Made by a program: the position numbers and the translations under genes. A stretch of DNA of 64,000 nt, from contig NZ_KN360939.1 of NCBI RefSeq assembly GCF_000784355.1, positions 111,021 through 175,020 of the forward strand, written 5' to 3'. The DNA is from Methanolacinia paynteri. GTDB lineage: Archaea > Halobacteriota > Methanomicrobia > Methanomicrobiales > Methanomicrobiaceae. This document shows positions 1 through 64,000 of the stretch, piece by piece. Position 1 is the stretch's first letter; each line of letters begins with the position of its first letter. The notes under the pieces were generated by a model. The model worked only from the letters and a program-made list of their open reading frames with translations, did no database searches and had not been told where the DNA came from.

Positions 1-367
1 TCTCCTTACCGGCATGCTGGATGACAGGAGCCATTATGTCCGAAAGGAGGTCGTCAAATCACTTGCACGTGTCGGAAGGGATGAGAATCTCGATTATCTT
101 GTCGGCATGCTAGATGACGAGTCACGCGGGGTAAGGCTGGCAGCCGTCGGCGGTCTCGGCCGCAGCGGGAAGGATGAGGCTGTCGAATCGCTTGTCAGGG
201 TTCTGGAAGGGGAAGAGGATGCCGAGGTTCGTATAAGGGTTGTTCATTCCCTGGAACTGATTGGAACCGCCGTCGCGTACGAGGCGATGAGAGTGGCGCT
301 TGACGATAATGATCCCGAGGTCTCTTCAGAGGCCGAAGATATACTGAGACAAAATTATAAGATTTGA
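1..367 (+). CDS. HEAT-repeat protein, C-terminal part (5' end outside the window)
   Basis: The reading frame is already open at base 2 and ends at a TGA at 365-367, so this is the C-terminal part of a longer protein. The visible 121 residues form about four helical repeats of roughly 31 residues. Each carries a core such as LDDxSxxVRxxAV or LDDNDPEVSSEAED, the signature of HEAT/PBS-lyase repeats. Such repeats are protein-binding scaffolds, and no catalytic domain is visible. The gene converges on the MFS gene, with a terminator hairpin between them. The partner protein cannot be inferred from this fragment. Confidence 0.85.
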   Translation, partial: LLTGMLDDRSHYVRKEVVKSLARVGRDENLDYLVGMLDDESRGVRLAAVGGLGRSGKDEAVESLVRVLEGEEDAEVRIRVVHSLELIGTAVAYEAMRVALDDNDPEVSSEAEDILRQNYKI

Positions 368-383
368 TTTACATGAAACAGTG

Positions 384-416
384 CATGAAACCTTTGTTTC
401 ATGAACGTTTTTTTTC
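384..416 (+). terminator. Intrinsic terminator-like hairpin after the HEAT-repeat gene
   Basis: CATGAAAC (384-391) and GTTTCATG (396-403) form a perfect 8-bp inverted repeat around a CTTT loop, followed within a few bases by a run of eight T. It lies 17 nt after the HEAT-repeat stop, between converging genes. A partial direct copy of the left arm (ATGAAACA) sits at 373-380. Confidence 0.6.
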
Positions 417-418
417 TT

Positions 419-1588
419 TCAGATCTTCTGTCGTATCGATTTCCACGGGTAGGGAGTCGCAGAGAAGATCAATATCGATATTATCACAGGGACTACGAGG
501 AGTCCGAAGGCTGTTGAGACATTCGTGATATCGGCAATATACCCGGTAATCGCAACGCCCAGTCCGCCTGCTCCTACCGCGAGGCCGAGCATAAGACCTG
601 AGACGGTCCCTGTTCCCTGGGGGGCCATCTCGTGTGACATCGCGACCGTCACAGAGAACGAGGACCAGAGGAGGTAACCGAACGCCATCAGCGATATCAG
701 GGAAATGATTCCATCGGACGTTATGAAGAGTGCAAACGGCAGGATCGAGAGTATAAGACTTGCAAGGACATATTCCTTCCGCCCGTATTTATCCGACATT
801 CCCGCGCCTATCACCTGCCCGACAACACCTGCCATGAGCATGCCTGATGTCAGGAGGTTTGCAGTTACGAGGCTCATCCCCGTCTTTGCAAGATAGGTCG
901 GAAGGTATGCAACAGATCCGAAGATTACCCATGCCCTGAAGGCCGATGCCGTCACAAGAAGGGTGATCGGGAGGTATGGGAACTTTGCTTCCAGATCTTT
1001 CTTCCCGCTGCTTTTAGAGTAGCTGTTCTCCAGTTCGGATACCGGGGGAAGCACCTTTCTCAGCAGCGGGACGATTAAAATTCCCGGAATTATTATAAGA
1101 GCGAGGCCGTGAAGACCGTAGCTTGCGACCGCGATTCCCGCAAGGATCGGCCCTATGGCGAAGCCGAGGTTTCCTCCGACGACGAACAGCGATGTCAGTC
1201 TCCCGCGGTTAGCCCCGGCAGCCATCCTGCTCACAAGACCGAGTGCGCTCGGGTGGAAGAACGCATGCCCGAGTGCGCCTATGATTGCGAAAGCGATCAG
1301 GAAGTAGTAGTTCTCTACAAACCCGATGAAGGACATGAAGAAAGCGGAGATCATCACGCTTACCGCAACCGGCATGCGGATGTTCTTTTTGTCATAAAGC
1401 CACCCGACAACCGGCTGTGTGAAGGATGATGAAAGGTTGTATGCAGTGACGATCAAACCTGCGAGAAAATACGAATACCCGTTCTGGAGAATAAGGAGAG
1501 GGAGAATTGCGGGCAGAACCGGCGAGTAGATATCGTTCACCATGTGGGCTGCCGAGAGCCCCAGTATAGAGCGTGTAGTCTTCTCCAT
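419..1588 (-). CDS. Major facilitator superfamily transporter, Fsr-like
   Basis: This 389-residue protein is hydrophobic throughout, with about 12 predicted membrane helices. The N-terminal segment has AAHMVNDIYSPVLPAILPLL, resembling the start of fosmidomycin-resistance (Fsr)-like MFS exporters, followed by the loop GWLYDKKNIRMP (MFS motif A region). A second loop, DKYGRKEY, marks the start of the second six-helix half, and a Lys-rich cytoplasmic loop at residues 188-200 separates the halves. Substrate cannot be read from the sequence; drug or metabolite efflux is the family expectation. The methyltransferase gene ends just upstream on the same strand. Confidence 0.8.
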   Translation of the reverse strand: MEKTTRSILGLSAAHMVNDIYSPVLPAILPLLILQNGYSYFLAGLIVTAYNLSSSFTQPVVGWLYDKKNIRMPVAVSVMISAFFMSFIGFVENYYFLIAFAIIGALGHAFFHPSALGLVSRMAAGANRGRLTSLFVVGGNLGFAIGPILAGIAVASYGLHGLALIIIPGILIVPLLRKVLPPVSELENSYSKSSGKKDLEAKFPYLPITLLVTASAFRAWVIFGSVAYLPTYLAKTGMSLVTANLLTSGMLMAGVVGQVIGAGMSDKYGRKEYVLASLILSILPFALFITSDGIISLISLMAFGYLLWSSFSVTVAMSHEMAPQGTGTVSGLMLGLAVGAGGLGVAITGYIADITNVSTAFGLLVVPVIISILIFSATPYPWKSIRQKI

Positions 1589-1595
1589 TTCTGTG

Positions 1596-2195
1596 TTATA
1601 TTTTAGTAATCCGGATTATTTCAACCCTGATCTCAAGACTGTCCTTCCTGTGGTGTGCAAAGGTCCTTTTTATCGGAAAGTCGCATCTTACAGTCTCATC
1701 GATCACGCCCCTTCCGCTGATATAGGATCTTATGAACGGGGTGCTGCCCTCGTTGAATATCCCGTAGGTTACACCGGCGCATTCGAGGGCCTTGTCGATA
1801 AACGGCCTGTCGGCATATTTTTTCTGGGCGCCGAACGGAGGATTCATGATCGCAGTGTCGAAGCTCCTGCAGCTGAAATCCGGGATGTCGCTTACAACAA
1901 AATCGGCCGTGACTCCTGCTCTTTCTGCATTCCTGTAAGCTGCCGCAACGGCGGCGGGATCGATGTCCACCCCGGTGACCTGCTCAGCGCCGAGAAGAGC
2001 CGCACCGCATGCAAAGATGCCTGTTCCGCATCCGAGATCGAGGACAGATCGTCCTTCGATATCTCCTTTCATATATGCATGGTAGAGAAGTCTTGCGGCG
2101 ACGACAGGAGGGGTCATGTACTGTTCGAGAGCAGGATCGGGATTTTCGAATGTCTCGAATCCTTCAAGGAGCATCTCGAGTTTTCTGAGTTTCAT
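1596..2195 (-). CDS. METTL5-like SAM-dependent methyltransferase
   Basis: This 199-residue Rossmann-fold methyltransferase has SAM-binding motif I, DLGCGTGIFACGA (residues about 53-65), followed by VTGVDID. The catalytic motif is NPPFGAQ at about residue 118, the NPPF signature of N6-adenine or N-methyltransferases. Length and motif order fit the archaeal relatives of METTL5, an rRNA m6A methyltransferase in eukaryotes. The RNA target here is an inference. It lies 12 nt after dph2 on the same strand, so it is probably co-transcribed with dph2, hpt and mfnA, which fits a translation-related role. Confidence 0.8.
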   Translation of the reverse strand: MKLRKLEMLLEGFETFENPDPALEQYMTPPVVAARLLYHAYMKGDIEGRSVLDLGCGTGIFACGAALLGAEQVTGVDIDPAAVAAAYRNAERAGVTADFVVSDIPDFSCRSFDTAIMNPPFGAQKKYADRPFIDKALECAGVTYGIFNEGSTPFIRSYISGRGVIDETVRCDFPIKRTFAHHRKDSLEIRVEIIRITKI

Positions 2196-2207
2196 ATGCT
2201 AACTCCC

Positions 2208-3203
2208 TCAAGTGATCTCGTCTATTTCGAACTCTTCCCATTCCCTGGCACCGCAGACGATCTCAAACTCCTGTGGGGAGAGAACAGGAACCGGAAACCT
2301 TGCCTGGTCGTCGTACGCAAGCCTCGGGCATGCCGTATTGACGTAGACATCATACCCGAAGTTCAGGAGGGCGTCCGGGGTGATCTCGCCGATCTCGATT
2401 ATGTCGGCCTTATCAGATAGTCCTTCAAGCCTCTTTGCGAGTTCCTCCCGTCTCTGCCCCGATTTTTTGCTCAGGAGTATCCCAAAGCTCCGTGCCTCCT
2501 TCGCCTTTTCGATAAGTGCATGCCTCTTTATAAGCATGCGGCGTTCGTCCGGGATCTCGGTTCTGCCTGTATAGGGATCGAATGCTACGACTCTCGCACC
2601 GGTCGCAAGGTGCACTCCAAGCGGATGAAACAGCCCTGTACCGATATAGACGATCTCGCTGCATCCTGTATTTTTTGCTGCATCATAGGTGCACCCGAGG
2701 ACCTGGCCCTTAAACGGAGTTCTTTCGCTTCCCTTCGCGATCACGCATTCGATGCCGCGATCACTGAAAAATTGTATGATATCATCCAGCAGGTGGACAT
2801 GCTGGATTGTTGTTATCAGCCCCACTATTTTGGATTCGATTGAGGGTATTACTCCCTCCAGCCGGGAGATATCGAAGTCCTGGCTGAAGTATTCGTAGAT
2901 GACGTTCTCCCTTTCGTCCACGGGAGCGTGCCCGATATGGATGAGAATATCGGAATTTTTCATCAGATCAAGGTCGAGGTCGCAGGCACCCCAGCATGGT
3001 TCGCCCGAGATTACGATCTCGTAGCCTGCTCTCCTGAGGGCTTCCGAAATCCCGTGGGCCTTCCTTTTCAGTCCCTCCGGGAACTGGAGAGCGACCTTCC
3101 GTATAGTCCTCTCTTTCTCTTTTTCCTTTAACAGCGAGATGATTCTCACTGTCAGATCTTCTTGTTGTGCCTGAACACTCTCAATAGTTCTTTTTGATGA
3201 CAT
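2208..3203 (-). CDS. dph2: 2-(3-amino-3-carboxypropyl)histidine synthase (diphthamide biosynthesis Dph2)
   Basis: Dph2 carries out the first step of diphthamide formation on elongation factor 2, using a [4Fe-4S] cluster that cleaves SAM non-canonically. The 331-residue length is normal for the archaeal homodimeric enzyme. Three well-separated cysteine sites are visible: GEPCWGACD (C70/C74), LGCTYDA (C171) and NTACPR (C292), matching the three cluster ligands of the family. The start codon overlaps the 3' end of hpt by 23 nt, with a GGTG ribosome-binding sequence ahead of it, which indicates translational coupling. Confidence 0.93.
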   Translation of the reverse strand: MSSKRTIESVQAQQEDLTVRIISLLKEKEKERTIRKVALQFPEGLKRKAHGISEALRRAGYEIVISGEPCWGACDLDLDLMKNSDILIHIGHAPVDERENVIYEYFSQDFDISRLEGVIPSIESKIVGLITTIQHVHLLDDIIQFFSDRGIECVIAKGSERTPFKGQVLGCTYDAAKNTGCSEIVYIGTGLFHPLGVHLATGARVVAFDPYTGRTEIPDERRMLIKRHALIEKAKEARSFGILLSKKSGQRREELAKRLEGLSDKADIIEIGEITPDALLNFGYDVYVNTACPRLAYDDQARFPVPVLSPQEFEIVCGAREWEEFEIDEIT

Positions 3204-3732
3204 TTACACCGGTCTCGTCGACATCTATCTCGACGAGGTATTTGTACGGCCTGCCGATGTCGCATTCGCCGCGTTTGATCACAACAAGAACATCGACTAC
3301 CTCTGCCTTCTTCTGTTCGAGTCCTTTGAGGAGAGCCTTCATAGTCCCGCCGGTCGAGAAGACATCGTCAACTATTACGACACGGTCACCCTCTTCAATC
3401 CCGTTTAAGTAGAGTTCGCCCTTCGAGTAGCCGGTTGTCTGGTGGAGTGCAAGTTCCCCGGGCAGCTCATATTTTCTCTTCCTGACTATTGTCAGCGGGA
3501 GGTCTGTAATCAGCGAGAGCGCCACGCCGATATGTATGCCCATTGCCTCTGCGACGACAAGTTTGTCTGCATGATCCAGATCGAGGTTCCTGAGCATAAG
3601 TGCAGCAACCTCCCTGAGGAGTTCAGGTTCGACGATCGGGACTCCGTCGCTGATGGGGTGGATAAAATAGTTGTATTCTCCTCTTTTTACGATGGGGCAT
3701 TTTTCCAGTGATTCCACGAGTTTGTTGAACAT
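3181..3732 (-). CDS. hpt: Hypoxanthine/guanine phosphoribosyltransferase
   Basis: This 183-residue type I phosphoribosyltransferase salvages purine bases to nucleotides using PRPP. The PRPP-binding loop is VVIVDDVFSTGGTMKAL (about residues 119-135), with an upstream VVAEAMGIHIGVAL segment. Length and sequence fit the archaeal Hpt group, which is related to adenine PRTases, so exact base specificity is assigned by family only. The start overlaps the stop of mfnA by one base (TAATG), so the two are translationally coupled. Confidence 0.88.
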   Translation of the reverse strand: MFNKLVESLEKCPIVKRGEYNYFIHPISDGVPIVEPELLREVAALMLRNLDLDHADKLVVAEAMGIHIGVALSLITDLPLTIVRKRKYELPGELALHQTTGYSKGELYLNGIEEGDRVVIVDDVFSTGGTMKALLKGLEQKKAEVVDVLVVIKRGECDIGRPYKYLVEIDVDETGVNVIKKNY

Positions 3733-4823
3733 TACATCTCACCAACGTCTTTTAAAAATTCTTCAAGTGTCTCTCTTGTAATATGCGGCATACATACCGT
3801 TCTCATGTGCCCGTGCCGTGTCCTCGATACGATCCATCCGTCCGGAGTTTCATCGCAGGAGAAGGATGCGACATTTACCGAAGGCTGGACTGCAACGGGA
3901 TGCCCGAGCTCTTCCATTCCCCTGATGAGGAAACGGGTGTTTTCCATGCACCTTTCGACGACTTCAATCATACCTTTTCGCCCTAGATGATCGAGGACCG
4001 CGAGCGCTCCCGCCACCGGGCCGCCGGGTCTCGTCCCGCAGAGCGTGCATTCCTTCTTTACTGTAAGGTATGGCGTGTCCACCTCGGTCGACCTGAAAAA
4101 GTCCGGGTTCCTGACCATTATGCAGCCACAAGGTATCGTGGACATGCCCATCTTGTGCGGATCGACAGAGATGCTGGATACGCCTTCGAGCCTGAAGTCG
4201 AAAGGAGGCGATCCCGGGATGAATGGGAGGACAAGCCCGCCGAACGCCGCATCGACATGCAGGAAGAGATCCCTGTCCAATGCGATATCCGAAAGGCGTT
4301 TTATCGGGTCGACTGTTCCGTATTCAGTCGTTCCGGCGACACCCACCATTCCTATGGTATTTCCGTCGATCAGGTCTTCCATTCCTTCAGTATCGACGAC
4401 GTACTTTTCAGTCGAGGGGGCCTGCCGCATCTCTATTGAAAGAATGTCGCATGCCTTCTCAAAAGAGAAATGTGCTGATTCGGGAATTATCACATTCGGG
4501 TTCTTTTTCCCTGCATTTTCTCTTGCGATCCTGAGAGCCTGGATATTCGATTCGGTGCCCCCGGATGTTGCGTAACCGCATGCTTCGGGGAGACTCATCA
4601 GGCTTCCCAGTCTTTCGATAAGTTCGGCCTCAAGCGAGGCGGTTCCCATAAAAAGTCCCGGGTCTCCAAGATTGGATTCGATAAAAATGTTGTGCGCCCT
4701 GACCGCCACCGGGTGCGGAATCGAGCACATCGACGAGAGCACCTTCCGGTAGCTCCTGTCTGTCTCCTTTACCGAGGAGAGATGCCGGAACAGTTTGTCT
4801 TCCCGGAGTCCGTCTTCCAGCAT
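3732..4823 (-). CDS. mfnA: L-tyrosine decarboxylase MfnA (methanofuran biosynthesis)
   Basis: This is a PLP-dependent group II decarboxylase of 363 residues. The PLP lysine lies in SVDPHKMGMSTIPCG (K about 229), the cofactor contact region includes HVDAAFGG (about 190), and GYATSGGTESNIQA (about 83-96) binds the phosphate. In methanogens this family makes tyramine for the methanofuran tail. Some archaeal members instead decarboxylate aspartate to beta-alanine, so that activity cannot be excluded. The gene starts 6 nt after the ppsA stop, so it may be read from the ppsA promoter. It supports assignment of the window to a methanogen. Confidence 0.88.
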   Translation of the reverse strand: MLEDGLREDKLFRHLSSVKETDRSYRKVLSSMCSIPHPVAVRAHNIFIESNLGDPGLFMGTASLEAELIERLGSLMSLPEACGYATSGGTESNIQALRIARENAGKKNPNVIIPESAHFSFEKACDILSIEMRQAPSTEKYVVDTEGMEDLIDGNTIGMVGVAGTTEYGTVDPIKRLSDIALDRDLFLHVDAAFGGLVLPFIPGSPPFDFRLEGVSSISVDPHKMGMSTIPCGCIMVRNPDFFRSTEVDTPYLTVKKECTLCGTRPGGPVAGALAVLDHLGRKGMIEVVERCMENTRFLIRGMEELGHPVAVQPSVNVASFSCDETPDGWIVSRTRHGHMRTVCMPHITRETLEEFLKDVGEM

Positions 4824-4829
4824 CTGAAG

Positions 4830-7109
4830 TTACTTCCTTGCAGCATCGAGCAGGATCTTCTTTTCGGTGCGTGCAGCGGTTTCGCGAATCTTCTGCACCG
4901 CATCGATGTTTGCCGAGACACTTGTGATTCCCGTCTCGACGAGCCACTTCACCATCTCGGGGTCTGATCCTGCCTGTCCGCAGATGGAGCACTCGACTCC
5001 TCCTGCCCTGCACTTCTCTATTGCATATTTGATTAATTTCAGGACTGCCGGGTGCTTGGGTTTGTACATATCCGCGACGTTCTGGTTGTTCCTGTCGATC
5101 GCGAGCGTGTACTGGATCAGGTCGTTCGTTCCGAACGAAGCGAAAGCGATTCCCTCTTTGATGAAATCATCGATGAGTATCGCGCTTGAGGGGATCTCTA
5201 CCATAATGCCGAGCGTTTTGTCATCCACGTCCACGCCAAACTCACGCATGAGCTCCTTTGCAGCTACGAATTCGTCCGGGTGGCCGACGAGCGGGAACAT
5301 TATTCCGAGATTGTCGTATCCCTGTTCCCAGAGTCTCTTGAATGCCTCTACCTGAAGCCTGAACTGGTCTATGCTCTGGAGATCACGGCGGATACCACGC
5401 CACCCGAGCATCGGGTTGTGCTCCTCCGGCTCGTCCTCTCCGCCTTTCATGTTGCGGAATTCGTCGGTCGGTGAATCGATTGTTCTGACCCAGACCGGTT
5501 TTCCGGGGAACTCGTCCATGACGGTTTTTATGCCGACATAAAGTTCGTTTATGAATTCCTCTTCCTTCTTGTTCCTGATGAACCAGCCGGGAGTCTTTCC
5601 GAGACCCAGGATAAGGTGTTCGATCCTGAGCAGTCCCACACCGTCTGCACCGGTGGCAGCCGCCCTCTTTGCTGCTTCGGGAAGGGATACGTTGACCTTA
5701 ATGCTTGTTGCTGTAATAATCGGAGCTGAAGAAACGGCAACTCCTGCAGGAACCGCTGCCGCAGGCGCGGCACTTTCCGGTATCGAGATCCTGCCCTCGT
5801 ATACAAGACCCTTCTCTCCGTCTACCGAGACCACCTGGCCGTCGATGAGAATGCTTGTGGCCTTCTTTGTTCCGACTGCCGCAGGTGTTCCGAGTTCACG
5901 ACTTACAATCGCAGCGTGGCATGTCATTCCGCCTTCGTCGGTAATAATTGCCGCAGCCTTCCTCATTGCAGGGACCATGTCCGGATTGGTCATCTTTGCG
6001 ACCATAATGTCCCCGGTATTTACCTTGCTGAGGTCCTTTGTCGACCCGACGATTACAACTTTTCCTGTTGCGATTCCCGGGGATGCCCCCTGCCCCTCGA
6101 GTATGATATTTCCGCTTCCTTCCACCTTTTCACCCTTTTTAGTAGTAGCTGTGCCTTTTATGGTTGTTATAGGGCGGGACTGGAGAATGAAGATCTCATC
6201 TCCCACTATACCCCACTCGACATCCTGCGGGACACCGTAATGCTCTTCCGATATCTTTGCAAACTTTGCCAGCCTTGCTATCTCGGCGTCTGAGAGAACC
6301 GCTGTCTTCTGCCTCTCGTCAGGTACCCTGATCTCCTTTGTGCCGTGCGTTCCGTCAGGAAGGATCTCGATCTCTTTCGTCGCGATATAACGGTCGATTA
6401 CGCGCCCTGACCTGCTGTCATATACATAATTGTCGGGAGAGACCATCCCTGATACGACAGCCTCCCCGAGACCCCACGACCCTTCGATTATCGTTGTCGG
6501 CTCTCCGGTCACCGGATGAGAGGAGAACATGACACCTGATTTTTCGGAATATACAAGTTTCTGGACGACTACTGCAATATCCACCGCACTGTGGTCGAAA
6601 CCCTGCTTAACCCTGTAGTAGATCGCCCTTGCGCCATATAGCGAGGCCCAGCATTTCTGAAGAGACTCGATGAGGCTTTTCTCGCCTGTAATATTGAGAT
6701 AAGTCTCCTGCTGCCCGGCAAAACTTGCATCAGGCAGGTCCTCTGCGGTTGCGCTCGACCTTACTGCGACGACCGCATCGTCGCCCATCTTATCGTATGC
6801 GGAAATGGTCTCGTTTTTGATGTCTTCAGGCATCTTTGCGGACATCACGATCTCTTTCACTTTTTCCGCTACGTTTTCTAAAAGATCCGAATCCTCCACG
6901 TCGATATCTTTTAGAGTGGAAAAGATCTTTTCGTCTATTCCCGATGTTACAAGGAATTTTCTGAATGCCTGTGCAGTCACGACAAATGCAGGCGGAACAG
7001 GAAGGCCCACCGCTGTCATTTCGCCTAAAGAGGCTCCTTTTCCCCCTACAGACGGAATATCTTCCTTTTTAATATCTGCTAACCACAGAATATCTGGCAA
7101 TTTGCTCAT
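4830..7109 (-). CDS. ppsA: Phosphoenolpyruvate synthase
   Basis: PpsA converts pyruvate, ATP and water to PEP, AMP and phosphate, the gluconeogenic entry step in autotrophic methanogens. The 759-residue protein has the three expected domains in order. The N-terminal ATP-grasp part contains VGGKGASLGEM and AVRSSATAEDLPDASFAGQQ. The phosphohistidine domain has GGMTCHAAIVSRELGTPA at about residue 395. The C-terminal PEP/pyruvate barrel has SFGTNDLIQYTLAIDR and the catalytic-loop CGQAGSDPEM. A linker rich in Ala and Pro at about 455-470 separates the last two. It is divergent from serA across a 137-bp intergenic region. Confidence 0.95.
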   Translation of the reverse strand: MSKLPDILWLADIKKEDIPSVGGKGASLGEMTAVGLPVPPAFVVTAQAFRKFLVTSGIDEKIFSTLKDIDVEDSDLLENVAEKVKEIVMSAKMPEDIKNETISAYDKMGDDAVVAVRSSATAEDLPDASFAGQQETYLNITGEKSLIESLQKCWASLYGARAIYYRVKQGFDHSAVDIAVVVQKLVYSEKSGVMFSSHPVTGEPTTIIEGSWGLGEAVVSGMVSPDNYVYDSRSGRVIDRYIATKEIEILPDGTHGTKEIRVPDERQKTAVLSDAEIARLAKFAKISEEHYGVPQDVEWGIVGDEIFILQSRPITTIKGTATTKKGEKVEGSGNIILEGQGASPGIATGKVVIVGSTKDLSKVNTGDIMVAKMTNPDMVPAMRKAAAIITDEGGMTCHAAIVSRELGTPAAVGTKKATSILIDGQVVSVDGEKGLVYEGRISIPESAAPAAAVPAGVAVSSAPIITATSIKVNVSLPEAAKRAAATGADGVGLLRIEHLILGLGKTPGWFIRNKKEEEFINELYVGIKTVMDEFPGKPVWVRTIDSPTDEFRNMKGGEDEPEEHNPMLGWRGIRRDLQSIDQFRLQVEAFKRLWEQGYDNLGIMFPLVGHPDEFVAAKELMREFGVDVDDKTLGIMVEIPSSAILIDDFIKEGIAFASFGTNDLIQYTLAIDRNNQNVADMYKPKHPAVLKLIKYAIEKCRAGGVECSICGQAGSDPEMVKWLVETGITSVSANIDAVQKIRETAARTEKKILLDAARK

Positions 7110-7246
7110 GCTGAAAAACCACCCGGTAACAGGTTGTGTAAATATCTTGAACTACAAGGATAATTTATGTTTGCTAACTGGTGCCGGGCGTGACGGGAGA
7201 AAAATATCAAGATATAATATGTAGAAATAATTACGGGGATTATCAA

Positions 7247-8833
7247 GTGACATATAAAGTGCTGGTCAGCGACCCGCTGGCAGATGAAGGAATAGAGATC
7301 CTTCGCGGCTTCTGCGAAGTGGATATCAATACAGGCCTCTCCGAAGACGAACTTATAAAGATAATCGGCGATTATGACGGCCTTCTTGTAAGAAGCGGCA
7401 CGGAAGTTACCGCGAATGTGATCGAAGCGGCAGCAAAACTGAAGTTTATCGGAAGGGCAGGTGCCGGTGTAGACAACATCGATACCGATGCGGCAACCCA
7501 GCGCGGCATCATCGTTGCCAATGCTCCTGCGGGAAACACTCTTGCAGCATGCGAGCACACCCTTGCCATGATGGCATCTCTTGCGAGAAAGATCCCGCAG
7601 GCGACCGCCTCGGTAAAGAGGGGTGAATGGAAGAGATCTGCCTTCATGGGTGTCGAGCTGAATGAAAAGACGCTCGGTATCGTCGGATTTGGCAGAATCG
7701 GGCAGGAACTTGCGAGGCGTGCAATCGCTCTCGATATGAAGGTCGTGGCATACGATCCGTATATCAACGAGGAAAGGGCCAAAGAGCTCGGCGTTGAGGT
7801 AATGACCCTCGATCAACTCTTCCCGGTCGCCGACTTCATTACAGTCCACACCCCCCTCATAAAGGAGACGAAACACCTCATCAACAAGAAGTCCATCGCT
7901 GTCATGAAGGACGGCGTCAGGATCATCAACTGTGCCCGCGGAGGCATAATCAACGAATCCGATCTTTATGATGCGATAGTTGCAGGAAAGGTTGCGGGTG
8001 CGGCGCTCGACGTATACGAGAACGAGCCGCCCAAGGACTCAAAGATCATAACTCTCGACGAGGTCATAACGACACCGCATCTCGGTGCGTCGACTGTAGA
8101 AGCACAGCTGAATGTCGCAGTCTCGGTTGCGAAGCAGTGTATCGAGGTTCTTAAGGGCGGTTCGGCCAAGTTCGTTGTAAACGCCCCGATGATCTCTCCC
8201 GATCAGCAGGACAGGATCGATCCTTACGTAAAGCTTGTCAGGAATATGGGAAGCCTTCTCATACAGCTCATAGAAGGAAGGATCGAATCCGTAGAGATCG
8301 AGTACGCCGGAAAAGCGGCTGAATTCGGGAGCGGTTCTAAATATATCACAAGAATGGCCCTAAAAGGAATCCTCGATCCGATCCTCCAGACGCCGGTCAA
8401 TATCGTCAATGCCGAACTGGCGGCAAAGGAGAGAGGCATCAGGGTTTCGGAGACGATTACAGACAAGTCACTTGGATTTACGAACCTTGTCACAATATCG
8501 ATAGAGACGGACAAGATGTCCGAGACAGTAAGTGGAAACGTATCTTCCCCGGAGAAACTCAGGATCGTAAAGATCGGCGAGTACATGACCGATATGACCC
8601 CGGGCGGGGATGTCGTCATCTCAAGGCATCATGATGTGCCCGGTGTTATCGGGCAGTTTGCAACGATTATCGGAAAATATGGCGTAAATATCGCGGGCAT
8701 GCAGGTGGGAAGGAACCAGCCCGGCGAAGAAGCGGTTATGGTCCTCAATGTGGATTCAGAGGTCCCCCAGGAGGCGATGGACCAGATCCTGAAGATTGAA
8801 GGGGTCTACACCGCCAAATACGCTCATATATAA
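7247..8833 (+). CDS. serA: D-3-phosphoglycerate dehydrogenase
   Basis: SerA oxidises 3-phosphoglycerate in the first step of serine synthesis. The long form is present at 528 residues. It has a substrate domain, an NAD-binding Rossmann segment (GIVGFGRIGQELARRA), the signature INCARGGIINESDL, the catalytic TPHLGASTVEAQ histidine region, an intervening domain, and a C-terminal ACT domain (ISRHHDVPGVIGQFATIIGK onward). The GTG at 7247 is chosen because homology begins there (VTYKVLVSDPLADEG) and a GGGGAT ribosome-binding sequence lies 6 nt upstream; the frame stays open further upstream, to an ATG at 7181. The leader is very short if the ATATAAT at 7212-7218 is the TATA box. Confidence 0.95.
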   Translation: MTYKVLVSDPLADEGIEILRGFCEVDINTGLSEDELIKIIGDYDGLLVRSGTEVTANVIEAAAKLKFIGRAGAGVDNIDTDAATQRGIIVANAPAGNTLAACEHTLAMMASLARKIPQATASVKRGEWKRSAFMGVELNEKTLGIVGFGRIGQELARRAIALDMKVVAYDPYINEERAKELGVEVMTLDQLFPVADFITVHTPLIKETKHLINKKSIAVMKDGVRIINCARGGIINESDLYDAIVAGKVAGAALDVYENEPPKDSKIITLDEVITTPHLGASTVEAQLNVAVSVAKQCIEVLKGGSAKFVVNAPMISPDQQDRIDPYVKLVRNMGSLLIQLIEGRIESVEIEYAGKAAEFGSGSKYITRMALKGILDPILQTPVNIVNAELAAKERGIRVSETITDKSLGFTNLVTISIETDKMSETVSGNVSSPEKLRIVKIGEYMTDMTPGGDVVISRHHDVPGVIGQFATIIGKYGVNIAGMQVGRNQPGEEAVMVLNVDSEVPQEAMDQILKIEGVYTAKYAHI

Positions 8834-8947
8834 TCAAACAATCATTTTTTTATCGATCTTTTTAAACGGATTAAATGCGGATGGAGTGCTTTTTTTAGTG
8901 GTAAATGAAATACCAGTCATGGTTAGATTATCTGGGATTTGGTATAT

Positions 8948-9583
8948 ATGAGAATAATATCCTTTCTTTCAGCTATGGTTTCCCTGTCGGCGCTTCTGAA
9001 GACCGCTTACGACAGGCTCTATACGGCTGAGGACGCTCAGCCCGAACTTGAAAGTCCCCTCCATGCCCGGTTCAGGAAAACGATCGAGAGCATGGAGAAG
9101 CTCATGGAGAGTATCTACATCGCGTTCGGGTCGTCTGTTCTCGGAATGGTCATCGATCCACCTGATCCACTCTGGCAGGCAGACCAGGTTTTTAATGAAT
9201 TCCTGAGAAGCTACAGGGATTTTGTAGGGGAGTTCCGCGGACTTATAGCAGAGATCCGAAACAGTGGTGAAGATGTCAGGAATAAACTCGGAAGCGAATG
9301 GATCACCCTTGACAATCTTGGCAGGCTCTTTGATAAGGGTAGGATCGAGTGGGATGAAGTCGCATCTGAAGGAAGCCTTAAGATCGCCGATCCCGTCATG
9401 AACAACCCCCGGCGGTTTAACAACCACCTTGTCGGAAGATTCAGGGAATTTCTGAAGGATGAGATGGATATACATGATTTTGAACCTGTCGATCTCATCT
9501 CTTCACTGCTCCGGGAGAACGAGCTGATCAGTATTGCCGGGGCGCGTCTTATGCGTTTTATCGATGGTGAGGATCAGAAATAA
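8948..9583 (+). CDS. Hypothetical protein, mostly helical, cytoplasmic
   Basis: I do not recognise this protein of about 211 residues. It is rich in charged residues and predicted helical, with no signal peptide beyond a mildly hydrophobic first 20 residues and no cysteine. Visible segments include FRKTIESMEKLMESIYIAFG and EFLRSYRDFVGEFRGLIAEI. The start is uncertain: ATG at 8948 is used, but TTG at 8939 and ATG at 8974 are in frame, and none has a good ribosome-binding sequence. It stands alone between serA and the ABC operon, and codon use is like its neighbours. Confidence 0.6.
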   Translation: MRIISFLSAMVSLSALLKTAYDRLYTAEDAQPELESPLHARFRKTIESMEKLMESIYIAFGSSVLGMVIDPPDPLWQADQVFNEFLRSYRDFVGEFRGLIAEIRNSGEDVRNKLGSEWITLDNLGRLFDKGRIEWDEVASEGSLKIADPVMNNPRRFNNHLVGRFREFLKDEMDIHDFEPVDLISSLLRENELISIAGARLMRFIDGEDQK

Positions 9584-9685
9584 CTCATCTTTATTATTTT
9601 TAGAGACTTTTCTGCTCTTAAATTCTCTGAATATAAAACTTCAGTTTCTTTTACCTTTTCATCGGCCTGACTGGTCTGATGGAAG

Positions 9686-9744
9686 TTTATAAATACTTTT
9701 AGTAGGTATCTTTTTACTAAATGTAAAGTAAATTTTACTAAAAA
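9686..9744 (+). promoter_or_regulatory. Promoter of the ABC operon with repeated TACTAAA/TTTAGTA operator-like motifs
   Basis: TTTATAAATA (9686-9695) is a good archaeal TATA box, which would place transcription start near 9717. TTTAGTA (9698-9704) and TACTAAA (9715-9721) form an inverted repeat over the start region, and a third copy lies in TTTTACTAAAA (9733-9743). Repeated, symmetrical motifs overlapping the start suggest repressor sites. The regulator is not identified. Confidence 0.5.
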
Positions 9745-9840
9745 TCAGGGTGCACTGTGTGCATCCTGTTGTTAGGATCAGGATTTACCCAATGTGTAAC
9801 TCCTGATCTTTCAGCTGAAAAGAAAAGTAGGTTTTCAGAT

Positions 9841-11115
9841 ATGAAAAGAATAAACATATTTCTAATATTATTGGTTATTTTTGCTACAATCCCGTTTATT
9901 GCAGCAGCAGATGACAGCGAAGATTCATCCTATACGGATGTAACCGTAACTTCAGTCGAATACGATCCTGAAGTCTTTATGCCCGGGGATGAAGGGACAA
10001 TCACTATAACTGTAAAGAATACAGGGGATGAAAGTGTAACCATCAGCAGGGCTGAGATCTATTCCAAGGATGTGACGAACCTAAATGATGAGGCATATGA
10101 TACTGTTGGAGCATTGGGTGCAGGAAATTCAATGGAATTTACCTTCAATGTGAAGGCACCCCTTAAAGAGGGCATCTATTATCCGAGATTTTATCTCGAT
10201 TTCTACGGTTCAAGCGGCCTGTCATACAATGTGCCGGTAAAAGTGGATGACACGGGCTTAACCATCTCGGTTATCGACTCGCCTGATGCATGGCAGGAGG
10301 ATGTGTCCAAGTCCATCCAGATCAGGGTAGGAAATCCGAGTCAGGTGACTGCAGACGGTGTAATAATATATGCATCCGGCGACGGGATAGAGTCGGATCA
10401 GACGAGCTACTTCGTAGGTGCACTCGAACCGAACGAATATGTGGATGTTACATTCGAGATTACTCCGTCAAAGGAGACGACGCTGAAACTGAATGCCGAA
10501 TGGAATAACGGCATGAATTCGCATACGTCCGGGATATCCGTTCCTGTGGAATTCGGAGAGGATACGACCGGTGCCGATCTCGTTATCAACAATGTGGAGG
10601 TCTCCGGAGGAACGGTGACAGGGGATGTCTCCAATGCAGGACTTGAAGATGCCTATTCGGTTATAGTAACAGTAGGATCGCCCGCCGAAGCTATAGAGCC
10701 GTATAAGCAGTATGTTCTCGGTTCGCTTGAGTCAGACGACTTTTCCAGCTTTGAAGTCACATATTCCATTCAGGGAAGCAGTTCTTCGTTCCCGCTTGTA
10801 ATCACATGGAAGGACGAGAACGGAAACACATACTCATCCGAATATACCGTTTCAGCTTCTTCCTCTGGCATGGCTGTTGAGGGCGATGATTCTGCTCCAT
10901 CAGGCGGAGCACCCTCCGGAATGAATGGCGGCGGCCGCAGCGGCGGAATGGGCATGATGGGTATGAGCGGCGCAGGTTTTGCCAATATGCCCATTGCCGA
11001 GATAATCATCGGCCTGATTATTGTAATTGGCCTTGTAGTCGCATGGAAAAAGGGATACCTTGCAAAGGCAGCCAAAGCCGTGAAGGAGAAGCTGAATAAA
11101 GGAGACAGGAAGTAG
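9841..11115 (+). CDS. Secreted, membrane-anchored S-layer-domain (CARDB-like) protein of an ABC transporter operon
   Basis: This 424-residue protein begins with a signal peptide (MKRINIFLILLVIFATIPFI, cut near AAADD). The body is a run of beta-rich CARDB/COG1361-type domains with motifs such as GTITITVKNTGDESVTI and VRVGNPSQVTADGV-like repeats. Near residues 380-405 is a low-complexity Gly/Met stretch, followed by one membrane helix (EIIIGLIIVIGLVVAW) and a Lys-rich cytoplasmic tail. It precedes an ABC ATPase and a MacB-like permease with short spacing, an arrangement known in methanogens. It probably serves as the extracytoplasmic partner. ATG 9841 is chosen because the signal peptide starts there. 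Confidence 0.75.
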   Translation: MKRINIFLILLVIFATIPFIAAADDSEDSSYTDVTVTSVEYDPEVFMPGDEGTITITVKNTGDESVTISRAEIYSKDVTNLNDEAYDTVGALGAGNSMEFTFNVKAPLKEGIYYPRFYLDFYGSSGLSYNVPVKVDDTGLTISVIDSPDAWQEDVSKSIQIRVGNPSQVTADGVIIYASGDGIESDQTSYFVGALEPNEYVDVTFEITPSKETTLKLNAEWNNGMNSHTSGISVPVEFGEDTTGADLVINNVEVSGGTVTGDVSNAGLEDAYSVIVTVGSPAEAIEPYKQYVLGSLESDDFSSFEVTYSIQGSSSSFPLVITWKDENGNTYSSEYTVSASSSGMAVEGDDSAPSGGAPSGMNGGGRSGGMGMMGMSGAGFANMPIAEIIIGLIIVIGLVVAWKKGYLAKAAKAVKEKLNKGDRK

Positions 11116-11127
11116 GCGGTGAGAGCA

Positions 11128-11823
11128 ATGACCGACAGGCCGGTTATCAAACTGGAGAATGTCACAAAGGTCTATTCCCTTCCTACGGATGACGTAATCG
11201 CCCTGGATAATATTAATCTTGAGATAAAGGAAGGGGAGTTCGTAGCCATTATGGGTACATCCGGTTCGGGAAAATCGACCCTTCTTAACCAGATTGGATG
11301 CCTTGACGTTCCGACATCAGGCAATCTTTATATCGACGGTAAAAGTGTGAGGGAGCTGAATGACAATGAACTGACCGACCTCCGCCGCGATAAGATAGGA
11401 TACATCTTCCAGAACTTCAACCTGATCCCCCTTCTTGACCTGTGCGAGAACGTGGAGTACCCGCTGATTCTCAAATACAAGAAGAGGGACGATACAGGCC
11501 GCCCAAAAAAACTGCTTGAGATGGTTGGTCTTGACGAGACAAGAGTCTGGCATAAGCCCAATGAGATCTCAGGCGGTCAGAGGCAGAGGGTCGCAATCGC
11601 AAGAGCTCTTGTAAACGATCCTGCAATAATTCTCTGTGACGAGCCGACCGGAAACCTGGATTCAAAAACAAGCGTCCAGATTATGGACATGATATCCGGA
11701 CTCCATAAGGAAGGACGGACTATCGTGATGGTGACACACGAACCCGACATTGCAGAGTATGCCGAGAAGACGATCGTTATGGGAGACGGGAAGATACTCT
11801 CAGAAGGAAGGGGACTCTCATGA
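11128..11823 (+). CDS. ABC transporter ATP-binding protein, MacB/LolD type
   Basis: This is a 231-residue ATPase with all motifs: Walker A GTSGSGKSTLLN (about 42-53), the Q-loop FQNFNLIPLLDL, signature ISGGQRQRVAIARAL, Walker B AIILCDEPTGNLD and the switch histidine in VTHEP. The GNLDSKTS stretch is typical of the LolD/MacB/FtsE group. ATG 11128 is preferred over GTG 11119 because GGTGA at 11117-11121 is well placed as its ribosome-binding site. The stop overlaps the permease start (ATGA), so the two are coupled. Confidence 0.92.
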   Translation: MTDRPVIKLENVTKVYSLPTDDVIALDNINLEIKEGEFVAIMGTSGSGKSTLLNQIGCLDVPTSGNLYIDGKSVRELNDNELTDLRRDKIGYIFQNFNLIPLLDLCENVEYPLILKYKKRDDTGRPKKLLEMVGLDETRVWHKPNEISGGQRQRVAIARALVNDPAIILCDEPTGNLDSKTSVQIMDMISGLHKEGRTIVMVTHEPDIAEYAEKTIVMGDGKILSEGRGLS

Positions 11824-13052
11824 TCTTTGGGGATATCTTCTTTGAACTCTCTGTCAGGAACGTCAGGCTGAATTTCCTGAGATCGCTTCTTGCGGCGATA
11901 GGTATAGTCATAGGTGTTGTGGCCATTACTTCAATCGGAATAATGGGTGCGAACATGACCCTTTCCATCACCGCAGAACTTTCTGAGAGCGGCAATGTCA
12001 TTATGATGAGCCCTGAATCCGGTGGCGGCGGTGGCGGCCCCGGAGGGATGGGCGGCGGTTCATCGGACGACGAGGACGAATATATCGATAAGACTCAGCT
12101 CAGGAAGATAGAGCAGATCGCAGCATCGGGAGACAATTTCGTTGTTCCGTTATATTCCACAAGTGAAACCATGGAAGTGGGAGGCGAGGAAGGAAGGGCC
12201 ACAATATACGGTATTGATATGACTCTCGTTCCCGATCTTGTTGATATAGAAGACGGGTCTATGCCGCTCAGTACAAGTGGAGTTCTTGTCGGTTCGAACC
12301 TTGCGGAGAGATATAATCTTGTTGTCGGCAGCAGGATCAAGATCGGAGACGAGGATGTCGAAGACGATGACGATGTTCCGCAGTTCACTGTCCGTGTGAC
12401 TGGCATACTGGAAGAGAAAGGGATGTCGTCCGATCTGAGCACCGACAATGCCATCCTGATGGACGAGGATTTGTATACCGCACATCTTGGCAGTGAATAC
12501 GAGTATGATCAGGTAAATCTCATTGCCGGGGATATAGACGACATAGATGAGCTCGAGGAAGATCTGGATTATGCCCTGAACTACAGGGAAGATGAAGTCC
12601 GTATACAGGATTCAGGTTCGATGATCGATACCATCTCGGATACTGTCGGGACCATGACATCGTTTATGTCTTCAATCGGTGCGATTTCGCTTCTTGTAGC
12701 GGCAGTATCGATATTCAACGTCATGATGATGTCGGTCACCGAGAGGATCAAGGAGATAGGTATCCTGAGGAGTATAGGTACGAGGAGGAGCGAGATCAGG
12801 AAGATGTTCCTCTATGAGTCAATGCTTCTCGGAGTAGTCGGTGCCGGTATAGGTGCCATTGCGAGTTTCATCGGAGGCTACATTCTTACGTATGGAATGA
12901 TCGGAACGACAGAGTATTTCTTCACGTTTGAAAGCCTTATTTATGTCCCTCTCGGAATGGTTATAGGAGTGGTCATCTGCATTCTTTCAGGTGTATATCC
13001 GGCATACAGGGCGTCATGCCTTGATCCGATAGAGGCATTGAGGTCAGAGTAA
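11820..13052 (+). CDS. ABC transporter permease, MacB type
   Basis: This 410-residue permease has the MacB topology: one N-terminal membrane helix (about 20-42), a large extracytoplasmic domain, then three helices near 278-400. The cytoplasmic turn MSVTERIKEIGILRSIGTRR is the classical coupling segment of MacB/FtsX permeases. Just after the first helix (about residues 66-85) is an unusual Gly-rich patch followed at once by an acidic SSDDEDEY run, and a second acidic run, DEDVEDDDDVP, lies near 180. The cargo is unknown. Export, or transmission of mechanical force, is the family role. Confidence 0.9.
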   Translation: MIFGDIFFELSVRNVRLNFLRSLLAAIGIVIGVVAITSIGIMGANMTLSITAELSESGNVIMMSPESGGGGGGPGGMGGGSSDDEDEYIDKTQLRKIEQIAASGDNFVVPLYSTSETMEVGGEEGRATIYGIDMTLVPDLVDIEDGSMPLSTSGVLVGSNLAERYNLVVGSRIKIGDEDVEDDDDVPQFTVRVTGILEEKGMSSDLSTDNAILMDEDLYTAHLGSEYEYDQVNLIAGDIDDIDELEEDLDYALNYREDEVRIQDSGSMIDTISDTVGTMTSFMSSIGAISLLVAAVSIFNVMMMSVTERIKEIGILRSIGTRRSEIRKMFLYESMLLGVVGAGIGAIASFIGGYILTYGMIGTTEYFFTFESLIYVPLGMVIGVVICILSGVYPAYRASCLDPIEALRSE

Positions 13053-13058
13053 ACCCGG

Positions 13059-13079
13059 GGGATTGCATAATCCCTTTTT
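13059..13079 (+). terminator. Terminator hairpin after the ABC operon
   Basis: GGGATT (13059-13064), loop GCAT, AATCCC (13069-13074) is followed directly by TTTTT and, after CGA, a second T run. It lies 6 nt after the permease stop. Confidence 0.65.
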
Positions 13080-13330
13080 CGATTTTTTTTAATTTCTCAT
13101 CATTGAATTGAATATTTAATTTGTGGTATTTTGTTTTCTTTTCAGGTTTTGTTCTCTCGTTCAGCTAAATTATCAGTGCGGGAGGATGAATTTATAAAGA
13201 GAAACGAATTCCTTTCTATGATTATAAAGGGCATTATAAAACAACAAACTCCGGGTATTCAATTGTGGGACAGGAAATTAGAAGGACAGAATAATCAGGT
13301 TAGCTGTTGATTATAAACAGATCCTGGATT

Positions 13331-13525
13331 TCATCCTTCGTAGACGAACACTTCCTCGATCTTTACATCGAAATAATTTGCAATCTTAAATGCCAGATCC
13401 AGTGAAGGGTCGTATTTTCCTTTCTCTATTGCGAGAATAGTCTGTCGTGTCACTCCAAGCTCTTTTGCAAGCCCCTCCTGGGTCATGTCATGCATAGCAC
13501 GAAAGACCTTAATCCGATTCTTCAT
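13331..13525 (-). CDS. XRE-family helix-turn-helix regulator (small)
   Basis: This 64-residue protein is almost entirely a Cro/XRE helix-turn-helix: MTQEGLAKELGVTRQTILAI with the tail FKIANYFDVKIEEVFVYEG. It matches the small archaeal/Firmicute regulators (YozG-like) usually paired with a membrane protein. ATG 13525 is preferred to ATG 13534 because the family usually starts MKNRIKVFRA. It overlaps the 3' end of the DUF2178 gene by 17 nt and is its probable partner, probably controlling that operon. Confidence 0.88.
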   Translation of the reverse strand: MKNRIKVFRAMHDMTQEGLAKELGVTRQTILAIEKGKYDPSLDLAFKIANYFDVKIEEVFVYEG

Positions 13526-13961
13526 CGGAATCATATCCTCCGTATTTGCTGTTGTAGTAGATCCTGAATGCGACGAATAGGAAGATGATTCCTACAAGCA
13601 TTATGAGTTGGCTGAATACGGGTCCGAATATGAGCCGGCGGACATCTCTCTCAAAATCTATGAACCTTATGATCATTGTAAGAAGTATGGAGAAGGTCAG
13701 TATCCAGAAGATTTGGAGAGTTCTCAATGCTGATTTATAGTTTACAAGTGCAAGTCTCTCGTCCGTCATTCCGGGTTCGACCGTATTCACCTGCTCAAGG
13801 ATAAAGTAGGCAATAATTATTCCTGCAGCAAGAGCGATAGTAGTTAATTCCATTGCGGGAGGGCGGTTGTAATCCGCAGCCCACCAAATAATTCCTATCT
13901 CAATCAGGGCAATAAATGCCACTATTATATAAGAGGTATTCCTTTTCAGTGAGAGCTTCAT
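13509..13961 (-). CDS. DUF2178-type membrane protein
   Basis: The protein has 150 residues and four predicted membrane helices (about 10-28, 36-54, 85-103 and 115-137) with the central polar loop EQVNTVEPGMTDERLALVNY. The DERLxxVxxKSA-type loop and the pairing with a small XRE regulator are characteristic of DUF2178 proteins in archaea. The molecular function of the family is unknown to me. ATG 13961 is chosen, with TGTGATC just upstream, because upstream residues of the open frame do not resemble the family. Confidence 0.75.
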   Translation of the reverse strand: MKLSLKRNTSYIIVAFIALIEIGIIWWAADYNRPPAMELTTIALAAGIIIAYFILEQVNTVEPGMTDERLALVNYKSALRTLQIFWILTFSILLTMIIRFIDFERDVRRLIFGPVFSQLIMLVGIIFLFVAFRIYYNSKYGGYDSDEESD

Positions 13962-14193
13962 ATCGATCACAGCAAGATTTTCTACAATATGTAGGTTATA
14001 TTTTACATTATTATTTGTTTTGTATAGGGTGAGAGAACGTATCGATGTAAAACTAAAAAATACCTTTCTATTTGTGCAGTTCATCTATATGGATGTCTTG
14101 CGAAGGCAACCTGTTTCCAGCTGCGTTAAGGGATTGGCCTGCATTCTGCTTTTCATATGCAGCTTTTATCTTTTTTTGAATTCTTCAATGAGG

Positions 14194-14298
14194 TTATCCC
14201 ATGAATCCCGCTGCAAGGAAAAGTGCCGTGAAGAAGAGCAGAAACATCGCCGTAACTCCTGCTGCCTGTAGGGTGGTTTTTTTATTGAGTTCTGTCAT
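14194..14298 (-). CDS. Possible 34-residue single-pass membrane protein
   Basis: A short open frame reads MTELNKKTTLQAAGVTAM followed by a continuous hydrophobic stretch (FLLFFTALFLAAGFMG) and a stop. The pattern, a short charged start and one membrane helix, is that of a genuine small membrane protein rather than a random frame. No strong ribosome-binding sequence is seen. It lies alone between the DUF2178 operon and the DGC genes. Confidence 0.35.
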   Translation of the reverse strand: MTELNKKTTLQAAGVTAMFLLFFTALFLAAGFMG

Positions 14299-14449
14299 CA
14301 GATAATCTATGCATCTCTATATATTTTACATATTTCATTTGATCATACCGGAGCAGTATATTCAGATCTCATCTGCTATTTAATATTATATTCTCTGTGG
14401 GCCTGAAAAATGGATTTCTATTGTGTTTCAATCGATTTTCAGATTGTTT

Positions 14450-14793
14450 TTATTCGAGCGCCTTTTTTATCGCCGATACGATTGTCTCAATTTCGCTATA
14501 TGGTGGTTCTTCCATCCCGCGTTTTTTGATCCCGTAATCGGTTGCGATTATCCGGAGGTCCGGGTTTATGCCGAGGGATTCGATCTTCTTTTTCCCGCAG
14601 CAGTCTTCGCATCCGTCGAGTGCAAGGATCGTTTCGAATTTATCCTGTGGATTTTTTTTAAGAGCCTCAAGCCTTCCTGCTTCAATACATCTGTCAATCT
14701 TTCCTGGGCACGGTGCATGAGGGTTAGCCCGGCCTGTGTCGTCAGTTTGCCTGTGTTTGAGACGCCGGAGCATGTGATGATGGTAATGCCCAT
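14450..14793 (-). pseudogene. DGC-domain (putative zinc-binding) protein, frameshifted
   Basis: Two adjacent frames together encode one DGC-domain protein. The first gives MGITIITCSGVSNTGKLTTQ and continues AGLTLMHRA. The second continues with CPGKIDRCIEAGR and contains the family motif LDGCEDCC and the C-terminal IVSAIKKALE. The total length, 344 nt, is one base short of a whole number of codons, so a single-base indel near 14702-14712 explains the break. It is either a recent pseudogene or a sequence error. The intact paralogue lies immediately upstream. Confidence 0.7.
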
Positions 14794-14809
14794 GATTCCT
14801 GAAACCTTT

Positions 14810-15214
14810 TCATTCGGAATTCTTTTCTCCCTTGCCTTCCCAGCAGGCGGAGACTGCGGTCTCAATATCATCATCCGAGTAGGATTTTGAAGGGCCTTTT
14901 GTGATGCCGAGTTCTGTCATGATAAGATGTTGAGACACCGGGACATCGTTTGCATCCGCAATCTTTTTTGCACAGTTCATCGGGCACCCGTCGAGCACGA
15001 CAACTCCGCCGGTATCCTTTGCTCTTTTTATGAGATCTTCTTCTCCTGTCGCGAGAAGTGCAGTGCATGCGATCTTTCCGAATCCTTCTTCAGTAAGCCG
15101 GATTGCCGCAAGGTTTGTAATCTGACCTGCATTCGCCTGCCCGGAACAGGGGAAGATGATCCTTTCTGGTTCATTCCCGCCACACGAGCAGGAGCATTTT
15201 TGTTCGTCTTGCAA
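14810..15214 (-). CDS. DGC-domain putative zinc-binding protein
   Basis: This is a 134-residue cytoplasmic protein with many cysteines. It begins with a Cys cluster (KCSCSCGG), then has IIFPCSGQANAGQITNLAA and the DGC hallmark VVLDGCPMNCAKKI. DGC proteins are putative metal-binding proteins that often accompany ArsP-like permeases; the exact role is not established. A TTG at 15214 is chosen because GGAGAGGTG at the end of the thioredoxin-like gene is a well-spaced ribosome-binding site. The gene follows that one directly, within the same minus-strand operon. Confidence 0.8.
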   Translation of the reverse strand: MQDEQKCSCSCGGNEPERIIFPCSGQANAGQITNLAAIRLTEEGFGKIACTALLATGEEDLIKRAKDTGGVVVLDGCPMNCAKKIADANDVPVSQHLIMTELGITKGPSKSYSDDDIETAVSACWEGKGEKNSE

Positions 15215-15215
15215 C

Positions 15216-15455
15216 TTACTGCACCTCTCCAAGTATCTTTTTCAGTTCGGCAACATCGGCAACCCTTCCGGAGACCTTGATCTCCCCGTTGACAGCTACC
15301 GCGGGGGTGAGCATTACGCCCCGGTCAATTATCTCTTCGATATCCTCGATCTTCTGGATATCGGCGGAAATACCGCTCTCTGCGACTGCCTTTTCAACGT
15401 TTTTCATTTGTCGTTTGCATTTCATGCAACCTGTTCCGAGGACTTCTATCTTCAT
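15216..15455 (-). CDS. Thioredoxin-like small redox protein (redox-active disulfide protein 2 family)
   Basis: The protein has 79 residues and a thioredoxin fold. It starts MKIEVLGTGCMKCKRQMKNV, with the active CxxC being CMKC at residues 10-13, and has the cis-proline segment VMLTPAVAVNGE. Such mini-thioredoxins commonly sit next to ArsP/DUF318 permeases and may reduce or carry the metal(loid) or thiol substrate. ATG 15455 is chosen because AGGAAGTGA lies immediately upstream, inside the end of the preceding gene. Confidence 0.88.
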   Translation of the reverse strand: MKIEVLGTGCMKCKRQMKNVEKAVAESGISADIQKIEDIEEIIDRGVMLTPAVAVNGEIKVSGRVADVAELKKILGEVQ

Positions 15456-15459
15456 TTTT

Positions 15460-15714
15460 TCACTTCCTGTTTTCATATTCTCTAAACAATGCAATCTTGT
15501 ATTTTGTTTCTGCTGCGTCCGGGATGTAGTTGTAAATCCTGACTTTTTTGAGAAGAGTCTCGGTAATCTCTGTTTTGCTCCGCAGGCCTATCTGGCGGAT
15601 TTCGGCGATAATCTCTTCAAGCATCGTTATGCCGACTACTGCACCATCGACATCGATCTGTTTAACGCGCCTCATCGCATCTGCGGCGCAGCATGGTATG
15701 TCTTTATTGGTCAT
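15460..15714 (-). CDS. Conserved-looking small protein with CCAADAMRR motif, function unknown
   Basis: This 84-residue soluble protein does not match any family I can name with confidence. It starts MTNKDIPCCAADAMRRVKQI, with a vicinal cysteine pair near the N-terminus that could bind a metal or arsenite, followed by a helical region (LEEIIAEIRQIGLRSKTEIT). Its ribosome-binding site GGTGAT overlaps the permease stop codon, so it is certainly translated from the permease transcript. Operon position suggests a role with the permease and thioredoxin-like protein. Confidence 0.65.
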   Translation of the reverse strand: MTNKDIPCCAADAMRRVKQIDVDGAVVGITMLEEIIAEIRQIGLRSKTEITETLLKKVRIYNYIPDAAETKYKIALFREYENRK

Positions 15715-15721
15715 CTTTGGA

Positions 15722-16795
15722 TCACCCGATTATCATTCCGTATATCATTCCTGCAATTGCAGACGATAGTATCACAAGAACAGCATAGGCTGCTGTCTTT
15801 TTTGCCCCCATAATTCTTGATATCACCAGGAGCGACGGGAGGCTTACGCTGGGTCCCGAGAGGAGGAGGGCAAGTGCCGGCCCTCCTGCCATAATTCCGC
15901 TCGTATAACCGAAGGTCGTCCCTATGACGGGAACTTCAAGCAGCGTCGGCATGTAGAGGATCGTTCCGACTATTGCTGCAAGAAGGCTTGATGTGAACGA
16001 ATTCGTCCCGAAGAACGGGCTGAAAGTCTCGGGGGGGATGAAGTACGAGATCATCCCGAGGATGAATGTTCCTGCAATCAGTATGGGAAAGATCTTTTTT
16101 GTCAGGTCCCATGTCTCCAGCCCCCATTCCGAAACCTCGTCTCTCTCGAAGAAGTAGATTACCAGCACGGCAATGCCGATGGTGAGTGCATAGATTACAG
16201 GGAATTTGATCATCCAGTCCGCCTGTGCGGTACCGGCGATCAGGATTCCTACCAGGAATACGAAGAAAAGCGGGACTACCCACCTTGGGCGATCTGTTTC
16301 TCTCCCGGCCGGAACTGACGGCATTGTGGTCATATTCTTTTTCGTCTCCTCATCATGCGACCTGAAGATGGCCGCCATGATAAGGCCGATGATTATCGCC
16401 ATTGCGATTGCAAATGCGGCTCTTGCTACTCCGAGATCAAAGCCGAGCACATTTGCCGTGTAGACGATCGCGAGGATGTTGATCGCAGGTCCTGCGTAGA
16501 GAAAGGTTGTTGCAGGCCCGATCCCGCTTCCGCGTTTGAAAAGGCCTGCAAACATCGGGAGGATCGTGCACGAACAGACTGCGAGCACCGTTCCGGAGAT
16601 CGATGCAAGGCCGTAGGCTATGCTTTTCCTGGCATCTGGACTGAAATATTTCAATATCACTTCTTTCTTTACAAATGCGGCGATTGCACCGGCGATAAAG
16701 AAAGCGGGAATCAGGCAGGTGAGAACATGCTCTGCGAGGTATCCTGCGAGGGTATTCCAGCCGACTATAAATGATCCGAGAATTGCCTCAATCAT
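15722..16795 (-). CDS. ArsP/DUF318-type permease
   Basis: This 357-residue membrane protein has about eight to ten helices and belongs to the DUF318/ArsP_1 permease family (COG0701). Characteristic segments are VCSCTILPMFAGLFKRGSG (cysteine pair near residues 78-80, in the position conserved for metalloid or organoarsenical transporters) and MPTLLEVPVIGTTFGYTSG in the second half. Known relatives export trivalent organoarsenicals; others are implicated in handling of other metals. It heads a five-gene operon and is divergent from an ArsR regulator, which supports a metal(loid) efflux role. Confidence 0.85.
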   Translation of the reverse strand: MIEAILGSFIVGWNTLAGYLAEHVLTCLIPAFFIAGAIAAFVKKEVILKYFSPDARKSIAYGLASISGTVLAVCSCTILPMFAGLFKRGSGIGPATTFLYAGPAINILAIVYTANVLGFDLGVARAAFAIAMAIIIGLIMAAIFRSHDEETKKNMTTMPSVPAGRETDRPRWVVPLFFVFLVGILIAGTAQADWMIKFPVIYALTIGIAVLVIYFFERDEVSEWGLETWDLTKKIFPILIAGTFILGMISYFIPPETFSPFFGTNSFTSSLLAAIVGTILYMPTLLEVPVIGTTFGYTSGIMAGGPALALLLSGPSVSLPSLLVISRIMGAKKTAAYAVLVILSSAIAGMIYGMIIG

Positions 16796-16843
16796 CTTTT
16801 TCTTCTCCGGTTTTCTCCTCTCTCTTCTAGGGCAAAGGAGTGT

Positions 16844-16859
16844 TTCAAATTTATTTGAA
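16844..16859. promoter_or_regulatory. ArsR-type operator-like palindrome, proximal to the permease gene
   Basis: TTCAAAT (16844-16850) and ATTTGAA (16853-16859) form a perfect inverted repeat with a 2-nt spacer, resembling operators of the ArsR/SmtB family. It overlaps the start site expected for the permease operon if GTATATAC (16880-16887, read on the minus strand) is its TATA box. Confidence 0.55.
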
Positions 16860-16893
16860 TTACTCTTTGATTGTGTTACGTATATACTTTACT

Positions 16894-16913
16894 ATTTCAA
16901 CATTTTTTGAAAT
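16894..16913. promoter_or_regulatory. Second ArsR-type operator-like palindrome
   Basis: ATTTCAA (16894-16900) and TTGAAAT (16907-16913) form a perfect 7-bp inverted repeat with a 6-nt spacer. It shares the TTCAA/TTGAA half sites of the palindrome 50 bp away. Together they lie between the divergent permease operon and arsR, so both transcripts could be controlled by the same regulator. Confidence 0.5.
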
Positions 16914-16999
16914 GATTCTTGGTCTTTTTTTCATCGGGAGAATACCGGTGTTTATATATCGGGTGTAATTTCATATTCCTTTTAACTGGAGATCGGTTA

Positions 17000-17359
17000 A
17001 TGGAGAAGAAATGCAGCTGCTCTGAAGAAACCATGTCGCTTCCGGATGAGATTGTCCTGTCGCTCCGGAAATATGGCGGGATTGACGGACTTCTCAAACG
17101 TCTGCCGGATGATGAAACACTTGCTTCATCCGGCGAGGTCCACAAAGCGCTTTCTGATCCGATTCGCCTGAAGATAATGTCTATGCTCGGCATCCAGCCG
17201 CTCTGTGTCTGCGTCCTGAAGGCGGGTCTTGGAATCGCGGACTCCAGGCTCTCTTATCATCTCTCGGTGATGAAGAAGGCAGGCCTGATAAAGGGGGAAC
17301 AGCAGGGCAACTGGATTATTTACAGTCTGACGGAAGATGGGAAGAAATGGGTTCTTTGA
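17000..17359 (+). CDS. ArsR-family metal(loid)-responsive repressor
   Basis: This 119-residue winged-helix regulator has the segment ALSDPIRLKIMSMLGIQPLC that opens the ArsR fold. The sensor signature is LCVCVL (residues about 72-77), the Cys-x-Cys of arsenite/antimonite sensors, and the recognition helix is DSRLSYHLSVMKKAGLI. An extra cysteine-bearing N-terminus (MEKKCSCSEE) may add ligands. ATG 17000 has GGAGATCGG upstream. A TATA-like TTTATATAT lies about 50 nt upstream, so the operon and its regulator are divergently transcribed. Confidence 0.85.
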   Translation: MEKKCSCSEETMSLPDEIVLSLRKYGGIDGLLKRLPDDETLASSGEVHKALSDPIRLKIMSMLGIQPLCVCVLKAGLGIADSRLSYHLSVMKKAGLIKGEQQGNWIIYSLTEDGKKWVL

Positions 17360-17402
17360 AGGGGTCGGGTCTTTTGTATTTCTATAGATATGATGCCTGT
17401 AT

Positions 17403-17804
17403 TTAAATAATTCCGGAATATATCACGTTTTTATCGCTTATCAACCGGACGATGTCTCCTGAGACGAGATTTTTTGTGATGGTTATGTTGTCGCCCAGGT
17501 CGAACGAATCGCCCTCTAAGTTGTCGTCCGATAAACTTATTGTCTCGGTTGTATGGTCATCTCTGATTATTACTACTTTCAGATCTGATTTTTTAACCCA
17601 GTCTCCTCCTTTGTGCCATAATTGCAATGTATCGGACGAACTGTTGTAGCTCCGGATGATATCTATTGAGTCACTTCTTTCTGCCGGCAGGAGGCCGAGC
17701 AGTGTTACTGAAAAAATAGAAACCAGGAGCACCGCAAGTGCGATCATCATCATCTCTCCTATGACTGGTGATAAAGCGCTGTCATCCGGCGGATTATGGT
17801 GCAT
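17403..17804 (-). CDS. Archaeal type IV pilin-like protein (DUF1628 N-terminus)
   Basis: The 133-residue protein starts with a short charged leader and the pilin segment SALSPVIGEMMMIALAVLLV, a single hydrophobic helix at residues about 10-38, followed by a small beta-rich domain. It carries HKGGDWVKKSDLKVV, a version of the H-x-G-G-D motif found in the other pilins of this window. It should be processed by a prepilin peptidase and assembled into, or associated with, a pilus. It is monocistronic and 40 nt from arsR, converging on it. Confidence 0.8.
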   Translation of the reverse strand: MHHNPPDDSALSPVIGEMMMIALAVLLVSIFSVTLLGLLPAERSDSIDIIRSYNSSSDTLQLWHKGGDWVKKSDLKVVIIRDDHTTETISLSDDNLEGDSFDLGDNITITKNLVSGDIVRLISDKNVIYSGII

Positions 17805-17993
17805 GTGTTAATTTACATTTCATTTTGGTTTAAGTTTTATTGTTTTATATCAATTATTTTTTAAAAATATTCTGATTGTGTCGGCCCTGTCACTTTTGAA
17901 TCGCGCGCGAATGTCTGTTCATGCCTGGGATTGGGATCTCCCCTGTTTCTGTGATGTGTGGTGTAGGGGTGGGGGGTTGCTGGGATATTTCTT

Positions 17994-18848
17994 CTATAAT
18001 GAATTGGGGGACGCAAAGAGATATTCGAGTGCATATGCCGAGTATTCTCTAAAATGGTCATGTGCAAAATTGAGGATGTAATTATCGATCGTTTTACTGT
18101 TGTTGGGGAAATGAACGTCTGAAAGGTATTTTTTAACCATCCTGCTGCGAATATGGGAATCTACAGGGAAGAGCTCATAGCGGCGGAAGGCAAAGATCAG
18201 TACCCATTCGGCAACAGTCGGCTTCACCCCCCTGAATCCCGAGATGATCTTTATTGCATCCTCTGATTTCATGGACTCGATCTTTTTTGACCACAAGGGG
18301 TCTTCTGCAACTTTTTTTGCTGCAGAGTGGATGTTGTTGGCCTTGTATCCGAGGTTGCAGGTTTTCAGCTTTGAAAGTCCTTCTTTTACCAGTGTTTCGG
18401 CTGTGGGGAATGTGTGGTAAATTTTCCCGTCAAGCTCGATCTCATCGCCGAATTTCTGTGAAATTCTGGTGAAGCAGTCCTCTCCGGGGCTTGTGCGCTT
18501 TTTATTTATCGTCAGCTGGAAACAGAGGCATTCCCAGGGATCCTGACCGACCAGTCTCAGTCCCAGGTTGGCTTCTATGGCACTTTTCAAGTACATGTCG
18601 CCGCTGAAAGAGTCATAGAATTCTTTAAGGTCGTAGTCCAGGGAAAAATATTCTCTATAGCATCTTTCTGAGCATCCCGAAAAGTATATTTTGTCATCGA
18701 GCTGTCTGGTTTTGATTACATTGTCTTTGACGACTCCGTACCACCAGCCGTTGACCTTTTCCCATCGCGGGGCCTGTCCGCTTGCAAGGGTGCTATCAAG
18801 GCTAAAAGGGGAGTCTTCATTGATCTCAATTGATCTATAACCCTCCAT
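17994..18848 (-). CDS. 8-oxoguanine DNA glycosylase/AP lyase, OGG1 family
   Basis: The protein has 284 residues, with an N-terminal OGG domain (about 1-115: SGQAPRWEKVNGWWYGVV, NLGLRLVGQDPWECLCF) and a C-terminal HhH-GPD domain. The catalytic lysine is in the hairpin region GFRGVKPTVAEWVLIFA (K about 209), and the conserved aspartate lies in FPVDSHIRS (D about 228). This is the bifunctional OGG1 architecture, acting on 8-oxoG opposite C in base excision repair. It stands alone and is divergent from the pilin gene at 18978. Confidence 0.88.
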   Translation of the reverse strand: MEGYRSIEINEDSPFSLDSTLASGQAPRWEKVNGWWYGVVKDNVIKTRQLDDKIYFSGCSERCYREYFSLDYDLKEFYDSFSGDMYLKSAIEANLGLRLVGQDPWECLCFQLTINKKRTSPGEDCFTRISQKFGDEIELDGKIYHTFPTAETLVKEGLSKLKTCNLGYKANNIHSAAKKVAEDPLWSKKIESMKSEDAIKIISGFRGVKPTVAEWVLIFAFRRYELFPVDSHIRSRMVKKYLSDVHFPNNSKTIDNYILNFAHDHFREYSAYALEYLFASPNSL

Positions 18849-18977
18849 TTGAATCTTCTATTGCCCGGGTATATAGAAAAATATTGTTCCTCACGTAAAA
18901 AATAAATTGTCATATAACAATATTATTTTAATAAATGTCGGTACAGTCTATACTGTTTTCTTTGTCGGAGTTGATGG

Positions 18978-19541
18978 ATGAGATTCTTTGTTGAAGATGC
19001 TGTTTCAGCGGTTATCGGTGTAATGCTGATGCTTGCCGTTACTATTATTATTGCATCGACTGTGGCCGCCTTTGCCGGTGGGGCTTCAACTACCTTCGAG
19101 GATACTCCTGCTGCCAGCCTTGCGGTATATTGTGACGGTTCGGTTGACGACGGGACTTTCAACATAATATTCGACCATCTTGGCGGTGATAAGATCTCTA
19201 CCGACGACCTGAAGATTATCACCTGGATTGATGATGGTTCCGGTGATCCGATCAAGTCCGATCATACTCTCAGCTCCGAATGTTCGTCTCTTTATCCTTA
19301 TTTGAGGCTCCCCTATGTCTATGACAGTCAGGTGTCTGGTTCTAACAATTCCGAGTTCGGTGAGGCGTTATGGAAACCTGGGACTGTTGCAGGAACTCGC
19401 GATGCGGATGCAACTGAGGAATTTCTGAACATTCCTGAAGACAAAACTCTTGATGATTACGAAGGCTCTCCAGTGGAGGTTACGATCGTATATCTTCCGA
19501 GCGGAAACACGATCCTGAAGACAGAGTTCCTGTTGGAGTGA
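18978..19541 (+). CDS. Archaeal type IV pilin-like protein
   Basis: The 187-residue protein opens with EDAVSAVIGVMLMLAVTIII, a DUF1628-type pilin helix in which the usual SPVIG is SAVIG. After the helix comes a beta-rich domain containing FDHLGGDKISTDDLKII, the family motif H-x-G-G-D. It is followed 6 nt later by a second pilin gene, so the two form an operon. A pilus or surface subunit role is inferred. Confidence 0.82.
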   Translation: MRFFVEDAVSAVIGVMLMLAVTIIIASTVAAFAGGASTTFEDTPAASLAVYCDGSVDDGTFNIIFDHLGGDKISTDDLKIITWIDDGSGDPIKSDHTLSSECSSLYPYLRLPYVYDSQVSGSNNSEFGEALWKPGTVAGTRDADATEEFLNIPEDKTLDDYEGSPVEVTIVYLPSGNTILKTEFLLE

Positions 19542-19547
19542 ATTGCT

Positions 19548-20102
19548 ATGAAATTTTGTAGGGATCATTTATCCGGACTTTCTGAGGTATTCGGTGTGAT
19601 GCTGATGCTTACCATCACGCTGATAATTGCCTGTGTGGTTGCAGCATTTGCATGCGGTCATTCTTTCGACACTGTGGATGATTCCATATCGGCAAATATT
19701 GTTGCTTCGGATTGGGGTAAGGATGGGTCTTTATATTATATTATCTTCGATCACCTCTCCGGGGACCCTGTCGATCTCAACAGTATCGAGATCAACCTTG
19801 CTAACCGCTCCTCTGCCAAAGATAAGACTGTTATCAGCAACAACGATGTTCCTCGCGATAGCGGGCATGAGTATATCGAAAACTATGGGGAGGATGATAC
19901 TACAGTGACTGTCGGCGATCGTTTTAGACTCTATGCCGATGGGTCGGATGAGGATGGCGGTGCAGTCACAGCGATCTACTGGCAAAAGGACGGTGCTGAT
20001 GCTGAGTTTTCCGTGCCGGTTGATGGTTATATCGATTACAGGATAATCGATCTAAGATCCGGCAGGGCGATCAGTGCCGGTTCGATACCTGTGGAGATCT
20101 GA
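19548..20102 (+). CDS. Archaeal type IV pilin-like protein with divergent N-terminal helix
   Basis: The 184-residue protein has the N-terminus LSEVFGVMLMLTITLIIACV, the least typical pilin helix of the set (EVFG instead of SPVIG, with cysteines in and after the helix). The downstream domain keeps the motif FDHLSGDPVDLNSIEI. Partner of the pilin gene 6 nt upstream. It may be a minor or tip subunit; this is an inference from its divergence. Confidence 0.78.
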   Translation: MKFCRDHLSGLSEVFGVMLMLTITLIIACVVAAFACGHSFDTVDDSISANIVASDWGKDGSLYYIIFDHLSGDPVDLNSIEINLANRSSAKDKTVISNNDVPRDSGHEYIENYGEDDTTVTVGDRFRLYADGSDEDGGAVTAIYWQKDGADAEFSVPVDGYIDYRIIDLRSGRAISAGSIPVEI

Positions 20103-20844
20103 CTTTTTTTACGTATTTCGTTCTGTGTTTTCAATTTTTTTTAACTAAATATTTTGGTCTGCTTAATTTCTGTGGGTGGGGCGCGTGCAAATCTTCTCTC
20201 TGTTGTTGGCCAGGATATTTATTGGCTCCCTTCCTTTCGGATGAGAAAAATATGATCTAATTCCTTTCTTAAATGAATATTTTGACAAACTACACAATAA
20301 TTTTAAAATAGTTTGCTAAACAACAATTAAAATTGTCCATCCTTAGACATTGCATCTTTCTCTTGGGGGCTGAATGAAAGATCCGGCTTTTTTAGAGATT
20401 TATGCCATTATGGACGTTTTAATCCCGCAATTTTGATAGGGCGGGGGGCTTGCACTCATTGAGTCTGCTGTCTTGTCGAAAAAAGGGAAATTCGATAATG
20501 GAATTTTTTTCATTATCTCTCTCTATCAACAAAACAGCTGCATTCCGGTTATTATTCCGGAATGCGGTTTTCTGTTCTTTAAATTATTGTTAAAAATTAT
20601 CAATCGCAATATTAAAATATATTTAGTTAGATCAACTTTATTTGCCCACAATGTGAAATGGTCTGGGCCTGCATGGAGAGTGCACCGCAATCTGTCCTTT
20701 TTTTGCAGGTCAATCACCGTTTTGGGCGTGGCGGGCTGCAATGGGGGACACTACATACCTTACATCCGGTGGGGTAATCGATTATTCATCATAATCACTT
20801 TTAGCCTCCTTTCATCTCGCTTTTAAACGAATTCAGGTGTAAAA
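20103..20844. other. AT-rich intergenic region with an inverted repeat
   Basis: No gene is supported in these 742 bp; open frames here lack ribosome-binding sites and protein-like composition. At 20540-20565 there is a 9-bp inverted repeat, GCATTCCGG and CCGGAATGC around an 8-nt spacer. A weaker pair, CAAACTA and TAGTTTG, lies near 20286-20315. The last 100 bp before 20845 should hold the promoter of the PQQ-propeller gene; no unambiguous TATA box was picked. Confidence 0.5.
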
Positions 20845-22329
20845 ATGAAAAAAACGACATTGATGCTATTTATAGCAGGAATGATGGTCCTGGTGCTTTT
20901 CGCACCAGCGGCAATGGCAGCGGACTATCCGCAGGCAGGACAGTTCATTGCGCATTACGATGAGGACAAACTCGCCAAGGATACCTCGTCGGAGAATGGA
21001 GGTACGACTTATTCTGCCGATGAGGCAGTATCTAAGGTGGTAGCGAAAGCCACTTCTCCTGAGGTGCCTGTAACAGCTATTATTACTCCTGTTCCGGACG
21101 ACTGGCCCCAGTTTATGTATGATGAGGAAAATGTCGGGTACTCGCCATGTGACGGTCTTCCGTCCAGCAACACTCCGAATACTTATTTTGATGACCGAGA
21201 AGTAATAGGTACTGTTAATCCTGTGATCGCGAGAGGGTACGTATTTCTCTATACGGGATACTCGGGTTTTGACGAACCAAGCGGACTTTCTACGATCAAC
21301 CTCACATGTTTGTACGAAGACAACCTGACAGTCAAATGGGACTTTGTACTCCCGCGAACACAGCATCTGGGTTCATGGGGTGCACCTGCATTTGACGGAG
21401 GATATGTCTATGCAGCCTCGGACAACAAGATTTATAAGATCCGTGTCTCTGACGGCCACGAGATGTGGAACTTTACTACAATCAGGAACGCTATCTGTAA
21501 CGGCGGTTTGACAGTTAATACCGGCCCTTATGTTTTTGGCAGCGACTGGTATGGTGACTATTACTGTCTTTTCAAGAGCAACGGAACCATGAAATGGGTC
21601 TTTAATAACACAGATACTATTTGGTATGATATGACATATTCGCAGGCAACACCTGCGTACGATCCGGATGAAGGCACTCAAGGAAAGATGTATGTCTGCG
21701 GATGGGGTTATAACAGCAACACATCGTTCACCGGTTACCTGTACAAGGTGGATGTCGCTGCAGGCACTGAAGACTGGAGTTATGGTGTAGGATCATCAGG
21801 AACTTCCGAATCATTCTGCGGCTCACCGTCACTTGATGAGAACAACGTCTATATTGCATCATATAGTTTCAATGGCGATGGAAATCTGTATAGGATTAGT
21901 AAAGACAGGTCATCCATTGTCAGCCGACCTATCGAGCGCACCGACGCAACACCGTCAATTGATCTGGTAAACGATCGTGTATACATATCCGGTGGATGGA
22001 ACGGCGGTGACTGGGGCATTGCACCTCCTGGCGTAAGGTGCTTCCAGACCGACTCGTCTCTGACTCCTGTATGGACTCGTTATAATGAATCCATGGGTGG
22101 ATGGACGGGCTCTGTAACCATTGGAGAAGATAGCGCTGGACACAAGCTGGTCTTTGCCGGAAAAGAATCCGGTGATATGAATACATTCTGCTACAACACA
22201 ACGTATGCACTTTACGCAAATAACGGCACTACGAAGTGGTCCTACCCTGCGGGGGGAGCTACGGCGGCAATTGCAAACGACAAGGTTTACACTGCCGGAA
22301 ATGACGGAAAGCTCTACGTGTTCGGTTGA
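20845..22329 (+). CDS. Secreted PQQ-type beta-propeller repeat protein
   Basis: The 494-residue protein has a clear signal peptide (MKKTTLMLFIAGMMVLVLFA, cut near AMAADY). The mature part is a series of Trp/Gly-rich blades of the PQQ-like/YVTN type, e.g. DDWPQFMYDEENVGYSP, YVYAASDNKIYKIRVSDG and the final DKVYTAGNDGKLYVFG. No C-terminal anchor is visible, so it may be released or bound to surface proteins. Such propellers act as binding scaffolds; enzymatic quinoprotein activity is not supported. It lies between two divergent pilin clusters, which suggests a link to the cell surface. Confidence 0.82.
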   Translation: MKKTTLMLFIAGMMVLVLFAPAAMAADYPQAGQFIAHYDEDKLAKDTSSENGGTTYSADEAVSKVVAKATSPEVPVTAIITPVPDDWPQFMYDEENVGYSPCDGLPSSNTPNTYFDDREVIGTVNPVIARGYVFLYTGYSGFDEPSGLSTINLTCLYEDNLTVKWDFVLPRTQHLGSWGAPAFDGGYVYAASDNKIYKIRVSDGHEMWNFTTIRNAICNGGLTVNTGPYVFGSDWYGDYYCLFKSNGTMKWVFNNTDTIWYDMTYSQATPAYDPDEGTQGKMYVCGWGYNSNTSFTGYLYKVDVAAGTEDWSYGVGSSGTSESFCGSPSLDENNVYIASYSFNGDGNLYRISKDRSSIVSRPIERTDATPSIDLVNDRVYISGGWNGGDWGIAPPGVRCFQTDSSLTPVWTRYNESMGGWTGSVTIGEDSAGHKLVFAGKESGDMNTFCYNTTYALYANNGTTKWSYPAGGATAAIANDKVYTAGNDGKLYVFG

Positions 22330-22353
22330 ACAGATTGATCGTTCATTCAAGAC

Positions 22354-22381
22354 AAAGGATGATTCCCGTCATCCTTTTTTA
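22354..22381 (+). terminator. Terminator after the propeller gene
   Basis: AAAGGATGA (22354-22362), loop TTCCCG, TCATCCTTT (22369-22377) is a perfect 9-bp stem running into a T tract, 25 nt after the stop codon. Confidence 0.7.
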
Positions 22382-23030
22382 ATTTACAAACTCAGGTTTG
22401 GAACATTTTTCTGATCTTTGGTGCGGGAGTAGGTTATATTTGTGAATGGCCGTGAAAATTTTCCTTGCAGTTGTCTCATTGATTTATCCCGGGTACTTTA
22501 AGCAATTTGAAGTGGGGGGTACGAAGGAATGAACCGTCTGTGTGGTATTTTTATTCCCGGAGGATCTCTTATATTATCTTAGAAGCGCATAGGCTCCTGA
22601 AAACAATATTGGGAAAATCAAAGTCCTGCTTGAACGTTTGTTCTTCATATGATTATTGAGGGGGCATGGAATTTCTGATTGATGAAGTATCGGCATATTC
22701 TAAGCGATATGTTCTATTGAACATCAAAAGAACAGGTCATAACTTTACGTTTATTTGCTGGATATTTCAACGAAAGAGGTATGTTCGACTTTTTTTGTTG
22801 CTGATTCCGGGGACGGTTTCTTCAGGAATCGCCGGTGTCTTTGGCCTTTTAGATAAAGTCCCTGACAGAAACAACAGATTGTTTATCTTATCTGTTCCGT
22901 GAGAGGATAAGGTCTGGCCGAAATGTTATGGTAGTAAAAAAGAACGGTTACCTGTGAAAGGTATTGAATTTATAAAGAAAGGGTTTTTTTAATGATTGAT
23001 GCCTCTTTATTTCTTCTTCAAACCTCCGTT
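22382..23030. other. Intergenic region without supported gene
   Basis: About 650 bp between the propeller gene and the end of the pilin operon. A 78-codon open frame (22666-22902) has no ribosome-binding site and does not look like a protein domain. No repeats stood out. It probably holds the 3' ends of both converging transcripts. Confidence 0.4.
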
Positions 23031-23867
23031 TCATTCTGTTTCGATGATGCTGTTGTCAGGGAAGACGAGATCTCCCTGTCCCAGGATTTCTCCCGAAGGC
23101 TTGTGCGACAGTATCCAGTTGTTGCCCGAGCCGAACTCGAAGGCAAATGACTGTGTAATTCCCGCATCATTCGTGGCCGCAATCGCCCATGGCTGGCCTC
23201 CGTCGTCGGTATAGATTTTGAACTGGTCACCCGTGCGTATTATGGTGTCGTCATCCGTTTCCGGGCTCACCTTGGCAAAGTAACCGTAGTGCTGGCTGTT
23301 GCTCAGTTCCACAAGTTCGTCCAGAGTGTATTCTACATCCCTGCCTGGGTTATTGTAGTAAGACAGCTCGCACTTGGAGATATTGCCGGCACTATTAAAA
23401 TCATCACCGATCTCATATTGTGGCTCAAAGGCCCCGGCTGATATCTGTGACCTTACTGAATCGTAATCGACTACTATGCCCATGTCGTTTGAATTGAATG
23501 ACATCTGCAGGTCCTTGAGATCGATCGGGTCTCCTCCCAGGTGTGTGAAAGTCAGTCCGTGCTGGTCATTCACAGTTGGGGGTAGGAACACTTCTTGAGG
23601 AGGGGAGAGTGGCATCTCCATAGAGGGGTTCCCGTAAGGGGTTGCAATCCATGTAATCTTAATCAAATCTCCTCTGATCACGTTTGAATCAAAGTCCAGT
23701 ACCGGCTCTGATAGCACGACATTCGGCCCTGTCTTCTTGTCGAGCCCTATATCTCCTGCTAACCCTGAGACAACCGCCGCAATGATGATTGTCACGACAA
23801 GCATCAACATCACGCCTATCACCGGCGAAGCCGCCTCTGTTTCGTGATTATTCCTTATCTTTTTCAT
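23031..23867 (-). CDS. Archaeal type IV pilin-like protein (last gene of the six-pilin operon)
   Basis: This 278-residue protein is the largest of the operon. The N-terminus has EAASPVIGVMLMLVVTIIIA, the DUF1628 pilin helix, and the beta domain contains TFTHLGGDPIDLKDLQM. ATG 23867 is chosen because AGGAGG lies 7 nt upstream and the frame before it has no pilin leader. It is separated from the previous pilin by 58 nt, unlike the overlapping pairs upstream, but has its own strong ribosome-binding site. Confidence 0.85.
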   Translation of the reverse strand: MKKIRNNHETEAASPVIGVMLMLVVTIIIAAVVSGLAGDIGLDKKTGPNVVLSEPVLDFDSNVIRGDLIKITWIATPYGNPSMEMPLSPPQEVFLPPTVNDQHGLTFTHLGGDPIDLKDLQMSFNSNDMGIVVDYDSVRSQISAGAFEPQYEIGDDFNSAGNISKCELSYYNNPGRDVEYTLDELVELSNSQHYGYFAKVSPETDDDTIIRTGDQFKIYTDDGGQPWAIAATNDAGITQSFAFEFGSGNNWILSHKPSGEILGQGDLVFPDNSIIETE

Positions 23868-23925
23868 TTGAAATCCTCCTGAAAACGCCGTAACTCCTGC
23901 CACAATATGCAGGGTCTGGCGTTTC

Positions 23926-24456
23926 TTATCTCAGGACAAACTCTCCTGTCTGGATCGCCTTTGCACTCTCCTTGTCAAGTATCATGTAACCGACGTGTGC
24001 ATAGTACGGGATTGTAAAGCTAACTGCTGCAGTTTCCGGCCTGAATGTGAACGTTTTGTTCGAGGCATCGTTGTCGTCGCAAGTGAGGACCATCCTGTCG
24101 CCTCCGGTTATGAAACCGTCCGCATCGCCGCCCATCTCGGTGAGATAGTCGTAATCAGGGCCTGTCATATTGTCGAGGTTCGACAAAGTGATACTCTTGT
24201 CATCGTACTCTAACTGTACAAGGACCTCATCTATCAGGAGTTCGTCTCCGCCGGTGTGTTTGAACATGATCGTCCCGTTGCCGTCCAGATCGGGATCGAC
24301 CGTAAATGCCGCATTCGGTACTTTGCTCTCTGTAGAGCTCATTCCTCCTGCAAATCCCGATACGACTGCCGCTATTATTATAGTAACGACAATCATCAGC
24401 ATCACGCCTATGACCGGGGAGACTGCATCTTCGGGTATCGCTGCAATTTTTCTCAT
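23926..24456 (-). CDS. Archaeal type IV pilin-like protein
   Basis: This 176-residue pilin has the leader MRKIAAIPEDAVSPVIGVML and a membrane/polymerisation helix to about residue 34. The globular domain has MFKHTGGDELLIDEVLV (H-x-G-G-D motif) and a run of acidic loops. Its start overlaps the preceding gene's stop by 4 nt (ATGA), so translation is coupled. The conserved Glu/Asp just before the SPVIG helix is typical of pilins. Confidence 0.85.
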   Translation of the reverse strand: MRKIAAIPEDAVSPVIGVMLMIVVTIIIAAVVSGFAGGMSSTESKVPNAAFTVDPDLDGNGTIMFKHTGGDELLIDEVLVQLEYDDKSITLSNLDNMTGPDYDYLTEMGGDADGFITGGDRMVLTCDDNDASNKTFTFRPETAAVSFTIPYYAHVGYMILDKESAKAIQTGEFVLR

Positions 24457-25034
24457 TGTACTCTCACATCCTTGTCAAAGATTGCTTTCTGGGAATTTGT
24501 GTCTACGAGCCTTATGCCGATTATATCGCCGATTTCTACTTCTTCCGGATCAAGACCGGTAATTGCTGCAAATCCATCCCCGTTGCCTGTCGTGATAATC
24601 TGGCCCGGGTTCCAGATGAAGTTCCCGTAATTGGTGTCGTCATCTCCTACGTCACCTACTTTGACATCGGTAAGATATGGAACTCTTGCGGTCACGATAT
24701 TCCCTTCAGAATCGGTAAATGCGTTCTCTACCTTGACCCCCTGCGACCTGTTCTGAACAGGGATGCCTCCCGAGTTTATGTAGCTGACATAGAACCTGAG
24801 GTCGGCTGTCTTGAGGGAATCCCCCGAGACATGCTTTAAAGTCATCACTACATTGTCCGCATCCTCTTTCACGATATTGCATTGTATCGCCGCAGTTGGT
24901 GCTGCATTCTGGTTATCGCTCATTCCTCCTGCAAATCCCGAAACAATGGCGGCGATAATTACGGTCACGACAATCATCAGCATCACGCCGATAACTGGTG
25001 AGACTGCATCTTCTCTTATTTCCATTTTTTTCAT
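24453..25034 (-). CDS. Archaeal type IV pilin-like protein
   Basis: The protein is 193 residues long, with leader MKKMEIREDAVSPVIGVMLM and a hydrophobic helix to about residue 38. The globular part has TLKHVSGDSLKTADLRF. It follows the previous pilin gene by 22 nt and overlaps the next by 4 nt. It has the same helix as its neighbours but a well-diverged C-terminal domain, consistent with different subunits sharing one assembly machinery. Confidence 0.85.
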   Translation of the reverse strand: MKKMEIREDAVSPVIGVMLMIVVTVIIAAIVSGFAGGMSDNQNAAPTAAIQCNIVKEDADNVVMTLKHVSGDSLKTADLRFYVSYINSGGIPVQNRSQGVKVENAFTDSEGNIVTARVPYLTDVKVGDVGDDDTNYGNFIWNPGQIITTGNGDGFAAITGLDPEEVEIGDIIGIRLVDTNSQKAIFDKDVRVQ

Positions 25035-25056
25035 ATTTTCACCTTGAATTCCTAAT

Positions 25057-25554
25057 TTATATGGCGATAACGCCTTCAGAGATGATCTGTCCGCTCTCTC
25101 TCTCTATTACTTTGTAGGTCCCGATCTCGTCGATTGTCAGGTAAAAATCAGGGTCATCCCAGCCGAGGTATGCACCGTCGACTCCGCTTCCGCTGCCGTC
25201 ATTGTCTGCAGTCAGGTAGAACTGGTTGCCGGTGGTGATCTGTGTGTCCTTTGAAGTAGATCCACGTGGACTAACCTTTTCGAGCTTATATATGCCTGCA
25301 AAACTCCTTGTCTCTTCGCCGTTTGTCAGTATTATGTTGCAGTCCACCAGATCCACGAAGTCTCCCGATTCATGGGTGAAAAGGAGTTTGTTGTCTGTTG
25401 CCCTGCATGAAATTACTGCTGTCGGGGCCTTTCGATCCTCATCAGAATATCCTCCGGCAAAACCTGAGACGACTGCGGCGATAATCACGGTCACTACGAT
25501 CATCAGCATTACGCCTATGACCGGGGAGACTGCATCTTCGGTTCTCAATTTCAT
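25057..25554 (-). CDS. Archaeal type IV pilin-like protein
   Basis: At 165 residues this is the shortest pilin of the operon, with the leader MKLRTEDAVSPVIGVMLMIV. The globular part contains LFTHESGDFVDLVDCNI with a cysteine inside the motif region, and another Cys at ISCRAT, so a disulfide is possible. It overlaps the preceding gene by 4 nt (ATGA). Confidence 0.85.
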   Translation of the reverse strand: MKLRTEDAVSPVIGVMLMIVVTVIIAAVVSGFAGGYSDEDRKAPTAVISCRATDNKLLFTHESGDFVDLVDCNIILTNGEETRSFAGIYKLEKVSPRGSTSKDTQITTGNQFYLTADNDGSGSGVDGAYLGWDDPDFYLTIDEIGTYKVIERESGQIISEGVIAI

Positions 25555-26114
25555 ATGACGGTCACCTCATCCGACCAGATGATCGTGTTGGACGGTTCAT
25601 ACACCATGTTAATCTCGATCTTCTTGCCTGCCTGGGGGTGTGCGACATTAAGGAGATATCCCGGACCTCCGGTGAATTTCTCACCTGTGTGCCAGTAACA
25701 GCCGGTTTCCCCGAAGAAATTGTCGGTACTTGTCCCTGTAAAACTCAGAAAAGCATTCGGCGTGTAATGGGCGGGGCGTGTAACAACTGATTTTGTAAAT
25801 TCATAAGAACAGAGTGTGCCGTTTTCATCCTCGTGATAGGACACGATCTTCAGATCTGCCGTATCGATCGCCTCACCGCCTTTCATAGTTGCCTCTACAT
25901 ATGGTGCTATATCGCCATTGGTGCTGGCAATGACATATGCAGAATAGACCTTGAACTCGAACGTGGCTACGGGTGTGTCTGTTGACGAATCCGTGAGTCC
26001 GCTGGCAAATCCCGAGACGACTGCCGCTATAATGATGGTCACTACGAGCATCAGCATTACACCGATGACTGGCGATACCCCGCTTTCTTTTTCATGAAAT
26101 GCTCTTTTTGTCAA
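25551..26114 (-). CDS. Archaeal type IV pilin-like protein with degenerate H-x-G-G-D motif
   Basis: This 187-residue protein has the leader MTKRAFHEKESGVSPVIGVM and the common helix. In place of H-x-G-G-D it has ATMKGGEAIDTADLKIV, so the His is replaced and the Asp is Glu. It overlaps both neighbours: ATGA at its 5' end with the first pilin and at its 3' end with the next. Confidence 0.84.
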   Translation of the reverse strand: MTKRAFHEKESGVSPVIGVMLMLVVTIIIAAVVSGFASGLTDSSTDTPVATFEFKVYSAYVIASTNGDIAPYVEATMKGGEAIDTADLKIVSYHEDENGTLCSYEFTKSVVTRPAHYTPNAFLSFTGTSTDNFFGETGCYWHTGEKFTGGPGYLLNVAHPQAGKKIEINMVYEPSNTIIWSDEVTVI

Positions 26115-26722
26115 TAGATCACCTCTCCGCTGAAGATCGTCTTGCCGCTCGGTATGTGAATGATTTCAACCTCGATCGGCTCGTCACCGACGGTTCCAAC
26201 GGTTATGACACTTCTGAGCGATGCCTGATCGATCGTTGTATAGATGTCGCCCGGCATCATGGTGGAGTTGCCCCAGTATTTGACTGGCTCTCCGTTCGAT
26301 ATCGTGCACGGGTACCCGTTGTTGGAAATGAGAGATCCGTTGCCTGTCTCATAATCCGCTGCATCGAAGTAGTTTTCCGGGTCCATAGGATTGAGAGAGC
26401 CGTCGGTTGTGTGCTTGTAGATCCCTGTCAATGTGGTTCCGTCAATTGTGCGGGTGATGTCGTGGAAATAGGTTATGATCTTCAGTTCACTCGTGTCCAG
26501 CGAATCCCCCCCGAGATGCGTGAAGACAAGCTTCGGATATGTTCCTTCACTCTTCAACTCCACATCAAGCTGCGCAGTTGGTGTTTCCTTCTGGTCAGAG
26601 ACCATACCTCCCGCGTATGCCGAGACCGCCGCGGCGATAATTATCGTCACGACAAGCATCAGCATAACCCCTATCACGGGAGAAACAGCCTCCGAACTAA
26701 AATCTCTATGCTTCTTCTCCAT
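26111..26722 (-). CDS. Archaeal type IV pilin-like protein (first gene of the six-pilin operon)
   Basis: The first gene encodes 203 residues: MEKKHRDFSSEAVSPVIGVM, helix to about residue 40, then a globular domain with VFTHLGGDSLDTSELKI. ATG 26722 is chosen because GGTGGT lies just upstream and the pilin leader starts there; the frame is open further upstream but with AT-rich, non-protein-like content. The promoter should lie in the 320-bp divergent region shared with the S-layer-like gene at 27043. Confidence 0.84.
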   Translation of the reverse strand: MEKKHRDFSSEAVSPVIGVMLMLVVTIIIAAAVSAYAGGMVSDQKETPTAQLDVELKSEGTYPKLVFTHLGGDSLDTSELKIITYFHDITRTIDGTTLTGIYKHTTDGSLNPMDPENYFDAADYETGNGSLISNNGYPCTISNGEPVKYWGNSTMMPGDIYTTIDQASLRSVITVGTVGDEPIEVEIIHIPSGKTIFSGEVIY

Positions 26723-27042
26723 ACCAGATACCACCAAAGGTAGGTATTTTTCCCAAACCAACACAAATTGTTTTTTAACAATTTTTTTTGATAAGAGTTG
26801 TTTTTTTATTATATTTTGATGGTTGATAAATATAGTGAAACTGACCATATTGCCCCAATTCATCTTTTTTGTATCATTTTCAGTCGAAATGAGGAATTAA
26901 GGTTAAATTTTTATTTTTACTGGCGTCGGGGTGGCAATGTGGGTGTTGAGAATTCCCGAGCATTGCCAAATATAGTTTATAAAAAACAAATTTTTTTTAT
27001 TAGTGCTGCAAACCTTACATGGAAGTTAATCCGGGTACATTT
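26723..27042. promoter_or_regulatory. Divergent promoter region between the pilin operon and the S-layer/pilus-assembly operon
   Basis: 320 bp, very AT-rich, with several T/A runs (e.g. 26765-26825) and no supported gene. TTTATAAAA near 26976-26984 could be the TATA box of the plus-strand operon. As both pilin operon and assembly operon start here, it is the natural control point for both. Confidence 0.45.
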
Positions 27043-29673
27043 ATGAGGGTCCTGAAAGCAAAGAGTCAGGGGAGAGTCGTATTTTTAGTCATACTGGTCG
27101 TTATCGGCATTTTAATAACCGTACCAGCATCCGCAAGATATTCTTCTCCTGAGGGATCAAATGCCGGAGTAAATCCCGGCGATACTGTGTTCAACGGGGA
27201 AAGAGGTCTCAATTTCTCTACTTTCCAGACTACGCCGCCTCTTGAGGCGCCCCTCTGGCTCGCCTGCGATGGCGGATCTTCCGGCGCACTCGCCATGCAG
27301 ACACTGGATGCCGAAGCTGTGCTCTCAGGTCGGCTCAATGTCCTGTCGACGTACCTTGACAGGCCGTTTAAACTCTATAACGGTTCGTGGGGAAATTCAA
27401 TCTGCATTGTCTCCGAACCGGACGGGGGGATAGAAATACGGACAGGAACGGCACTTGGGACCGACGTGAATCCGGCGACAACCGACACCAAAACACCTGC
27501 TGTAATTCCTCTCAATATGAACGTCCAGTTCAAAATCGACTCGACGAACCTGAACAACGGGAATTTTGTCAACCCGTGGTATGAATACAGTCTCAAAACT
27601 GCCAGCGGCCTTAAATTGAGTAGAGTTACGAATATGGACGGCGATTCCGTCTCACTCATGGATCTGATGGAAGACCCTACTAGAAACAATAATACCCTTG
27701 CATTTAGCATCGGAGACCAGAACCTGAATCCGGAGGAAGGGTCATATGTCATGGAGTTTACTGCATATAACGGTCAGAACTCTTTTTATACTGCAGATTA
27801 TGATTTCGATGTCGTCCGCTACACCCTCGCAGCATCGGCATCACCATCAACAGTTCAGATGGGCGATTCAACGACCCTGACAATCAGAGGGAGGCCGTAC
27901 ACATATTATACAATCTCGATCGAGGATGAAATGGAGGGGAAACCCGAACTTCCATCTTCCGGTAATTATGATATATATGTTGATAAATACAATGCGACAG
28001 TACACCCGGACTGGAGCGGAACCGTCAGAGTCCAGCTCAATATTCCTGAAATAGGAGGCGATTACAGCCGCACCACCAGGAATTTCTATCCTAAGATCTA
28101 CGAAACCAATAATCCTGATACCTATACGACTGCTTGGATCATGGTAGAACCTGGGACAAGCCAGGACATCGAGCTATACGATCTCCCGCTAAGTGCCGAC
28201 CAGTATTATTGTCTCGGCGATACGATTCCGGTAGAAGGAACACTCGCAGCCCCTGCGAGTGGCGATATGTATGTCTATTTCTATATTACAGGCTACAATC
28301 TGGATTCAAACGGTGTGAAACCCTCCAGTCCATCAACTGCGGTCATAGACGGCGACAACTCCACATTTGATTCGGTGAAGATTTCCGCCGGTCAGCAGGA
28401 ATTTTCATTTGACTGGGATACGGGAAAAACAGGTCTTTCTTCAGGGACATACACAATTTTTGCAACTACGGAGCCTGTCGGCTATGAAAGCAGAGGGCTT
28501 TCTGAAGAGGAGGTCAAAGACTATCTTTTTGTAGATTTAAACGACGCCTCGATAAATGTCAAATTCCCTGAAGAAGCTCCAGGATTTTTTGCCCAGGGAG
28601 ATCATATAGTGTCTCTCTGGTCGGCAAGAGGAAGCCCGAACGAATCTTCATATACCGGTACAATCCGCTACTATATCATAGGGAAGAATTTCAAATATAC
28701 AGGATATACTCAGTTTCCTCTCCTGAAGGTAGATTCGGACAGCACTGATGCAGAACAGTTGAGCGAACTTGCCGAAAAAAACGATTTTCCCGGGTACTCG
28801 GGCCTGAATCTTCCCCGGAGTTTTTCCGATAACATGAGCGAGGGCAGCTTTTATGTTATATACCAGCACCCTATGAACAACCAGGTTTTCGATGTTCTTC
28901 CCGAAGAAGGAAACTCCTATTCCGGAACAATAACGACAATTGTCACGACCAGCGGAAAGACTATCGATTTCTCGTCGCTTCAGTCGGATTCGGCACTTGC
29001 CGCAATTGAAGAAGCATTCGATTCGCCTTACATCGACGACACGATGGTTAAACAGAAATTCGTCATAGAAAGAGCGAGGGTAAATGTAGATCCGGTCATT
29101 GACTACGAGGTTGGGGAGGCAGTGCCCATCACGGGTACTACAAACCTTGAATGCTCACTCGATTACCCGTACAACCAGATCGATCTTTCAGGGGACAGTA
29201 TGACATTGGCAGTCTATGAGGCTGATATGTATTACTCCGGAAAGACCCAGAGCACATACAGGGTCTACAGCGGCAGCACGCACCCGGGAAGAAATACTGT
29301 CGACCAGGACTCAAGGAGTTTTTCTTTTGAAATTCCTGCAGACATCTCCGCACAGATGAAACCTGGGGATTATGTAGGCGTAATAAAATGCGAAGAGATC
29401 AAGTTCGAAAAGCCCTTCCTGTTTACCCTGCATGAAGAGGGCTACGATAAAGAACAGGTCTCAGCAAGCCAGAATGTCGGCGAGGGACTGTCTGCCCGGC
29501 CACAATCTACTACTGCAAAGGTCACCACCGTTGCCACATCATATTATACACGTTCTCCAACAACCCGGATTACTGAGGAACCCACAACAAAGGCATCAGG
29601 ATTCGGGCCTTTGTTCTACGTAATGTCCCTGTCGTTTACTGCCTGTGCACTATTGTATTCAAAGAGGAGGTGA
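27043..29673 (+). CDS. S-layer-like surface protein (DUF3821 N-terminus), first gene of the pilus-assembly operon
   Basis: This protein of about 876 residues has a signal/membrane segment (FLVILVVIGILITVPASA) and an N-terminal domain beginning GVNPGDTVFNGERGLNFS, which matches the start of the probable S-layer protein at 45417 (TTGDVIFVGESGLNIA). Both also share repeat units ending in FYVIYQHPMNNQVFDV (here) and YFVVVQHPMYNDEFNV (there). The C-terminus is a Thr/Pro-rich stretch, then SGFGPLFYVMSLSFTACALL and a basic tail, the layout of a PGF-CTERM-like anchor. ATG 27043 has CCGGGT upstream; ATG 27019 is possible. Four nt separate it from the next gene. Confidence 0.8.
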   Translation: MRVLKAKSQGRVVFLVILVVIGILITVPASARYSSPEGSNAGVNPGDTVFNGERGLNFSTFQTTPPLEAPLWLACDGGSSGALAMQTLDAEAVLSGRLNVLSTYLDRPFKLYNGSWGNSICIVSEPDGGIEIRTGTALGTDVNPATTDTKTPAVIPLNMNVQFKIDSTNLNNGNFVNPWYEYSLKTASGLKLSRVTNMDGDSVSLMDLMEDPTRNNNTLAFSIGDQNLNPEEGSYVMEFTAYNGQNSFYTADYDFDVVRYTLAASASPSTVQMGDSTTLTIRGRPYTYYTISIEDEMEGKPELPSSGNYDIYVDKYNATVHPDWSGTVRVQLNIPEIGGDYSRTTRNFYPKIYETNNPDTYTTAWIMVEPGTSQDIELYDLPLSADQYYCLGDTIPVEGTLAAPASGDMYVYFYITGYNLDSNGVKPSSPSTAVIDGDNSTFDSVKISAGQQEFSFDWDTGKTGLSSGTYTIFATTEPVGYESRGLSEEEVKDYLFVDLNDASINVKFPEEAPGFFAQGDHIVSLWSARGSPNESSYTGTIRYYIIGKNFKYTGYTQFPLLKVDSDSTDAEQLSELAEKNDFPGYSGLNLPRSFSDNMSEGSFYVIYQHPMNNQVFDVLPEEGNSYSGTITTIVTTSGKTIDFSSLQSDSALAAIEEAFDSPYIDDTMVKQKFVIERARVNVDPVIDYEVGEAVPITGTTNLECSLDYPYNQIDLSGDSMTLAVYEADMYYSGKTQSTYRVYSGSTHPGRNTVDQDSRSFSFEIPADISAQMKPGDYVGVIKCEEIKFEKPFLFTLHEEGYDKEQVSASQNVGEGLSARPQSTTAKVTTVATSYYTRSPTTRITEEPTTKASGFGPLFYVMSLSFTACALLYSKRR

Positions 29674-29677
29674 AGAT

Positions 29678-31405
29678 ATGGATCTCGCGATTAACCAGGA
29701 CCTTCTCTCCAAAATTACAATTGCAATCGTTATCGGTATAGTCATTGTGGGTGCGATTATCGGCCTTAAGGTCGCAGGATTTCTTGGAGGGGATGAATCC
29801 GGAAGTATAACCTCAGGTCCGAATTCATTATCTACAGCTACGGAAAGTTCGTCGACGATCAGAACCCAAAACTCATCACAAAGTACAAATGAAGATTCCG
29901 ATGAAAAAGTCGTAGATTTTAACTGGACATATAAGGATAAACAGTTCTCCTTAAGCTTCACAATCGAAAATTCGACATACAATTCTTTCAAAGCAAAACG
30001 GGCCGGATCTGTTCCCGGTGAAGAGACAGGCGATGTTATCACCGAATATATTGTAACAGACGGTGATGGCAGGCTTGTCAGGGGACTGTCAAATTATATA
30101 CTGGAACAGTCCGTGGAGAACGGATGGGGCGATTACGACACAATAATGAATACAATTGCCTGCATTGAGCAGTTCGGACCGGGAGACTTTGAAAATACGG
30201 CGAATGACGGCAGCTACCGCTACCCGCTCGAAACAGTATGGGAAGGCAAGGGCGACCGGGAGGATATGAGTATCCTTGCTGCGTCAATTCTTGATCAAAT
30301 GGGTTATCCTGTTGCGATCATGGTCTATCCCGACCAGTATGACCGCGGTCAGATGATATGGGAATATCCTGCAATAGGCATCAGGTGCGAAGAGGGAACG
30401 GATGGTAAGACTTATACGGTTCTCCGGAGCGTGCCTGCCGGCAACGTGAACTGCTACATCCAGGCAGGTACCTTCAATATACCATCCATGCAGAGTTTCA
30501 AACCTAAATACGGTTATTTTGAAGGAAACGGAACTGTCGAATATTCTGACGGACAGACAGCTGCCGCCGGAGAAGTTTCATGGAATATTCCTGCTGCTAC
30601 ACTGGAAACACCCGAAAATTTCACTTCCCGGCCGGGAATGGTGCCGGTTTTATGCAGGATTGAAAATGCATCCTGGGTTGCCGGGGATTCGTATGTATAT
30701 ATAGACGTACTTAACTCGTCCGTACTTCCCGGCGAGATCCCCGGGGAGCTTTCAAAGACCGAACCCGAAATATTCGACACCTTGATCGACCCTGAAAATG
30801 ACATAACGATCACCCGCGACGATGAAATAGACTCCACTATGACACCACTGCTGAGGAGGCCGTCTCCACTGGAAGATATATCTGATACGGAGTTTAAGGC
30901 CGGTATTTCCGAGGTGCTCGGACTCCCGCCCGGGCCTGTCGGCCTGGTGGACGAGATCAGTGAGGCTAACAACGCCCTGGAGGACGAGTACTGGGAGGAT
31001 GTATGGTACGATACGAATGTGAACTATTACGACCAGACATGGTATCTCAATGTCATAAATTACGAGATCGCCGAGCCCACGCTGCTTTACACTAAATCGA
31101 ACGAGATCTATATCTCCCCACCGTCGGCATGGAGAATAGAATGTGTTGCCCGGCCGGTAGATCCTCCCGACAGGGATCTTGATGAAATATCCTCATTTTC
31201 CGATATAAGAATTGCAGTCTTCAGGGTGGACGAGGATAACGGAACGGCAACACTCGCAGGGGAGATGTCTTACGGTTATAAGACCGGGCAGGAGAACGTA
31301 AAGTATCTTCCTTTCTATGAAACCGGAAACTTCTACATTGCCGTCTTTGTAAGGAACTGCGAAGCTGAAATCTCCATCCAGGTGCATGGCAGTGGAGCGG
31401 CCTGA
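29678..31405 (+). CDS. Membrane-anchored protein with degenerate transglutaminase-like domain
   Basis: This is a 575-residue protein with one N-terminal membrane helix (ITIAIVIGIVIVGAIIGLKV) and a large external part. Residues 155-235 resemble the transglutaminase-like (cysteine protease) fold: the segment GKGDREDMSILAASILDQMG matches the usual GKGDCEDYA-type active-site helix, but the nucleophile Cys is Arg194, encoded by CGG. The downstream histidine motif is also not evident. It is therefore probably a non-catalytic binding domain. GAGGTGA precedes ATG 29678. It lies between the S-layer-like gene and the pilus ATPase, with 2-4 nt spacing. Confidence 0.75.
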   Translation: MDLAINQDLLSKITIAIVIGIVIVGAIIGLKVAGFLGGDESGSITSGPNSLSTATESSSTIRTQNSSQSTNEDSDEKVVDFNWTYKDKQFSLSFTIENSTYNSFKAKRAGSVPGEETGDVITEYIVTDGDGRLVRGLSNYILEQSVENGWGDYDTIMNTIACIEQFGPGDFENTANDGSYRYPLETVWEGKGDREDMSILAASILDQMGYPVAIMVYPDQYDRGQMIWEYPAIGIRCEEGTDGKTYTVLRSVPAGNVNCYIQAGTFNIPSMQSFKPKYGYFEGNGTVEYSDGQTAAAGEVSWNIPAATLETPENFTSRPGMVPVLCRIENASWVAGDSYVYIDVLNSSVLPGEIPGELSKTEPEIFDTLIDPENDITITRDDEIDSTMTPLLRRPSPLEDISDTEFKAGISEVLGLPPGPVGLVDEISEANNALEDEYWEDVWYDTNVNYYDQTWYLNVINYEIAEPTLLYTKSNEIYISPPSAWRIECVARPVDPPDRDLDEISSFSDIRIAVFRVDEDNGTATLAGEMSYGYKTGQENVKYLPFYETGNFYIAVFVRNCEAEISIQVHGSGAA

Positions 31406-31407
31406 TA

Positions 31408-33153
31408 ATGAATGAGACAGAAATTCCCGGGGAGAATGCATATTCCTTTGAGGAAATACCATCCCCTGGGGCTGAAACAAATCCTGTTGAATCATCTTCC
31501 CCCCCGCTCAAAGACAGGCTGACAGGGAAACTGGATGATTTTCTTAATTCTCTTAAAGGAAAGAAGGAAAAATCCGGCAACCCGGATTCGAATGATACTT
31601 TGTCCATGCTTGTCGGCATGCTGAAGCAGGTGAAGGCAGGGGAGACCGATCCCGTCGAAGAATTGCTTCCTCATGACCCTTATGCAGAGACCCCGCCGCT
31701 TCCTCCTCTCGCTCCCGAGGAAGAGGGGTGGGTAATCGACAGGTACTGGCTGGTTCCCCCTTTTACCTACGTTAAGATCATGAAAAACTGGGAGATGGAT
31801 CTCGAATATGTCATCGTCGAACCGAAGGTAAGCGAGAAAGAGTTCGTGCTTCTTGAGGAGACCTACGAAGAGTTAAGGAACGTTCTGATCTACACGTCCC
31901 CGCACCAGAAGGACGAAGTGGCATTCGAGGAAAGGAAGGTTAAAAGAATCATTCGATCCTTCGATCCCGAAATTCCGGACGACAGGCTTGAGATCCTGAT
32001 ATATTTCCTGAAACGCAATTTTGCCGGATACGGGAAGATCGATCCCCTCATGAAGGACGCAAATATAGAGGATATCACCTGCAACGGCAAGGACATGCCG
32101 ATCTTCATATATCACCGGAAATATGCCAACCTTGCAACGAACATCACCTTCGGTGACGAGGAGCTTAACAAATACGCTCTTAAGATCGCACAAAAGGCCG
32201 ACAAACAGATGTCTCTTACGACTCCTCTCGTCGATGCAGCCCTCCCCGGCGGTTCGAGGGCACAGCTTACATACAGCGACATAATCTCCTCCAAGGGCAG
32301 TTCGTTCACAATACGCAAGTTCAAGGCAGACCCGATGACTCCGGTCGACCTCATTACACTCGGCACCTACAGCTCCGAGCTCATGGCAGTAATCTGGCTG
32401 TGTGTCGAGAACAACAAGAGCATGATCATCGTCGGGGGAACGGCGAGTGGCAAGACATCGACGATGAACGCAGCGTCTTTCTTCATCCCTCCCGTATCGA
32501 AGACGGTCTCCATCGAGGATACACGTGAAATTCAGCTCCCCCATAAGAACTGGCTTCCCCTCGTAACCCGTGAGGGCGGTAAGAATTTCGATATGGGCGA
32601 CGTGGACATGTTTACCCTTCTCAAGGCCTCGCTCAGGCAGAGGCCTGAGTTCATCATTGTCGGCGAAGTGAGGGGGAAGGAGGCCCAGACACTTTTCCAG
32701 GCGATGAATACCGGCCATACGACATTTTCGACCCTGCATGCAGGCGGTGTGAGGGAGGCGATAAACAGGCTGACGCACGACCCGATCAACGTTCCCCCTG
32801 TCATGTTCGGCGCACTTGATCTTATGCTTATACAGGGATTGCAGTTCAATGCAGGCATCGGGTACAGGCGTTGCCTTTCGCTGAACGAGATGTATGCCGA
32901 CGAAGGTACGATCCGCTGGAACCCGCTTTACGAATGGGATCTCAGGACCGATATATTCGAGAAGAAGTATTCGGAATCAAGGGTTCTTGAAAGCATCGCA
33001 TATACCCATGGTTGGACGGACGAGGAGCTCAGCAGACAGATCGATATAAGAAAGAGGCTTCTTGAGCGGCTTTGCGAGAAGAAGATCTACGATATCAACG
33101 AGATATCGCATTTCATCCACGAGCTGAGGAAGAAGACATACAATGCAGATTAA
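31408..33153 (+). CDS. Type IV pilus/archaellum-type assembly ATPase (TadA/FlaI/GspE family)
   Basis: This 581-residue secretion ATPase has a Pro/acidic N-terminal extension, an N-terminal domain, and a RecA-like core with Walker A IIVGGTASGKTSTM (about 340-353), Asp box TVSIEDTREIQLPH, Walker B RPEFIIVGEVRGKEA and the His box STLHAGGVREAINRL. It powers assembly of pilin-like subunits from the cytoplasmic face. It is the only such ATPase in the window and is probably the motor for the nearby pilins. The 3' end overlaps the next gene by 11 nt. Confidence 0.93.
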   Translation: MNETEIPGENAYSFEEIPSPGAETNPVESSSPPLKDRLTGKLDDFLNSLKGKKEKSGNPDSNDTLSMLVGMLKQVKAGETDPVEELLPHDPYAETPPLPPLAPEEEGWVIDRYWLVPPFTYVKIMKNWEMDLEYVIVEPKVSEKEFVLLEETYEELRNVLIYTSPHQKDEVAFEERKVKRIIRSFDPEIPDDRLEILIYFLKRNFAGYGKIDPLMKDANIEDITCNGKDMPIFIYHRKYANLATNITFGDEELNKYALKIAQKADKQMSLTTPLVDAALPGGSRAQLTYSDIISSKGSSFTIRKFKADPMTPVDLITLGTYSSELMAVIWLCVENNKSMIIVGGTASGKTSTMNAASFFIPPVSKTVSIEDTREIQLPHKNWLPLVTREGGKNFDMGDVDMFTLLKASLRQRPEFIIVGEVRGKEAQTLFQAMNTGHTTFSTLHAGGVREAINRLTHDPINVPPVMFGALDLMLIQGLQFNAGIGYRRCLSLNEMYADEGTIRWNPLYEWDLRTDIFEKKYSESRVLESIAYTHGWTDEELSRQIDIRKRLLERLCEKKIYDINEISHFIHELRKKTYNAD

Positions 33154-34945
33154 TACGTTCGTCGAGTCGCTCCTGGATGTAAAAAAATTGGGAAGATCGC
33201 TTAAGGGAGCCCGGCTTCCGATCAATCCAGGCCTCTATCTTCATTTCTGTATTATCCTTACGCTTCTCAGCGCCTTTGCACTTCTTATCGTCCAGCTGTT
33301 TCTTCTCGTATTCGGAGTGGAGTTAAACCTTCTGCCTTTTCTCCCGTATTCGATATCCCAGCTGCTGGTATTCGTAATCGCCGTGTCTGCAATTTTTGCC
33401 GCTTTGCTCTACTACCCTTCTCTTGTTGCAGCCGGTAGGAAGACCCGGATAGATATCGATCTTCCATATGCACTTACATATATGGAGGCGCTTTCGACGA
33501 ATGTCACCCTGTATTCCCTGTTTAAGAGTGTCTTTGAAGCAGAGGATCTTTACGGGGAGGTTTCACATGAATGCGGGATGATTGTCAGGGATGTCGAAAT
33601 CTTCGGGGAGGATCTCCTGACGGCCATGAGAAACCTGCAGAAGATAACGCCATCGGAGAATTTTGCAGATCTCTTAAATGATCTGGCTCTGGTTTTCAGG
33701 ACCGGCGGAAATCTTAAGGAGTTCTTCAATTCGCGGTCTGACAGTTACAGGGAGCTTGCCCGGCAGGAGCTGGAGGCGACTCTCCAGATTATGGAGATGA
33801 TTGCGGAGGTGTATGTTACCGCCTTTGTTGCAGGGCCGATTGCGCTTATAATAATGCTGGTTGCGCAAAATCTCTCGGGAAAAGGGCAGCTCGGCGGGAT
33901 AATGCCGCTCATGTATATCGGTCTTCCCCTGGGTGCGATAGCGCTGATCATGATCCTCTACTACCTTCTTCCAAGCGACAACCTCACGATCTCGCACCAG
34001 GAGATCAGGGAGACCGAGTTTACCGACGAAATCATCGAAGAGAAAACCGAGAATGAGTATGATGCCGGTTTCTTCAAGGGCCTTGAGAAGAGGAAGAAGT
34101 TCCTGGCGATCGAAAAGATCCTGAGAGACCCGTTCAGGTTTTACATATCCGACTACCAGGTCGGGCTCTTCTTCGGGCTGGCATTTTCTATGATTGTCGC
34201 GTGGCAGTATGTTTCAGGGGGAGTTGCGGCAATCTTTCCGGAGTTCACGTTTGAAGTTTTCATCTGCCTCTTCGTCATCGCCCTCGTTCTTCCGGTATCG
34301 ATTGCGTACGAATCGAGGAAGATGTACACGAGGAGGGTCGAGGCCCAGATGCCGGAGTTCCTTAGGGATATTGCGGATATGAAGGATCTCGGAATGACGC
34401 TCCAGACCGCGATCGAGATGGTGTCGAGTTCGAAGCTGGGGCTGCTTTCGTCCGAACTGAAGATCGCGTCGAGGGAGGTGAAGTGGGGCTACAGCGTTTC
34501 GAGTGCACTTGTCCGCATGGAGGAGAGGATAGGTCTCGTTTCCGTCAAGCGTGCCATATCTCTTATTGTGAAGGCGAGCGAGATTACCGATCAGCTGAGG
34601 GACATACTCACGATTGCAATAAGCGATCTGGATCACTACCTGAAGATGCAGTCGAAGAGGTTCAATGTCTCTTTTGTCTATCTTGCGGTGATCTATCTCT
34701 CGTTTGGCATCTATCTCTACTGCTCCTACCAGCTGAACGATTCCTTCGTCGCGAGTTTCGAGGATCTTGACGTTACCTTCGATATTACCGGAAATCTCCG
34801 CGACATGTTCAGGGTGGGGATTATCATCGGCGGCTTTTCGGGTATAATGGCCGGACAGCTGAGCTCAAACAACATCCTTGCCGGGCTTAAGCACACGATT
34901 ATCTTTCTGATTGCATCGATCGTTCTCTTCGTGTATATTCTTTGA
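33143..34945 (+). CDS. Type IV pilus/archaellum-type membrane platform protein (TadC/FlaJ family)
   Basis: The protein has 600 residues with two GspF/T2SSF domains (about 100-245 and 400-500) and about nine membrane helices. Typical segments are DLPYALTYMEALSTNVTLYS, a cytoplasmic helical domain with DLLNDLALVFRTGGNLKEFF, and LRDIADMKDLGMTLQTAIEM in the second half. The duplicated architecture fits archaeal FlaJ/PilC proteins, which form the inner-membrane platform for the ATPase. Translation is coupled to the ATPase gene by overlap. Confidence 0.9.
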   Translation: MQINTFVESLLDVKKLGRSLKGARLPINPGLYLHFCIILTLLSAFALLIVQLFLLVFGVELNLLPFLPYSISQLLVFVIAVSAIFAALLYYPSLVAAGRKTRIDIDLPYALTYMEALSTNVTLYSLFKSVFEAEDLYGEVSHECGMIVRDVEIFGEDLLTAMRNLQKITPSENFADLLNDLALVFRTGGNLKEFFNSRSDSYRELARQELEATLQIMEMIAEVYVTAFVAGPIALIIMLVAQNLSGKGQLGGIMPLMYIGLPLGAIALIMILYYLLPSDNLTISHQEIRETEFTDEIIEEKTENEYDAGFFKGLEKRKKFLAIEKILRDPFRFYISDYQVGLFFGLAFSMIVAWQYVSGGVAAIFPEFTFEVFICLFVIALVLPVSIAYESRKMYTRRVEAQMPEFLRDIADMKDLGMTLQTAIEMVSSSKLGLLSSELKIASREVKWGYSVSSALVRMEERIGLVSVKRAISLIVKASEITDQLRDILTIAISDLDHYLKMQSKRFNVSFVYLAVIYLSFGIYLYCSYQLNDSFVASFEDLDVTFDITGNLRDMFRVGIIIGGFSGIMAGQLSSNNILAGLKHTIIFLIASIVLFVYIL

Positions 34946-34957
34946 GATGGAGGTTTT

Positions 34958-35935
34958 TTGATGAAAGGAGTAAGAGAGTTGAAGGTTTCAGGGGAAGTTT
35001 CCCGGAAAGCGGCTTGTGAGGAAGCTGTTGCTCCCGTGATCGCACTTATGCTGATTCTGGCGGTTGTTGCTACATTCATCAGCCTTTATTCGACGGAGTA
35101 TCTTCCGGGTTTGAAGGAGCAGTCCGAAATTGCACAGGTTTCGGAGATAAAGGAGGCTTTCATGGACTTTTCAAACGATATCGGGCATATCGTTAGCGAG
35201 AAGAAAGGTGCATCGTATGGCCATACGATCCCGCTTGGTGCGGGTGATGTCATAATGAGCCCGGAGAAGTCTAGCGGGACATTGTCGGTCAGCGATGCGG
35301 GGACGATCTTTGATATATACAACAACTCATCCGGCGATCCGGTTGCCTCTGCCGCGATGGTAAAGGCGGAGTTTAAGCCGTCGTATACGTTCTGGGAGGG
35401 GCAGGGCTACAGCTGGCAGTATGGCTACATAAATGTGACAAAGGATGATATCGAGGTTCCGCTTGAATATTACGAGATGGCCGATGTAATTGATGATTTT
35501 GAGAATAGCGGAGGCTTGTCGATATTTGCAAAGTCATTTGTTGATTTTGATCCTGAGGATGACGGAGACTCTAACCTGACTTCGCTCGAGATAGATCTCG
35601 TCACCCTGATCCCCGGAGAAAATAATTTTGTGAGCGGCAATAGTATGACGACACTGAAGATCGAGACAGTAGATCCGAGCGAGAACACGGTTTCTTATGA
35701 TAATGTAACGACTCTTTCTTTCAGGTTTGAAAATATTACCGGAGAAGGATTAATACCTGAATTTTCCACCTGCATATTTGAAAAAATTAATAGTTCCATG
35801 GCAGATCTCGCCTACGATAATATAGATAGTGTTGAGACGGATTCATCTTCGGATGGCGGTACAATCACTCTTATTGCATCGTCTCCGTTTTCGGTCGTAA
35901 TAAAGAAGACAGAGATCGTGGTTTCTGCCGGGTGA
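34958..35935 (+). CDS. Pilin-like protein at the end of the pilus-assembly operon
   Basis: The 325-residue protein has a charged leader and the helix EEAVAPVIALMLILAVVATF at about residues 23-42. This differs from the other pilins of the window (APVIA instead of SPVIG, followed by ISLYSTEYLPGLKEQSE). The large beta-rich exterior domain lacks the H-x-G-G-D motif. Its distinct helix and position directly after the platform gene (12 nt, GGAGG ribosome-binding site) suggest a dedicated structural or priming subunit. Confidence 0.78.
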   Translation: MMKGVRELKVSGEVSRKAACEEAVAPVIALMLILAVVATFISLYSTEYLPGLKEQSEIAQVSEIKEAFMDFSNDIGHIVSEKKGASYGHTIPLGAGDVIMSPEKSSGTLSVSDAGTIFDIYNNSSGDPVASAAMVKAEFKPSYTFWEGQGYSWQYGYINVTKDDIEVPLEYYEMADVIDDFENSGGLSIFAKSFVDFDPEDDGDSNLTSLEIDLVTLIPGENNFVSGNSMTTLKIETVDPSENTVSYDNVTTLSFRFENITGEGLIPEFSTCIFEKINSSMADLAYDNIDSVETDSSSDGGTITLIASSPFSVVIKKTEIVVSAG

Positions 35936-35943
35936 GAAATCTG

Positions 35944-36207
35944 TTACGCCCCTGCCCGGACGTCGCTCAGGTTCAGCATTATGACTCCTGCTACTATTAC
36001 AATGATTGAGAGGACTTTCATCGAACTGGCGGGCTCCTTGAAATAAAGAATCCCGATCATCGATACCAGGAGGATTCCCATTCCCGCCCAGATCGCGTAG
36101 GCGAAGCTGAGATCGAAGTGCTTTAAGGCGAAGATGAAGACCGTAAACGAGATCCCCCAGAGGACGAAGGTCAGTATCGAGGCGTAGATATTGGAAAAGC
36201 CAGCGCA
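35944..36207 (-). pseudogene. SMR-family small multidrug efflux protein, 5'-truncated remnant
   Basis: Reading on the minus strand, 87 residues match the C-terminal three helices of an SMR (EmrE-like) transporter: GFSNIYASILTFVLWGISFT, FAYAIWAGMGILLVSMIGIL and LSIIVIVAGVIMLNLSD. A stop codon lies immediately before this stretch and there is no suitable start. The first membrane helix, with the essential glutamate, is absent and is not found in other frames upstream. So the gene appears to have lost its 5' end at about 36205. It ends 9 nt from the converging pilin-like gene. Confidence 0.75.
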
Positions 36208-36293
36208 TCATGCCGGACCACCTGAATTTTTATTGAAAACCATGTTTTCTGTTTTTACTGGCAGGGGTTATTATTGTGTCTGGGTTATTGAGA

Positions 36294-36378
36294 GGGAGGG
36301 GGAACAAGTCCCCCTCCCTGTGACCCTCCCCCTGATGGCGATAGTCGAAAGTGAGGATGGGCGAGCATCCTCACTTTC
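36294..36378 (+). repeat. Dispersed two-hairpin element, copy A
   Basis: Stem 1 is GGGAGGGGGA/TCCCCCTCCC (36294-36303 and 36309-36318, loop ACAAG). The linker contains CTCCCCCTGATGGCGATAG. Stem 2 is GAAAGTGAGGATG/CATCCTCACTTTC (36347-36359 and 36366-36378, loop GGCGAG). Copies B and C (58285-58370 and 62680-62757) share the layout and linker, but stem 2 here has GTGAGG/CCTCAC where B and C have GGGG/CCCC, a paired change that preserves the helix. There is no T tract, so it is not a plain terminator. Confidence 0.75.
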
Positions 36379-36787
36379 TCCGGGGGGTATGTCCATGTAT
36401 TGTCTGTGTAAAGGCATGGTAAAAAACGCTCATTTTGGCCTTATTTTAGCCTTTTTTGGAATGTTTCGATCACCCCTGGAAAATACCCGCATATCTCGCT
36501 TTTTATCGCCAAATGCCTGTGGATTGCATTGATATAACGGCACGAGATTGCCCTGTTTTTTCAGACGATGTTCACATCGATCGAGGACGAGATCGTCTGA
36601 TACAGGCAATCTATGCGGACGATATTTTCGGCGATTTTGGTGTATTTTGGGATTTATTTAAGGTTTACTGTATGAAAAATGGATTTTTCATTGTGGTGTT
36701 TTTATTGGCTTATTTTTACAATTCAACTGCTTTATGAAGACTTGTTTAGAGGATTTATACAGAGCCGAAATTAGTATTATACTACAT
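36379..36787. other. Intergenic region with a long interrupted inverted repeat (36546-36611)
   Basis: No gene is supported. Within it, GATTGCCCTGT (36546-36556) pairs with ACAGGCAATC (36602-36611), and inside that CAGACGAT (36562-36569) pairs with ATCGTCTG (36592-36599), giving an extended hairpin. A 93-codon open frame covers this area but does not resemble a protein. The rest is AT-rich. Confidence 0.45.
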
Positions 36788-37768
36788 TTAATAGCAACTT
36801 ATATCCTCATCCAGGTCCAGAAAGAGATTCACAGTTTTTGCCAGGCCATCAGGATTCTGGTACATCAAACCGTGTCCTGCACCTTTAAACTCTGCTGTCC
36901 ATGCACCATCAATCTCCCCTGCCATTATTCTTAAAAACTCCGGAGGCGTTAGAACATCCTCTGTTCCGCCGGTTAAAAGTACAGGGATCTCTATTTGATT
37001 AAGCCTGTTCAGTGAGCCGTTCCAGTTAAGACTTGCATAATACGCGGCCATAATTCCGTTTTTATTCAGTGTTTCAGAAGAAGCAGGCAGGTATTCATCG
37101 GGGTTATGACAGATAAGCCAGTCCCTGGGAAACATGTTTTCAATAACAGTCGATTTATTGGCCTCTCCGTAAGCTACCTGCCGTAGATATTCCCTCAGGT
37201 ACTCCTCATCTGAAGATGATACGTTATAATAAGGTGCATACAATACAGCTTTTTCAACCTTTTCCGGGTACTTCAGAATAATCTCCTCGGAAACAGCTGT
37301 CCCCATCGACCATCCCATAAGATATGATCTCTCGATGCCAACAGCATCCATAAGTGCAACGGTATCATCAGCATAAGTCTCATATGTCATGTTTTCAGCC
37401 GTGATTTCACCTATATCTGTATAGCCTGTTCCTCTGTTGTCAAAGATCGTGACGTTATAATTTTCTGCAAGAGAATTCAGAAGGGAAGGGTCCCATGCAT
37501 CCATTGTTGCCGCATATCCCATCACCATTACAAGAGGATAGCCTTCTCCTGCCTGTTTGTAGCCGATGTTAATTCCATTTACGTTTGCATAATGCAGCTC
37601 TGCATCATCAAAGACAGAATTGTTCGTTTTGGACAGGGTTAAATTATCTGAATTTTCAGACAGGGAGTTGTCCAAACCAGTTTTATCCGTACATCCGGCA
37701 GAAAATATTACAAGAACTGCAGCAAAAATTATGGCTACCAGATATATTTTTTCTATCATTTTACGCAT
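36788..37768 (-). CDS. Alpha/beta hydrolase, lipoprotein
   Basis: The 326-residue protein starts with a lipoprotein-type signal (YLVAIIFAAVLVIFSAGC, lipid-modified Cys about 26). The hydrolase part begins at about residue 62 (GINIGYKQAGEGYPLVMVMG). The nucleophile elbow is GWSMG (Ser about 154), the acid is in LTGGTEDVLTPPE, and the histidine is in GAGHGLMYQN, so the triad is intact. Substrate is unknown. It is monocistronic and located next to tRNA-Ser. The start could be either of two ATGs three codons apart. Confidence 0.85.
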   Translation of the reverse strand: MRKMIEKIYLVAIIFAAVLVIFSAGCTDKTGLDNSLSENSDNLTLSKTNNSVFDDAELHYANVNGINIGYKQAGEGYPLVMVMGYAATMDAWDPSLLNSLAENYNVTIFDNRGTGYTDIGEITAENMTYETYADDTVALMDAVGIERSYLMGWSMGTAVSEEIILKYPEKVEKAVLYAPYYNVSSSDEEYLREYLRQVAYGEANKSTVIENMFPRDWLICHNPDEYLPASSETLNKNGIMAAYYASLNWNGSLNRLNQIEIPVLLTGGTEDVLTPPEFLRIMAGEIDGAWTAEFKGAGHGLMYQNPDGLAKTVNLFLDLDEDISCY

Positions 37769-37844
37769 AGCAGGACTTCCTAAAGTCAGGTATGTGTAAT
37801 TTTCTATATCACACTTGTCAATCTAAGCATTAATTTTTAGAAAC

Positions 37845-37929
37845 GCTGAGGGGGAGATTTGAACTCCCGAGGGGAAAGTTCCCCACAGGCTTTCCAGGCC
37901 TGCGCCCTACCGGACTAGACTACCTCAGC
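37845..37929 (-). tRNA. tRNA-Ser (anticodon GGA)
   Basis: Read on the minus strand, the 85-nt sequence starts GCTGAGG and ends CCTCAGC. The anticodon arm is CAGGC-CTGGAAA-GCCTG, giving anticodon GGA. A long variable arm (TGGGGAACTTTCCCC) as expected for class II serine tRNA is followed by the T arm GGGAGTTCAAATCTCCC. No CCA is encoded. Confidence 0.93.
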
Positions 37930-38042
37930 AAGGTAAGAATAGTGCTTCACATTATTGGAGTGGTATTCTAATAACTCTATTGTTTTTTGTGTTGTTTTTC
38001 AGCGGAATTTTGCCCCCTGAATCGTCGTGTAAAAAAAGGATT

Positions 38043-38447
38043 TTAGAGAAGTTTCTTTCCTGCTTCGGGTCCGGGCATGCACTGGTAGACGCCGGTCACC
38101 TTCAGGACTAAGAGGCTCTTTCCCGGAAGGCCGGGCTTCATCTTCTCGATAAGTGCCTTCATCTCGGCGAATTCGGGCCCTGACTTCATGACGGTCACGT
38201 CCGCCTTTATCTGGAAGCAGCCCTTCGCACCTGCACCGTAGACGGAAAGTGCCGCTTTCGGGTTCTCTTCGACGTTTGCAAGCGTTTTCATCATGAAGTT
38301 GTCCTGGATCCAGATCGTCTCCGGGTCCTTGACGAAGACCGCACCCATCGGCGCTACGTTCGGGACACCGTCCTTTGAAGCTGTCGCAAGGTAGAACGTC
38401 TTGAGATTTCCCATTGCTTCGAGTATATTGTCTGTAAGTTTTACCAT
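38043..38447 (-). CDS. Pyridoxamine 5'-phosphate oxidase-related FMN-binding protein
   Basis: This 134-residue protein belongs to the split-barrel PNPOx-like family: MVKLTDNILEAMGNLKTFYL, then ATASKDGVPNVAPMGAVFV and NPKAALSVYG, the FMN-binding half-barrel pattern. Many archaeal members bind FMN or F420, but the substrate is unknown. ATG 38447 is chosen because AGGAGTGA lies 5 nt upstream. It stands alone downstream of the cbf5 gene on the same strand. Confidence 0.82.
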   Translation of the reverse strand: MVKLTDNILEAMGNLKTFYLATASKDGVPNVAPMGAVFVKDPETIWIQDNFMMKTLANVEENPKAALSVYGAGAKGCFQIKADVTVMKSGPEFAEMKALIEKMKPGLPGKSLLVLKVTGVYQCMPGPEAGKKLL

Positions 38448-38534
38448 ATTCGTCACTCCTTTCATTGAGAGATAAACGGTCAGGATAGTTATAACTTTGC
38501 AAAAAGAATGTTTTCCGGTAATATCCGGCAGTAT

Positions 38535-39452
38535 TCAGTCTCTTTTCTTCGTCTTCCAGCCCTTCTCGTATGTGCCCGGCTCCATAATGACGATCTCCGG
38601 TCTGATGACAAACCCCGTATCGCTCTTCGCGAAATCCTCGGAGGAGACGATCGCCTTCCCGACGCAGACAAGCTCGTCCTTCTGTGTCATGACCGCTACA
38701 CGGGCGTTCTTCTTATAGTTGTCCTTTTCGAGGATGCCCACCGCAGCAAGAATCGCACCGTGGCAGATCGCATCCACCGCCTTGTCCCTGATGACGACCT
38801 TAGGGAGACTGCCGGCGAGCCTCTCGACCGGGAGGATCATCTTCTTCAGCGGCCCGGAGTTCCCTTCTTTTGCATATTCAACCGCATCCTTTAGATCATG
38901 CAGTGTTACACATTCATCCTCGGTAAACGGCCCCGATTTCGTCCTCCGGAGTTCGACCATCTGTCCCCCTGATCCCATCGCAAGTGCGATGTGGCGGCAG
39001 AGAAGGCGGATGTATGTCCCCGCCTCGCATTCGACCCGCATCAGGACAAGCCTTCCGTCGATATCGAGGATCTCCAGGTCGTATATTTCACGTATACGAA
39101 GCTGTCTTTTGACCGCACTCATCTTCGGGGGCCTCTGGTACTGGCGGCCGATAAACTCCTTCGCGACAGTCCTGATCTTCTCTTCCGGGACATTCTTATG
39201 AAGCCTCATTAGGGCAACATACTCTTTCCTGTGGTTCAGGAGAACGGGAGCGAGCCGGACCGCCCGACCGAGCATCAGTACCAGAACACCGGATACCATC
39301 GGGTCGAGAGTCCCCCCCTGTCCGGTATTGACACCGAGGATCTCAGCCGCCCATGCAGCCGCCTGGTGGCTTGACGGCCCCTGGGGCTTGTCAAGCACTA
39401 CAACCCCGCAGTTCAGTGCGGAATTCAGTTCGGGATCTATGAATTCAGTCAC
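38535..39452 (-). CDS. cbf5: rRNA/tRNA pseudouridine synthase Cbf5 (archaeal TruB family)
   Basis: Cbf5 is the catalytic subunit of H/ACA ribonucleoproteins that isomerise uridine to pseudouridine. The 305 residues include GVVVLDKPQGPSSHQAAAWA, the catalytic motif GGTLDPMVSGVLVL (Asp about 50), YVALMRLHKNVPEE and a C-terminal PUA domain with HGAILAAVGI. A GTG start at 39452 is used because it overlaps the hemD stop (GTGACTGA) and homology begins just after it. An in-frame ATG lies at 39473. It is co-transcribed with hemD. Confidence 0.92.
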   Translation of the reverse strand: MTEFIDPELNSALNCGVVVLDKPQGPSSHQAAAWAAEILGVNTGQGGTLDPMVSGVLVLMLGRAVRLAPVLLNHRKEYVALMRLHKNVPEEKIRTVAKEFIGRQYQRPPKMSAVKRQLRIREIYDLEILDIDGRLVLMRVECEAGTYIRLLCRHIALAMGSGGQMVELRRTKSGPFTEDECVTLHDLKDAVEYAKEGNSGPLKKMILPVERLAGSLPKVVIRDKAVDAICHGAILAAVGILEKDNYKKNARVAVMTQKDELVCVGKAIVSSEDFAKSDTGFVIRPEIVIMEPGTYEKGWKTKKRD

Positions 39453-40140
39453 TTTGCATATCCCCGCTTTCAAGATACTTGTTCAGGGCTTCAAGAGTCC
39501 CGGCAAGCGACCCGTCACCTGTCACATCCGGCGGACACCCCGAAAGGTCCATCGCCTTTCCTGTCACATCCCCGATAGCGATCCGTAAGATCTTTTGATC
39601 CTTGTCCCATACTGCATTCCTGAACGAGCCGGCACTTGTGAAGAGCACAGCATCGGCACCATCCAGGTCGAGCTTTTCGCCCGTCGGTTCAAGTCCGTAG
39701 ATCCGCGTCTCTGCCGCGATTCCCCCCTTGTCTTCTATGGAATCGATAAGCTGTGGATTAGGAACATCTGCCCTCGGAATTCCTATTTTTTTTCCCCTGA
39801 TCCAGTCGCCGAGATATGGTGCAAAGTCCCTCGAATAAAAGTCAGGAAGAGTCTCACAGTCGAATCCCATTTCGGTCAGTGTCTTTGCAGTCTGGGGTCC
39901 AATCGCCACCATCCTCGGGCGGACCTGGAGGAGCGGACCAATGACCTGCGCCGGAAGTGCGCTTGTAAAAAAGATGCAGTCGAACTCGTCCCTGTTTGCC
40001 GCCGATACGAACTCCATGACCGCCTTCTCGTAGACCCTCGCATTAAGCGGCGATACGATATAGCACTCGTGCCCGTATCTTTTGCAGGTTTCGGCATCTT
40101 TCCCGGCTTTTTCCCGAAGCCTCGTGACTGCAATCCTCAT
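39445..40140 (-). CDS. hemD: Uroporphyrinogen-III synthase
   Basis: HemD closes the linear tetrapyrrole to uroporphyrinogen III, needed for siroheme, cobamides and F430. The 231-residue protein starts MRIAVTRLREKAGKDAETCK. It shows the two-lobed pattern of the family: CIFFTSALPAQVIGPLL near residue 70 and DGADAVLFTSAGSFRNAVWD near 158, then RIAIGDVTGKAMDLSG. The primary sequence of this family is weakly conserved, and the FTSA motifs are the main evidence. Its stop overlaps the cbf5 start, so the two are coupled. Confidence 0.86.
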   Translation of the reverse strand: MRIAVTRLREKAGKDAETCKRYGHECYIVSPLNARVYEKAVMEFVSAANRDEFDCIFFTSALPAQVIGPLLQVRPRMVAIGPQTAKTLTEMGFDCETLPDFYSRDFAPYLGDWIRGKKIGIPRADVPNPQLIDSIEDKGGIAAETRIYGLEPTGEKLDLDGADAVLFTSAGSFRNAVWDKDQKILRIAIGDVTGKAMDLSGCPPDVTGDGSLAGTLEALNKYLESGDMQSD

Positions 40141-40243
40141 TATCCAGAGATTAAGAGATATAAGATTAAATAATCTGTCAATCCGGCCGGGCAAAACCGC
40201 TGTGTTTTTCAATATCCGGGTTTGAATAATCATTGGGGGACTG

Positions 40244-41449
40244 ATGTACGATATAATCGCCGGGGTTGTGATAGGGGTGGTCCTGGGGACCATAAGCGGC
40301 CTTATTCCCGGCATACACGCCAATACAATGGCCGGAATTCTTTTATCCGTGCAGAGGGCTCTTCTTGTCATCGCCGGCCCGGCCGCACTTGCCGTATCGA
40401 TGTTCTCAGCACTCATAACTCATACATTCCTTGATGCCGTCCCTGCGGCATTTCTCGGGGTGCCGGACGCAGATACGGCCATATCAGTCCTTCCTTCGCA
40501 CAGGATGTGCCTCGAGGGAAGGGCAGGGGAAGCGGTCCGCCTCTCTGCAATCGGCGGAGCGTTCGGCACTGCAATATCCCTGCCGCTCTTCGCCGCATTT
40601 TATTTTCTTCTCCCTTCTCTCCAGGGCTATATCGACTGGTGGATAGGAATCATACTCATTACGTTCGCAGGCATCCTGATCCTGCAGTCCGAATCTCCCG
40701 AGTGGTCCTTTGCCGTCTTTATGGTATCCGGCATACTCGGCCTGCTCACGTTCAGGTACAGCTGGCTCTCGTGGAACACTCTCGGGGATTCATCCTTCCT
40801 GATGCCGCTCCTGACAGGACTTTTCGGGATATCGGTGCTTCTCCATACAAAACAGGGAAAGATGCCCTTGCAGGAGAATAACGGGGTAAGTCTCCTCATG
40901 CGGGATATCGCAAAGAGCGGGACTGCCGGAACTTTTGCAGGCGCTGTCGTCGGCTGGCTGCCCGGTTTGTCGAATGCATCGGCAAATGCCGTTCTGGCCT
41001 CGGTATTCAGGATAGAAAAGGAGGGCGAAGGATTCATAACGGCCACCGGGGCGGCGAATACCGCGAATGCCTTCCTAGCCCTTGCCGCTTTTTATGCCAT
41101 ATCGAGAACCAGAAACGGTGTCATGGTGGCTCTTTCCCAGGGAGATATCCCGCCGGTGACAACCCTCCTGTTTGCCGGTGCACTGGCCGCCTTTGCCGCA
41201 TACACACTCACAATATTCTTATCCGGAAGCGCCTCGCTCTTCTCCGGCATCGATGCAAGGAAGCTTGGTTTTGCAGTAATCGGATTCGTAACGATTCTAT
41301 GTCTTGCATTTACCGGACCGTTCGGCCTGATTATCCTTATTCTTGCTACAATGACCGGACTTGTTCCATATTACGTGAACATCAGAAGGATTCCTTGTAT
41401 TGGTGCCGTTATGCTTCCGGTGATATGCTGGTCTTTCGGCCTGCTGTAA
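40244..41449 (+). CDS. TctA-like (DUF112) membrane permease
   Basis: This 401-residue protein has about ten membrane helices. It starts MYDIIAGVVIGVVLGTISGL and continues IPGIHANTMAG, the glycine-rich motif of the TctA/DUF112 family, with a second copy of the motif at VVGWLPGLSNASANA (about residue 233). A PDADTAISVLPSHRMCLEG loop follows the first half. It is shorter than tripartite tricarboxylate permeases, has no binding-protein gene nearby, and fits the archaeal COG1784 group. The substrate is unknown. Confidence 0.8.
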   Translation: MYDIIAGVVIGVVLGTISGLIPGIHANTMAGILLSVQRALLVIAGPAALAVSMFSALITHTFLDAVPAAFLGVPDADTAISVLPSHRMCLEGRAGEAVRLSAIGGAFGTAISLPLFAAFYFLLPSLQGYIDWWIGIILITFAGILILQSESPEWSFAVFMVSGILGLLTFRYSWLSWNTLGDSSFLMPLLTGLFGISVLLHTKQGKMPLQENNGVSLLMRDIAKSGTAGTFAGAVVGWLPGLSNASANAVLASVFRIEKEGEGFITATGAANTANAFLALAAFYAISRTRNGVMVALSQGDIPPVTTLLFAGALAAFAAYTLTIFLSGSASLFSGIDARKLGFAVIGFVTILCLAFTGPFGLIILILATMTGLVPYYVNIRRIPCIGAVMLPVICWSFGLL

Positions 41450-41468
41450 CTAAAAAAAGGGAAGTTCC

Positions 41469-42395
41469 TCAGATCGCGGTAAATGCAAGGTAGATATATA
41501 CTGCATATAATGCAAGCAGAACAAACCCGAAGGCCCTCGTTGCAGCTTTTGACTTCGTAAAGAGAAGGATTGCGGCCGCGGAGAATCCGGCCATCACCAG
41601 CACCTGAGAATAGTCCGGAACCGGTACCTGTGTGACAAGTGATCCGACACCCAGAACGAAGAGAAGGTTGAAGATATTGCTCCCGAGGATGTTTCCGATC
41701 GATATCCCGTGCTGCCCCCTGACCACTGCAACAAGAGATGTCGCAAGTTCGGGCAGTGAAGTTCCGACGGCAACCATCGAGATGCCGATAACATAGTCCG
41801 AAATACCGAAAGTCTGGGCTATCGAGGTCGCACTTATAAGAAGTATCCTTGAACCTATTACAACGCCCGCAATTCCACCGGCGATATATATATAGTCAAG
41901 GTTTCCGTGAGCCTCGATCTTCTCGCTGTCGGTTTTGCCCTTCTTCCACTGGTGGTATATTATCACAGCGAATGCAGCAAGGAAAACGACTCCTGCAGGG
42001 ATGCCGAGCGGGCTGAAGAACGCAAATACAAGGAATATCACTGTTGCAGCAATCATCATCAGGTAATCGCTTACTATCGGATCTTTTCTCAGGCATCCTT
42101 TGCAGGAGAGGATTGCCGGGGCGACTACGGCGCATAATGCAAGTACAAGTGCTATATTGGCGATATTGCTCCCTATTATGTTCCCAAGTGCGATGCCGGA
42201 ACTCCCTTCTGCAAGGGCATTGAGACTTACGACAAACTCGGGGAGAGAAGTTCCGAATGCAATTACCGTAAGCCCGATCGTTCCCGGCGATACCCCGAAT
42301 CTTGCCGCAAGCCCGGCACCTCCCGAAACGAAATAGTCTGCACCCTTAATCAGGAATGCCAGGCCTGCAATGAAGAGCAATATGTCAATAATCAT
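41469..42395 (-). CDS. Na+/Ca2+ exchanger-family antiporter (CaCA, YrbG type)
   Basis: The 308-residue protein has two homologous halves of about five helices. The alpha repeats are AFGTSLPEFVVSLNAL with GNIIGSNIANIALVLAL (first half) and AVGTSLPELATSLVAV with GNILGSNIFNLLFVLGVG (second half). The GTSLPE acidic residues and GSNI(A/F)N asparagines coordinate cations in the family. It exchanges Ca2+ for Na+ or H+. It converges on the TctA-like gene. Confidence 0.92.
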   Translation of the reverse strand: MIIDILLFIAGLAFLIKGADYFVSGGAGLAARFGVSPGTIGLTVIAFGTSLPEFVVSLNALAEGSSGIALGNIIGSNIANIALVLALCAVVAPAILSCKGCLRKDPIVSDYLMMIAATVIFLVFAFFSPLGIPAGVVFLAAFAVIIYHQWKKGKTDSEKIEAHGNLDYIYIAGGIAGVVIGSRILLISATSIAQTFGISDYVIGISMVAVGTSLPELATSLVAVVRGQHGISIGNILGSNIFNLLFVLGVGSLVTQVPVPDYSQVLVMAGFSAAAILLFTKSKAATRAFGFVLLALYAVYIYLAFTAI

Positions 42396-42507
42396 GGCTG
42401 AACACTTAAATTTCTATTTAATGCTTAATTTTTACGTTTTTACGCGATATTCTTTCTGATTTCAGATGCTATAATTAAATAGGATACTTATCGATTAATG
42501 TATTGTC

Positions 42508-43383
42508 ATGCAGAGATACTGGTTCGGGGATATAACAGATGGCGGGGAATGCATACCATTCTCACGGGAAACCAATGAGCTTATAGAAAGGTGCAGATCG
42601 CTTGAGCCTGAGATGGATAATTTTGTCCCGGTTGAACCGGAGACAGCAGTTGAGTGCGGTGTTTTCTCATCCCGTGAGGATTACATCGCGGAGCTTCGTA
42701 AGGTCACCGCTGCTCTTGCCCGCGAAAAGATAAGTGAATATTACAGCTCCGGGGATATCGAACTCATCCAGATGGTCCGGATGCTCAACGAACTCGACCA
42801 CGTGATAAACCTCCTTGTCGAGAGAGGAATGGAGTGGTATATAGTAAAGAACCCCGACTTTTCGAGAAAATACAAAAATATGAACCAGAAGAAGGTAATC
42901 GGAATGATGAGGCGGCAGAAGAGATCCGGCCTTTCATCGATTGCTGCAGAGATCGACGCCCTCTCTGATAAAAGAACCCGCCTGATGAAGGAGATCTCAG
43001 GAAAAGCTGTAGAAGTGGCCCCCAACTGCAGCGAGATCGTCGGCGGCCTTGTTGCTGCACGCCTGATCTCCTCTGTCGGAGGGCTCAGGGAGCTTGCATT
43101 CCTTCCGGCCTCTGCGATACAGGTTACCGGGGCTGAGAGTGCACTTTTTACGCACCTTAAAGGCGGAACCCCCTCTCCCAAGCACGGGATAATCTTCCAG
43201 CACAGGCGTGTCCACAACGCCGATAAGGCGGTAAGGGGAAAGGTTGCGAGGGTAGTTGCCGGCAAACTCGGTATTGCCGCCAGGATAGATTATTTCAGGG
43301 GCGAAGCGGACGTGGAGTTTCTCAAAAAGGCACAGGAGAGGATCGATGCTGTCTTTGGCGGAGCCGGAGGCGATGTCGAATGA
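42508..43383 (+). CDS. C/D-box RNP core protein Nop5 (aNOP56)
   Basis: Nop5 bridges L7Ae-bound C/D guide RNA and fibrillarin in the archaeal 2'-O-methylation complex. The 291-residue protein has an N-terminal fibrillarin-binding part (from MQRYWFGDITDGGECIPFS), a helical coiled-coil region (about 115-160), and a Nop domain with GCxE-like APNCSEIVGGLVAARLISS and VTGAESALFTHLKGGTPSPK and KHGIIFQHRRVH. It is short but complete for the archaeal group. Its stop overlaps flpA (ATGA). There is little room for a leader, so it may be leaderless. Confidence 0.93.
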   Translation: MQRYWFGDITDGGECIPFSRETNELIERCRSLEPEMDNFVPVEPETAVECGVFSSREDYIAELRKVTAALAREKISEYYSSGDIELIQMVRMLNELDHVINLLVERGMEWYIVKNPDFSRKYKNMNQKKVIGMMRRQKRSGLSSIAAEIDALSDKRTRLMKEISGKAVEVAPNCSEIVGGLVAARLISSVGGLRELAFLPASAIQVTGAESALFTHLKGGTPSPKHGIIFQHRRVHNADKAVRGKVARVVAGKLGIAARIDYFRGEADVEFLKKAQERIDAVFGGAGGDVE

Positions 43384-43982
43384 TCAGGATCGGCAGTGTT
43401 CTGGTCTCCGAAGGAAAAGGCGGAGTCTACGGCGAGAAGATGCTTAAGGGATATCGCGTATGGGATCCGTACAGGAGTAAATTCGCCGCACTCGCCAGAA
43501 TATATGATGGCATCGATCTCGAAAGCGGCTGGGATGTCCTTTATCTTGGGGCTGCGAACGGCACGACCGTATCCCATTTTGCAGATTATGTCAGGACTGT
43601 ATATGCAGTAGAGTTTGCACCGAGACCTATGCAGGACCTGATCGAAGTATCCGATAGGAGAAAAAATATAGTCCCCATAATGGCCGATGCGACCCGGCCT
43701 GTCGAGTATGCAGCCTTTGTGAGCGAGGTCGATATGATCTACCAGGATGTCGCCCAGCCTAACCAGGCCGAGATTGCCGTTTCAAATCTCCCGTTCCTGA
43801 AAAAAGGCGGAACTCTTGTCCTCATGCTCAAGACGAGGAGCGTGGATGTATGTGAAACTCCGGAGAGCGTCTTCGAGGATTCCAAAACAATTATCGAGTC
43901 ATCCGGCCTTGAAATTGAATTTTCTTGCTGGTTGAAGCCATATCATAAAGACCATGCATGTATTGTCTGCAGGCATGTATGA
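43380..43982 (+). CDS. flpA: Fibrillarin-like rRNA/tRNA 2'-O-methyltransferase
   Basis: FlpA is the catalytic methyltransferase of the C/D-box RNP. The 200 residues include YRVWDPYRSKFAALA, the SAM-binding motif VLYLGAANGTTVSHFADYV, the acidic motif DATRPVEYAAFVSEVDMIYQ (with QDVAQPNQA following), and KTRSVDVCETPESVFEDS near the end. These are typical of archaeal fibrillarin, which lacks the eukaryotic GAR tail. It is translationally coupled to Nop5. Confidence 0.95.
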   Translation: MIRIGSVLVSEGKGGVYGEKMLKGYRVWDPYRSKFAALARIYDGIDLESGWDVLYLGAANGTTVSHFADYVRTVYAVEFAPRPMQDLIEVSDRRKNIVPIMADATRPVEYAAFVSEVDMIYQDVAQPNQAEIAVSNLPFLKKGGTLVLMLKTRSVDVCETPESVFEDSKTIIESSGLEIEFSCWLKPYHKDHACIVCRHV

Positions 43983-43997
43983 ACTGCAGGTAGGTTT

Positions 43998-44705
43998 ATG
44001 AAACGCCTGATCTACCTGACCCCGTTTTCACTCCTTTTGATAGCGGCACTTGTTGTAATCCTTATTCTGATGATTCCCCTCCTTTTCCTCGGACTCATCG
44101 GGAGTGCATTTTCGAAACTGGGCTTCGGGCTGGCAGGAATATTATTGATACTCGTTGCAACGATCGCAGGAAGTTTCTTCAATATTCCAGTCATGAGGAT
44201 CAAATCGGACCCTGAAGTGATCCGTGTTCCCCACGGCCGGTTGATGGACTTCAGGTACCGCCCGCAATTTTCCGGTGGAATCACGATAATTGCCGTAAAT
44301 ATAGGTGGGGCAGTTGTGCCTTTTCTGGTTTCTACATATCTTCTTGCAAGGGTATTCATCTTCCAGGAAAGGTCTGGTATCCTGTTTTCATCGCTGGCCG
44401 GAATTATGATTGTAGCTGCAGTTTCATATTTTGTAGCAAAGCCCGTTCCCGGAGTTGGGGTGGGAATTCCGATTTTGATCCCACCGTTGTCCGCTCTTAT
44501 CTGCGGTCTGGTGCTTTCATTCGGGATTTCCGGGGCTGCTCCGGTGATTGCCTATGTAAGTGGAACTCTCGGGACGCTTATCGGTGCAGATCTCCTTAAT
44601 CTGCGGAAAATGAGTTCCGTCGGTGCGGATATGGTGTCGATAGGTGGTGCCGGAACGTTTGACGGTATTTTCTTAACTGGAATAATAGCAGCTCTTCTTG
44701 CCTAA
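43998..44705 (+). CDS. DUF1614-type membrane protein
   Basis: This 235-residue protein has seven or eight helices. The first region is LIALLVVILILMIPLLFLGL-like, and the middle has FRYRPQFSGGITIIAVNIGG-type sequence. The end has GTLGTLIGADLLNLRKMSSV and GGAGTFDGIFLTGIIAALLA, which match the DUF1614 family whose function is not known. It starts 15 nt after flpA with GGTAGGT upstream, so it is probably read from the same promoter. Confidence 0.78.
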   Translation: MKRLIYLTPFSLLLIAALVVILILMIPLLFLGLIGSAFSKLGFGLAGILLILVATIAGSFFNIPVMRIKSDPEVIRVPHGRLMDFRYRPQFSGGITIIAVNIGGAVVPFLVSTYLLARVFIFQERSGILFSSLAGIMIVAAVSYFVAKPVPGVGVGIPILIPPLSALICGLVLSFGISGAAPVIAYVSGTLGTLIGADLLNLRKMSSVGADMVSIGGAGTFDGIFLTGIIAALLA

Positions 44706-44771
44706 AACCGAAAATTAACTGATAAATCCTGGTCTTATTTTTTAATTTGAGATCAAAAACAAAAGAAAGAA

Positions 44772-44844
44772 TAGTCCGGAGCAGATTCGAACTGCTGTCG
44801 CAAGATCCAGAGTCTCACATGATTGACCGCTACACTACCGGACT
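44772..44844 (-). tRNA. tRNA-Gln (anticodon CTG)
   Basis: On the minus strand the 73-nt sequence runs AGTCCGG to CCGGACT plus discriminator A. The anticodon loop is CTCTGGA (anticodon CTG), with a weakly paired stem TGAGA/TCTTG (two wobble pairs), and the T arm is GCAGTTCGAATCTGC. No CCA is encoded. Confidence 0.88.
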
Positions 44845-45416
44845 AATTAATTGTGCCATTACATTTTTGCTGTAAGTATTAATTAACCTGACGAATCAGG
44901 TCCGGGGGTGATTCCGGTTCATCAGCATTGGTCTGTGTTCTTGTCGTATTTTCTATCATGGGGGGGTGTCTCAAAGTGCCATACAAATAATTGCAGAATT
45001 ATTTTTTTTATAGAAATACTCTGTTCTAATGGTTTATTTTTTAATTTCATACTCTTTATCCCAGCGCATTTAATATCTATTGGGAATATATGATTATATA
45101 ATGAAACTAAGGCTGTAAATTCCGGATTGCAGTGATTACTGTTTGACGAAATGCAGTTGCCTTATGATGGTCGTTTCGGCCGGGTTTTCAACCACCTCCA
45201 AAAAATGTGAAAATAAGGGCACTCTGTCTCTCAATTTTAGTGTCTTTATATTACGCCTTTCGAGTTTTCAACCACAAAGGATATATTATGTGTTCCACAA
45301 ATACTGCTATATATTCCGTCGTTCGGAGTATGGGGCAAGGTGAATCAGTATTCGGCATCTGTCGAAATACGATTGATTGCCTGATCCTTGAAAAGGAATT
45401 ATTTAAGGAGGTTTAA
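44845..45416. other. Long leader/promoter region of the S-layer gene
   Basis: No gene is supported in these 572 bp. The region is AT-rich and ends with AGGAGG (45406-45411) 5 nt before the S-layer start. TATA-like sequences are seen at 45281-45290 (ATATATTATG) and 45307-45314 (CTATATAT), which would leave a leader of roughly 75-110 nt. Long leaders are common for highly expressed surface proteins. Confidence 0.4.
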
Positions 45417-48035
45417 ATGACGAAAAAATTTGCATTAGCACTGGTTTCTCTAATGGTGCTCGCAGCAATGGCAGTAGGTTCAGCATCTGCAGGAGTATAT
45501 GCTCCGAACATTACTACCGGCGATGTGATATTCGTTGGAGAATCCGGTCTTAACATTGCACCTGCAATGGGAAACACATCTAAGCTCGCATGGTTCGCAT
45601 CAGGTTCAACTGCATCAACAGATCAGCCTGCGATTGTATACTCTGTAGGCGACAACGGATCTTTCTATGTAAATCCGGGAATGTTTTCAGCATATGAAGG
45701 CTCATGGTACAACTATACCGGTGCACAGCCGAATGGTGCAAGCCTTGCTTTCTATGTATACGTGCCAACTCTGGACATTTCAATTTGGGACGTTACTGAT
45801 GATGAAGTAACCGATGTCACAGGAAAGAAAGTAATTACGGGAGACAATGTTACATTACGTGTCGACAGCAATATGTATTCGCTGTTTTCCCGTAATGATG
45901 CTGGCTCCGGCATTAACTACTCAGCAGGTATCGACCTCAACGTTATCACACCCAGCGGGGCAACTCTCGTTCAGCTGATAAACGCTTCCGGTAACTCTAC
46001 CACAATTACAGGTGTTAAGCCATCATCCTCTCAGTATTACCTGATTTCCGAGGCGGCAAAACCCACATCCGGTACTCAGACACCCTGGCAGCTTAGCATA
46101 AGCAGGTACTCTGCCGGAACATACCAGGTAGTTGCGAAGTCTAATGTCAACGGAATGAAGGACAACCTGGGTGAAATCACCGGAGAGACAGTTTCCGAGA
46201 CTGGAACCATTGAGCTGGATAAGGATACCGTTTCAATTACAGCTGATAAAGAGACTGTTGTCCGCAACAATGACTTTTCAGTAACGATTGATGGTAAGCC
46301 CAGCACGAAATACTATGTCTGGATCTCAGGCACGAATTCATACAACTATGGTAATGGCTCGGGCGATACAGTTACCGCTGACATCCCGCCACAGTTCCAG
46401 ACTGGTCAGGATGATGTAACCTTCCTGAACAACAACATCTCTGCGGAAATCAACACAGGCCTTAACTACACATACAAGAGTAATACAAAGATGTACTCTG
46501 ACGTGGCAAACAACAGGTCAGACGTTGGATCTACCGCGACAGTAGATAACCCCTATGCTGTAGAAGCAAAGACCGGTAAAGATGGTACAATCACAATCGG
46601 TATTACAACTGCTCCCAACACAAAGGCAGCAACATACACTGTCCGTGTAGAAAGTGAGACCGACACCCAGCTTTACGAGACCGTTAAGGTTACAGTCGAG
46701 AAGGGATCAGTTACGATTACAGCATCCGGCGACGGTTCATATTATCTTGGTGAACAGATCACATTCTCCGGTACTGACACCGATTCAGATTATGTCTATC
46801 TGTTTATTACAGGACCTAACCTTGCAGACAACGGTGCAAATCTTGCTACACCATCGGTTGCAGTAGTCAATGAAAATGCAAGCTCATTTGTAAGCAAGGC
46901 TGTAAACGTTGACAATACATGGGAGTACAAGCTTGAGACTTCTACGATAGGTCTTGATGCAGGTACATACACTGTATATGCAGTCAACGGACCTTACGAC
47001 AAGGATCACCTTTCTGGAACAAAGTATGACACCGTTTCTATTGTTGTCAAGAAGCCGTTCGTTACAGCAACAGTTTCAGCATCAACAGTCGCAAAGGGTG
47101 ACAAGCTTTACATCCGCGGAACAGCAGAAGGCAACCCCACACAGGGTGTAGCAATCTGGATCCTTGGAAAGAACTACTGGAACGGAGAGGCTACCAACAG
47201 CGATGCAATGGTAACCGAGACCGTCAATGACGATGGATCATTCGAGTATGAGTTCGGAAGCGGAGACACGAAGAATCTCGCAAGCGGACAGTACTTCGTA
47301 GTCGTCCAGCACCCGATGTACAACGACGAGTTTAACGTCTTCACATCCGGTACTAACCCAACGTATGTTGTAGAAGCACCTGTCGCAAGTGCTTACTCTG
47401 CGACCACCAACACTGGCTACAACTCAGAATTTGTAATCTGGGGCGGAGACAACAAACTTCAGGGATCCGATGCAGCAGAGGCACTTATAGAAATGATTGA
47501 CTCGGCTGATATCGATGATACATACACGAAGCTCACATTCCTTATAGAAGAGCCCTGGATCAGGATCAACACAGTCGGAGACCACTACGTTGGTGACTCA
47601 TTCACAATTTCGGGTACAACCAACCTCGCAGTCGACGATGACCTTATTGTTGAAGTAACATCCTCATCATTCACAGCGACACAGAAGTCACAGAGCGGAG
47701 AATTCTCCGGACAGTCTGAGACCGTAAAGGTCGTTGCAGGTTCAACCTACAACGAATGGTCGATGGATGTAGATGCATCGTCATTCAAGGCAGATGAGTA
47801 TATTGTTAACGTTGAGTCTATCGAGACTACAGCAACTGCAACAACAACATTCAACATCCTGACACCCGGTCCGTCGACACCTACACCAAGTGCAACTGCG
47901 ACGTCCGGACCTGTAACAACAACTGCAACTGCAACCCAGGCAACACCAACAGAGACAGCAGCACCCGGATTCGGAGCTCTTGTCGCACTGATTGGACTTG
48001 GCGCAGTAGCTGCACTTGTTCTCAGGAAAGAATAA
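45417..48035 (+). CDS. Major S-layer glycoprotein (MEMAR_RS02690-type, DUF3821 N-terminus)
   Basis: The 872-residue secreted protein has signal MTKKFALALVSLMVLAAMAV cut near SASAGV. The N-terminal domain begins TTGDVIFVGESGLNIAP. The body consists of several Ig-like beta domains rich in Asn-x-Ser/Thr sequons, and a Thr/Pro/Ala-rich stalk (about 820-845) precedes APGFGALVALIGLGAVAALV and a short basic tail, the PGF-CTERM anchor processed by an archaeosortase. Strong ribosome-binding site and typical codon use suggest high expression. It is the likely main cell envelope protein, and the paralogue at 27043 belongs to the pilus operon. Confidence 0.88.
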   Translation: MTKKFALALVSLMVLAAMAVGSASAGVYAPNITTGDVIFVGESGLNIAPAMGNTSKLAWFASGSTASTDQPAIVYSVGDNGSFYVNPGMFSAYEGSWYNYTGAQPNGASLAFYVYVPTLDISIWDVTDDEVTDVTGKKVITGDNVTLRVDSNMYSLFSRNDAGSGINYSAGIDLNVITPSGATLVQLINASGNSTTITGVKPSSSQYYLISEAAKPTSGTQTPWQLSISRYSAGTYQVVAKSNVNGMKDNLGEITGETVSETGTIELDKDTVSITADKETVVRNNDFSVTIDGKPSTKYYVWISGTNSYNYGNGSGDTVTADIPPQFQTGQDDVTFLNNNISAEINTGLNYTYKSNTKMYSDVANNRSDVGSTATVDNPYAVEAKTGKDGTITIGITTAPNTKAATYTVRVESETDTQLYETVKVTVEKGSVTITASGDGSYYLGEQITFSGTDTDSDYVYLFITGPNLADNGANLATPSVAVVNENASSFVSKAVNVDNTWEYKLETSTIGLDAGTYTVYAVNGPYDKDHLSGTKYDTVSIVVKKPFVTATVSASTVAKGDKLYIRGTAEGNPTQGVAIWILGKNYWNGEATNSDAMVTETVNDDGSFEYEFGSGDTKNLASGQYFVVVQHPMYNDEFNVFTSGTNPTYVVEAPVASAYSATTNTGYNSEFVIWGGDNKLQGSDAAEALIEMIDSADIDDTYTKLTFLIEEPWIRINTVGDHYVGDSFTISGTTNLAVDDDLIVEVTSSSFTATQKSQSGEFSGQSETVKVVAGSTYNEWSMDVDASSFKADEYIVNVESIETTATATTTFNILTPGPSTPTPSATATSGPVTTTATATQATPTETAAPGFGALVALIGLGAVAALVLRKE

Positions 48036-48156
48036 ACTCATCAAATTTTTTTTTCTTTAAATTAAATTCAGGATTTATTCAATAACATAAAATTCTGAGA
48101 TATGAATTTTATATTTTGAAGAAACATTTTTTTTATATTAAGTCTAAATTAGAAAT

Positions 48157-49575
48157 ATGGATAATAAACGAATATTTGCAGCCTGCTTTATCTTCTTTAT
48201 CCTGCTTTTTCTGATACCCCCGGTTTCAGCCAGCACAACAACTCTTACAATAACTGTAACTGATGATTATGATGGCTCAGCAATAGAAGATGCTTCTATC
48301 TATATTGCAGGGACTTATGTTGGAGAAACGGATTCTGATGGTGAATATGAATATACCCATTCCAAGAGTGAAAAATTCAGGGTGACTATTAAAAAAGACG
48401 GATATGACTACTGGACAGATATGGTGTCATATACCAGAACTTCACTGGACGTTAAACTTGAAAGAGCGAGCGGATCTTTAACAATAAATATTCTGGATTC
48501 GGATACTCTCAAACCGATAGAGGATGCAATTGTTAAGGTCTCTGGAGATGACATAGATGACAGTGAATCGACGGATGACGATGGTTCTGCTGAATTTTCG
48601 GTTTACACGGGTTCAACGTATATCGTAGTTGTCAAAAAGGACAATTACAATTCCATTGAAAGGGAAGTCGAGATGGACGAGAGTTCAATGGACGTAGACT
48701 ATCTGCTCCAGAGAAACGATCGTGTAATATTTCAGGTCACCGAATCCGAGAGCGGACTTCCGCTTGACGGAGTCTCAGTGTATATAGACGGCGATCTTGA
48801 AGGTGTAACAGACAGTGAGGGTCGTCTGAACGTATATCTGGATCATGAGGAATCTTATTATATCGAGATTAAGGTTGATGAATATCAGTCTTACACAGAC
48901 ACTCACTATTTCGGCATCGATGATATAATATATTCTGTTTCGATATCAAAGACGCTGTACCCGGTTTCAATAGCCGTATATGACTCCAACAAAGTTCCTA
49001 TTGAAGAGGCAGAGATTTATATCGATGACATTTATTTCGGCAAATCCGATGATTACGGCCAAAGCGACGTCACAAATCTGAATGCCGGCGAACATACCTT
49101 CGAAATAAGGAAGACCGGCTATTCTGACTGGGAGGAGACAGTTCTAATCGATGGAGTGGGTGATAATATTGTCGCTACTATGGAGAGCATCCGGGCTGAT
49201 GTCACCGTAGTCGTAGAAGACAGTAATCATAATGCCATCTCCGGTGCATCCGTAATTCTTGACGGAAAAAGCATTGGATCGACAAACTCACAGGGTACTA
49301 TTACTACAGAGCTTCTGACAGATTCGGATTATACATTTTCGGTTACTAAGGACGGTTATAAAGACTTAACACAGACTGAAGACGTGCCTTTAGGCAGCAC
49401 TGAGATGACAATAACACTGACAATGGAGAGCTCATTCAATACCGCACTTTTAGGCGGAGTCGTTGTGCTGATAGTTATTGTCGTAATTGTGGTATATGCC
49501 CTGAAATTTGTAGGAAAGAGGGATAGAAGAGGAAGGGGGAGATATCCCGGCGGCAGAGACGGAGGAAGTCTCTGA
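48157..49575 (+). CDS. Secreted membrane-anchored protein with PEGA/carboxypeptidase-regulatory-like repeats
   Basis: This 472-residue protein has a signal peptide (AACFIFFILLFLIPPVSASTT) and about five repeats of 80 residues. Each starts like LTITVTDDYDGSAIEDASIY and continues with YIAGTYVGETDSDGEYEY and a KKDGYDYW-like ending, the pattern of PEGA or CarboxypepD_reg domains. One C-terminal membrane helix (LLGGVVVLIVIVVIVVYALK) is followed by a Gly/Arg-rich tail. A TATA-like TTTATATTA lies only about 17-25 nt before ATG 48157 and there is no ribosome-binding site, so the mRNA is probably leaderless. It is a surface protein of unknown binding partner. Confidence 0.78.
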   Translation: MDNKRIFAACFIFFILLFLIPPVSASTTTLTITVTDDYDGSAIEDASIYIAGTYVGETDSDGEYEYTHSKSEKFRVTIKKDGYDYWTDMVSYTRTSLDVKLERASGSLTINILDSDTLKPIEDAIVKVSGDDIDDSESTDDDGSAEFSVYTGSTYIVVVKKDNYNSIEREVEMDESSMDVDYLLQRNDRVIFQVTESESGLPLDGVSVYIDGDLEGVTDSEGRLNVYLDHEESYYIEIKVDEYQSYTDTHYFGIDDIIYSVSISKTLYPVSIAVYDSNKVPIEEAEIYIDDIYFGKSDDYGQSDVTNLNAGEHTFEIRKTGYSDWEETVLIDGVGDNIVATMESIRADVTVVVEDSNHNAISGASVILDGKSIGSTNSQGTITTELLTDSDYTFSVTKDGYKDLTQTEDVPLGSTEMTITLTMESSFNTALLGGVVVLIVIVVIVVYALKFVGKRDRRGRGRYPGGRDGGSL

Positions 49576-49730
49576 TAATTGAATTTATTCATTTTTTTAG
49601 AATATCCTGAAAATATATTTCTTTTAGGCTACCGCTTTTTCGGTTTATTTTCTTCTGTTGAAAGCAATATTCAGGTATATATACCTCTGCAGAAGACTAA
49701 CAATGATATATATAACCGGGGATATTTGAG

Positions 49731-52700
49731 ATGGGGTTCAGGCGGGGAATATGGCTGCCAGCCATAATTATAATGTTGTTTTTTTTTGTTTCCACGGTCT
49801 ATGCTCTGGATTCTGATGAAATAACGATAGTATCCGATAAAGACTGGATGACTGCGGGGGGCGATCCTGCTGTAATCGAAGTCATTGTGAGCAATACGTC
49901 CGTTTCAGTTCAGAGCGTTGAGTTTGAGGCTTATATGGTCGTTGATGAGGAAGAATCGGGTGGAAACATAAGTCTCCCGTCTACAACTGTTTCATATCCT
50001 GTTTCTGTTGGTAATGCAACCCCTTCAACAGATACGGTTTCTCCATGGAAAACTGATTTTTATTGTGAAAAAAGCGGAATTGCCGATATTCAGGTAACTG
50101 TAAATTATATTGCCGACGGTTACGCCGACTCACTTACAAAGGAATTCCCGCAGAAAGTAGATCATGCTTCAATGTATTCTTTTGCATCCGTTGATTACGA
50201 TTATGAGGCCACTGTAAACAGTATCGTTCCGATCACAATAAGTGCTGTAGACAAATACGGGAACCGTATTGACAGCAAAAAAGAGGAGGATGTGGGGGGA
50301 ACATCCGAATCATTCGAACTTATCTCTAGTCCCGAGACTTCGGAATTCTGGGATGGTTCCGATTTCACCAGTAATATCATTGATGTTTATGTTAATTCGA
50401 CAGGATATGCGGAAGCTCTCTTCCGCATATCAGAGATCGCAGGGACGAATCTCGTAAATATAGTCCCTTCATCGGGCATTGACTCCAAAATTCTGACTAT
50501 CACCAGTCTGGCAGACGCCGAACCAGTAGATATAGTAGTTACAGTCAGTCCGGCCTCCGGAGATCCCCCGTATCAGCCTGCAGACGGGGAAAGCAAATTC
50601 TATATTACCTACCAGTTGATTGACCAGTGGGGCAATCCTTCCGGAAACAGGCAGCTGTACATAGAGCCGACCGATCCTGATGAATCTGCATTTTACAGGG
50701 CTTCAAACTCCTCAGGAAAGATTGAGATCTCCTATGGTCCGCAGGAGATCAAGGGAATTTATTCTCTTATCGCAACTTCTGTAGATAACTTGAGTATTTC
50801 CAGGGAGACTGATCTCGAATTCGTAAGCACAGATCCGACGGATATGCTTCTTACCGCTAATCCACAGGTAATGCCGAGCCATGATGTGGATACTGCCTTC
50901 ACGTCGGAACTTCGTGCCAAGGTAATCGATGAGAAGGGAAATCCGGTAATGGGGGAGACTGTAACATTCTCGATAATAGACGGTGAATATCCTGATTCAC
51001 AACTGGCCGTCCCGTATCTTGAAAGCATCTCGGCAGTATCTGATCAGGATGGTCTCGCGGTAATTAATTTTGTTCCCGGAACTTTTGAGACAGACTGGGA
51101 CGCGACTGACTATTCAAAACTGGCCAATGCGTCCTGCCAGGTGCGTGCACAGTGGAATACGACTGTCCGGCAGATCGATCTCGAATGGAAGAACTATCCA
51201 TACCTGACTGTAAAAACTAATGTAACTCCTGAAACAGTAGCCGTAAACGATACAGTTACCGTAACTATTCAGCTTATCGGCGACGGGTGGGCGCTCCAGC
51301 CCGATCCTATTGATGTGATGCTTACTGCCGATCGGTCGGGCAGTATGCTGAGAGATTACCCTGACAGGATGGTCTCTCTTATGGACGCACTGGAAGATTT
51401 CGGGATCGAGATGAAGGAAGGATGGGATCGGCTGGGGCTGGTCTCATTCGGAACTTACGGTAATGCGGATATCATAGATTATGGTAACAGGTACTGGGCG
51501 GGGTATGATAATTCATATTCCGATGATTATGAATATATCTCCGAGCACTATGCTGGAAACGATAAGAACTATAACGATTATGCAACTATCGATCTTGAAC
51601 TGACAGAGGATTTTTCAGAATATAATACTGAAGTCAAGGCTCTTGTCCCGGATGACGGAACCCCGATGAGAAAAGGCCTGTATTATTCTATAAAGCATCT
51701 CCGCGATAACGGTAGGGATGATGCCGTGAAGGCTGTCGTAGTCCTGTCCGACGGTGATTATAATTACTACGGTGACCCCCTTGCAAGAGGGTACGGGGGT
51801 ACAAAATGGGACTGGAGTTCTATGCAGAATAATTATTACACTTTCAGCGATCTCAATTATCCAGAGCAGGATATGAGAGTCTTTGCAAAAGACAATGGCA
51901 TAAAGATATTCTCAATAGCATATGCAGACGGGATCTCATCGGCAGGCAAAGCAGTTCTCCAGAGTCTTGCCGAGGATACCGGTGGGAAATATTATTATGC
52001 ACCATCCGGAGACGATCTGAAGGAGATCTATGAAGATATCGCAGGTGAGCTGAAAGAGGCGGCAGGTGTGGATACTGCTATGGAACTGATGTTCCAGGAT
52101 GTAGAGATCAACAATCAAACCGTCTCCAATACGGGAAGTGACACTGTTCTTGAGTATGTTTACGATCCAGAGATCTCAACTCTCATAGAGAACCGATACG
52201 GCAACGGAACATACACCTCTGAAATTGTGGACCAAAGTGCGTGGTGGGCGGAGAACAAATCCCTGTATTTCGGTGTTGGTACTGTCTACCTGAACCAGAC
52301 CTGGCAGGCTACTTATGTTCTTAAGGTAGAAAAAGCAGGAAACATCAACTTGTTCAATGATTCCTCATATATAACGTTCAATAATGGTACTGATACCCTG
52401 AAGCTTCCTGATACGTATTTCACAGCCGTTGCGGATTTAAACTCGACAGGAGTTAACTTCACATCCATGGATGTCTCAAATTTTGAGATTACAAGTACCG
52501 ACACCGATCTAATCCATCTCAGGTGGACCCTTGATTATACCGGTACATACTCTGTTTCCCAGGAACTCAGTTATCACAGGCAGGGTGACGAAAGCGGCTG
52601 GATTCATTTCAATACTATGGATGATGTCTCCGGGCCGGTCTCATCTCTTTCCCAGGAATCATCATTTGCAATTCGCGATCTGCCGCCGGGGAATTATAAT

Positions 52701-52799
52701 ATCAGGCTCACCGCTTCCGCACCCGATACGGCAGATGATGTTGAAGAGTTGAGTACTATAGTTGGATCCTCCGTGGATGCTTATATAAAGCTGGAATAG
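49731..52799 (+). CDS. Secreted von Willebrand factor A domain protein with Ig-like domains
   Basis: This 1022-residue surface protein has a signal peptide (WLPAIIIMLFFFVSTVYALD). Residues about 30-520 contain Ig-like (Big/invasin-type) domains, e.g. DKYGNRIDSKKEEDVG and KVIDEKGNPVMGETVTFSI. The VWA domain follows (about 530-780) with an intact MIDAS: DRSGS near residue 534, the Thr in DDGTPMRKGL, and the Asp in VVLSDGDYNYYGDP. The last 250 residues are beta-rich and no membrane anchor is seen at the end. It is probably an adhesin-like protein. GGGGAT precedes the start. It is the third surface gene in a row on this strand. Confidence 0.82.
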   Translation: MGFRRGIWLPAIIIMLFFFVSTVYALDSDEITIVSDKDWMTAGGDPAVIEVIVSNTSVSVQSVEFEAYMVVDEEESGGNISLPSTTVSYPVSVGNATPSTDTVSPWKTDFYCEKSGIADIQVTVNYIADGYADSLTKEFPQKVDHASMYSFASVDYDYEATVNSIVPITISAVDKYGNRIDSKKEEDVGGTSESFELISSPETSEFWDGSDFTSNIIDVYVNSTGYAEALFRISEIAGTNLVNIVPSSGIDSKILTITSLADAEPVDIVVTVSPASGDPPYQPADGESKFYITYQLIDQWGNPSGNRQLYIEPTDPDESAFYRASNSSGKIEISYGPQEIKGIYSLIATSVDNLSISRETDLEFVSTDPTDMLLTANPQVMPSHDVDTAFTSELRAKVIDEKGNPVMGETVTFSIIDGEYPDSQLAVPYLESISAVSDQDGLAVINFVPGTFETDWDATDYSKLANASCQVRAQWNTTVRQIDLEWKNYPYLTVKTNVTPETVAVNDTVTVTIQLIGDGWALQPDPIDVMLTADRSGSMLRDYPDRMVSLMDALEDFGIEMKEGWDRLGLVSFGTYGNADIIDYGNRYWAGYDNSYSDDYEYISEHYAGNDKNYNDYATIDLELTEDFSEYNTEVKALVPDDGTPMRKGLYYSIKHLRDNGRDDAVKAVVVLSDGDYNYYGDPLARGYGGTKWDWSSMQNNYYTFSDLNYPEQDMRVFAKDNGIKIFSIAYADGISSAGKAVLQSLAEDTGGKYYYAPSGDDLKEIYEDIAGELKEAAGVDTAMELMFQDVEINNQTVSNTGSDTVLEYVYDPEISTLIENRYGNGTYTSEIVDQSAWWAENKSLYFGVGTVYLNQTWQATYVLKVEKAGNINLFNDSSYITFNNGTDTLKLPDTYFTAVADLNSTGVNFTSMDVSNFEITSTDTDLIHLRWTLDYTGTYSVSQELSYHRQGDESGWIHFNTMDDVSGPVSSLSQESSFAIRDLPPGNYNIRLTASAPDTADDVEELSTIVGSSVDAYIKLE

Positions 52800-53059
52800 C
52801 GGAAAATAGATCAATAAAATCAACCAAAATCCCTTTTTACCGGACCAACACGATTTGCAGATTATTCGTTTCATCTTTCATTTCATTATCAATGAATTAA
52901 TCCGTGATTTTCCCGGTCTCGCCGATAAAGTCCTTCATTGTTTTAATCTACTGTCTTTATAATAGAAAATGATCAACACTTTTAATAATAACAAGGGGGG
53001 TACTTTGGACTTTCCCGATAGATCTCTGCCTTCTTCAGGCAGTAGCAGATGATGAAAAC

Positions 53060-54856
53060 ATGGCGCCGCTCTCCATAATTTATATCGACGATGATCCGCA
53101 TCTTTTAGAATTTGGCAAATCCTTTCTTGGGCAAAGTGCGGAGTTTTCCGTTAAAACATTCACTTGCGCTTCTGAGGCGGCAGGTGATCTGCTCTCCGGG
53201 GAACATGCCGATGTAATTATCTCGGGATCTTTGGATGGAATCAGTATATTCCATACCCTTCGACAGCACGGGATTACAACACCTTTCATTCTTTTCACAG
53301 GTGACGGGCGCGAAAATACCACAATCGATGCATTGAACGGCGAAACCGTCTTTTATGTCCGGAAAGTGGGGAGTCCCGAACAGCAGTTCGCTGATCTAAT
53401 CAAGGCGATCCTGCGCGCTACCGGTAAAGGTACTGGAGAGACATACGAAAAAAACGCGGAATTGTACAGATGGTTATCAGAAAATGCGCCTCCCGAAATT
53501 ATGGAGAACCTCAATGAAGTATTTTATGTCCTGGATATAAATGCCACCGTCATCTATGTATCGCGGAATATCAGATCGATATCCGGTTATTCTGCTTTCG
53601 ATGTGATCGGGCGATCCTATGTTGAACTTGTCCACCCCAATGACATAGACGGGAGGCTTTCCCAGTTCTTTTCAAATCTTTCCGGAAGCAACGAAGCAAC
53701 AGAATATCGTTTTCTCAAAGCTGATGGCAGTTCTGCCTGGGTGAAGACGGCTGCCCGTCCGATATTCATTGAAGGTCGCGTGATCGGGATTCAGGGCATT
53801 CTTACAGATATAACCAGCCTGAAAACGATGGAAAAGGCATTGCGGGAGAGCGAAGAGCAGTACCGCGACCTTGCAGCGAATGCACCGATCGGTATACTAA
53901 CCTGCGATACCCAGGGAAACATCACTTACATAAACCAGCGCGGTCTGGATCTTATCGGATCTCCGGGGGAGGAGGAAACCCGGACAGTCAACCTCCTGGA
54001 ATTTCCATCTTTGATCAATATCGGATTTTCAGAGATGCTTCTGAAATCCATAGATTCAGGTTTTTCCATTCCTCCGTTTGAAGGGGAATATTGTAGCAGG
54101 TGGGGAAAAAAAGCCTACTATCGTGTACATATATCTCCAATTATCGACCAGGAAATTGTCACAGGAGCCAGGATTATCCTGGATGATATATCCGAGCAAA
54201 AAATATCCGAGATCGCTCTCGATAAAGCAAACAGGAAACTTAAACTTCTCTCTGAGATCACCCGTCACGATATCCTGAACCAGATCATGGTGGTCCAGGG
54301 ATACACCGAATTTGCAGAGGAGCTGAGTGTCGATACCGTTCAGACGGATTATCTCCGGAGGGTAAAGGATGCGGCGGCAGCCATCCGTCGTCATACCGAG
54401 TTTGCAAGAGAGTATGAACGACTGGATGTGGAAAAACCGGTCTGGCTCTCACTGGATGATATCGTTGGGAAGATGGATGATTCGCCAATTCCCATTATTT
54501 ACGACTGTTCTGATATCTCGATCCATGCCGATCCGATGGTGGAGCGCGTCTTTTTGAACCTGATGGACAATACCGTCCGCCATGCCGACGGGGCTACCTG
54601 CGTGCGGATCGGGTATTCAAAGGCAGGGTCAGGCCTCCTGATAACTTGGGAAGACGACGGCTCCGGTGTCCCTGAAGACCTGAAGGAGCGAATTTTTGAT
54701 CGTGGTTATGGGAATAACACCGGTTTCGGTCTGTTCCTCGCACGGGAGATCCTCGGGATCACAGGTATTGAGATCACAGAGAAAGGCGTACCGGGTGATG
54801 GAGCGAGATTTGAGATCCTTGTGCCTGAAGGCGGGTACAGGTTGACAGGTCAATAA
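53060..54856 (+). CDS. PAS-domain sensor histidine kinase with degenerate N-terminal receiver
   Basis: This 598-residue cytoplasmic sensor kinase has no membrane helix. Residues 1-120 have a receiver fold (IIYIDDDPHLLEFGK, TTPFILFTGDGREN, VFYVRKVG), but the phosphoacceptor strand reads DVIISGSLDGI, so the Asp is replaced by Gly56 and the loop is about four residues shorter. Two PAS domains follow (about 140-255 and 265-380). The H-box is SEITRHDILNQIMVVQGY (His403), and the ATPase domain has FLNLMDNTVRHAD, WEDDGSGVPEDLKERIF and GFGLFLARE. It acts as an autokinase with a non-phosphorylatable receiver. There is no dedicated regulator gene nearby. Confidence 0.88.
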   Translation: MAPLSIIYIDDDPHLLEFGKSFLGQSAEFSVKTFTCASEAAGDLLSGEHADVIISGSLDGISIFHTLRQHGITTPFILFTGDGRENTTIDALNGETVFYVRKVGSPEQQFADLIKAILRATGKGTGETYEKNAELYRWLSENAPPEIMENLNEVFYVLDINATVIYVSRNIRSISGYSAFDVIGRSYVELVHPNDIDGRLSQFFSNLSGSNEATEYRFLKADGSSAWVKTAARPIFIEGRVIGIQGILTDITSLKTMEKALRESEEQYRDLAANAPIGILTCDTQGNITYINQRGLDLIGSPGEEETRTVNLLEFPSLINIGFSEMLLKSIDSGFSIPPFEGEYCSRWGKKAYYRVHISPIIDQEIVTGARIILDDISEQKISEIALDKANRKLKLLSEITRHDILNQIMVVQGYTEFAEELSVDTVQTDYLRRVKDAAAAIRRHTEFAREYERLDVEKPVWLSLDDIVGKMDDSPIPIIYDCSDISIHADPMVERVFLNLMDNTVRHADGATCVRIGYSKAGSGLLITWEDDGSGVPEDLKERIFDRGYGNNTGFGLFLAREILGITGIEITEKGVPGDGARFEILVPEGGYRLTGQ

Positions 54857-54892
54857 AAAAATTCTTAAAAAGGCTTTTATCATTTTTTAAAG

Positions 54893-54964
54893 CGGATCCA
54901 GCGGGAATTGAACCCGCGTCTTTGGGTTCGAAGCCCAAAAGGATATCCTCTACCCTATGGATCC
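54893..54964 (-). tRNA. tRNA-Arg (anticodon TCG)
   Basis: On the minus strand the 72-nt sequence runs GGATCCA to TGGATCC plus discriminator G. The anticodon arm is TTGGG-CTTCGAA-CCCAA (anticodon TCG), and the T arm is GCGGGTTCAATTCCCGC. No CCA is encoded. Confidence 0.93.
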
Positions 54965-55016
54965 ATTGACACTACTGGTTGGTTCTTTTTTGGGAAAAAG
55001 TTTTGTTAAATTTGAT

Positions 55017-55451
55017 TTAACTGAACATTTCAGCTTTGAGCAGGTCCGCTCCGCATTTGATCAGCTTTTCTATGGCCTCGTCTATGCGATCCACCCTTAG
55101 TATAAGGACAGCAGCCTCTTTTCCGGAGTAGGCATAGGAATATTCAATATTGATCTCCGACTCCCCGAGTATCTTTGCAATGTCAAAGAGACCGCCCGGC
55201 TTGTCCTTCATCCTGACCGCAATTACATCGGTAAACGAGACCATGAAACCTATATCAGCCAGTTTTTTAAGAGCTGCTTCAGGTTTGTCTACAAGCAGGC
55301 GAACGACTCCGAAGCCTTTCGCCTCAGCAATGGAAAATGCGAAGATGTTAATCTTTTCATCCTGCAGCGCTCTTGCTATTGCGGCCAGTCTTCCCGGCTT
55401 GTTCTCGGAGAATACCGAGATCTGCTTTATGATATGGTCATTCTTTTTCAT
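55017..55451 (-). CDS. Double ACT-domain protein
   Basis: The 144-residue protein is built of two ACT domains: IKQISVFSENKPGRLAAIAR (about 5-70) and TDVIAVRMKDKPGGLFDIAK (about 72-140), each with the PGxL ligand-binding turn. ACT domains bind amino acids. It overlaps the upstream paaK by one base (TGATG) and shares its transcript. ACT proteins beside phenylacetate-CoA ligases are a recurrent arrangement in methanogens and are thought to sense aromatic amino acids. Confidence 0.85.
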   Translation of the reverse strand: MKKNDHIIKQISVFSENKPGRLAAIARALQDEKINIFAFSIAEAKGFGVVRLLVDKPEAALKKLADIGFMVSFTDVIAVRMKDKPGGLFDIAKILGESEINIEYSYAYSGKEAAVLILRVDRIDEAIEKLIKCGADLLKAEMFS

Positions 55452-56749
55452 CAGTTCATCCTCCTGTCGATTACACGTTTTGCCTTTCCCTCGAATCTTG
55501 GAAGTGATCCCGGTGCGGCAAGTTCCACCCCTACGCTGACGTTGAGCGAGTTCCTCAGGACATGTGATACATTGCGGCGGATCTCGTTTATATCTTCTAC
55601 CTTGTCCGAGAACGCCTCGGGATTCATCTCAACCTGGACGAGCATCTCGTCGAGTGCCCCTTTCCTGTCCACTATGATCATGAAATGACCGGAAACTTCC
55701 GGAATTCCGAGAAGTGCATGTTCAACCTGCGACGGGAATACGTTTATTCCCCTGATGATCAGCATGTCGTCAACACGACCCTGGAGCCTGTCGATCCTCG
55801 GGTGGGTCCTTCCGCAGGCGCAGACCTCGGTGTTCATCGAGGTAATATCTCCGACCCTGTAGCGGATCATCGGGAGTGCCTCTTTCTGGAGGATTGTCAT
55901 GACAAGTTCGCCCTTCTCGCCGGGCTGGAGCTGCTCGCCGGTATCAGGATCAACAATCTCCGTATAGGCGATATCTCCCCATATGTGGATCCCGTTCTGC
56001 TCTGCACAGTCGCAAAACATCGGCCCTGACATCTCGGAGGTTCCGAAGATGTTGTGGGCCGTGATGCCCATTTTGTCCTCAATATGCTTTTTCATCTGCA
56101 CCGACCACGGTTCTGCACCGAGGACGGCCGTCCTGAGATCGGTATCTTTGTCGATCGAGACACCCATCTTATCGGCAACCTCCCCAATGTGGACCAGGTA
56201 GGATGGGGTACTTGCGATTGCCGTGACCCTCAGGTCCTGCATAAGCTCGATCTGGCGCTCGGTGTTGCCTACGCTTGTCGGGACGACGGTGGCGCCGACT
56301 CTCTCCGCACCGTAATGAAGTCCCAGTCCTCCTGTGAACAGGCCGTAGCCGTAGGAGACCTGCATGACATCCCCGCGTCCGATTCCGCATCCGGTAAGCG
56401 CTCTTGCAAGCGATGTAGTCCAGATCTCGAGATCGTTCCGGGTGTAGCCGACGACCGTCGGTTTCCCTGTTGTTCCTGAGGAGACATGGTATCTTACCAG
56501 TTCGTCCTGTGATGCAGTGAAGATCTTGTCGGGGTAGTTGTCTCTCAGGTCGCTCTTGTACATGAAGGGCAGTTTTTTGACATCATCCAGTGACCTGATA
56601 TCATCCGGGTGAACGTTGTGTTCCTTCATCCTTTTGTGATAGAAATCCGAGAAGCTGTAGAGCCTGTATACAAGCGTCTTCATCCGTTTGTACTGAAGTT
56701 CTGCAAGCTGCTCTAAGGGTATCTCCTCAATTCGCGGGTCCCATTTCAA
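55451..56749 (-). CDS. paaK: Phenylacetate-CoA ligase family protein (second of two)
   Basis: This 432-residue AMP-forming arylacetate-CoA ligase has the phosphate-binding loop YHVSSGTTGKPTVVGYTRND (about 89-108). Central motifs are GAEPWSVQMKKHIEDKMG and NIFGTSEMSGPMFC, with DMLIIRGINVFPSQVEHAL near residue 332. Members activate aryl acids using ATP and CoA; in archaea they may work in reverse for ATP production from aromatic acyl-CoA. It is about half identical by eye to the upstream paralogue and overlaps it by 4 nt. Confidence 0.88.
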   Translation of the reverse strand: MKWDPRIEEIPLEQLAELQYKRMKTLVYRLYSFSDFYHKRMKEHNVHPDDIRSLDDVKKLPFMYKSDLRDNYPDKIFTASQDELVRYHVSSGTTGKPTVVGYTRNDLEIWTTSLARALTGCGIGRGDVMQVSYGYGLFTGGLGLHYGAERVGATVVPTSVGNTERQIELMQDLRVTAIASTPSYLVHIGEVADKMGVSIDKDTDLRTAVLGAEPWSVQMKKHIEDKMGITAHNIFGTSEMSGPMFCDCAEQNGIHIWGDIAYTEIVDPDTGEQLQPGEKGELVMTILQKEALPMIRYRVGDITSMNTEVCACGRTHPRIDRLQGRVDDMLIIRGINVFPSQVEHALLGIPEVSGHFMIIVDRKGALDEMLVQVEMNPEAFSDKVEDINEIRRNVSHVLRNSLNVSVGVELAAPGSLPRFEGKAKRVIDRRMN

Positions 56750-58038
56750 ATTGAATCACCTCTCCTGTCAATTACGCGTTTCGCTTTTCCCTCAAATCTC
56801 GGGAGTGAATCATGTTCAACAAGGTTTACTTTTGTTCTGAGATTAAGTGTCTCTTTTAATGCGTGAATAATTTTTTTCTGAATTTTCTCGAGATCCTTTA
56901 ATTCGCCCGAGAAATATTCCTTCTTGATCTCGACGTCTATTGTCATCTCATCGAGATGGTTTATCCTGTCGACGTAGACCATGAACTGGTCGCCTACTTC
57001 GGGGATTGATCTTAAGACATGCTCTATCTGTGAGGGGAATACGTTGATACCTCTTATTACGAGCATATCGTCGCTTCTTCCTGTGAGGCGGGCAATTCTC
57101 GCTCCTCTGCCGCACGGGCATTCGTCGTCGAGGATACAGGTGATATCGCCGGTCCTGTACCTGAGAAGGGGCATTGCCTCCTTGACGAGCGGGGTTACGA
57201 CCAGTTCGCCGCGTTCGCCTGGTCCGAGCACCTCTTCAGTTACAGGATCAATGATTTCGATAAGATAGCAGTCATGCCAGAAGTGAAGGCCGTCTCTCTC
57301 CGGACATTCGAATGCAGCGCCGGGCCCGTACATCTCGCTCATACCGTAGGAGTCGTAGGCCGTGACTCCGAGCTTCTTCTCCAGGGTTTTTCTTGTATTT
57401 TCCGACCATGGTTCTGCGCCGAAGAGTCCGGTTTTGAATGTTTCAAGCGTAGTTCCCATGGCTTCCGCAACTTCGGCAAGGTGCATTGCGTAACTCGGCG
57501 TGCAGTGGACTGCCGTTACACCGAAATCGTCGATCATTTCGATCTGTCGTTTTGTATTTCCTGTCCCGCTCGGGATAACGGTCATTCCTATCTTCTCGGC
57601 GCCGTAGTGGAAACCGAGTCCGCCTGTGAATAGTCCGTAATTGACTGCATTCTGGAACGTGTCTTCGTCGGTCAGGCCTACCATCGTCATGTTTCTTGCA
57701 ATAAGCTCGGACCAGTTATCAAGATCCTTTCTTGTATATCCGACGACCGTGGGCTTGCCGGTAGTTCCCGAGGTTGTGTGGATTCGTATGATCTCTTTTT
57801 TCGGGACGGCCATGAACCCGAACGGGTATCCCCCCTGCAGGTCTTTTTTTGTAGTAAAGGGGAGTTTAGATACGTCGGTTATTTCATTGATATCATCCGC
57901 GGAGACATTCTTTTCCTTCAGGACTGCTTTAAAAAAGGGGACTTTCTCAGCCTGCCTGATAGTCTGGCGGAGCCTTTTGACCTGAAGGTCTTCAAGGGCA
58001 TTTCCGCGAAGCGTCTCCATCTCCTTGTTCCAGAACAT
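56746..58038 (-). CDS. paaK: Phenylacetate-CoA ligase family protein (first of two)
   Basis: This 430-residue paralogue of the next gene carries RIHTTSGTTGKPTVVGYTRK, GAEPWSENTRKTLEKKLG, DSYGMSEMYGPGAAF and DMLVIRGINVFPSQIEHVL. Motif residues are intact in both genes, so both are probably active but may differ in substrate. Overlap ATGA with the second copy. The 360 bp before its start contain the structured region and element copy B. Confidence 0.88.
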   Translation of the reverse strand: MFWNKEMETLRGNALEDLQVKRLRQTIRQAEKVPFFKAVLKEKNVSADDINEITDVSKLPFTTKKDLQGGYPFGFMAVPKKEIIRIHTTSGTTGKPTVVGYTRKDLDNWSELIARNMTMVGLTDEDTFQNAVNYGLFTGGLGFHYGAEKIGMTVIPSGTGNTKRQIEMIDDFGVTAVHCTPSYAMHLAEVAEAMGTTLETFKTGLFGAEPWSENTRKTLEKKLGVTAYDSYGMSEMYGPGAAFECPERDGLHFWHDCYLIEIIDPVTEEVLGPGERGELVVTPLVKEAMPLLRYRTGDITCILDDECPCGRGARIARLTGRSDDMLVIRGINVFPSQIEHVLRSIPEVGDQFMVYVDRINHLDEMTIDVEIKKEYFSGELKDLEKIQKKIIHALKETLNLRTKVNLVEHDSLPRFEGKAKRVIDRRGDSI

Positions 58039-58145
58039 TTTCTTCCAAGTATGGTACGCTATGGCATGGCATGAAGGTTTGGAATTGTGCCTTTTGATAT
58101 AATTACAGAGTACCGAATTAGGTAAGTTTTTTCAATATGGCAACC

Positions 58146-58217
58146 CTTGCGCAGTTCGCTCCGCGAACACGCCCTGACCTCAGGGCTTTGCGCTGGCGAT
58201 AAGCCGGCCTTCGGCCG
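58146..58217. repeat. Structured intergenic region: predicted three-way junction plus hairpin
   Basis: Outer stem GCGCA (58149-58153)/TGCGC (58189-58193) encloses GTTCGC/GCGAAC (58154-58159, 58163-58168) and GCCCTGA/TCAGGGC (58171-58177, 58180-58186). A separate hairpin CGGCC/GGCCG (58205-58209, 58213-58217) follows. Neither strand has an open frame here. It sits between element copy B and the first paaK gene and may be a leader or an RNA gene. Confidence 0.5.
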
Positions 58218-58284
58218 AAAAGAAACGAATTGAGTTTAATAACATCTCCCGATTTTCACAGAGGTGGAAAAAATTTTCAGTGGA

Positions 58285-58370
58285 GAAAAGGGGATGCCTG
58301 TCCATCCCCTTTTCGACTTATCGCTATCAGGGGGTGGGTTCATAAGGGAGGGGGACTTGTTCCCCCTCCC
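58285..58370 (-). repeat. Dispersed two-hairpin element, copy B
   Basis: On the minus strand, stem 1 GGGAGGGGGA/TCCCCCTCCC is identical to copy A with loop ACAAG. The linker contains ACCCCCTGATAGCGATAAGT. Stem 2 is GAAAAGGGGATG/CATCCCCTTTTC (58314-58303 and 58296-58285, loop GACAGG). It begins 30 nt after the stop of the ABC permease at 58400, in the same orientation. No T tract follows stem 2. Confidence 0.75.
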
Positions 58371-58399
58371 TCTAGAGATTTCTCCCTTTTCAAAAAAAA

Positions 58400-59068
58400 T
58401 CAGTGACCCTGGGTTCCCGGAACAGCGAACTTCTTCTCCAGCATTCCCGCCCCGACTGTCGTAATGGTTACGAGCACGAGGTATATTGCGCCGACGAAGA
58501 TGAAAGTCTCTGTATATGTGAAATACTTGGTTGCGATCAGTTTTCCCGCTCCGGTCAGTTCAACCAGAGTCAGCATGTACGCAAGAGAGGAGTATTTGAT
58601 CAGGTATATGAACTCGTTCGATAGCCCGGGGATCGCTCTTCTTAATGCCTGCGGCATGACAATGTGGAATATCGACTGGTACTTCGTCATTCCTAGGGAG
58701 CGTGCCGCGATAATCTGTCCTTCCTTGACGGATTTGATCGCCCCCCTGATGTACTCCGAATTGTATGCCGCATTGCACATGATAAAGCCGATAACTGAGG
58801 CCTGGAATGCCGTGAATGTGATTCCAACCGAAGGAAGCGTGAAATATAATATGAACAGAAGAAGCAGGAGCGGACAGCCCTTAACGAAAATAGTAAAAGC
58901 CTTGCACAGGAACGATGTGCCCTTTCCACCGTATGTCCTTCCGACAGCAACTCCTATTCCTGCAAGGAGGCCGAAAGGAGCCGAAACTACGATAAGCTGG
59001 AGCGTGACAAGCAGTCCGGTCCAGAGCGCCGGAAGAAGTATGTCTACGGTGAATGCAAGGCTGTCCAT
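58400..59068 (-). CDS. Polar amino-acid ABC transporter permease
   Basis: This 222-residue permease of the HisM/GlnP family has about five helices. It contains LLVTLQLIVVSAPFGLLAGI near the start and the cytoplasmic EAA loop [20 protein letters not shown] (about 115-134), which contacts the ATPase. It is the last gene of the transporter operon and pairs with the permease at 59825. The two probably form a heterodimer. Confidence 0.9.
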   Translation of the reverse strand: MDSLAFTVDILLPALWTGLLVTLQLIVVSAPFGLLAGIGVAVGRTYGGKGTSFLCKAFTIFVKGCPLLLLLFILYFTLPSVGITFTAFQASVIGFIMCNAAYNSEYIRGAIKSVKEGQIIAARSLGMTKYQSIFHIVMPQALRRAIPGLSNEFIYLIKYSSLAYMLTLVELTGAGKLIATKYFTYTETFIFVGAIYLVLVTITTVGAGMLEKKFAVPGTQGH

Positions 59069-59075
59069 ATTCTTT

Positions 59076-59828
59076 CTAGTCCCCTTTCATCCCGAGACCG
59101 CCGATGAACTTCTTCGTTCTTGAGATCTCTTCGCCTTCGAGGAGGTCCTTCGGGCTCCCCTCTTCGACGATATTTCCGTTCTCCATGAACAGAATTCTGT
59201 TTGCGACGTTGCAGGCAAAACCCATCTCGTGCGTGACCACGAGCATAGTCATGCCCTCCTGTGCGAGCTTCTTCATAACCTCGAGAACCTCTCGTGTAAG
59301 TTCAGGGTCAAGTGCTGAAGTGGGTTCGTCAAACAGAATTACGTCCGGGTCCATGGCAAGCGCACGTGCGATTGAGACCCTCTGTGCCTGTCCGCCCGAA
59401 AGTTCGGCAGGGTAATGATCCGCCCAGTCCTCCATCCCTACCTGCCTCAGTTCGTAGAGCGCTTTCTCTCTCGCTTCGTCAGGTTTCATTCCCTTGACTT
59501 TAATCAGGGCGATCTCAACGTTCCGGACCGCTGTTAAGTGGTCGAAGAGACAGAAGTTCTGGAACACCATCCCGATCTTCTGCCTGAAGTAGTTGATTTT
59601 CGACCCGGAGTTGGTTACCTCTTCGTCTCTGAGGAACACTTTCCCCTGTTCGGGAACGGTCAGCTGGTTGATGCACCTCAAAAGCGTGCTCTTTCCCGTG
59701 CCTGAAGGTCCGATGAATACAAGTGTCTCGCCTTTTCTGACATTGAATGAAACACCCTTCAAAACCTCCATATTCCCGTACTTCTTGTGGATGTCCTCCA
59801 CTCTCAGGATATATTCATCGTTGCTCAT
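59076..59828 (-). CDS. Polar amino-acid ABC transporter ATP-binding protein (GlnQ type)
   Basis: This is a 250-residue ATPase with Walker [16 protein letters not shown]-loop [20 protein letters not shown], signature [18 protein letters not shown], Walker [21 protein letters not shown] and switch [10 protein letters not shown]. The sequence is very close to bacterial GlnQ/HisP, so uptake of a polar amino acid is the expected function. Its start overlaps the end of the upstream permease (ATGA). Confidence 0.94.
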
Positions 59829-60535
59829 AGGAACACCTGGTTTTCGTCTCCGCTTCCGGAAAATCCTGGAATTGCAACCTTATTTTCAAGTATAAGAAGT
59901 CCCTTCATCCCCGCATAGTTGAGAATTATGAAGATGGCTGCGCATACCAGATATATTGCATATTCATATGTCTGCGACGCGATCTGCGAACTTCTTGTCA
60001 GGAGTTCGGCCACACCTATAGCATAGCATACTGCAGAATCGGTGAGTATATTCGGGTACTCGTTCGACCACCCGGGAAGAGCGATCCTAAACGACTGCGG
60101 CAGGATAACATTTCTAATCGCGGAGAGCTTTGTCATCCCCAGCGATCTTGCAGCGGTCATCTGTCCTTCGTTTATTGACTGGATGGCACCCCTGAATATC
60201 TGCGACTGGTAGGCCGCACCTCTCAGGCCTAAAACGATTGCGCCGACGAAGAATGGGGCGAGATCGCCCATCCCGAGAAGAGGGAAGATTCCGAAGTAGA
60301 ACAGGAATAAAAGAACAAGAATAGGAAGGCCCCTGAAGAACCAGACAAAGACACCGATAAAACCCTTCAGGATTCGGTCGAGCCATCTGCTTCCTGTACT
60401 ATACACCTGGCCTATTGCCATGGGAAGTCCAATAATCATCCCCATTCCCAGACCGACGGCAGTAAGGCCGAGAGTAACAAGAATGCCTGAGAGTAGGTAG
60501 GGTGACCAGTCGATAAGAATTGATATAATATCCAT
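59825..60535 (-). CDS. Polar amino-acid ABC transporter permease
   Basis: This 236-residue GlnP/HisQ-type permease carries the EAA loop [20 protein letters not shown] (about 123-142) and a start region [20 protein letters not shown]. Its EAA loop closely matches that of the second permease. It follows the binding protein by 142 nt, a gap that includes a T/A-rich stretch. Confidence 0.9.
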
Positions 60536-60677
60536 GTGGTATTCCCTTGAGAGCAGACAGGGGTATATTCCTGCAGTGTATCTTTGCCTGCATTTTAAAC
60601 TTAATCTGTATTTATTCTGCCGATCTTAAAATACCGTGAAATATAATTTTAATTCCAAAAAAAAGATGGTTTGAGAA

Positions 60678-61484
60678 TTAATCTACCATGCCGTACTTGG
60701 TCTTGAGTTCTTCCCAGTACGGGTCTGCCATTAGCATGGTGATGCCGTCATTGATAGTCTCAAGAAGTTCGGGATCGGATTTCCTGATTGCAACACCATA
60801 CTCTTCGTTTGTATCGATCTCCCCTATGACCGACAGTGGCTTTCCTTCGATTGCCTCAAGCATCGGCGGCTTGTCATATACTGCGAAGTCGATTCTCTTG
60901 TTCTTCAGGTCCTCTGATACGAGTGGGAATGTATCGTATGTCAGAAGATTCTTTTCGGGCATGATGCCGGTCTCTATAAGATTGTTCTCAATCCATTCCA
61001 CACCTGAAGTTCCCCTCTGTCCGCCGATGACGTACTGTCCGCTCATGAAGTCATCCATAGTGAAATTGTTGTCATCGTGCTTTGCCACGGACTGGTTGAC
61101 CTTCCAGTATGGAATAGAGAAGTTGACCTGTTCCAGTCTCTCCGGGGTGATTGTCATTCCCGAGTAGACCATATCGATCTTTCCTGCCATAAGTGCAGGG
61201 ATGATTCCGTCCCATGCGACAGGGATAACCTTTACTTCAAATCCCTTCTGTTCAGCGATCCATTTTATGGACTCGACATCAAAGCCGACCGGGTTTCCGT
61301 CGGTATCGATATAGCTGTAAGGTTTGTATTCACCGTCTATTCCGACGATATACGTCGTCGTCTCTCCCACGCTCGATCCGTTCGCGGGTGTCTGGTCATC
61401 ACCGGATGTACTTGTGCACCCGGAAAAGACCATTGCCAGTGCGAGAACCAGCACCAGAATTGCACCATAAACCTTCACGGTCAT
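60678..61484 (-). CDS. Amino-acid ABC transporter substrate-binding lipoprotein
   Basis: This is a family 3 solute-binding protein of 268 residues. The lipoprotein signal is YGAILVLVLALAMVFSGC (Cys about 23). The binding domain starts TTYIVGIDGEYKPYSYIDTD and has SVAKHDDN and GQRGTSGVEW motifs, with NKRIDFAVYDKPPM later. The ATG at 61484 is preferred to a TTG 18 nt upstream because the signal peptide then has normal length. It is the first gene of the four-gene transporter operon. Confidence 0.9.
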   Translation of the reverse strand: MTVKVYGAILVLVLALAMVFSGCTSTSGDDQTPANGSSVGETTTYIVGIDGEYKPYSYIDTDGNPVGFDVESIKWIAEQKGFEVKVIPVAWDGIIPALMAGKIDMVYSGMTITPERLEQVNFSIPYWKVNQSVAKHDDNNFTMDDFMSGQYVIGGQRGTSGVEWIENNLIETGIMPEKNLLTYDTFPLVSEDLKNKRIDFAVYDKPPMLEAIEGKPLSVIGEIDTNEEYGVAIRKSDPELLETINDGITMLMADPYWEELKTKYGMVD

Positions 61485-61725
61485 AAAGAGAAATATCGCC
61501 AAAAAGAAATATAACCATTTTGACTTGATTTTTCGTTAAAAGATTATGTAAATAAGCCGCTATAGGTTAAAAAAATTTATTTAACCTTGTTATTCCGGCA
61601 TTTTGTATCTAAAGATCACCGTGCGGACAGAATCACACAGGGGGTAAAAGTTTGTTGTATCCAAACGATGATTTAATGTATTTTTTTACCGATTTATTTA
61701 ATTGAGTTTTCAGGAGTCTTTTGCG

Positions 61726-62661
61726 ATGTGCAATCCAGATATTCCATGGTATGTGGTATGGGGTTTCGGGGGTCATATCAAGTCCACGGCAACTACGCTT
61801 ATTATCGGGAAAAAATCCGATGTAGAAGAGATTCCTATAGAATCAGTCGACCACCTTCTCGTTGTGGGCGGCCATAATATTCACACTTCCACAATCATTC
61901 ATCTCCTGAGACAGAATTCATCTGTATCGTTCTTCGATGCCGACGGGACTCCTCTGGGAATTCTGAGGCCCTTCGGGAGAAAAACCGAAAGGGAAATGGC
62001 GGAACTCCAGGCCGAAGGTTCGTCCTATAACAGCGCCGCAGAGATCGTCAGGTCATCAATTAAGGCGAGAATTATGATGATCGAAAAAGCGGGAAGGGAG
62101 ATCGACCGGGAGCTCTATTATAAAAGCGAGGATGAGATCCTCTTTACGAGCCTGGAGGAGATCGATTATCTCATCAAGATGGAGGAGCTTAGGAGAATCC
62201 ATAAATTTACATCGGATATGTATTATGAAATAATGGGGAGGTGCCTGAGTCCGTCTCACGGTTTCAAAAGAAGAACATCCCGTCCGCATGTTGATCCGGT
62301 AAACTCCATGCTTTCGCTTGGATACTCGATCCTGTTCGGCAATTGCTGTGTGCCGCTTGTAGGTGCATACCTTGATATCGATAAGGGGATTCTTCGCGAG
62401 GGGACAAATTCCCTGGTTCTCGATCTTATAGATCCTTTGAAGCCGTTTATGGTTGATTCCGTGGTATTTTCTATTGCACGCGAGTATCTTACTGCCGATA
62501 TGTACGAGACGAATACGAAGAGATGCCATCTCGACCAGGGGACACTGCGCTTATTATCCGATGCCCTTAAGAGGTCTATCAATCAGAAGAAGATCGAAGA
62601 GAATGTATTGTCTTACAGGGATTCACTTATAAACAGAAGACCGCTGAAGTTTTCTTACTGA
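61726..62661 (+). CDS. cas1: Stand-alone Cas1-like protein with altered catalytic residues
   Basis: The 311-residue protein is Cas1-like: a beta-rich N-terminal half (TTLIIGKKSDVEEIPIESVD, VSFFDADGTPLGILRPFG) and a helical half with the signature RRTSRPHVDPVNSMLSLGYS and LVLDLIDPLKPFMVD. Of the three metal-binding catalytic positions, the Asp (about 233) is present. By alignment to the family, Glu is replaced by His159 (in LRRIHKFTSDMYYE) and His by Arg224 (KGILREGTNS). No cas2, effector genes or CRISPR array lie nearby. ATG 61726 has AGGAG 9 nt upstream. A role other than spacer integration is likely; this is my inference. Confidence 0.82.
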   Translation: MCNPDIPWYVVWGFGGHIKSTATTLIIGKKSDVEEIPIESVDHLLVVGGHNIHTSTIIHLLRQNSSVSFFDADGTPLGILRPFGRKTEREMAELQAEGSSYNSAAEIVRSSIKARIMMIEKAGREIDRELYYKSEDEILFTSLEEIDYLIKMEELRRIHKFTSDMYYEIMGRCLSPSHGFKRRTSRPHVDPVNSMLSLGYSILFGNCCVPLVGAYLDIDKGILREGTNSLVLDLIDPLKPFMVDSVVFSIAREYLTADMYETNTKRCHLDQGTLRLLSDALKRSINQKKIEENVLSYRDSLINRRPLKFSY

Positions 62662-62679
62662 GTCAAGTTTGTAGAAGAA

Positions 62680-62757
62680 GGGAGGGTTTTTCTCCTTCCC
62701 TGTGACCCTCCCCCTGATCGCGATAAGTCGCAAAGGGGATGGACGAGCATCCCCTTT
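62680..62757 (+). repeat. Dispersed two-hairpin element, copy C (downstream of cas1)
   Basis: Stem 1 is GGGAGGG/CCTTCCC (62680-62686, 62694-62700; one G-U pair) with a T-rich loop. The linker TGTGACCCTCCCCCTGATCG runs into CGATAAGTCG. Stem 2 is AAAGGGGATG/CATCCCCTTT (62732-62741, 62748-62757, loop GACGAG). It begins 18 nt after the cas1 stop, in the same orientation as cas1. Copies A and B are near 36.3 and 58.3 kb. Confidence 0.75.
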
Positions 62758-62824
62758 AGCTCCAAGATGAGTTCTTCCGTCCGCTTGAAATTTTAGATAT
62801 GATCCTGAAGTCTCGTTGATTTTT

Positions 62825-62875
62825 CCGGCCGAAGGGACTTCGCCCCTTTCGGAACACGGGGCGACCTTCGGTCAC
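62825..62875. repeat. Hairpin cluster after element copy C
   Basis: After a 68-nt spacer from stem 2, CGGCCGAAGG begins a cluster of short hairpins: CGAAG/CTTCG (loop GGA) and GACC/GGTC (loop TTC). Copy B has the same CGGCCGAAGG motif at nearly the same distance (69 nt) downstream. No open frame is supported here. Confidence 0.5.
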
Positions 62876-62995
62876 TTTTAAAAATAATATACTTAGAGAA
62901 AGATCTTCGCCCCAATCGATTCTTTCTTACTTTATGTCCATAAATTTTTTCTGCAAAATCCTATCCATAAAATATTTTAGGGAAAGAAAAAATTC

Positions 62996-63325
62996 TCAGT
63001 AGACCCTGACGATCTCGAAATCTTCGTAATCCATTGGGCCTTTTTCAGAGATGTCTATATCTCTTATATGCGCTCTCGGGCATTCCCGGAGGGAAGAGAG
63101 GAATTTGTCTATTATTATATCATCTCCGGTCGCCCTGATGCAGACCCTTCCGTCTTCAAGATTCATGACTTCGCCGGTTATCGAAAGCTGCGAAGCTATC
63201 CTCCTGACGCATGCCCGAAATCCCACGCCCTGGACTTTGCCGGTAACATATGCCTCTATTGTTTTTAATCTGGGGTTCTGCTCTTCAGTAATCCCGGAAG
63301 CATCTGTATCCTGAGCCATAGCCAT
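62996..63325 (-). CDS. Acylphosphatase
   Basis: The 109-residue protein is an acylphosphatase (hydrolysis of carboxyl-phosphate bonds) with an extra N-terminal segment of about 20 residues. The catalytic Arg is in YVTGKVQGVGFRACVRRIAS and the catalytic Asn in GEVMNLEDGRVCI. Beta-alpha-beta order matches the family. It is monocistronic and converges on cas1, from which it is separated by about 330 bp of structured, non-coding sequence. Confidence 0.9.
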   Translation of the reverse strand: MAMAQDTDASGITEEQNPRLKTIEAYVTGKVQGVGFRACVRRIASQLSITGEVMNLEDGRVCIRATGDDIIIDKFLSSLRECPRAHIRDIDISEKGPMDYEDFEIVRVY

Positions 63326-63392
63326 ATGGTTTTTAATCCCGGTTGCATATTAAAACTGTCATTTTGGATAAATGTAAAAAGGTCGCAATATT

Positions 63393-63587
63393 TCACTCGA
63401 ATGCCACAAGGGTGGCTTTAAACTCATTTTCGAGTTTATGGATCTTTTCGAGTTCGCATTTTGAAAGCGATGAATATCTTCCCGATGAGTCGAATTCACT
63501 GTAAGCAACAAGGATCAGGCCCAGGTATTCCTCGCACTGCCTGAGATCTCTCATCTGCTCCTTCGAGAGTGCCGCATACCTGTTCAT
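63393..63587 (-). CDS. Small hypothetical protein, helical
   Basis: I do not recognise this 64-residue protein. It is almost entirely amphipathic helix (KEQMRDLRQCEEYLGLILVA and KIHKLENEFKATLVAFE), with two cysteines and no signal peptide. It could be a small regulatory or structural protein. It lies between ilvC and the acylphosphatase gene and may be part of the ilvC transcript. Confidence 0.5.
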   Translation of the reverse strand: MNRYAALSKEQMRDLRQCEEYLGLILVAYSEFDSSGRYSSLSKCELEKIHKLENEFKATLVAFE

Positions 63588-63656
63588 GATTATCCTGTTC
63601 CCCGGAGCATTATTAAACGTACCGGTGAGTTAAAAAAAAGTTTAGATTTGTTTCAC

Positions 63657-64000
63657 TTATTTACGGAACTGGGGCATCATGCCTCTTATCTCTGCACCCA
63701 CCTTCTCGATAAGGTGCTCTTCATCGGCCCTTGTGAGTGCGTTGAACATCGGCCTGTTGACGGCATTTTCAAGCATCCATTCCTTTGTAAATGCGCCTGA
63801 CTGGATCTCTTTCAGGATCTGCTCCATCGCTGCCTTGCTTTCAGCACCGATTACTCTCGGGCCCCTTGTAATATCTCCATACTGTGCGGTATTGGAGATC
63901 GAGTCCCTCATCTTCGTAAACCCGCCCTCATAGATCAGGTCCACGATCAGCTTCATCTCGTGAAGAACCTCAAGGTATGCCATCTCGGGTGCATATCCTG
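63657..64000 (-). CDS. ilvC: Ketol-acid reductoisomerase, C-terminal part (5' end outside the window)
   Basis: The visible frame is the C-terminal knotted helical domain of IlvC, for branched-chain amino acid synthesis. It includes [20 protein letters not shown], where the Glu residues bind Mg2+, then [20 protein letters not shown] and [20 protein letters not shown] before the final RGMMPQFRK. The sequence runs off the right edge of the window, so the NADPH-binding domain is not seen. Confidence 0.93.

Follow-up and report, generated by a model that had tools for sequence, protein, structure and literature searches.

What does a small operon of the methanogen Methanolacinia paynteri handle, in which a putative permease stands together with proteins carrying cysteine motifs and beside a divergent ArsR-type regulator? 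The operon lies within the window, that is, the whole stretch of 64,000 nucleotides analyzed here. Its genes run on the minus strand in the order permease, CC protein, mini-thioredoxin and DGC protein, and the arsR gene diverges from them (Table 1). This arrangement, proposed in a first-pass annotation, is borne out by the gene positions and family matches. The same annotation had suggested a route for handling and exporting a thiophilic metalloid; comparative data support such a route and point to arsenic. We read the locus, with a probability of about two in three, as an arsenic-resistance operon in which a two-site ArsR clamp is released by an arsenical that is then relayed on the thiols of the CC and DGC1 proteins to the permease. 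This reading builds on the order of the genes and their families, on conservation and purifying selection, on invariant cysteines, on the layout of operators and TATA element, and on the ars neighbourhood in relatives.

Table 1. Position of genes and predicted regulatory elements in the window
Feature	Position	Strand	Basis
ArsP_1-family permease, 357 aa	15722..16795	-	PF03773 2.1e-72
CC protein, 84 aa, N-terminal PCC motif	15460..15714	-	C8 and C9 in 57/57 rows
ArsE/MTH895-type mini-thioredoxin, CMKC	15216..15455	-	PF13192 1e-25; TIGR00412 6e-28
DGC protein 1, intact	14810..15214	-	PF08859 1.8e-34
DGC protein 2, frameshifted remnant	14450..14793	-	two frames
ArsR/SmtB repressor, CVC sensor C69/C71 (window numbering)	17000..17359	+	ATG at 17000
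Distal predicted ArsR operator TTCAAN6TTGAA	16896..16911	.	like site at same position in relatives
Proximal predicted ArsR operator TTCAAN6TTGAA, over predicted transcription start	16844..16859	.	sequence match
TATA-like AGTATATA, operon promoter, between operators	16881..16888	-	match in 39 paired regions
TATA-like TTTATATA for arsR, outside operator pair	16951..16958	+	read directly; identical in G001

The permease scored 244 bits against PF03773 (Pfam gathering score 32.3), a family named after ArsP, and it is the one ArsP_1 permease of the genome. Its sole NCBIfam matches were to the SO_0444 Cu/Zn exporter (NF033936, 93.8 bits against a cut-off of 300) and to SaoE of the SAO system (NF040736, 90.6 bits against 325), both far under the cut-off, which gives no support for membership in either family. 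The cysteines C27, C74 and C76 are invariant (57/57 rows; in such counts the window is one row, and L128 was left out, as were rows of unusual length or with stop codons inside the gene). Comparison with the sister species G001, a congener with 93% DNA identity, gave a dN/dS of 0.13 for this gene.

No family match was found for the CC protein in Pfam or NCBIfam. Its predicted structure is a compact alpha/beta model without a Foldseek match at E<=0.001 (top VIA Z 4.0), a result that excludes no fold family. The mini-thioredoxin, whose ORF is extendable to 15494, falls in the ArsE/MTH895 family by its TIGR00412 score (97 bits, cut-off 62) and its CxxC motif, the cysteines of which (C10 and C13) are kept in 61/61 rows; 1ilo is a relative. 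DGC1 reached 118 bits with the DGC domain PF08859 (Pfam gathering score 27). Its ORF is open to 15232, with a likely TTG start near 15214 as judged by eye. Four cysteines are invariant (54/54 rows), among the residues of the D-G-C motif C83 is invariant, and D81 and G82 are present in at least 90% of the DGC alignment. The DGC1 sequence had no credible match among solved structures, and the DGC model had no Foldseek match at E<=0.001, which excludes no fold family; its top VIA match (Z 7.8) is a hydrogenase maturation protease, a likeness of the model that perhaps reflects a common alpha/beta arrangement only. A second DGC protein had also been annotated; as an intact protein it is rejected, since the frame encoding the N-terminal part of DGC2 (DGC positions 2-29) differs here from that of its C-terminal part (48-106), and in G001 the gene is frameshifted in other ways and has a C-to-Y change. 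Since the gene is broken differently in the two species, decay in this genus seems likelier than one isolated sequencing error. Translational recoding of DGC2 is not favoured, because the break points differ between species and G001 alters the motif cysteine.

Concerning regulation, a repressor of the ArsR/SmtB type with a cysteine sensor adjoins the operon, as is typical of ars operons. It matches HTH_5 (6e-13) and HTH_metalloreg (4e-22), and the LCVCVL sensor attributed to it on first inspection held firm, C69 and C71 being invariant in 48/48 ArsR rows. A sensor made of an N-terminal CSC plus CVC is CadC-like; the CSC is present in the window and rare in relatives, and such a sensor is not the rule: Cys stands at C5 in 3/48 rows and at C7 in 6/48. 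The two palindromes earlier placed between the genes do lie there; more exactly, they bracket the TATA-like element of the operon, which keeps a nearly fixed offset across 39 paired regions. No other exact TTCAAN6TTGAA occurs in the 64-kb window (0.12 expected; two in 1/100 shuffles). Both predicted operators are conserved in G001, the distal one with its half sites kept and one spacer change. We compared 48 intergenic regions in which no more than 1.2 kb separates ArsR from a divergent permease, second permease or CC gene; the window and G001 are among them, and so is the L003/L128 duplicate. At least one palindrome with no more than one mismatch was found in 47/48 of these regions, which come from related species and are therefore not independent; a pair 48-60 nt apart was found in 39/48, against 0.01 expected from first-order Markov shuffles, and the 95 sites in total compare with 0.59 expected from mononucleotide shuffles. 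Judged by this strong conservation, the palindromes are an operator pair predicted for ArsR, as had been claimed. A genome-wide search for TTTCAAN6TTGAA returned 12 rows at 8 distinct places (6 forward and 6 reverse, where the reversed control gave 2 and 1), and one of these places sits on C40. The arsR gene has a TATA-like element of its own, called by the general TATA consensus; since it lies outside the operator pair, arsR is probably made continuously.

The substrate was approached through 63 relative loci, selected by DGC or CC matches, so that only the frequencies of the other genes are informative; one locus counts double, since a single contig appears as both L003 and L128. Genes were labelled by tblastn at E<=1e-4, weak matches included, and seven loci without a long permease match (L103, L107, L110, L122, L125, L132 and L134) were kept. 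The order permease, CC, thioredoxin, DGC1 is kept in 51/63 loci, and the order CC, thioredoxin, DGC1 in 60/63. ACR3, ArsC, ArsF or ArsG was present within the fetched stretch at 55 of the 63 (a raw count; ArsF in 22/63, ArsG in 20/63), and this makes arsenic the most probable substrate element. Such company of other ars genes is found at the relative loci, not in the window operon itself. ACR3 was not found in the window genome, ArsG appeared below the cut-off only (33.7 bits against 200), and an arsC relic of 27-29 residues persists elsewhere. None of the four genes was found at 8/63 loci, and no ACR3 match in 20/46 DGC-positive genomes (among 60, G000 included), an absence that is partly uncertain because some genomes are incomplete. 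The link to inorganic arsenite is thus incomplete.

Pairs of permease and thioredoxin were also found on bacterial plasmids: beside arsC/ACR3/arsH in Acinetobacter, beside ArsF/ArsG/ArsC/ACR3 in Prevotella, beside an ArsR/SmtB regulator in Ilyobacter, and in Leptolinea beside a regulator alignable to the window ArsR. A Peptoclostridium thioredoxin match had no adjoining permease or ars gene (4 of 8 matching records viewed). Of the four bacterial permeases viewed next to a thioredoxin of the ArsE type, three have TPFCSCS and show only 20-29% identity to the window permease, and because of these differences ArsP function is not transferable to the latter. The Leptolinea permease has C27 and CSCT in common with it. 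In the DGC neighbourhood survey suggested by the first-pass annotation, ars genes lie near the relative loci as counted above. None of the plasmid DGC loci was an ars locus among the 8 viewed of 22 matching records: two were NO/denitrification loci (Ideonella, Cupriavidus) and six had other settings, two of those haloarchaeal. Such settings speak against a role in arsenic handling for the DGC family as a whole.

ArsP and the ArsE/MTH895-type thioredoxin are already known ars parts. The ArsP methylarsenite efflux permease of Campylobacter shares PF03773 with the window permease, and the available part of PMC6205960 describes MAs(III) export by ArsP and reports metalloid methylation by methanogens. 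The comparison with ArsP is at the level of the family, and the window permease has 357 aa, the invariant C27 and CSCT. Known ars islands with ACR3 and ArsC likewise contain an ArsP-type permease, ArsR and a mini-thioredoxin of a family that is the same by name. The paper describing them ties that thioredoxin to CcdA and ArsC, and a text search of it found no DGC; unlike these islands, the window set adds CC, DGC and a two-operator archaeal promoter. The window thioredoxin also falls in the ArsE family of ArsEFG (TIGR00412; family names from NCBIfam), a system of Chen, Zhang and Rosen 2019 as cited in the accessible portion of PMC9144182. The operon is not an ArsEFG system, having no ArsF among its genes and only the sub-cut-off ArsG in its genome; its permease is ArsP_1, whereas ArsG is of the DsbD_2 type. 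The SAO (selenocysteine-assisted organometal) system also has, in the part of PMC13188914 at hand, a thioredoxin-like SaoT, a Cys-Cys SaoC and a permease SaoE, the model of which the window permease matches weakly. Yet SaoC ends in Cys-Cys-COOH whereas the window CC motif is N-terminal, and no selenoprotein or ABC transporter gene was seen in the window operon. AnvM, a DGC protein of Pseudomonas aeruginosa, modulates virulence and anaerobiosis; it was annotated at plasmid match H17 and has the DGC motif in common with DGC1 at 30% identity. The available sections of PMC6650552 mention no arsenic link for it and report no significant Zn, Cu or Fe in AnvM dissolved from inclusion bodies.

Could the same operon serve another soft metal or metalloid, such as Cu, Zn, Cd, Hg, Sb or Te, the ars genes of relatives being part of a mixed metal-resistance island? 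The CVC motif of ArsR also occurs in Cd/Pb sensors, the permease has the Cu/Zn efflux and SaoE models as its sole, far sub-cut-off NCBIfam matches, and the G012 island (L068) contains a gene for a CDF cation exporter. Against these stand the ars genes at 55/63 relative loci and the bacterial permease and thioredoxin pairs within ars operons on two viewed plasmids, which make another metal unlikely. We consider still less probable a general operon for thiol-redox or reactive-sulfur stress, in which the permease would export a thiol or polysulfide and the thioredoxin and DGC would repair oxidised thiols. It would suit the invariant cysteines of thioredoxin, CC and DGC, the high oxidation sensitivity of AnvM Cys44 (in the available part of PMC6650552) and the match of ArsR to the BigR sulfite-sensor model (3e-8). 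However, the BigR match is far under its cut-off and the metalloregulator model fits much better, and the labelled neighbours are mostly ars genes, though a TauE-type gene is present in L068. That a larger ars island has decayed here to a remnant, now functionless in the genus, is very improbable: DGC2 is broken in both compared congeners, the genome is without ACR3 and the arsC relic persists, but apparent purifying selection acts on permease, CC, thioredoxin, DGC1 and ArsR (dN/dS 0.13-0.31 against G001, from small counts) and both predicted operators are kept in G001.

For the arsenic-resistance operon we infer arsenic to be both inducer and substrate, and the following mechanism is proposed. 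Without arsenic, ArsR dimers would sit on the two palindromes around the TATA element; the proximal site would cover the predicted start and the distal site lie right next to the BRE position, so that TBP/TFB and polymerase would be shut out. Trivalent arsenic, either inorganic As(III) or methylarsenite that arises as a side product when methyl groups are transferred in methanogenesis, would bind the CVC cysteines and release ArsR. CC and DGC1 could then bind the arsenical through their cysteine thiolates and pass it on to the ArsP-family permease; the permease, with its three invariant cysteines, would export it, perhaps with a preference for methylarsenite. The ArsE-type thioredoxin may reduce the carrier thiols or strip the arsenical off protein thiols.

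A limited literature search found neither a paper that connects DGC or CC proteins with arsenic nor a precedent for the two-operator layout of an ArsR promoter. In its most far-reaching form, which we hold to be possible but doubtful, the proposal makes CC and DGC new arsenic metallochaperones. They would act with the C27/CSCT permease and the ArsE-type thioredoxin as a thiol-relay exporter for the methanogens' own methylarsenite, a side product of methanogenesis; it would be ACR3-free in many lineages, as in the 20/46 genomes above, with the archaeal core promoter clamped by ArsR at two operators. If true, the PCC-motif protein and, in these archaea, DGC, both families so far uncharacterised, would gain a testable job in arsenic handling. 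The promoter layout may represent a conserved means by which a repressor of bacterial type closes an archaeal TATA promoter, and the operon as a whole would suggest a route by which methanogens could live with the methylated arsenic that they reportedly form.

The permease, the CC protein, the mini-thioredoxin and a DGC-domain protein form one minus-strand operon with a divergent ArsR, as the first-pass annotation had proposed; family matches and ORFs bear this out. The genome that carries it is archaeal (2.79 Mb in 46 contigs). The second DGC gene, previously taken as intact, proved to be a remnant, the DGC-model matches of its two halves falling in different frames. The sister species has the same gene with frameshifts that differ from those of the window and a motif cysteine changed to tyrosine, and intact relatives of about 115 residues are present in many other genomes. 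The two species are 93% identical across the operon stretch. Their comparison suggests purifying selection on the remaining genes, with dN/dS values, from small counts, of 0.13 for the permease, 0.31 for the CC protein (5 synonymous and 6 non-synonymous changes), 0.19 for the thioredoxin, 0.23 for DGC1 and 0.19 for ArsR.

Features of the operon, its promoter region and adjacent genes (window numbering)
Feature	Position	Strand	Remarks
DGC2 remnant	14450-14793	minus	
DGC-domain protein (DGC1)	14810-15214	minus	
Mini-thioredoxin	15216-15455	minus	MTH895/ArsE family
CC protein	15460-15714	minus	84 residues, PCC motif, no assigned family
ArsP_1 permease	15722-16795	minus	
Proximal operator	16844-16859		
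Operon TATA-like element	16881-16888	minus	between operators
Distal operator	16896-16911		
arsR TATA-like element	16951-16958		outside operator pair
ArsR	17000-17359	plus	divergent from operon
Archaeal type IV pilin-like ORF	17403-17804	minus	by Pfam
8-oxoguanine DNA glycosylase-like gene	17994-18848	minus	
Type IV pilin-like ORF	18978-19541	plus	by N-terminus like that of 17403-17804
Type IV pilin-like ORF	19548-20102	plus	by N-terminus like that of 17403-17804

The operon is real and conserved in Methanomicrobiales, the order to which the named loci matched by DGC1 belong. Among 63 relative loci, selected through DGC or CC matches and with one contig counted twice, 51 showed the collinear order permease, CC, thioredoxin, DGC1, and 60 kept the last three genes in order. 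Loci taken by best DGC matches alone (29, partly overlapping the 63) held the thioredoxin in 28 cases, the permease in 25 and the CC protein in 23. The survey of DGC neighbourhoods suggested by the first-pass annotation places the cassette of archaeal relatives amid ars genes: at least one of ACR3 (38 loci), ArsC (29), ArsF (22) and ArsG (20) was found in 55 of the 63 loci. A second ArsP_1 permease was present in 29 loci and an uncharacterised DUF2703 gene in 30. DUF169 and UspA-like genes also recur in archaeal ars islands (11 and 20 of the 63 loci; L068, L074 and others); none of these three is known to have an arsenic role.

The window genus has a stripped version of these surroundings. ACR3 was not found in the window's own genome, in the sister species or in a third genome (G002, 84% complete). 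The window's genome holds one ArsP_1 permease and, for ArsC, only a short arsC relic and one more distant ArsC-like gene. The fragment (contig C33:49038-49121, or L182:9042-9122 in the fetched locus) has 27-29 residues with 86-89% identity to the ArsC start; a search found no full arsC gene around it, and it is likely the relic of a lost ars gene. As an ACR3 match was absent in 20 of the 46 DGC-positive genomes (60 examined), DGC genes often occur without the usual arsenite pump.

The two palindromes noticed earlier between arsR and the operon are a conserved pair that brackets the operon TATA-like element. The 48 ArsR-operon intergenic regions, scanned for TTCAAN6TTGAA with at most one mismatch, gave 95 sites, where shuffles predict 0.59 and first-order Markov shuffles 1.14. 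At least one site occurred in 47 regions and a pair in 39 (0.01 expected from shuffles), with start-to-start spacings of 52 (17 regions), 53 (12), 51 (6), 48 (3) and 60 nt (1). Since about 52 nt equals five helical turns, two ArsR dimers would occupy the same DNA face. The TATA-like element begins 5-9 nt past the distal operator and 26-39 nt ahead of the proximal one; its signal is modest (mean mismatch to TTTATATA of 2.03 versus 2.89 in shuffles) and its position steady. By archaeal promoter rules, operon transcription is predicted to start inside the proximal operator.

The gene products had been described as cysteine-rich, and their key cysteines are invariant among the alignment rows kept for each protein: C27, C74 and C76 of the permease (57/57), C8 and C9 of the CC protein (57/57), C10 and C13 of the thioredoxin (61/61), C23, C50, C77 and C81 of DGC1 (54/54; its N-terminal CxC in 53/54) and C69 and C71 of ArsR (48/48). 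These are the cysteines that the proposed mechanism needs. DGC1 and DGC2 together (60 rows) share three invariant cysteines, which in the 140-residue ORF are numbered C29, C83 and C87. In the predicted structure (pLDDT 88) C29 and C83 follow strands 24-28 and 76-81 and C87 starts helix 87-94, so the three plausibly meet at one sheet edge. The classical ligand set of As(III) is three thiolates.

The class sample (199 genomes) has CC-protein relatives in 174 genomes and the phylum sample (392 genomes) in 98, both counts including a paralogue without PCC, which in two members has an N-terminal CxxC instead. One CxxC paralogue (L081:3418-3693, genome G012) is flanked by another small gene and by one that on visual inspection resembles a cupin; many genomes hold further matches that lack the PCC part.

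On four bacterial plasmids viewed, an MTH895/ArsE-type thioredoxin adjoins an ArsP-like permease, accompanied by arsC, ArsR, ACR3 and arsH (Acinetobacter), ArsF, ArsG, ArsC and ACR3 (Prevotella), ArsR/SmtB (Ilyobacter) or an unnamed regulator aligning to the window ArsR (Leptolinea). TPFCSCS occurs in three of the four permeases, and Leptolinea shares the window type (C27 plus CSCT). A Peptoclostridium plasmid locus of the thioredoxin family has no permease beside the thioredoxin. This and a TauE-type gene at the relative locus L068 make a general thiol-redox or reactive-sulfur stress operon slightly likelier, and an arsenic operon slightly less so; we still regard the former as improbable.

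ArsR, the ArsP-type permease and the ArsE-type thioredoxin are known parts: Castillo and Saier (2010) already name ArsP and a thioredoxin of this same family as components of ars operons. According to the review PMC6205960, methanogens methylate metalloids and ArsP exports MAs(III). What is new is the regular partnership with the CC and DGC proteins and the proposed clamp formed by two operators on either side of the TATA element; the literature searched, with most subscription journals outside its coverage, yielded no report tying either protein to arsenic and no description of the operator layout, which is not proof of absence.

We put at about two in three the probability that this is an arsenic-resistance operon with an ArsR clamp and a thiol relay. 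The clamp would act at the two operators that enclose the operon TATA-like element, and the relay, which like its substrate we infer, would carry As(III) or methylarsenite. This is probably a working arsenic operon of Methanomicrobiales. Plasmid DGC proteins had NO/denitrification surroundings at two of eight loci viewed and other settings, including two haloarchaea, at the remainder; neighbours at L092 and L094 were NnrS, hemerythrin, YtfE, NorR, U32 peptidases and nosZ. The neighbours at those two loci suggest a second role of the family. Given the settings at all eight, an arsenic role would be limited to the methanogen branch and would not extend to the whole DGC family.

Follow-up and report, generated by a model that had tools for sequence, protein, structure and literature searches.

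Three copies of a two-hairpin element lie in a 64,000-nucleotide stretch of the genome of the archaeon Methanolacinia paynteri (the window; contig C40:111021-175020 of G000, a genome of 2.79 Mb). A preliminary description of this sequence had suggested two possibilities, a functional RNA and a mobile palindrome, and the question is which of the two applies. We argue that the element, termed E1 here, is a dispersed palindromic DNA repeat that behaves like the bacterial REPs and BIMEs and lies between genes, mostly behind gene ends of Methanomicrobiaceae; we give this reading a probability of about 0.72.

The family was found first by searching the genome with the linker pattern, which yielded 18 matches, 14 of them in a two-hairpin context, whereas the reversed pattern yielded none. 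From the 14 two-hairpin copies recovered in this way, 13 were aligned to build a covariance model (R1), of which the search with the linker pattern is independent. The three copies in the window (A, B and C) were part of the training set. R1 places them where they had been reported, at 81-91 bits (E 1.2e-17 to 2.1e-15); the remaining matches in the window score 29 bits or less and are mostly antisense echoes of the hairpins of A-C. The features are as follows.

36293..36381, plus strand: E1 copy A, whole element (R1 91.3 bits; fold)
36293-36303 (5' arm) with 36309-36319 (3' arm), plus strand: stem 1 of copy A (fold)
36323-36333, plus strand: linker of copy A, ACCCTCCCCCT
36334-36347, plus strand: core of copy A, GATGGCGATAGTCG
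36347-36359 with 36366-36378, plus strand: stem 2 of copy A (fold)
36309..36334, minus strand: repeated G-quadruplex sequence (rPQS) within copy A, GGGGGAGGGTCACAGGGAGGGGG, central loop TCACA (sequence; of the type defined in the accessible text of PMC8044849)
58282..58371, minus strand: E1 copy B, whole element (R1 89.6 bits; fold)
58372-58361 with 58355-58344, minus strand: stem 1 of copy B (fold)
58314-58303 with 58296-58285, minus strand: stem 2 of copy B (fold)
58140..58211, minus strand: truncated b form of the partner repeat E2, downstream when read in the orientation of copy B (profile match 57.1 bits; sequence)
62679..62763, plus strand: E1 copy C, whole element (R1 80.8 bits; fold)
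62732-62741 with 62748-62757, plus strand: stem 2 of copy C (fold)
62829..62875, plus strand: partner repeat E3, downstream of copy C (profile match 35.9 bits; sequence)

Folded singly, copies A and B have z-scores of -4.7 and -4.9, and copy C a weaker one of -2.6. Stem 1 of copy C is weakened, the fourth G-run on its minus strand is broken and its best fold pairs the 5' arm with the linker. Upstream of copy A, a small-multidrug-resistance (SMR)-like gene (~35940-36211, minus strand) seems broken: by-eye comparison with the M. petrolearia genome suggests that ~65 bp are missing, which would shift the frame. Elsewhere in the window (19000-26900, both strands), many short proteins that resemble archaeal type IV pilins start with EDAVSPVIGVMLMLVVTIIIAAVVS-type segments.

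The E1 family and its partner repeats

E1 is built of hairpin 1 (AGGGAGGGGG-loop-CCCCCTCCCT), three variable bases, the linker, the core SATNGCGATARGTCGC and hairpin 2, which has the loop GRCRAG and GCTCC at its end. With a threshold of E<1e-5, the genome that holds the window has 46 copies, the closed genome of Methanolacinia petrolearia (G015; 2,843,290 bp) 63 and that of a third Methanolacinia species (G016) 38. The family is thinner in other genera of the Methanomicrobiaceae (0 to 19 counted copies), and matches in the next family are weak and partial; those of the weak matches that were read directly retain stem 1 together with the linker CCCTCCCCCTSATGGCGATA, followed by a different second half. 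In two g12 genomes (G055 and G117; L261, L262 and L264-L267), stem 1 and the linker are joined to another second half (CCCACGGTCCACTG...), which looks as if modules had been exchanged. Many contigs of the M. paynteri assembly end at or near E1 (C5, C7, C8, C11, C26, C30, C40, C41 and C44), and one copy is carried at two contig ends (C26:3-91 and C40:2-79); these breaks are probably caused by the hairpins or the repeats.

The preliminary description regarded the element as conserved in structure rather than sequence. This does not hold, as sequence is equally conserved: the 3' arm, the linker and the core ATNGCGATARGTCGC are the least variable parts, with ~35 deviations in the 3' arm and linker against ~62 in the 5' arm (two genomes; numbers derived from percentages). 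Across genera, the length of the linker run tracks the stem (3/3 in Methanolacinia, 4/4 in g12 and 2/2 in g13).

Most E1 copies are followed downstream by two more dispersed palindromic repeats. E2 starts CCCGGCCGAGGCTACCCG..GGGTAGCGTCCAGGCCGGGYTATC, and its reverse complement follows an E1-like plan of hairpin, ATNGCGATAR and hairpin; E3 is GAGGCAACCGAAGGGCTNTCGCCCTTTCGAAACCC..GGTCACC. In Methanolacinia, E1 is usually joined head to head with E2 at a distance of 17-193 bp, sometimes with E3 between them. In M. petrolearia, 36 of the 63 E1 copies have E2 17-193 bp downstream in one fixed relative orientation and none has it in the other; in 1000 trials with random placement, such pairs numbered 0.16 on average and never more than 3. 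The composite also forms tandem arrays (L170, L173, L176, L181, L185, L190 and L206), and at L220 E3 replaces hairpin 2 of an E1 copy, the M. petrolearia orthologue of which is intact. Unlike E1, E2 is nearly restricted to Methanolacinia (36, 51 and 27 copies in its three genomes; 0-1 elsewhere). We rejected the idea that E2 is the terminator of an opposing gene, because E1-E2 pairs are found not just between convergent genes but also in tandem and divergent contexts. Pairing of the E1 core ATNGCGATAR with the E2 core YTATCGCNAT inside one composite was also rejected: the variable positions mismatch pairwise in copies compared by eye, and the cores are therefore read as a shared motif.

Part of E1 has been published. 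Chashchina et al. 2021 (Front Microbiol 12:647851, PMC8044849) described the rPQS of Methanomicrobiaceae. According to the accessible text of that article, the Methanolacinia versions have a central loop TCA(C/T)A and an adjacent C-rich tract; rPQS are intergenic, in tail-to-tail, head-to-tail and head-to-head contexts (50/39/11 %) without strand preference; no common function of their neighbours is reported; and hairpin, triplex or quadruplex formation in vitro concerns the Methanoculleus versions only. Judged by sequence, the rPQS is stem 1 plus the C-rich linker of E1, on the minus strand. Copy A fits the rPQS pattern of four G-runs on one strand with loops of 1, 3-5 and 1. The C-rich tract, which lies 3' of the G-runs and can pair with the last two, corresponds to the 5' arm of stem 1 as read on the minus strand. 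The G3+ motif with loops of up to 7 is kept in 79 of 100 distinct Methanolacinia copies (the central loop of copy B has 7 nt), and 17 of the 100 keep the hairpin without the quadruplex motif. Our independent counts of gene context (52 convergent, 40 tandem and 11 divergent) equal the published proportions. The two descriptions thus share the one-strand G-run pattern, the hairpin-forming C-rich tract, the intergenic location, the proportions of contexts and the lack of strand bias, but the published part covers stem 1 and the linker only, whereas E1 adds hairpin 2 and the core. In the accessible text of PMC8044849, we found no description of hairpin 2, the core, E2 or E3, tandem arrays, inversions or a miniature element (MITE), and a term search of that text for transposons or mobility was negative; the open-access literature yielded no other paper on E1 or its partner repeats. 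Relative to that text, hairpin 2, the core, the fixed head-to-head pairing of E1 with E2, often joined by E3, the arrays, the inversion and the capture by a MITE appear new.

Turnover and constraint between species

About 16-18 of the 46 E1 sites of M. paynteri are orthologous in M. petrolearia. Within 235 kb compared by synteny, copy C is not found in M. petrolearia, and the M. petrolearia copies at 290295 and 471072 (251072 within the compared stretch) are not found in M. paynteri. The composite lies in opposite orientations in the two genomes at two sites, 58282 (site B) and C40:184847. Orthologous E1 copies are 76-97 % identical, and a closer paralogue exists in 7 of 13 pairs. At L059/L178, L207/L199 and L212/L205, E1 and E2 are 86-97 % identical beside flanks (≤50 bp) that are unalignable. 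Unshared Methanolacinia sites showed no clean empty site and no target duplication for E1 itself, and neither terminal inverted repeats (TIRs) nor target-site duplications (TSDs) were seen at its borders in this genus. We count this absence, and the elements kept beside diverged flanks, against our reading. Such well-kept elements look like the result of selection, and concerted exchange would do likewise; from sequence comparison, either selection or exchange between copies may have kept them.

A host-selected DNA element would act through its quadruplex, triplex or cruciform at the ends of genes within the chromosome, where it might, for instance, block read-through transcription or supercoiling, or would provide a candidate protein site centred on ATNGCGATAR. 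The lower variability of the 3' arm and linker, the copies conserved in situ beside unalignable spacers, the linker run that follows the stem across genera and the in vitro quadruplex and triplex of the Methanoculleus versions (accessible text of PMC8044849) all argue for it. However, copies are gained and lost between congeners, the hairpin occurs without the quadruplex motif in the 17 copies mentioned above and the neighbours have no common function reported in that text, so that we consider this account rather unlikely. A host role of E1 at gene ends is possible.

Covariation and strand asymmetry

The preliminary description took paired changes in the stems as a sign of conserved structure. 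Such changes are confirmed in stem 2 but not in stem 1, in which the first 13 copies have none, only decay and G.U pairs, and covariation is little overall. In hairpin 2, 63 doubly changed cells were counted in M. petrolearia against 23.3 in shuffles, and 80 against 18.8 expected in G016 plus other genera; these are counts rather than probabilities, as the copies are related and the alignments are fitted to the structure. Slid controls fall far below them. The possibility raised at the outset, that there might be three copies only and no covariation, is thus contradicted by the many further copies and by the strong covariation of stem 2. Covariation alone does not tell RNA from DNA palindromes, and template switching can yield paired changes in the latter.

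Wobble pairs and orientation provide a further comparison. Over both stems of 139 distinct copies, G.T (43) is not commoner than A.C (62), compared with 13 G.U and 4 A.C in the acceptor stems of 19 tRNAs from these genomes, a small control with a crudely set stem register. Thus, neither strand of E1 looks selected as RNA: the preference for G.U over A.C on a transcribed strand that would be expected of a structured RNA is absent. In addition, the U-A to C-G changes in E1 stems have almost no wobble intermediates. Orientation relative to neighbouring genes has no significant bias (24 sense and 16 antisense copies in tandem contexts). The G.T and A.C counts, the sense and antisense counts and the inverted sites are consistent with a DNA palindrome.

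A structured RNA (an element of the 3' UTR or a terminator, or else a family of small RNAs) would fit the strong covariation of hairpin 2 and the many sense-direction copies that begin 10-80 bp past a stop codon. By contrast, E1 matches no Rfam family at curated or relaxed thresholds, and the wobble counts, the 24:16 ratio and the inversion of the element at orthologous sites, site B included, all point away from RNA. We regard this reading as improbable and as the least supported of the main ones still in play, and the functional-RNA half of the original proposal is not supported. The absence of a T tract gives little information on termination in an archaeon.

Mobilisation of E1 and its significance

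Bacterial REPs and BIMEs are short intergenic palindromes, present in tens of copies, that form opposite-orientation pairs and tandem mosaics and are rare between divergent genes (PMC2817692, PMC3733652). E1 resembles them as a high-copy intergenic palindrome with an oppositely oriented partner, tandem mosaics and avoidance of divergent contexts. It differs in its ~90-nt two-hairpin unit, its quadruplex-forming linker and its archaeal host, and in lacking the GTAG or CGTC tag; it carries GTCGC..GCTCC, with GGAGC on the minus strand. The RAYT gene is also absent from the Methanolacinia genomes. A search for the Y1 transposase (PF01797) found none in G000, G015, G016, G010, G013 or G017 and was positive in control genomes; E1 is therefore not a member of the REPs, the behavioural likeness still stands, an origin from RAYT/IS200 is rejected and, within the scope of this search, mobilisation of the bacterial type is excluded. 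The reverse complement of E1 starts with the minus strand of hairpin 2, GGAGC-stem-CTTGYC-stem-GCGA, which does resemble Pseudomonas REPs such as TGTGGGAGCGGGCgTGCCCGCGAA, and the composite arrangement also favours a REP of this type. With PF01797 negative in six genomes and no GTAG tag, a REP moved by a RAYT is very improbable, and its present-day mobilisation in these genomes is refuted, barring an enzyme so diverged that PF01797 would miss it.

A solo Cas1 homologue lies 19 bp upstream of copy C (61702-62661, plus strand; Pfam PF01867, 1.6e-51). We rejected it as the mover of E1: all 28 genomes of the family that were searched carry this gene, whether or not they have E1 (47-91 % identity), and it seems to be without active-site residues. 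At the positions that we take to be the catalytic Glu and His, 20 aligned orthologues have H/Q/N and R/S/Q, suggesting a conserved and apparently catalytically dead Cas1. M. petrolearia has been reported to be without CRISPR repeats.

In G017, a genome from another genus of Methanomicrobiaceae, E1 forms part of a MITE of 386 bp that has TIRs of ~22 nt and is flanked by 6-bp TSDs (for example, ATCTTT, TTAAGA, ACATTC, ATAGTT and ACATAA). This MITE has at least 9 near-identical copies, most of them 98-100 % identical; the family of 386-bp units has ~15 members (for example, on contig C1, L158:1316-1701), and no autonomous parent was found among the TIR matches listed. Methanolacinia E1 has neither TIRs nor TSDs, so the MITE is a carrier rather than E1 itself: it shows E1 captured by a transposon-like unit and is not evidence for E1 moving alone. 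With this one clear capture, the many copies, their turnover in number, the tandem arrays and the inversion at orthologous sites, the mobile-palindrome half of the original proposal stands.

Our preferred reading, a REP/BIME-like DNA palindrome, draws on the family and its copy numbers, the fixed pairing, the arrays, the turnover and inversion, the paired changes of hairpin 2 and the lack of strand asymmetry. The C-rich linker would make the opposite strand a putative quadruplex or triplex former. The hairpins may be kept perfect, and copied as DNA, through single-strand events at extruded hairpins, such as template switching, duplication and, now and then, capture by transposons; copies would survive where they are harmless, that is, behind genes and not in promoters. 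To our knowledge, no enzyme is known to move E1, which counts against this reading. More tentatively, E1-E3-E2 might represent an archaeal class of mosaic elements that spread and invert without RAYT through DNA hairpins read by some enzyme of the host or of a transposon; the published quadruplex motif would then be a single module within the mobile unit.

The G-quadruplex repeat published for these archaea, which has so far been interpreted as possibly signalling in transcription, makes up one half of a larger palindromic repeat. As this larger repeat pairs with others, duplicates, inverts and gets lost between congeners, its position behind genes needs rereading, and E1 offers a test case for the spread of REP-like elements without a REP transposase.
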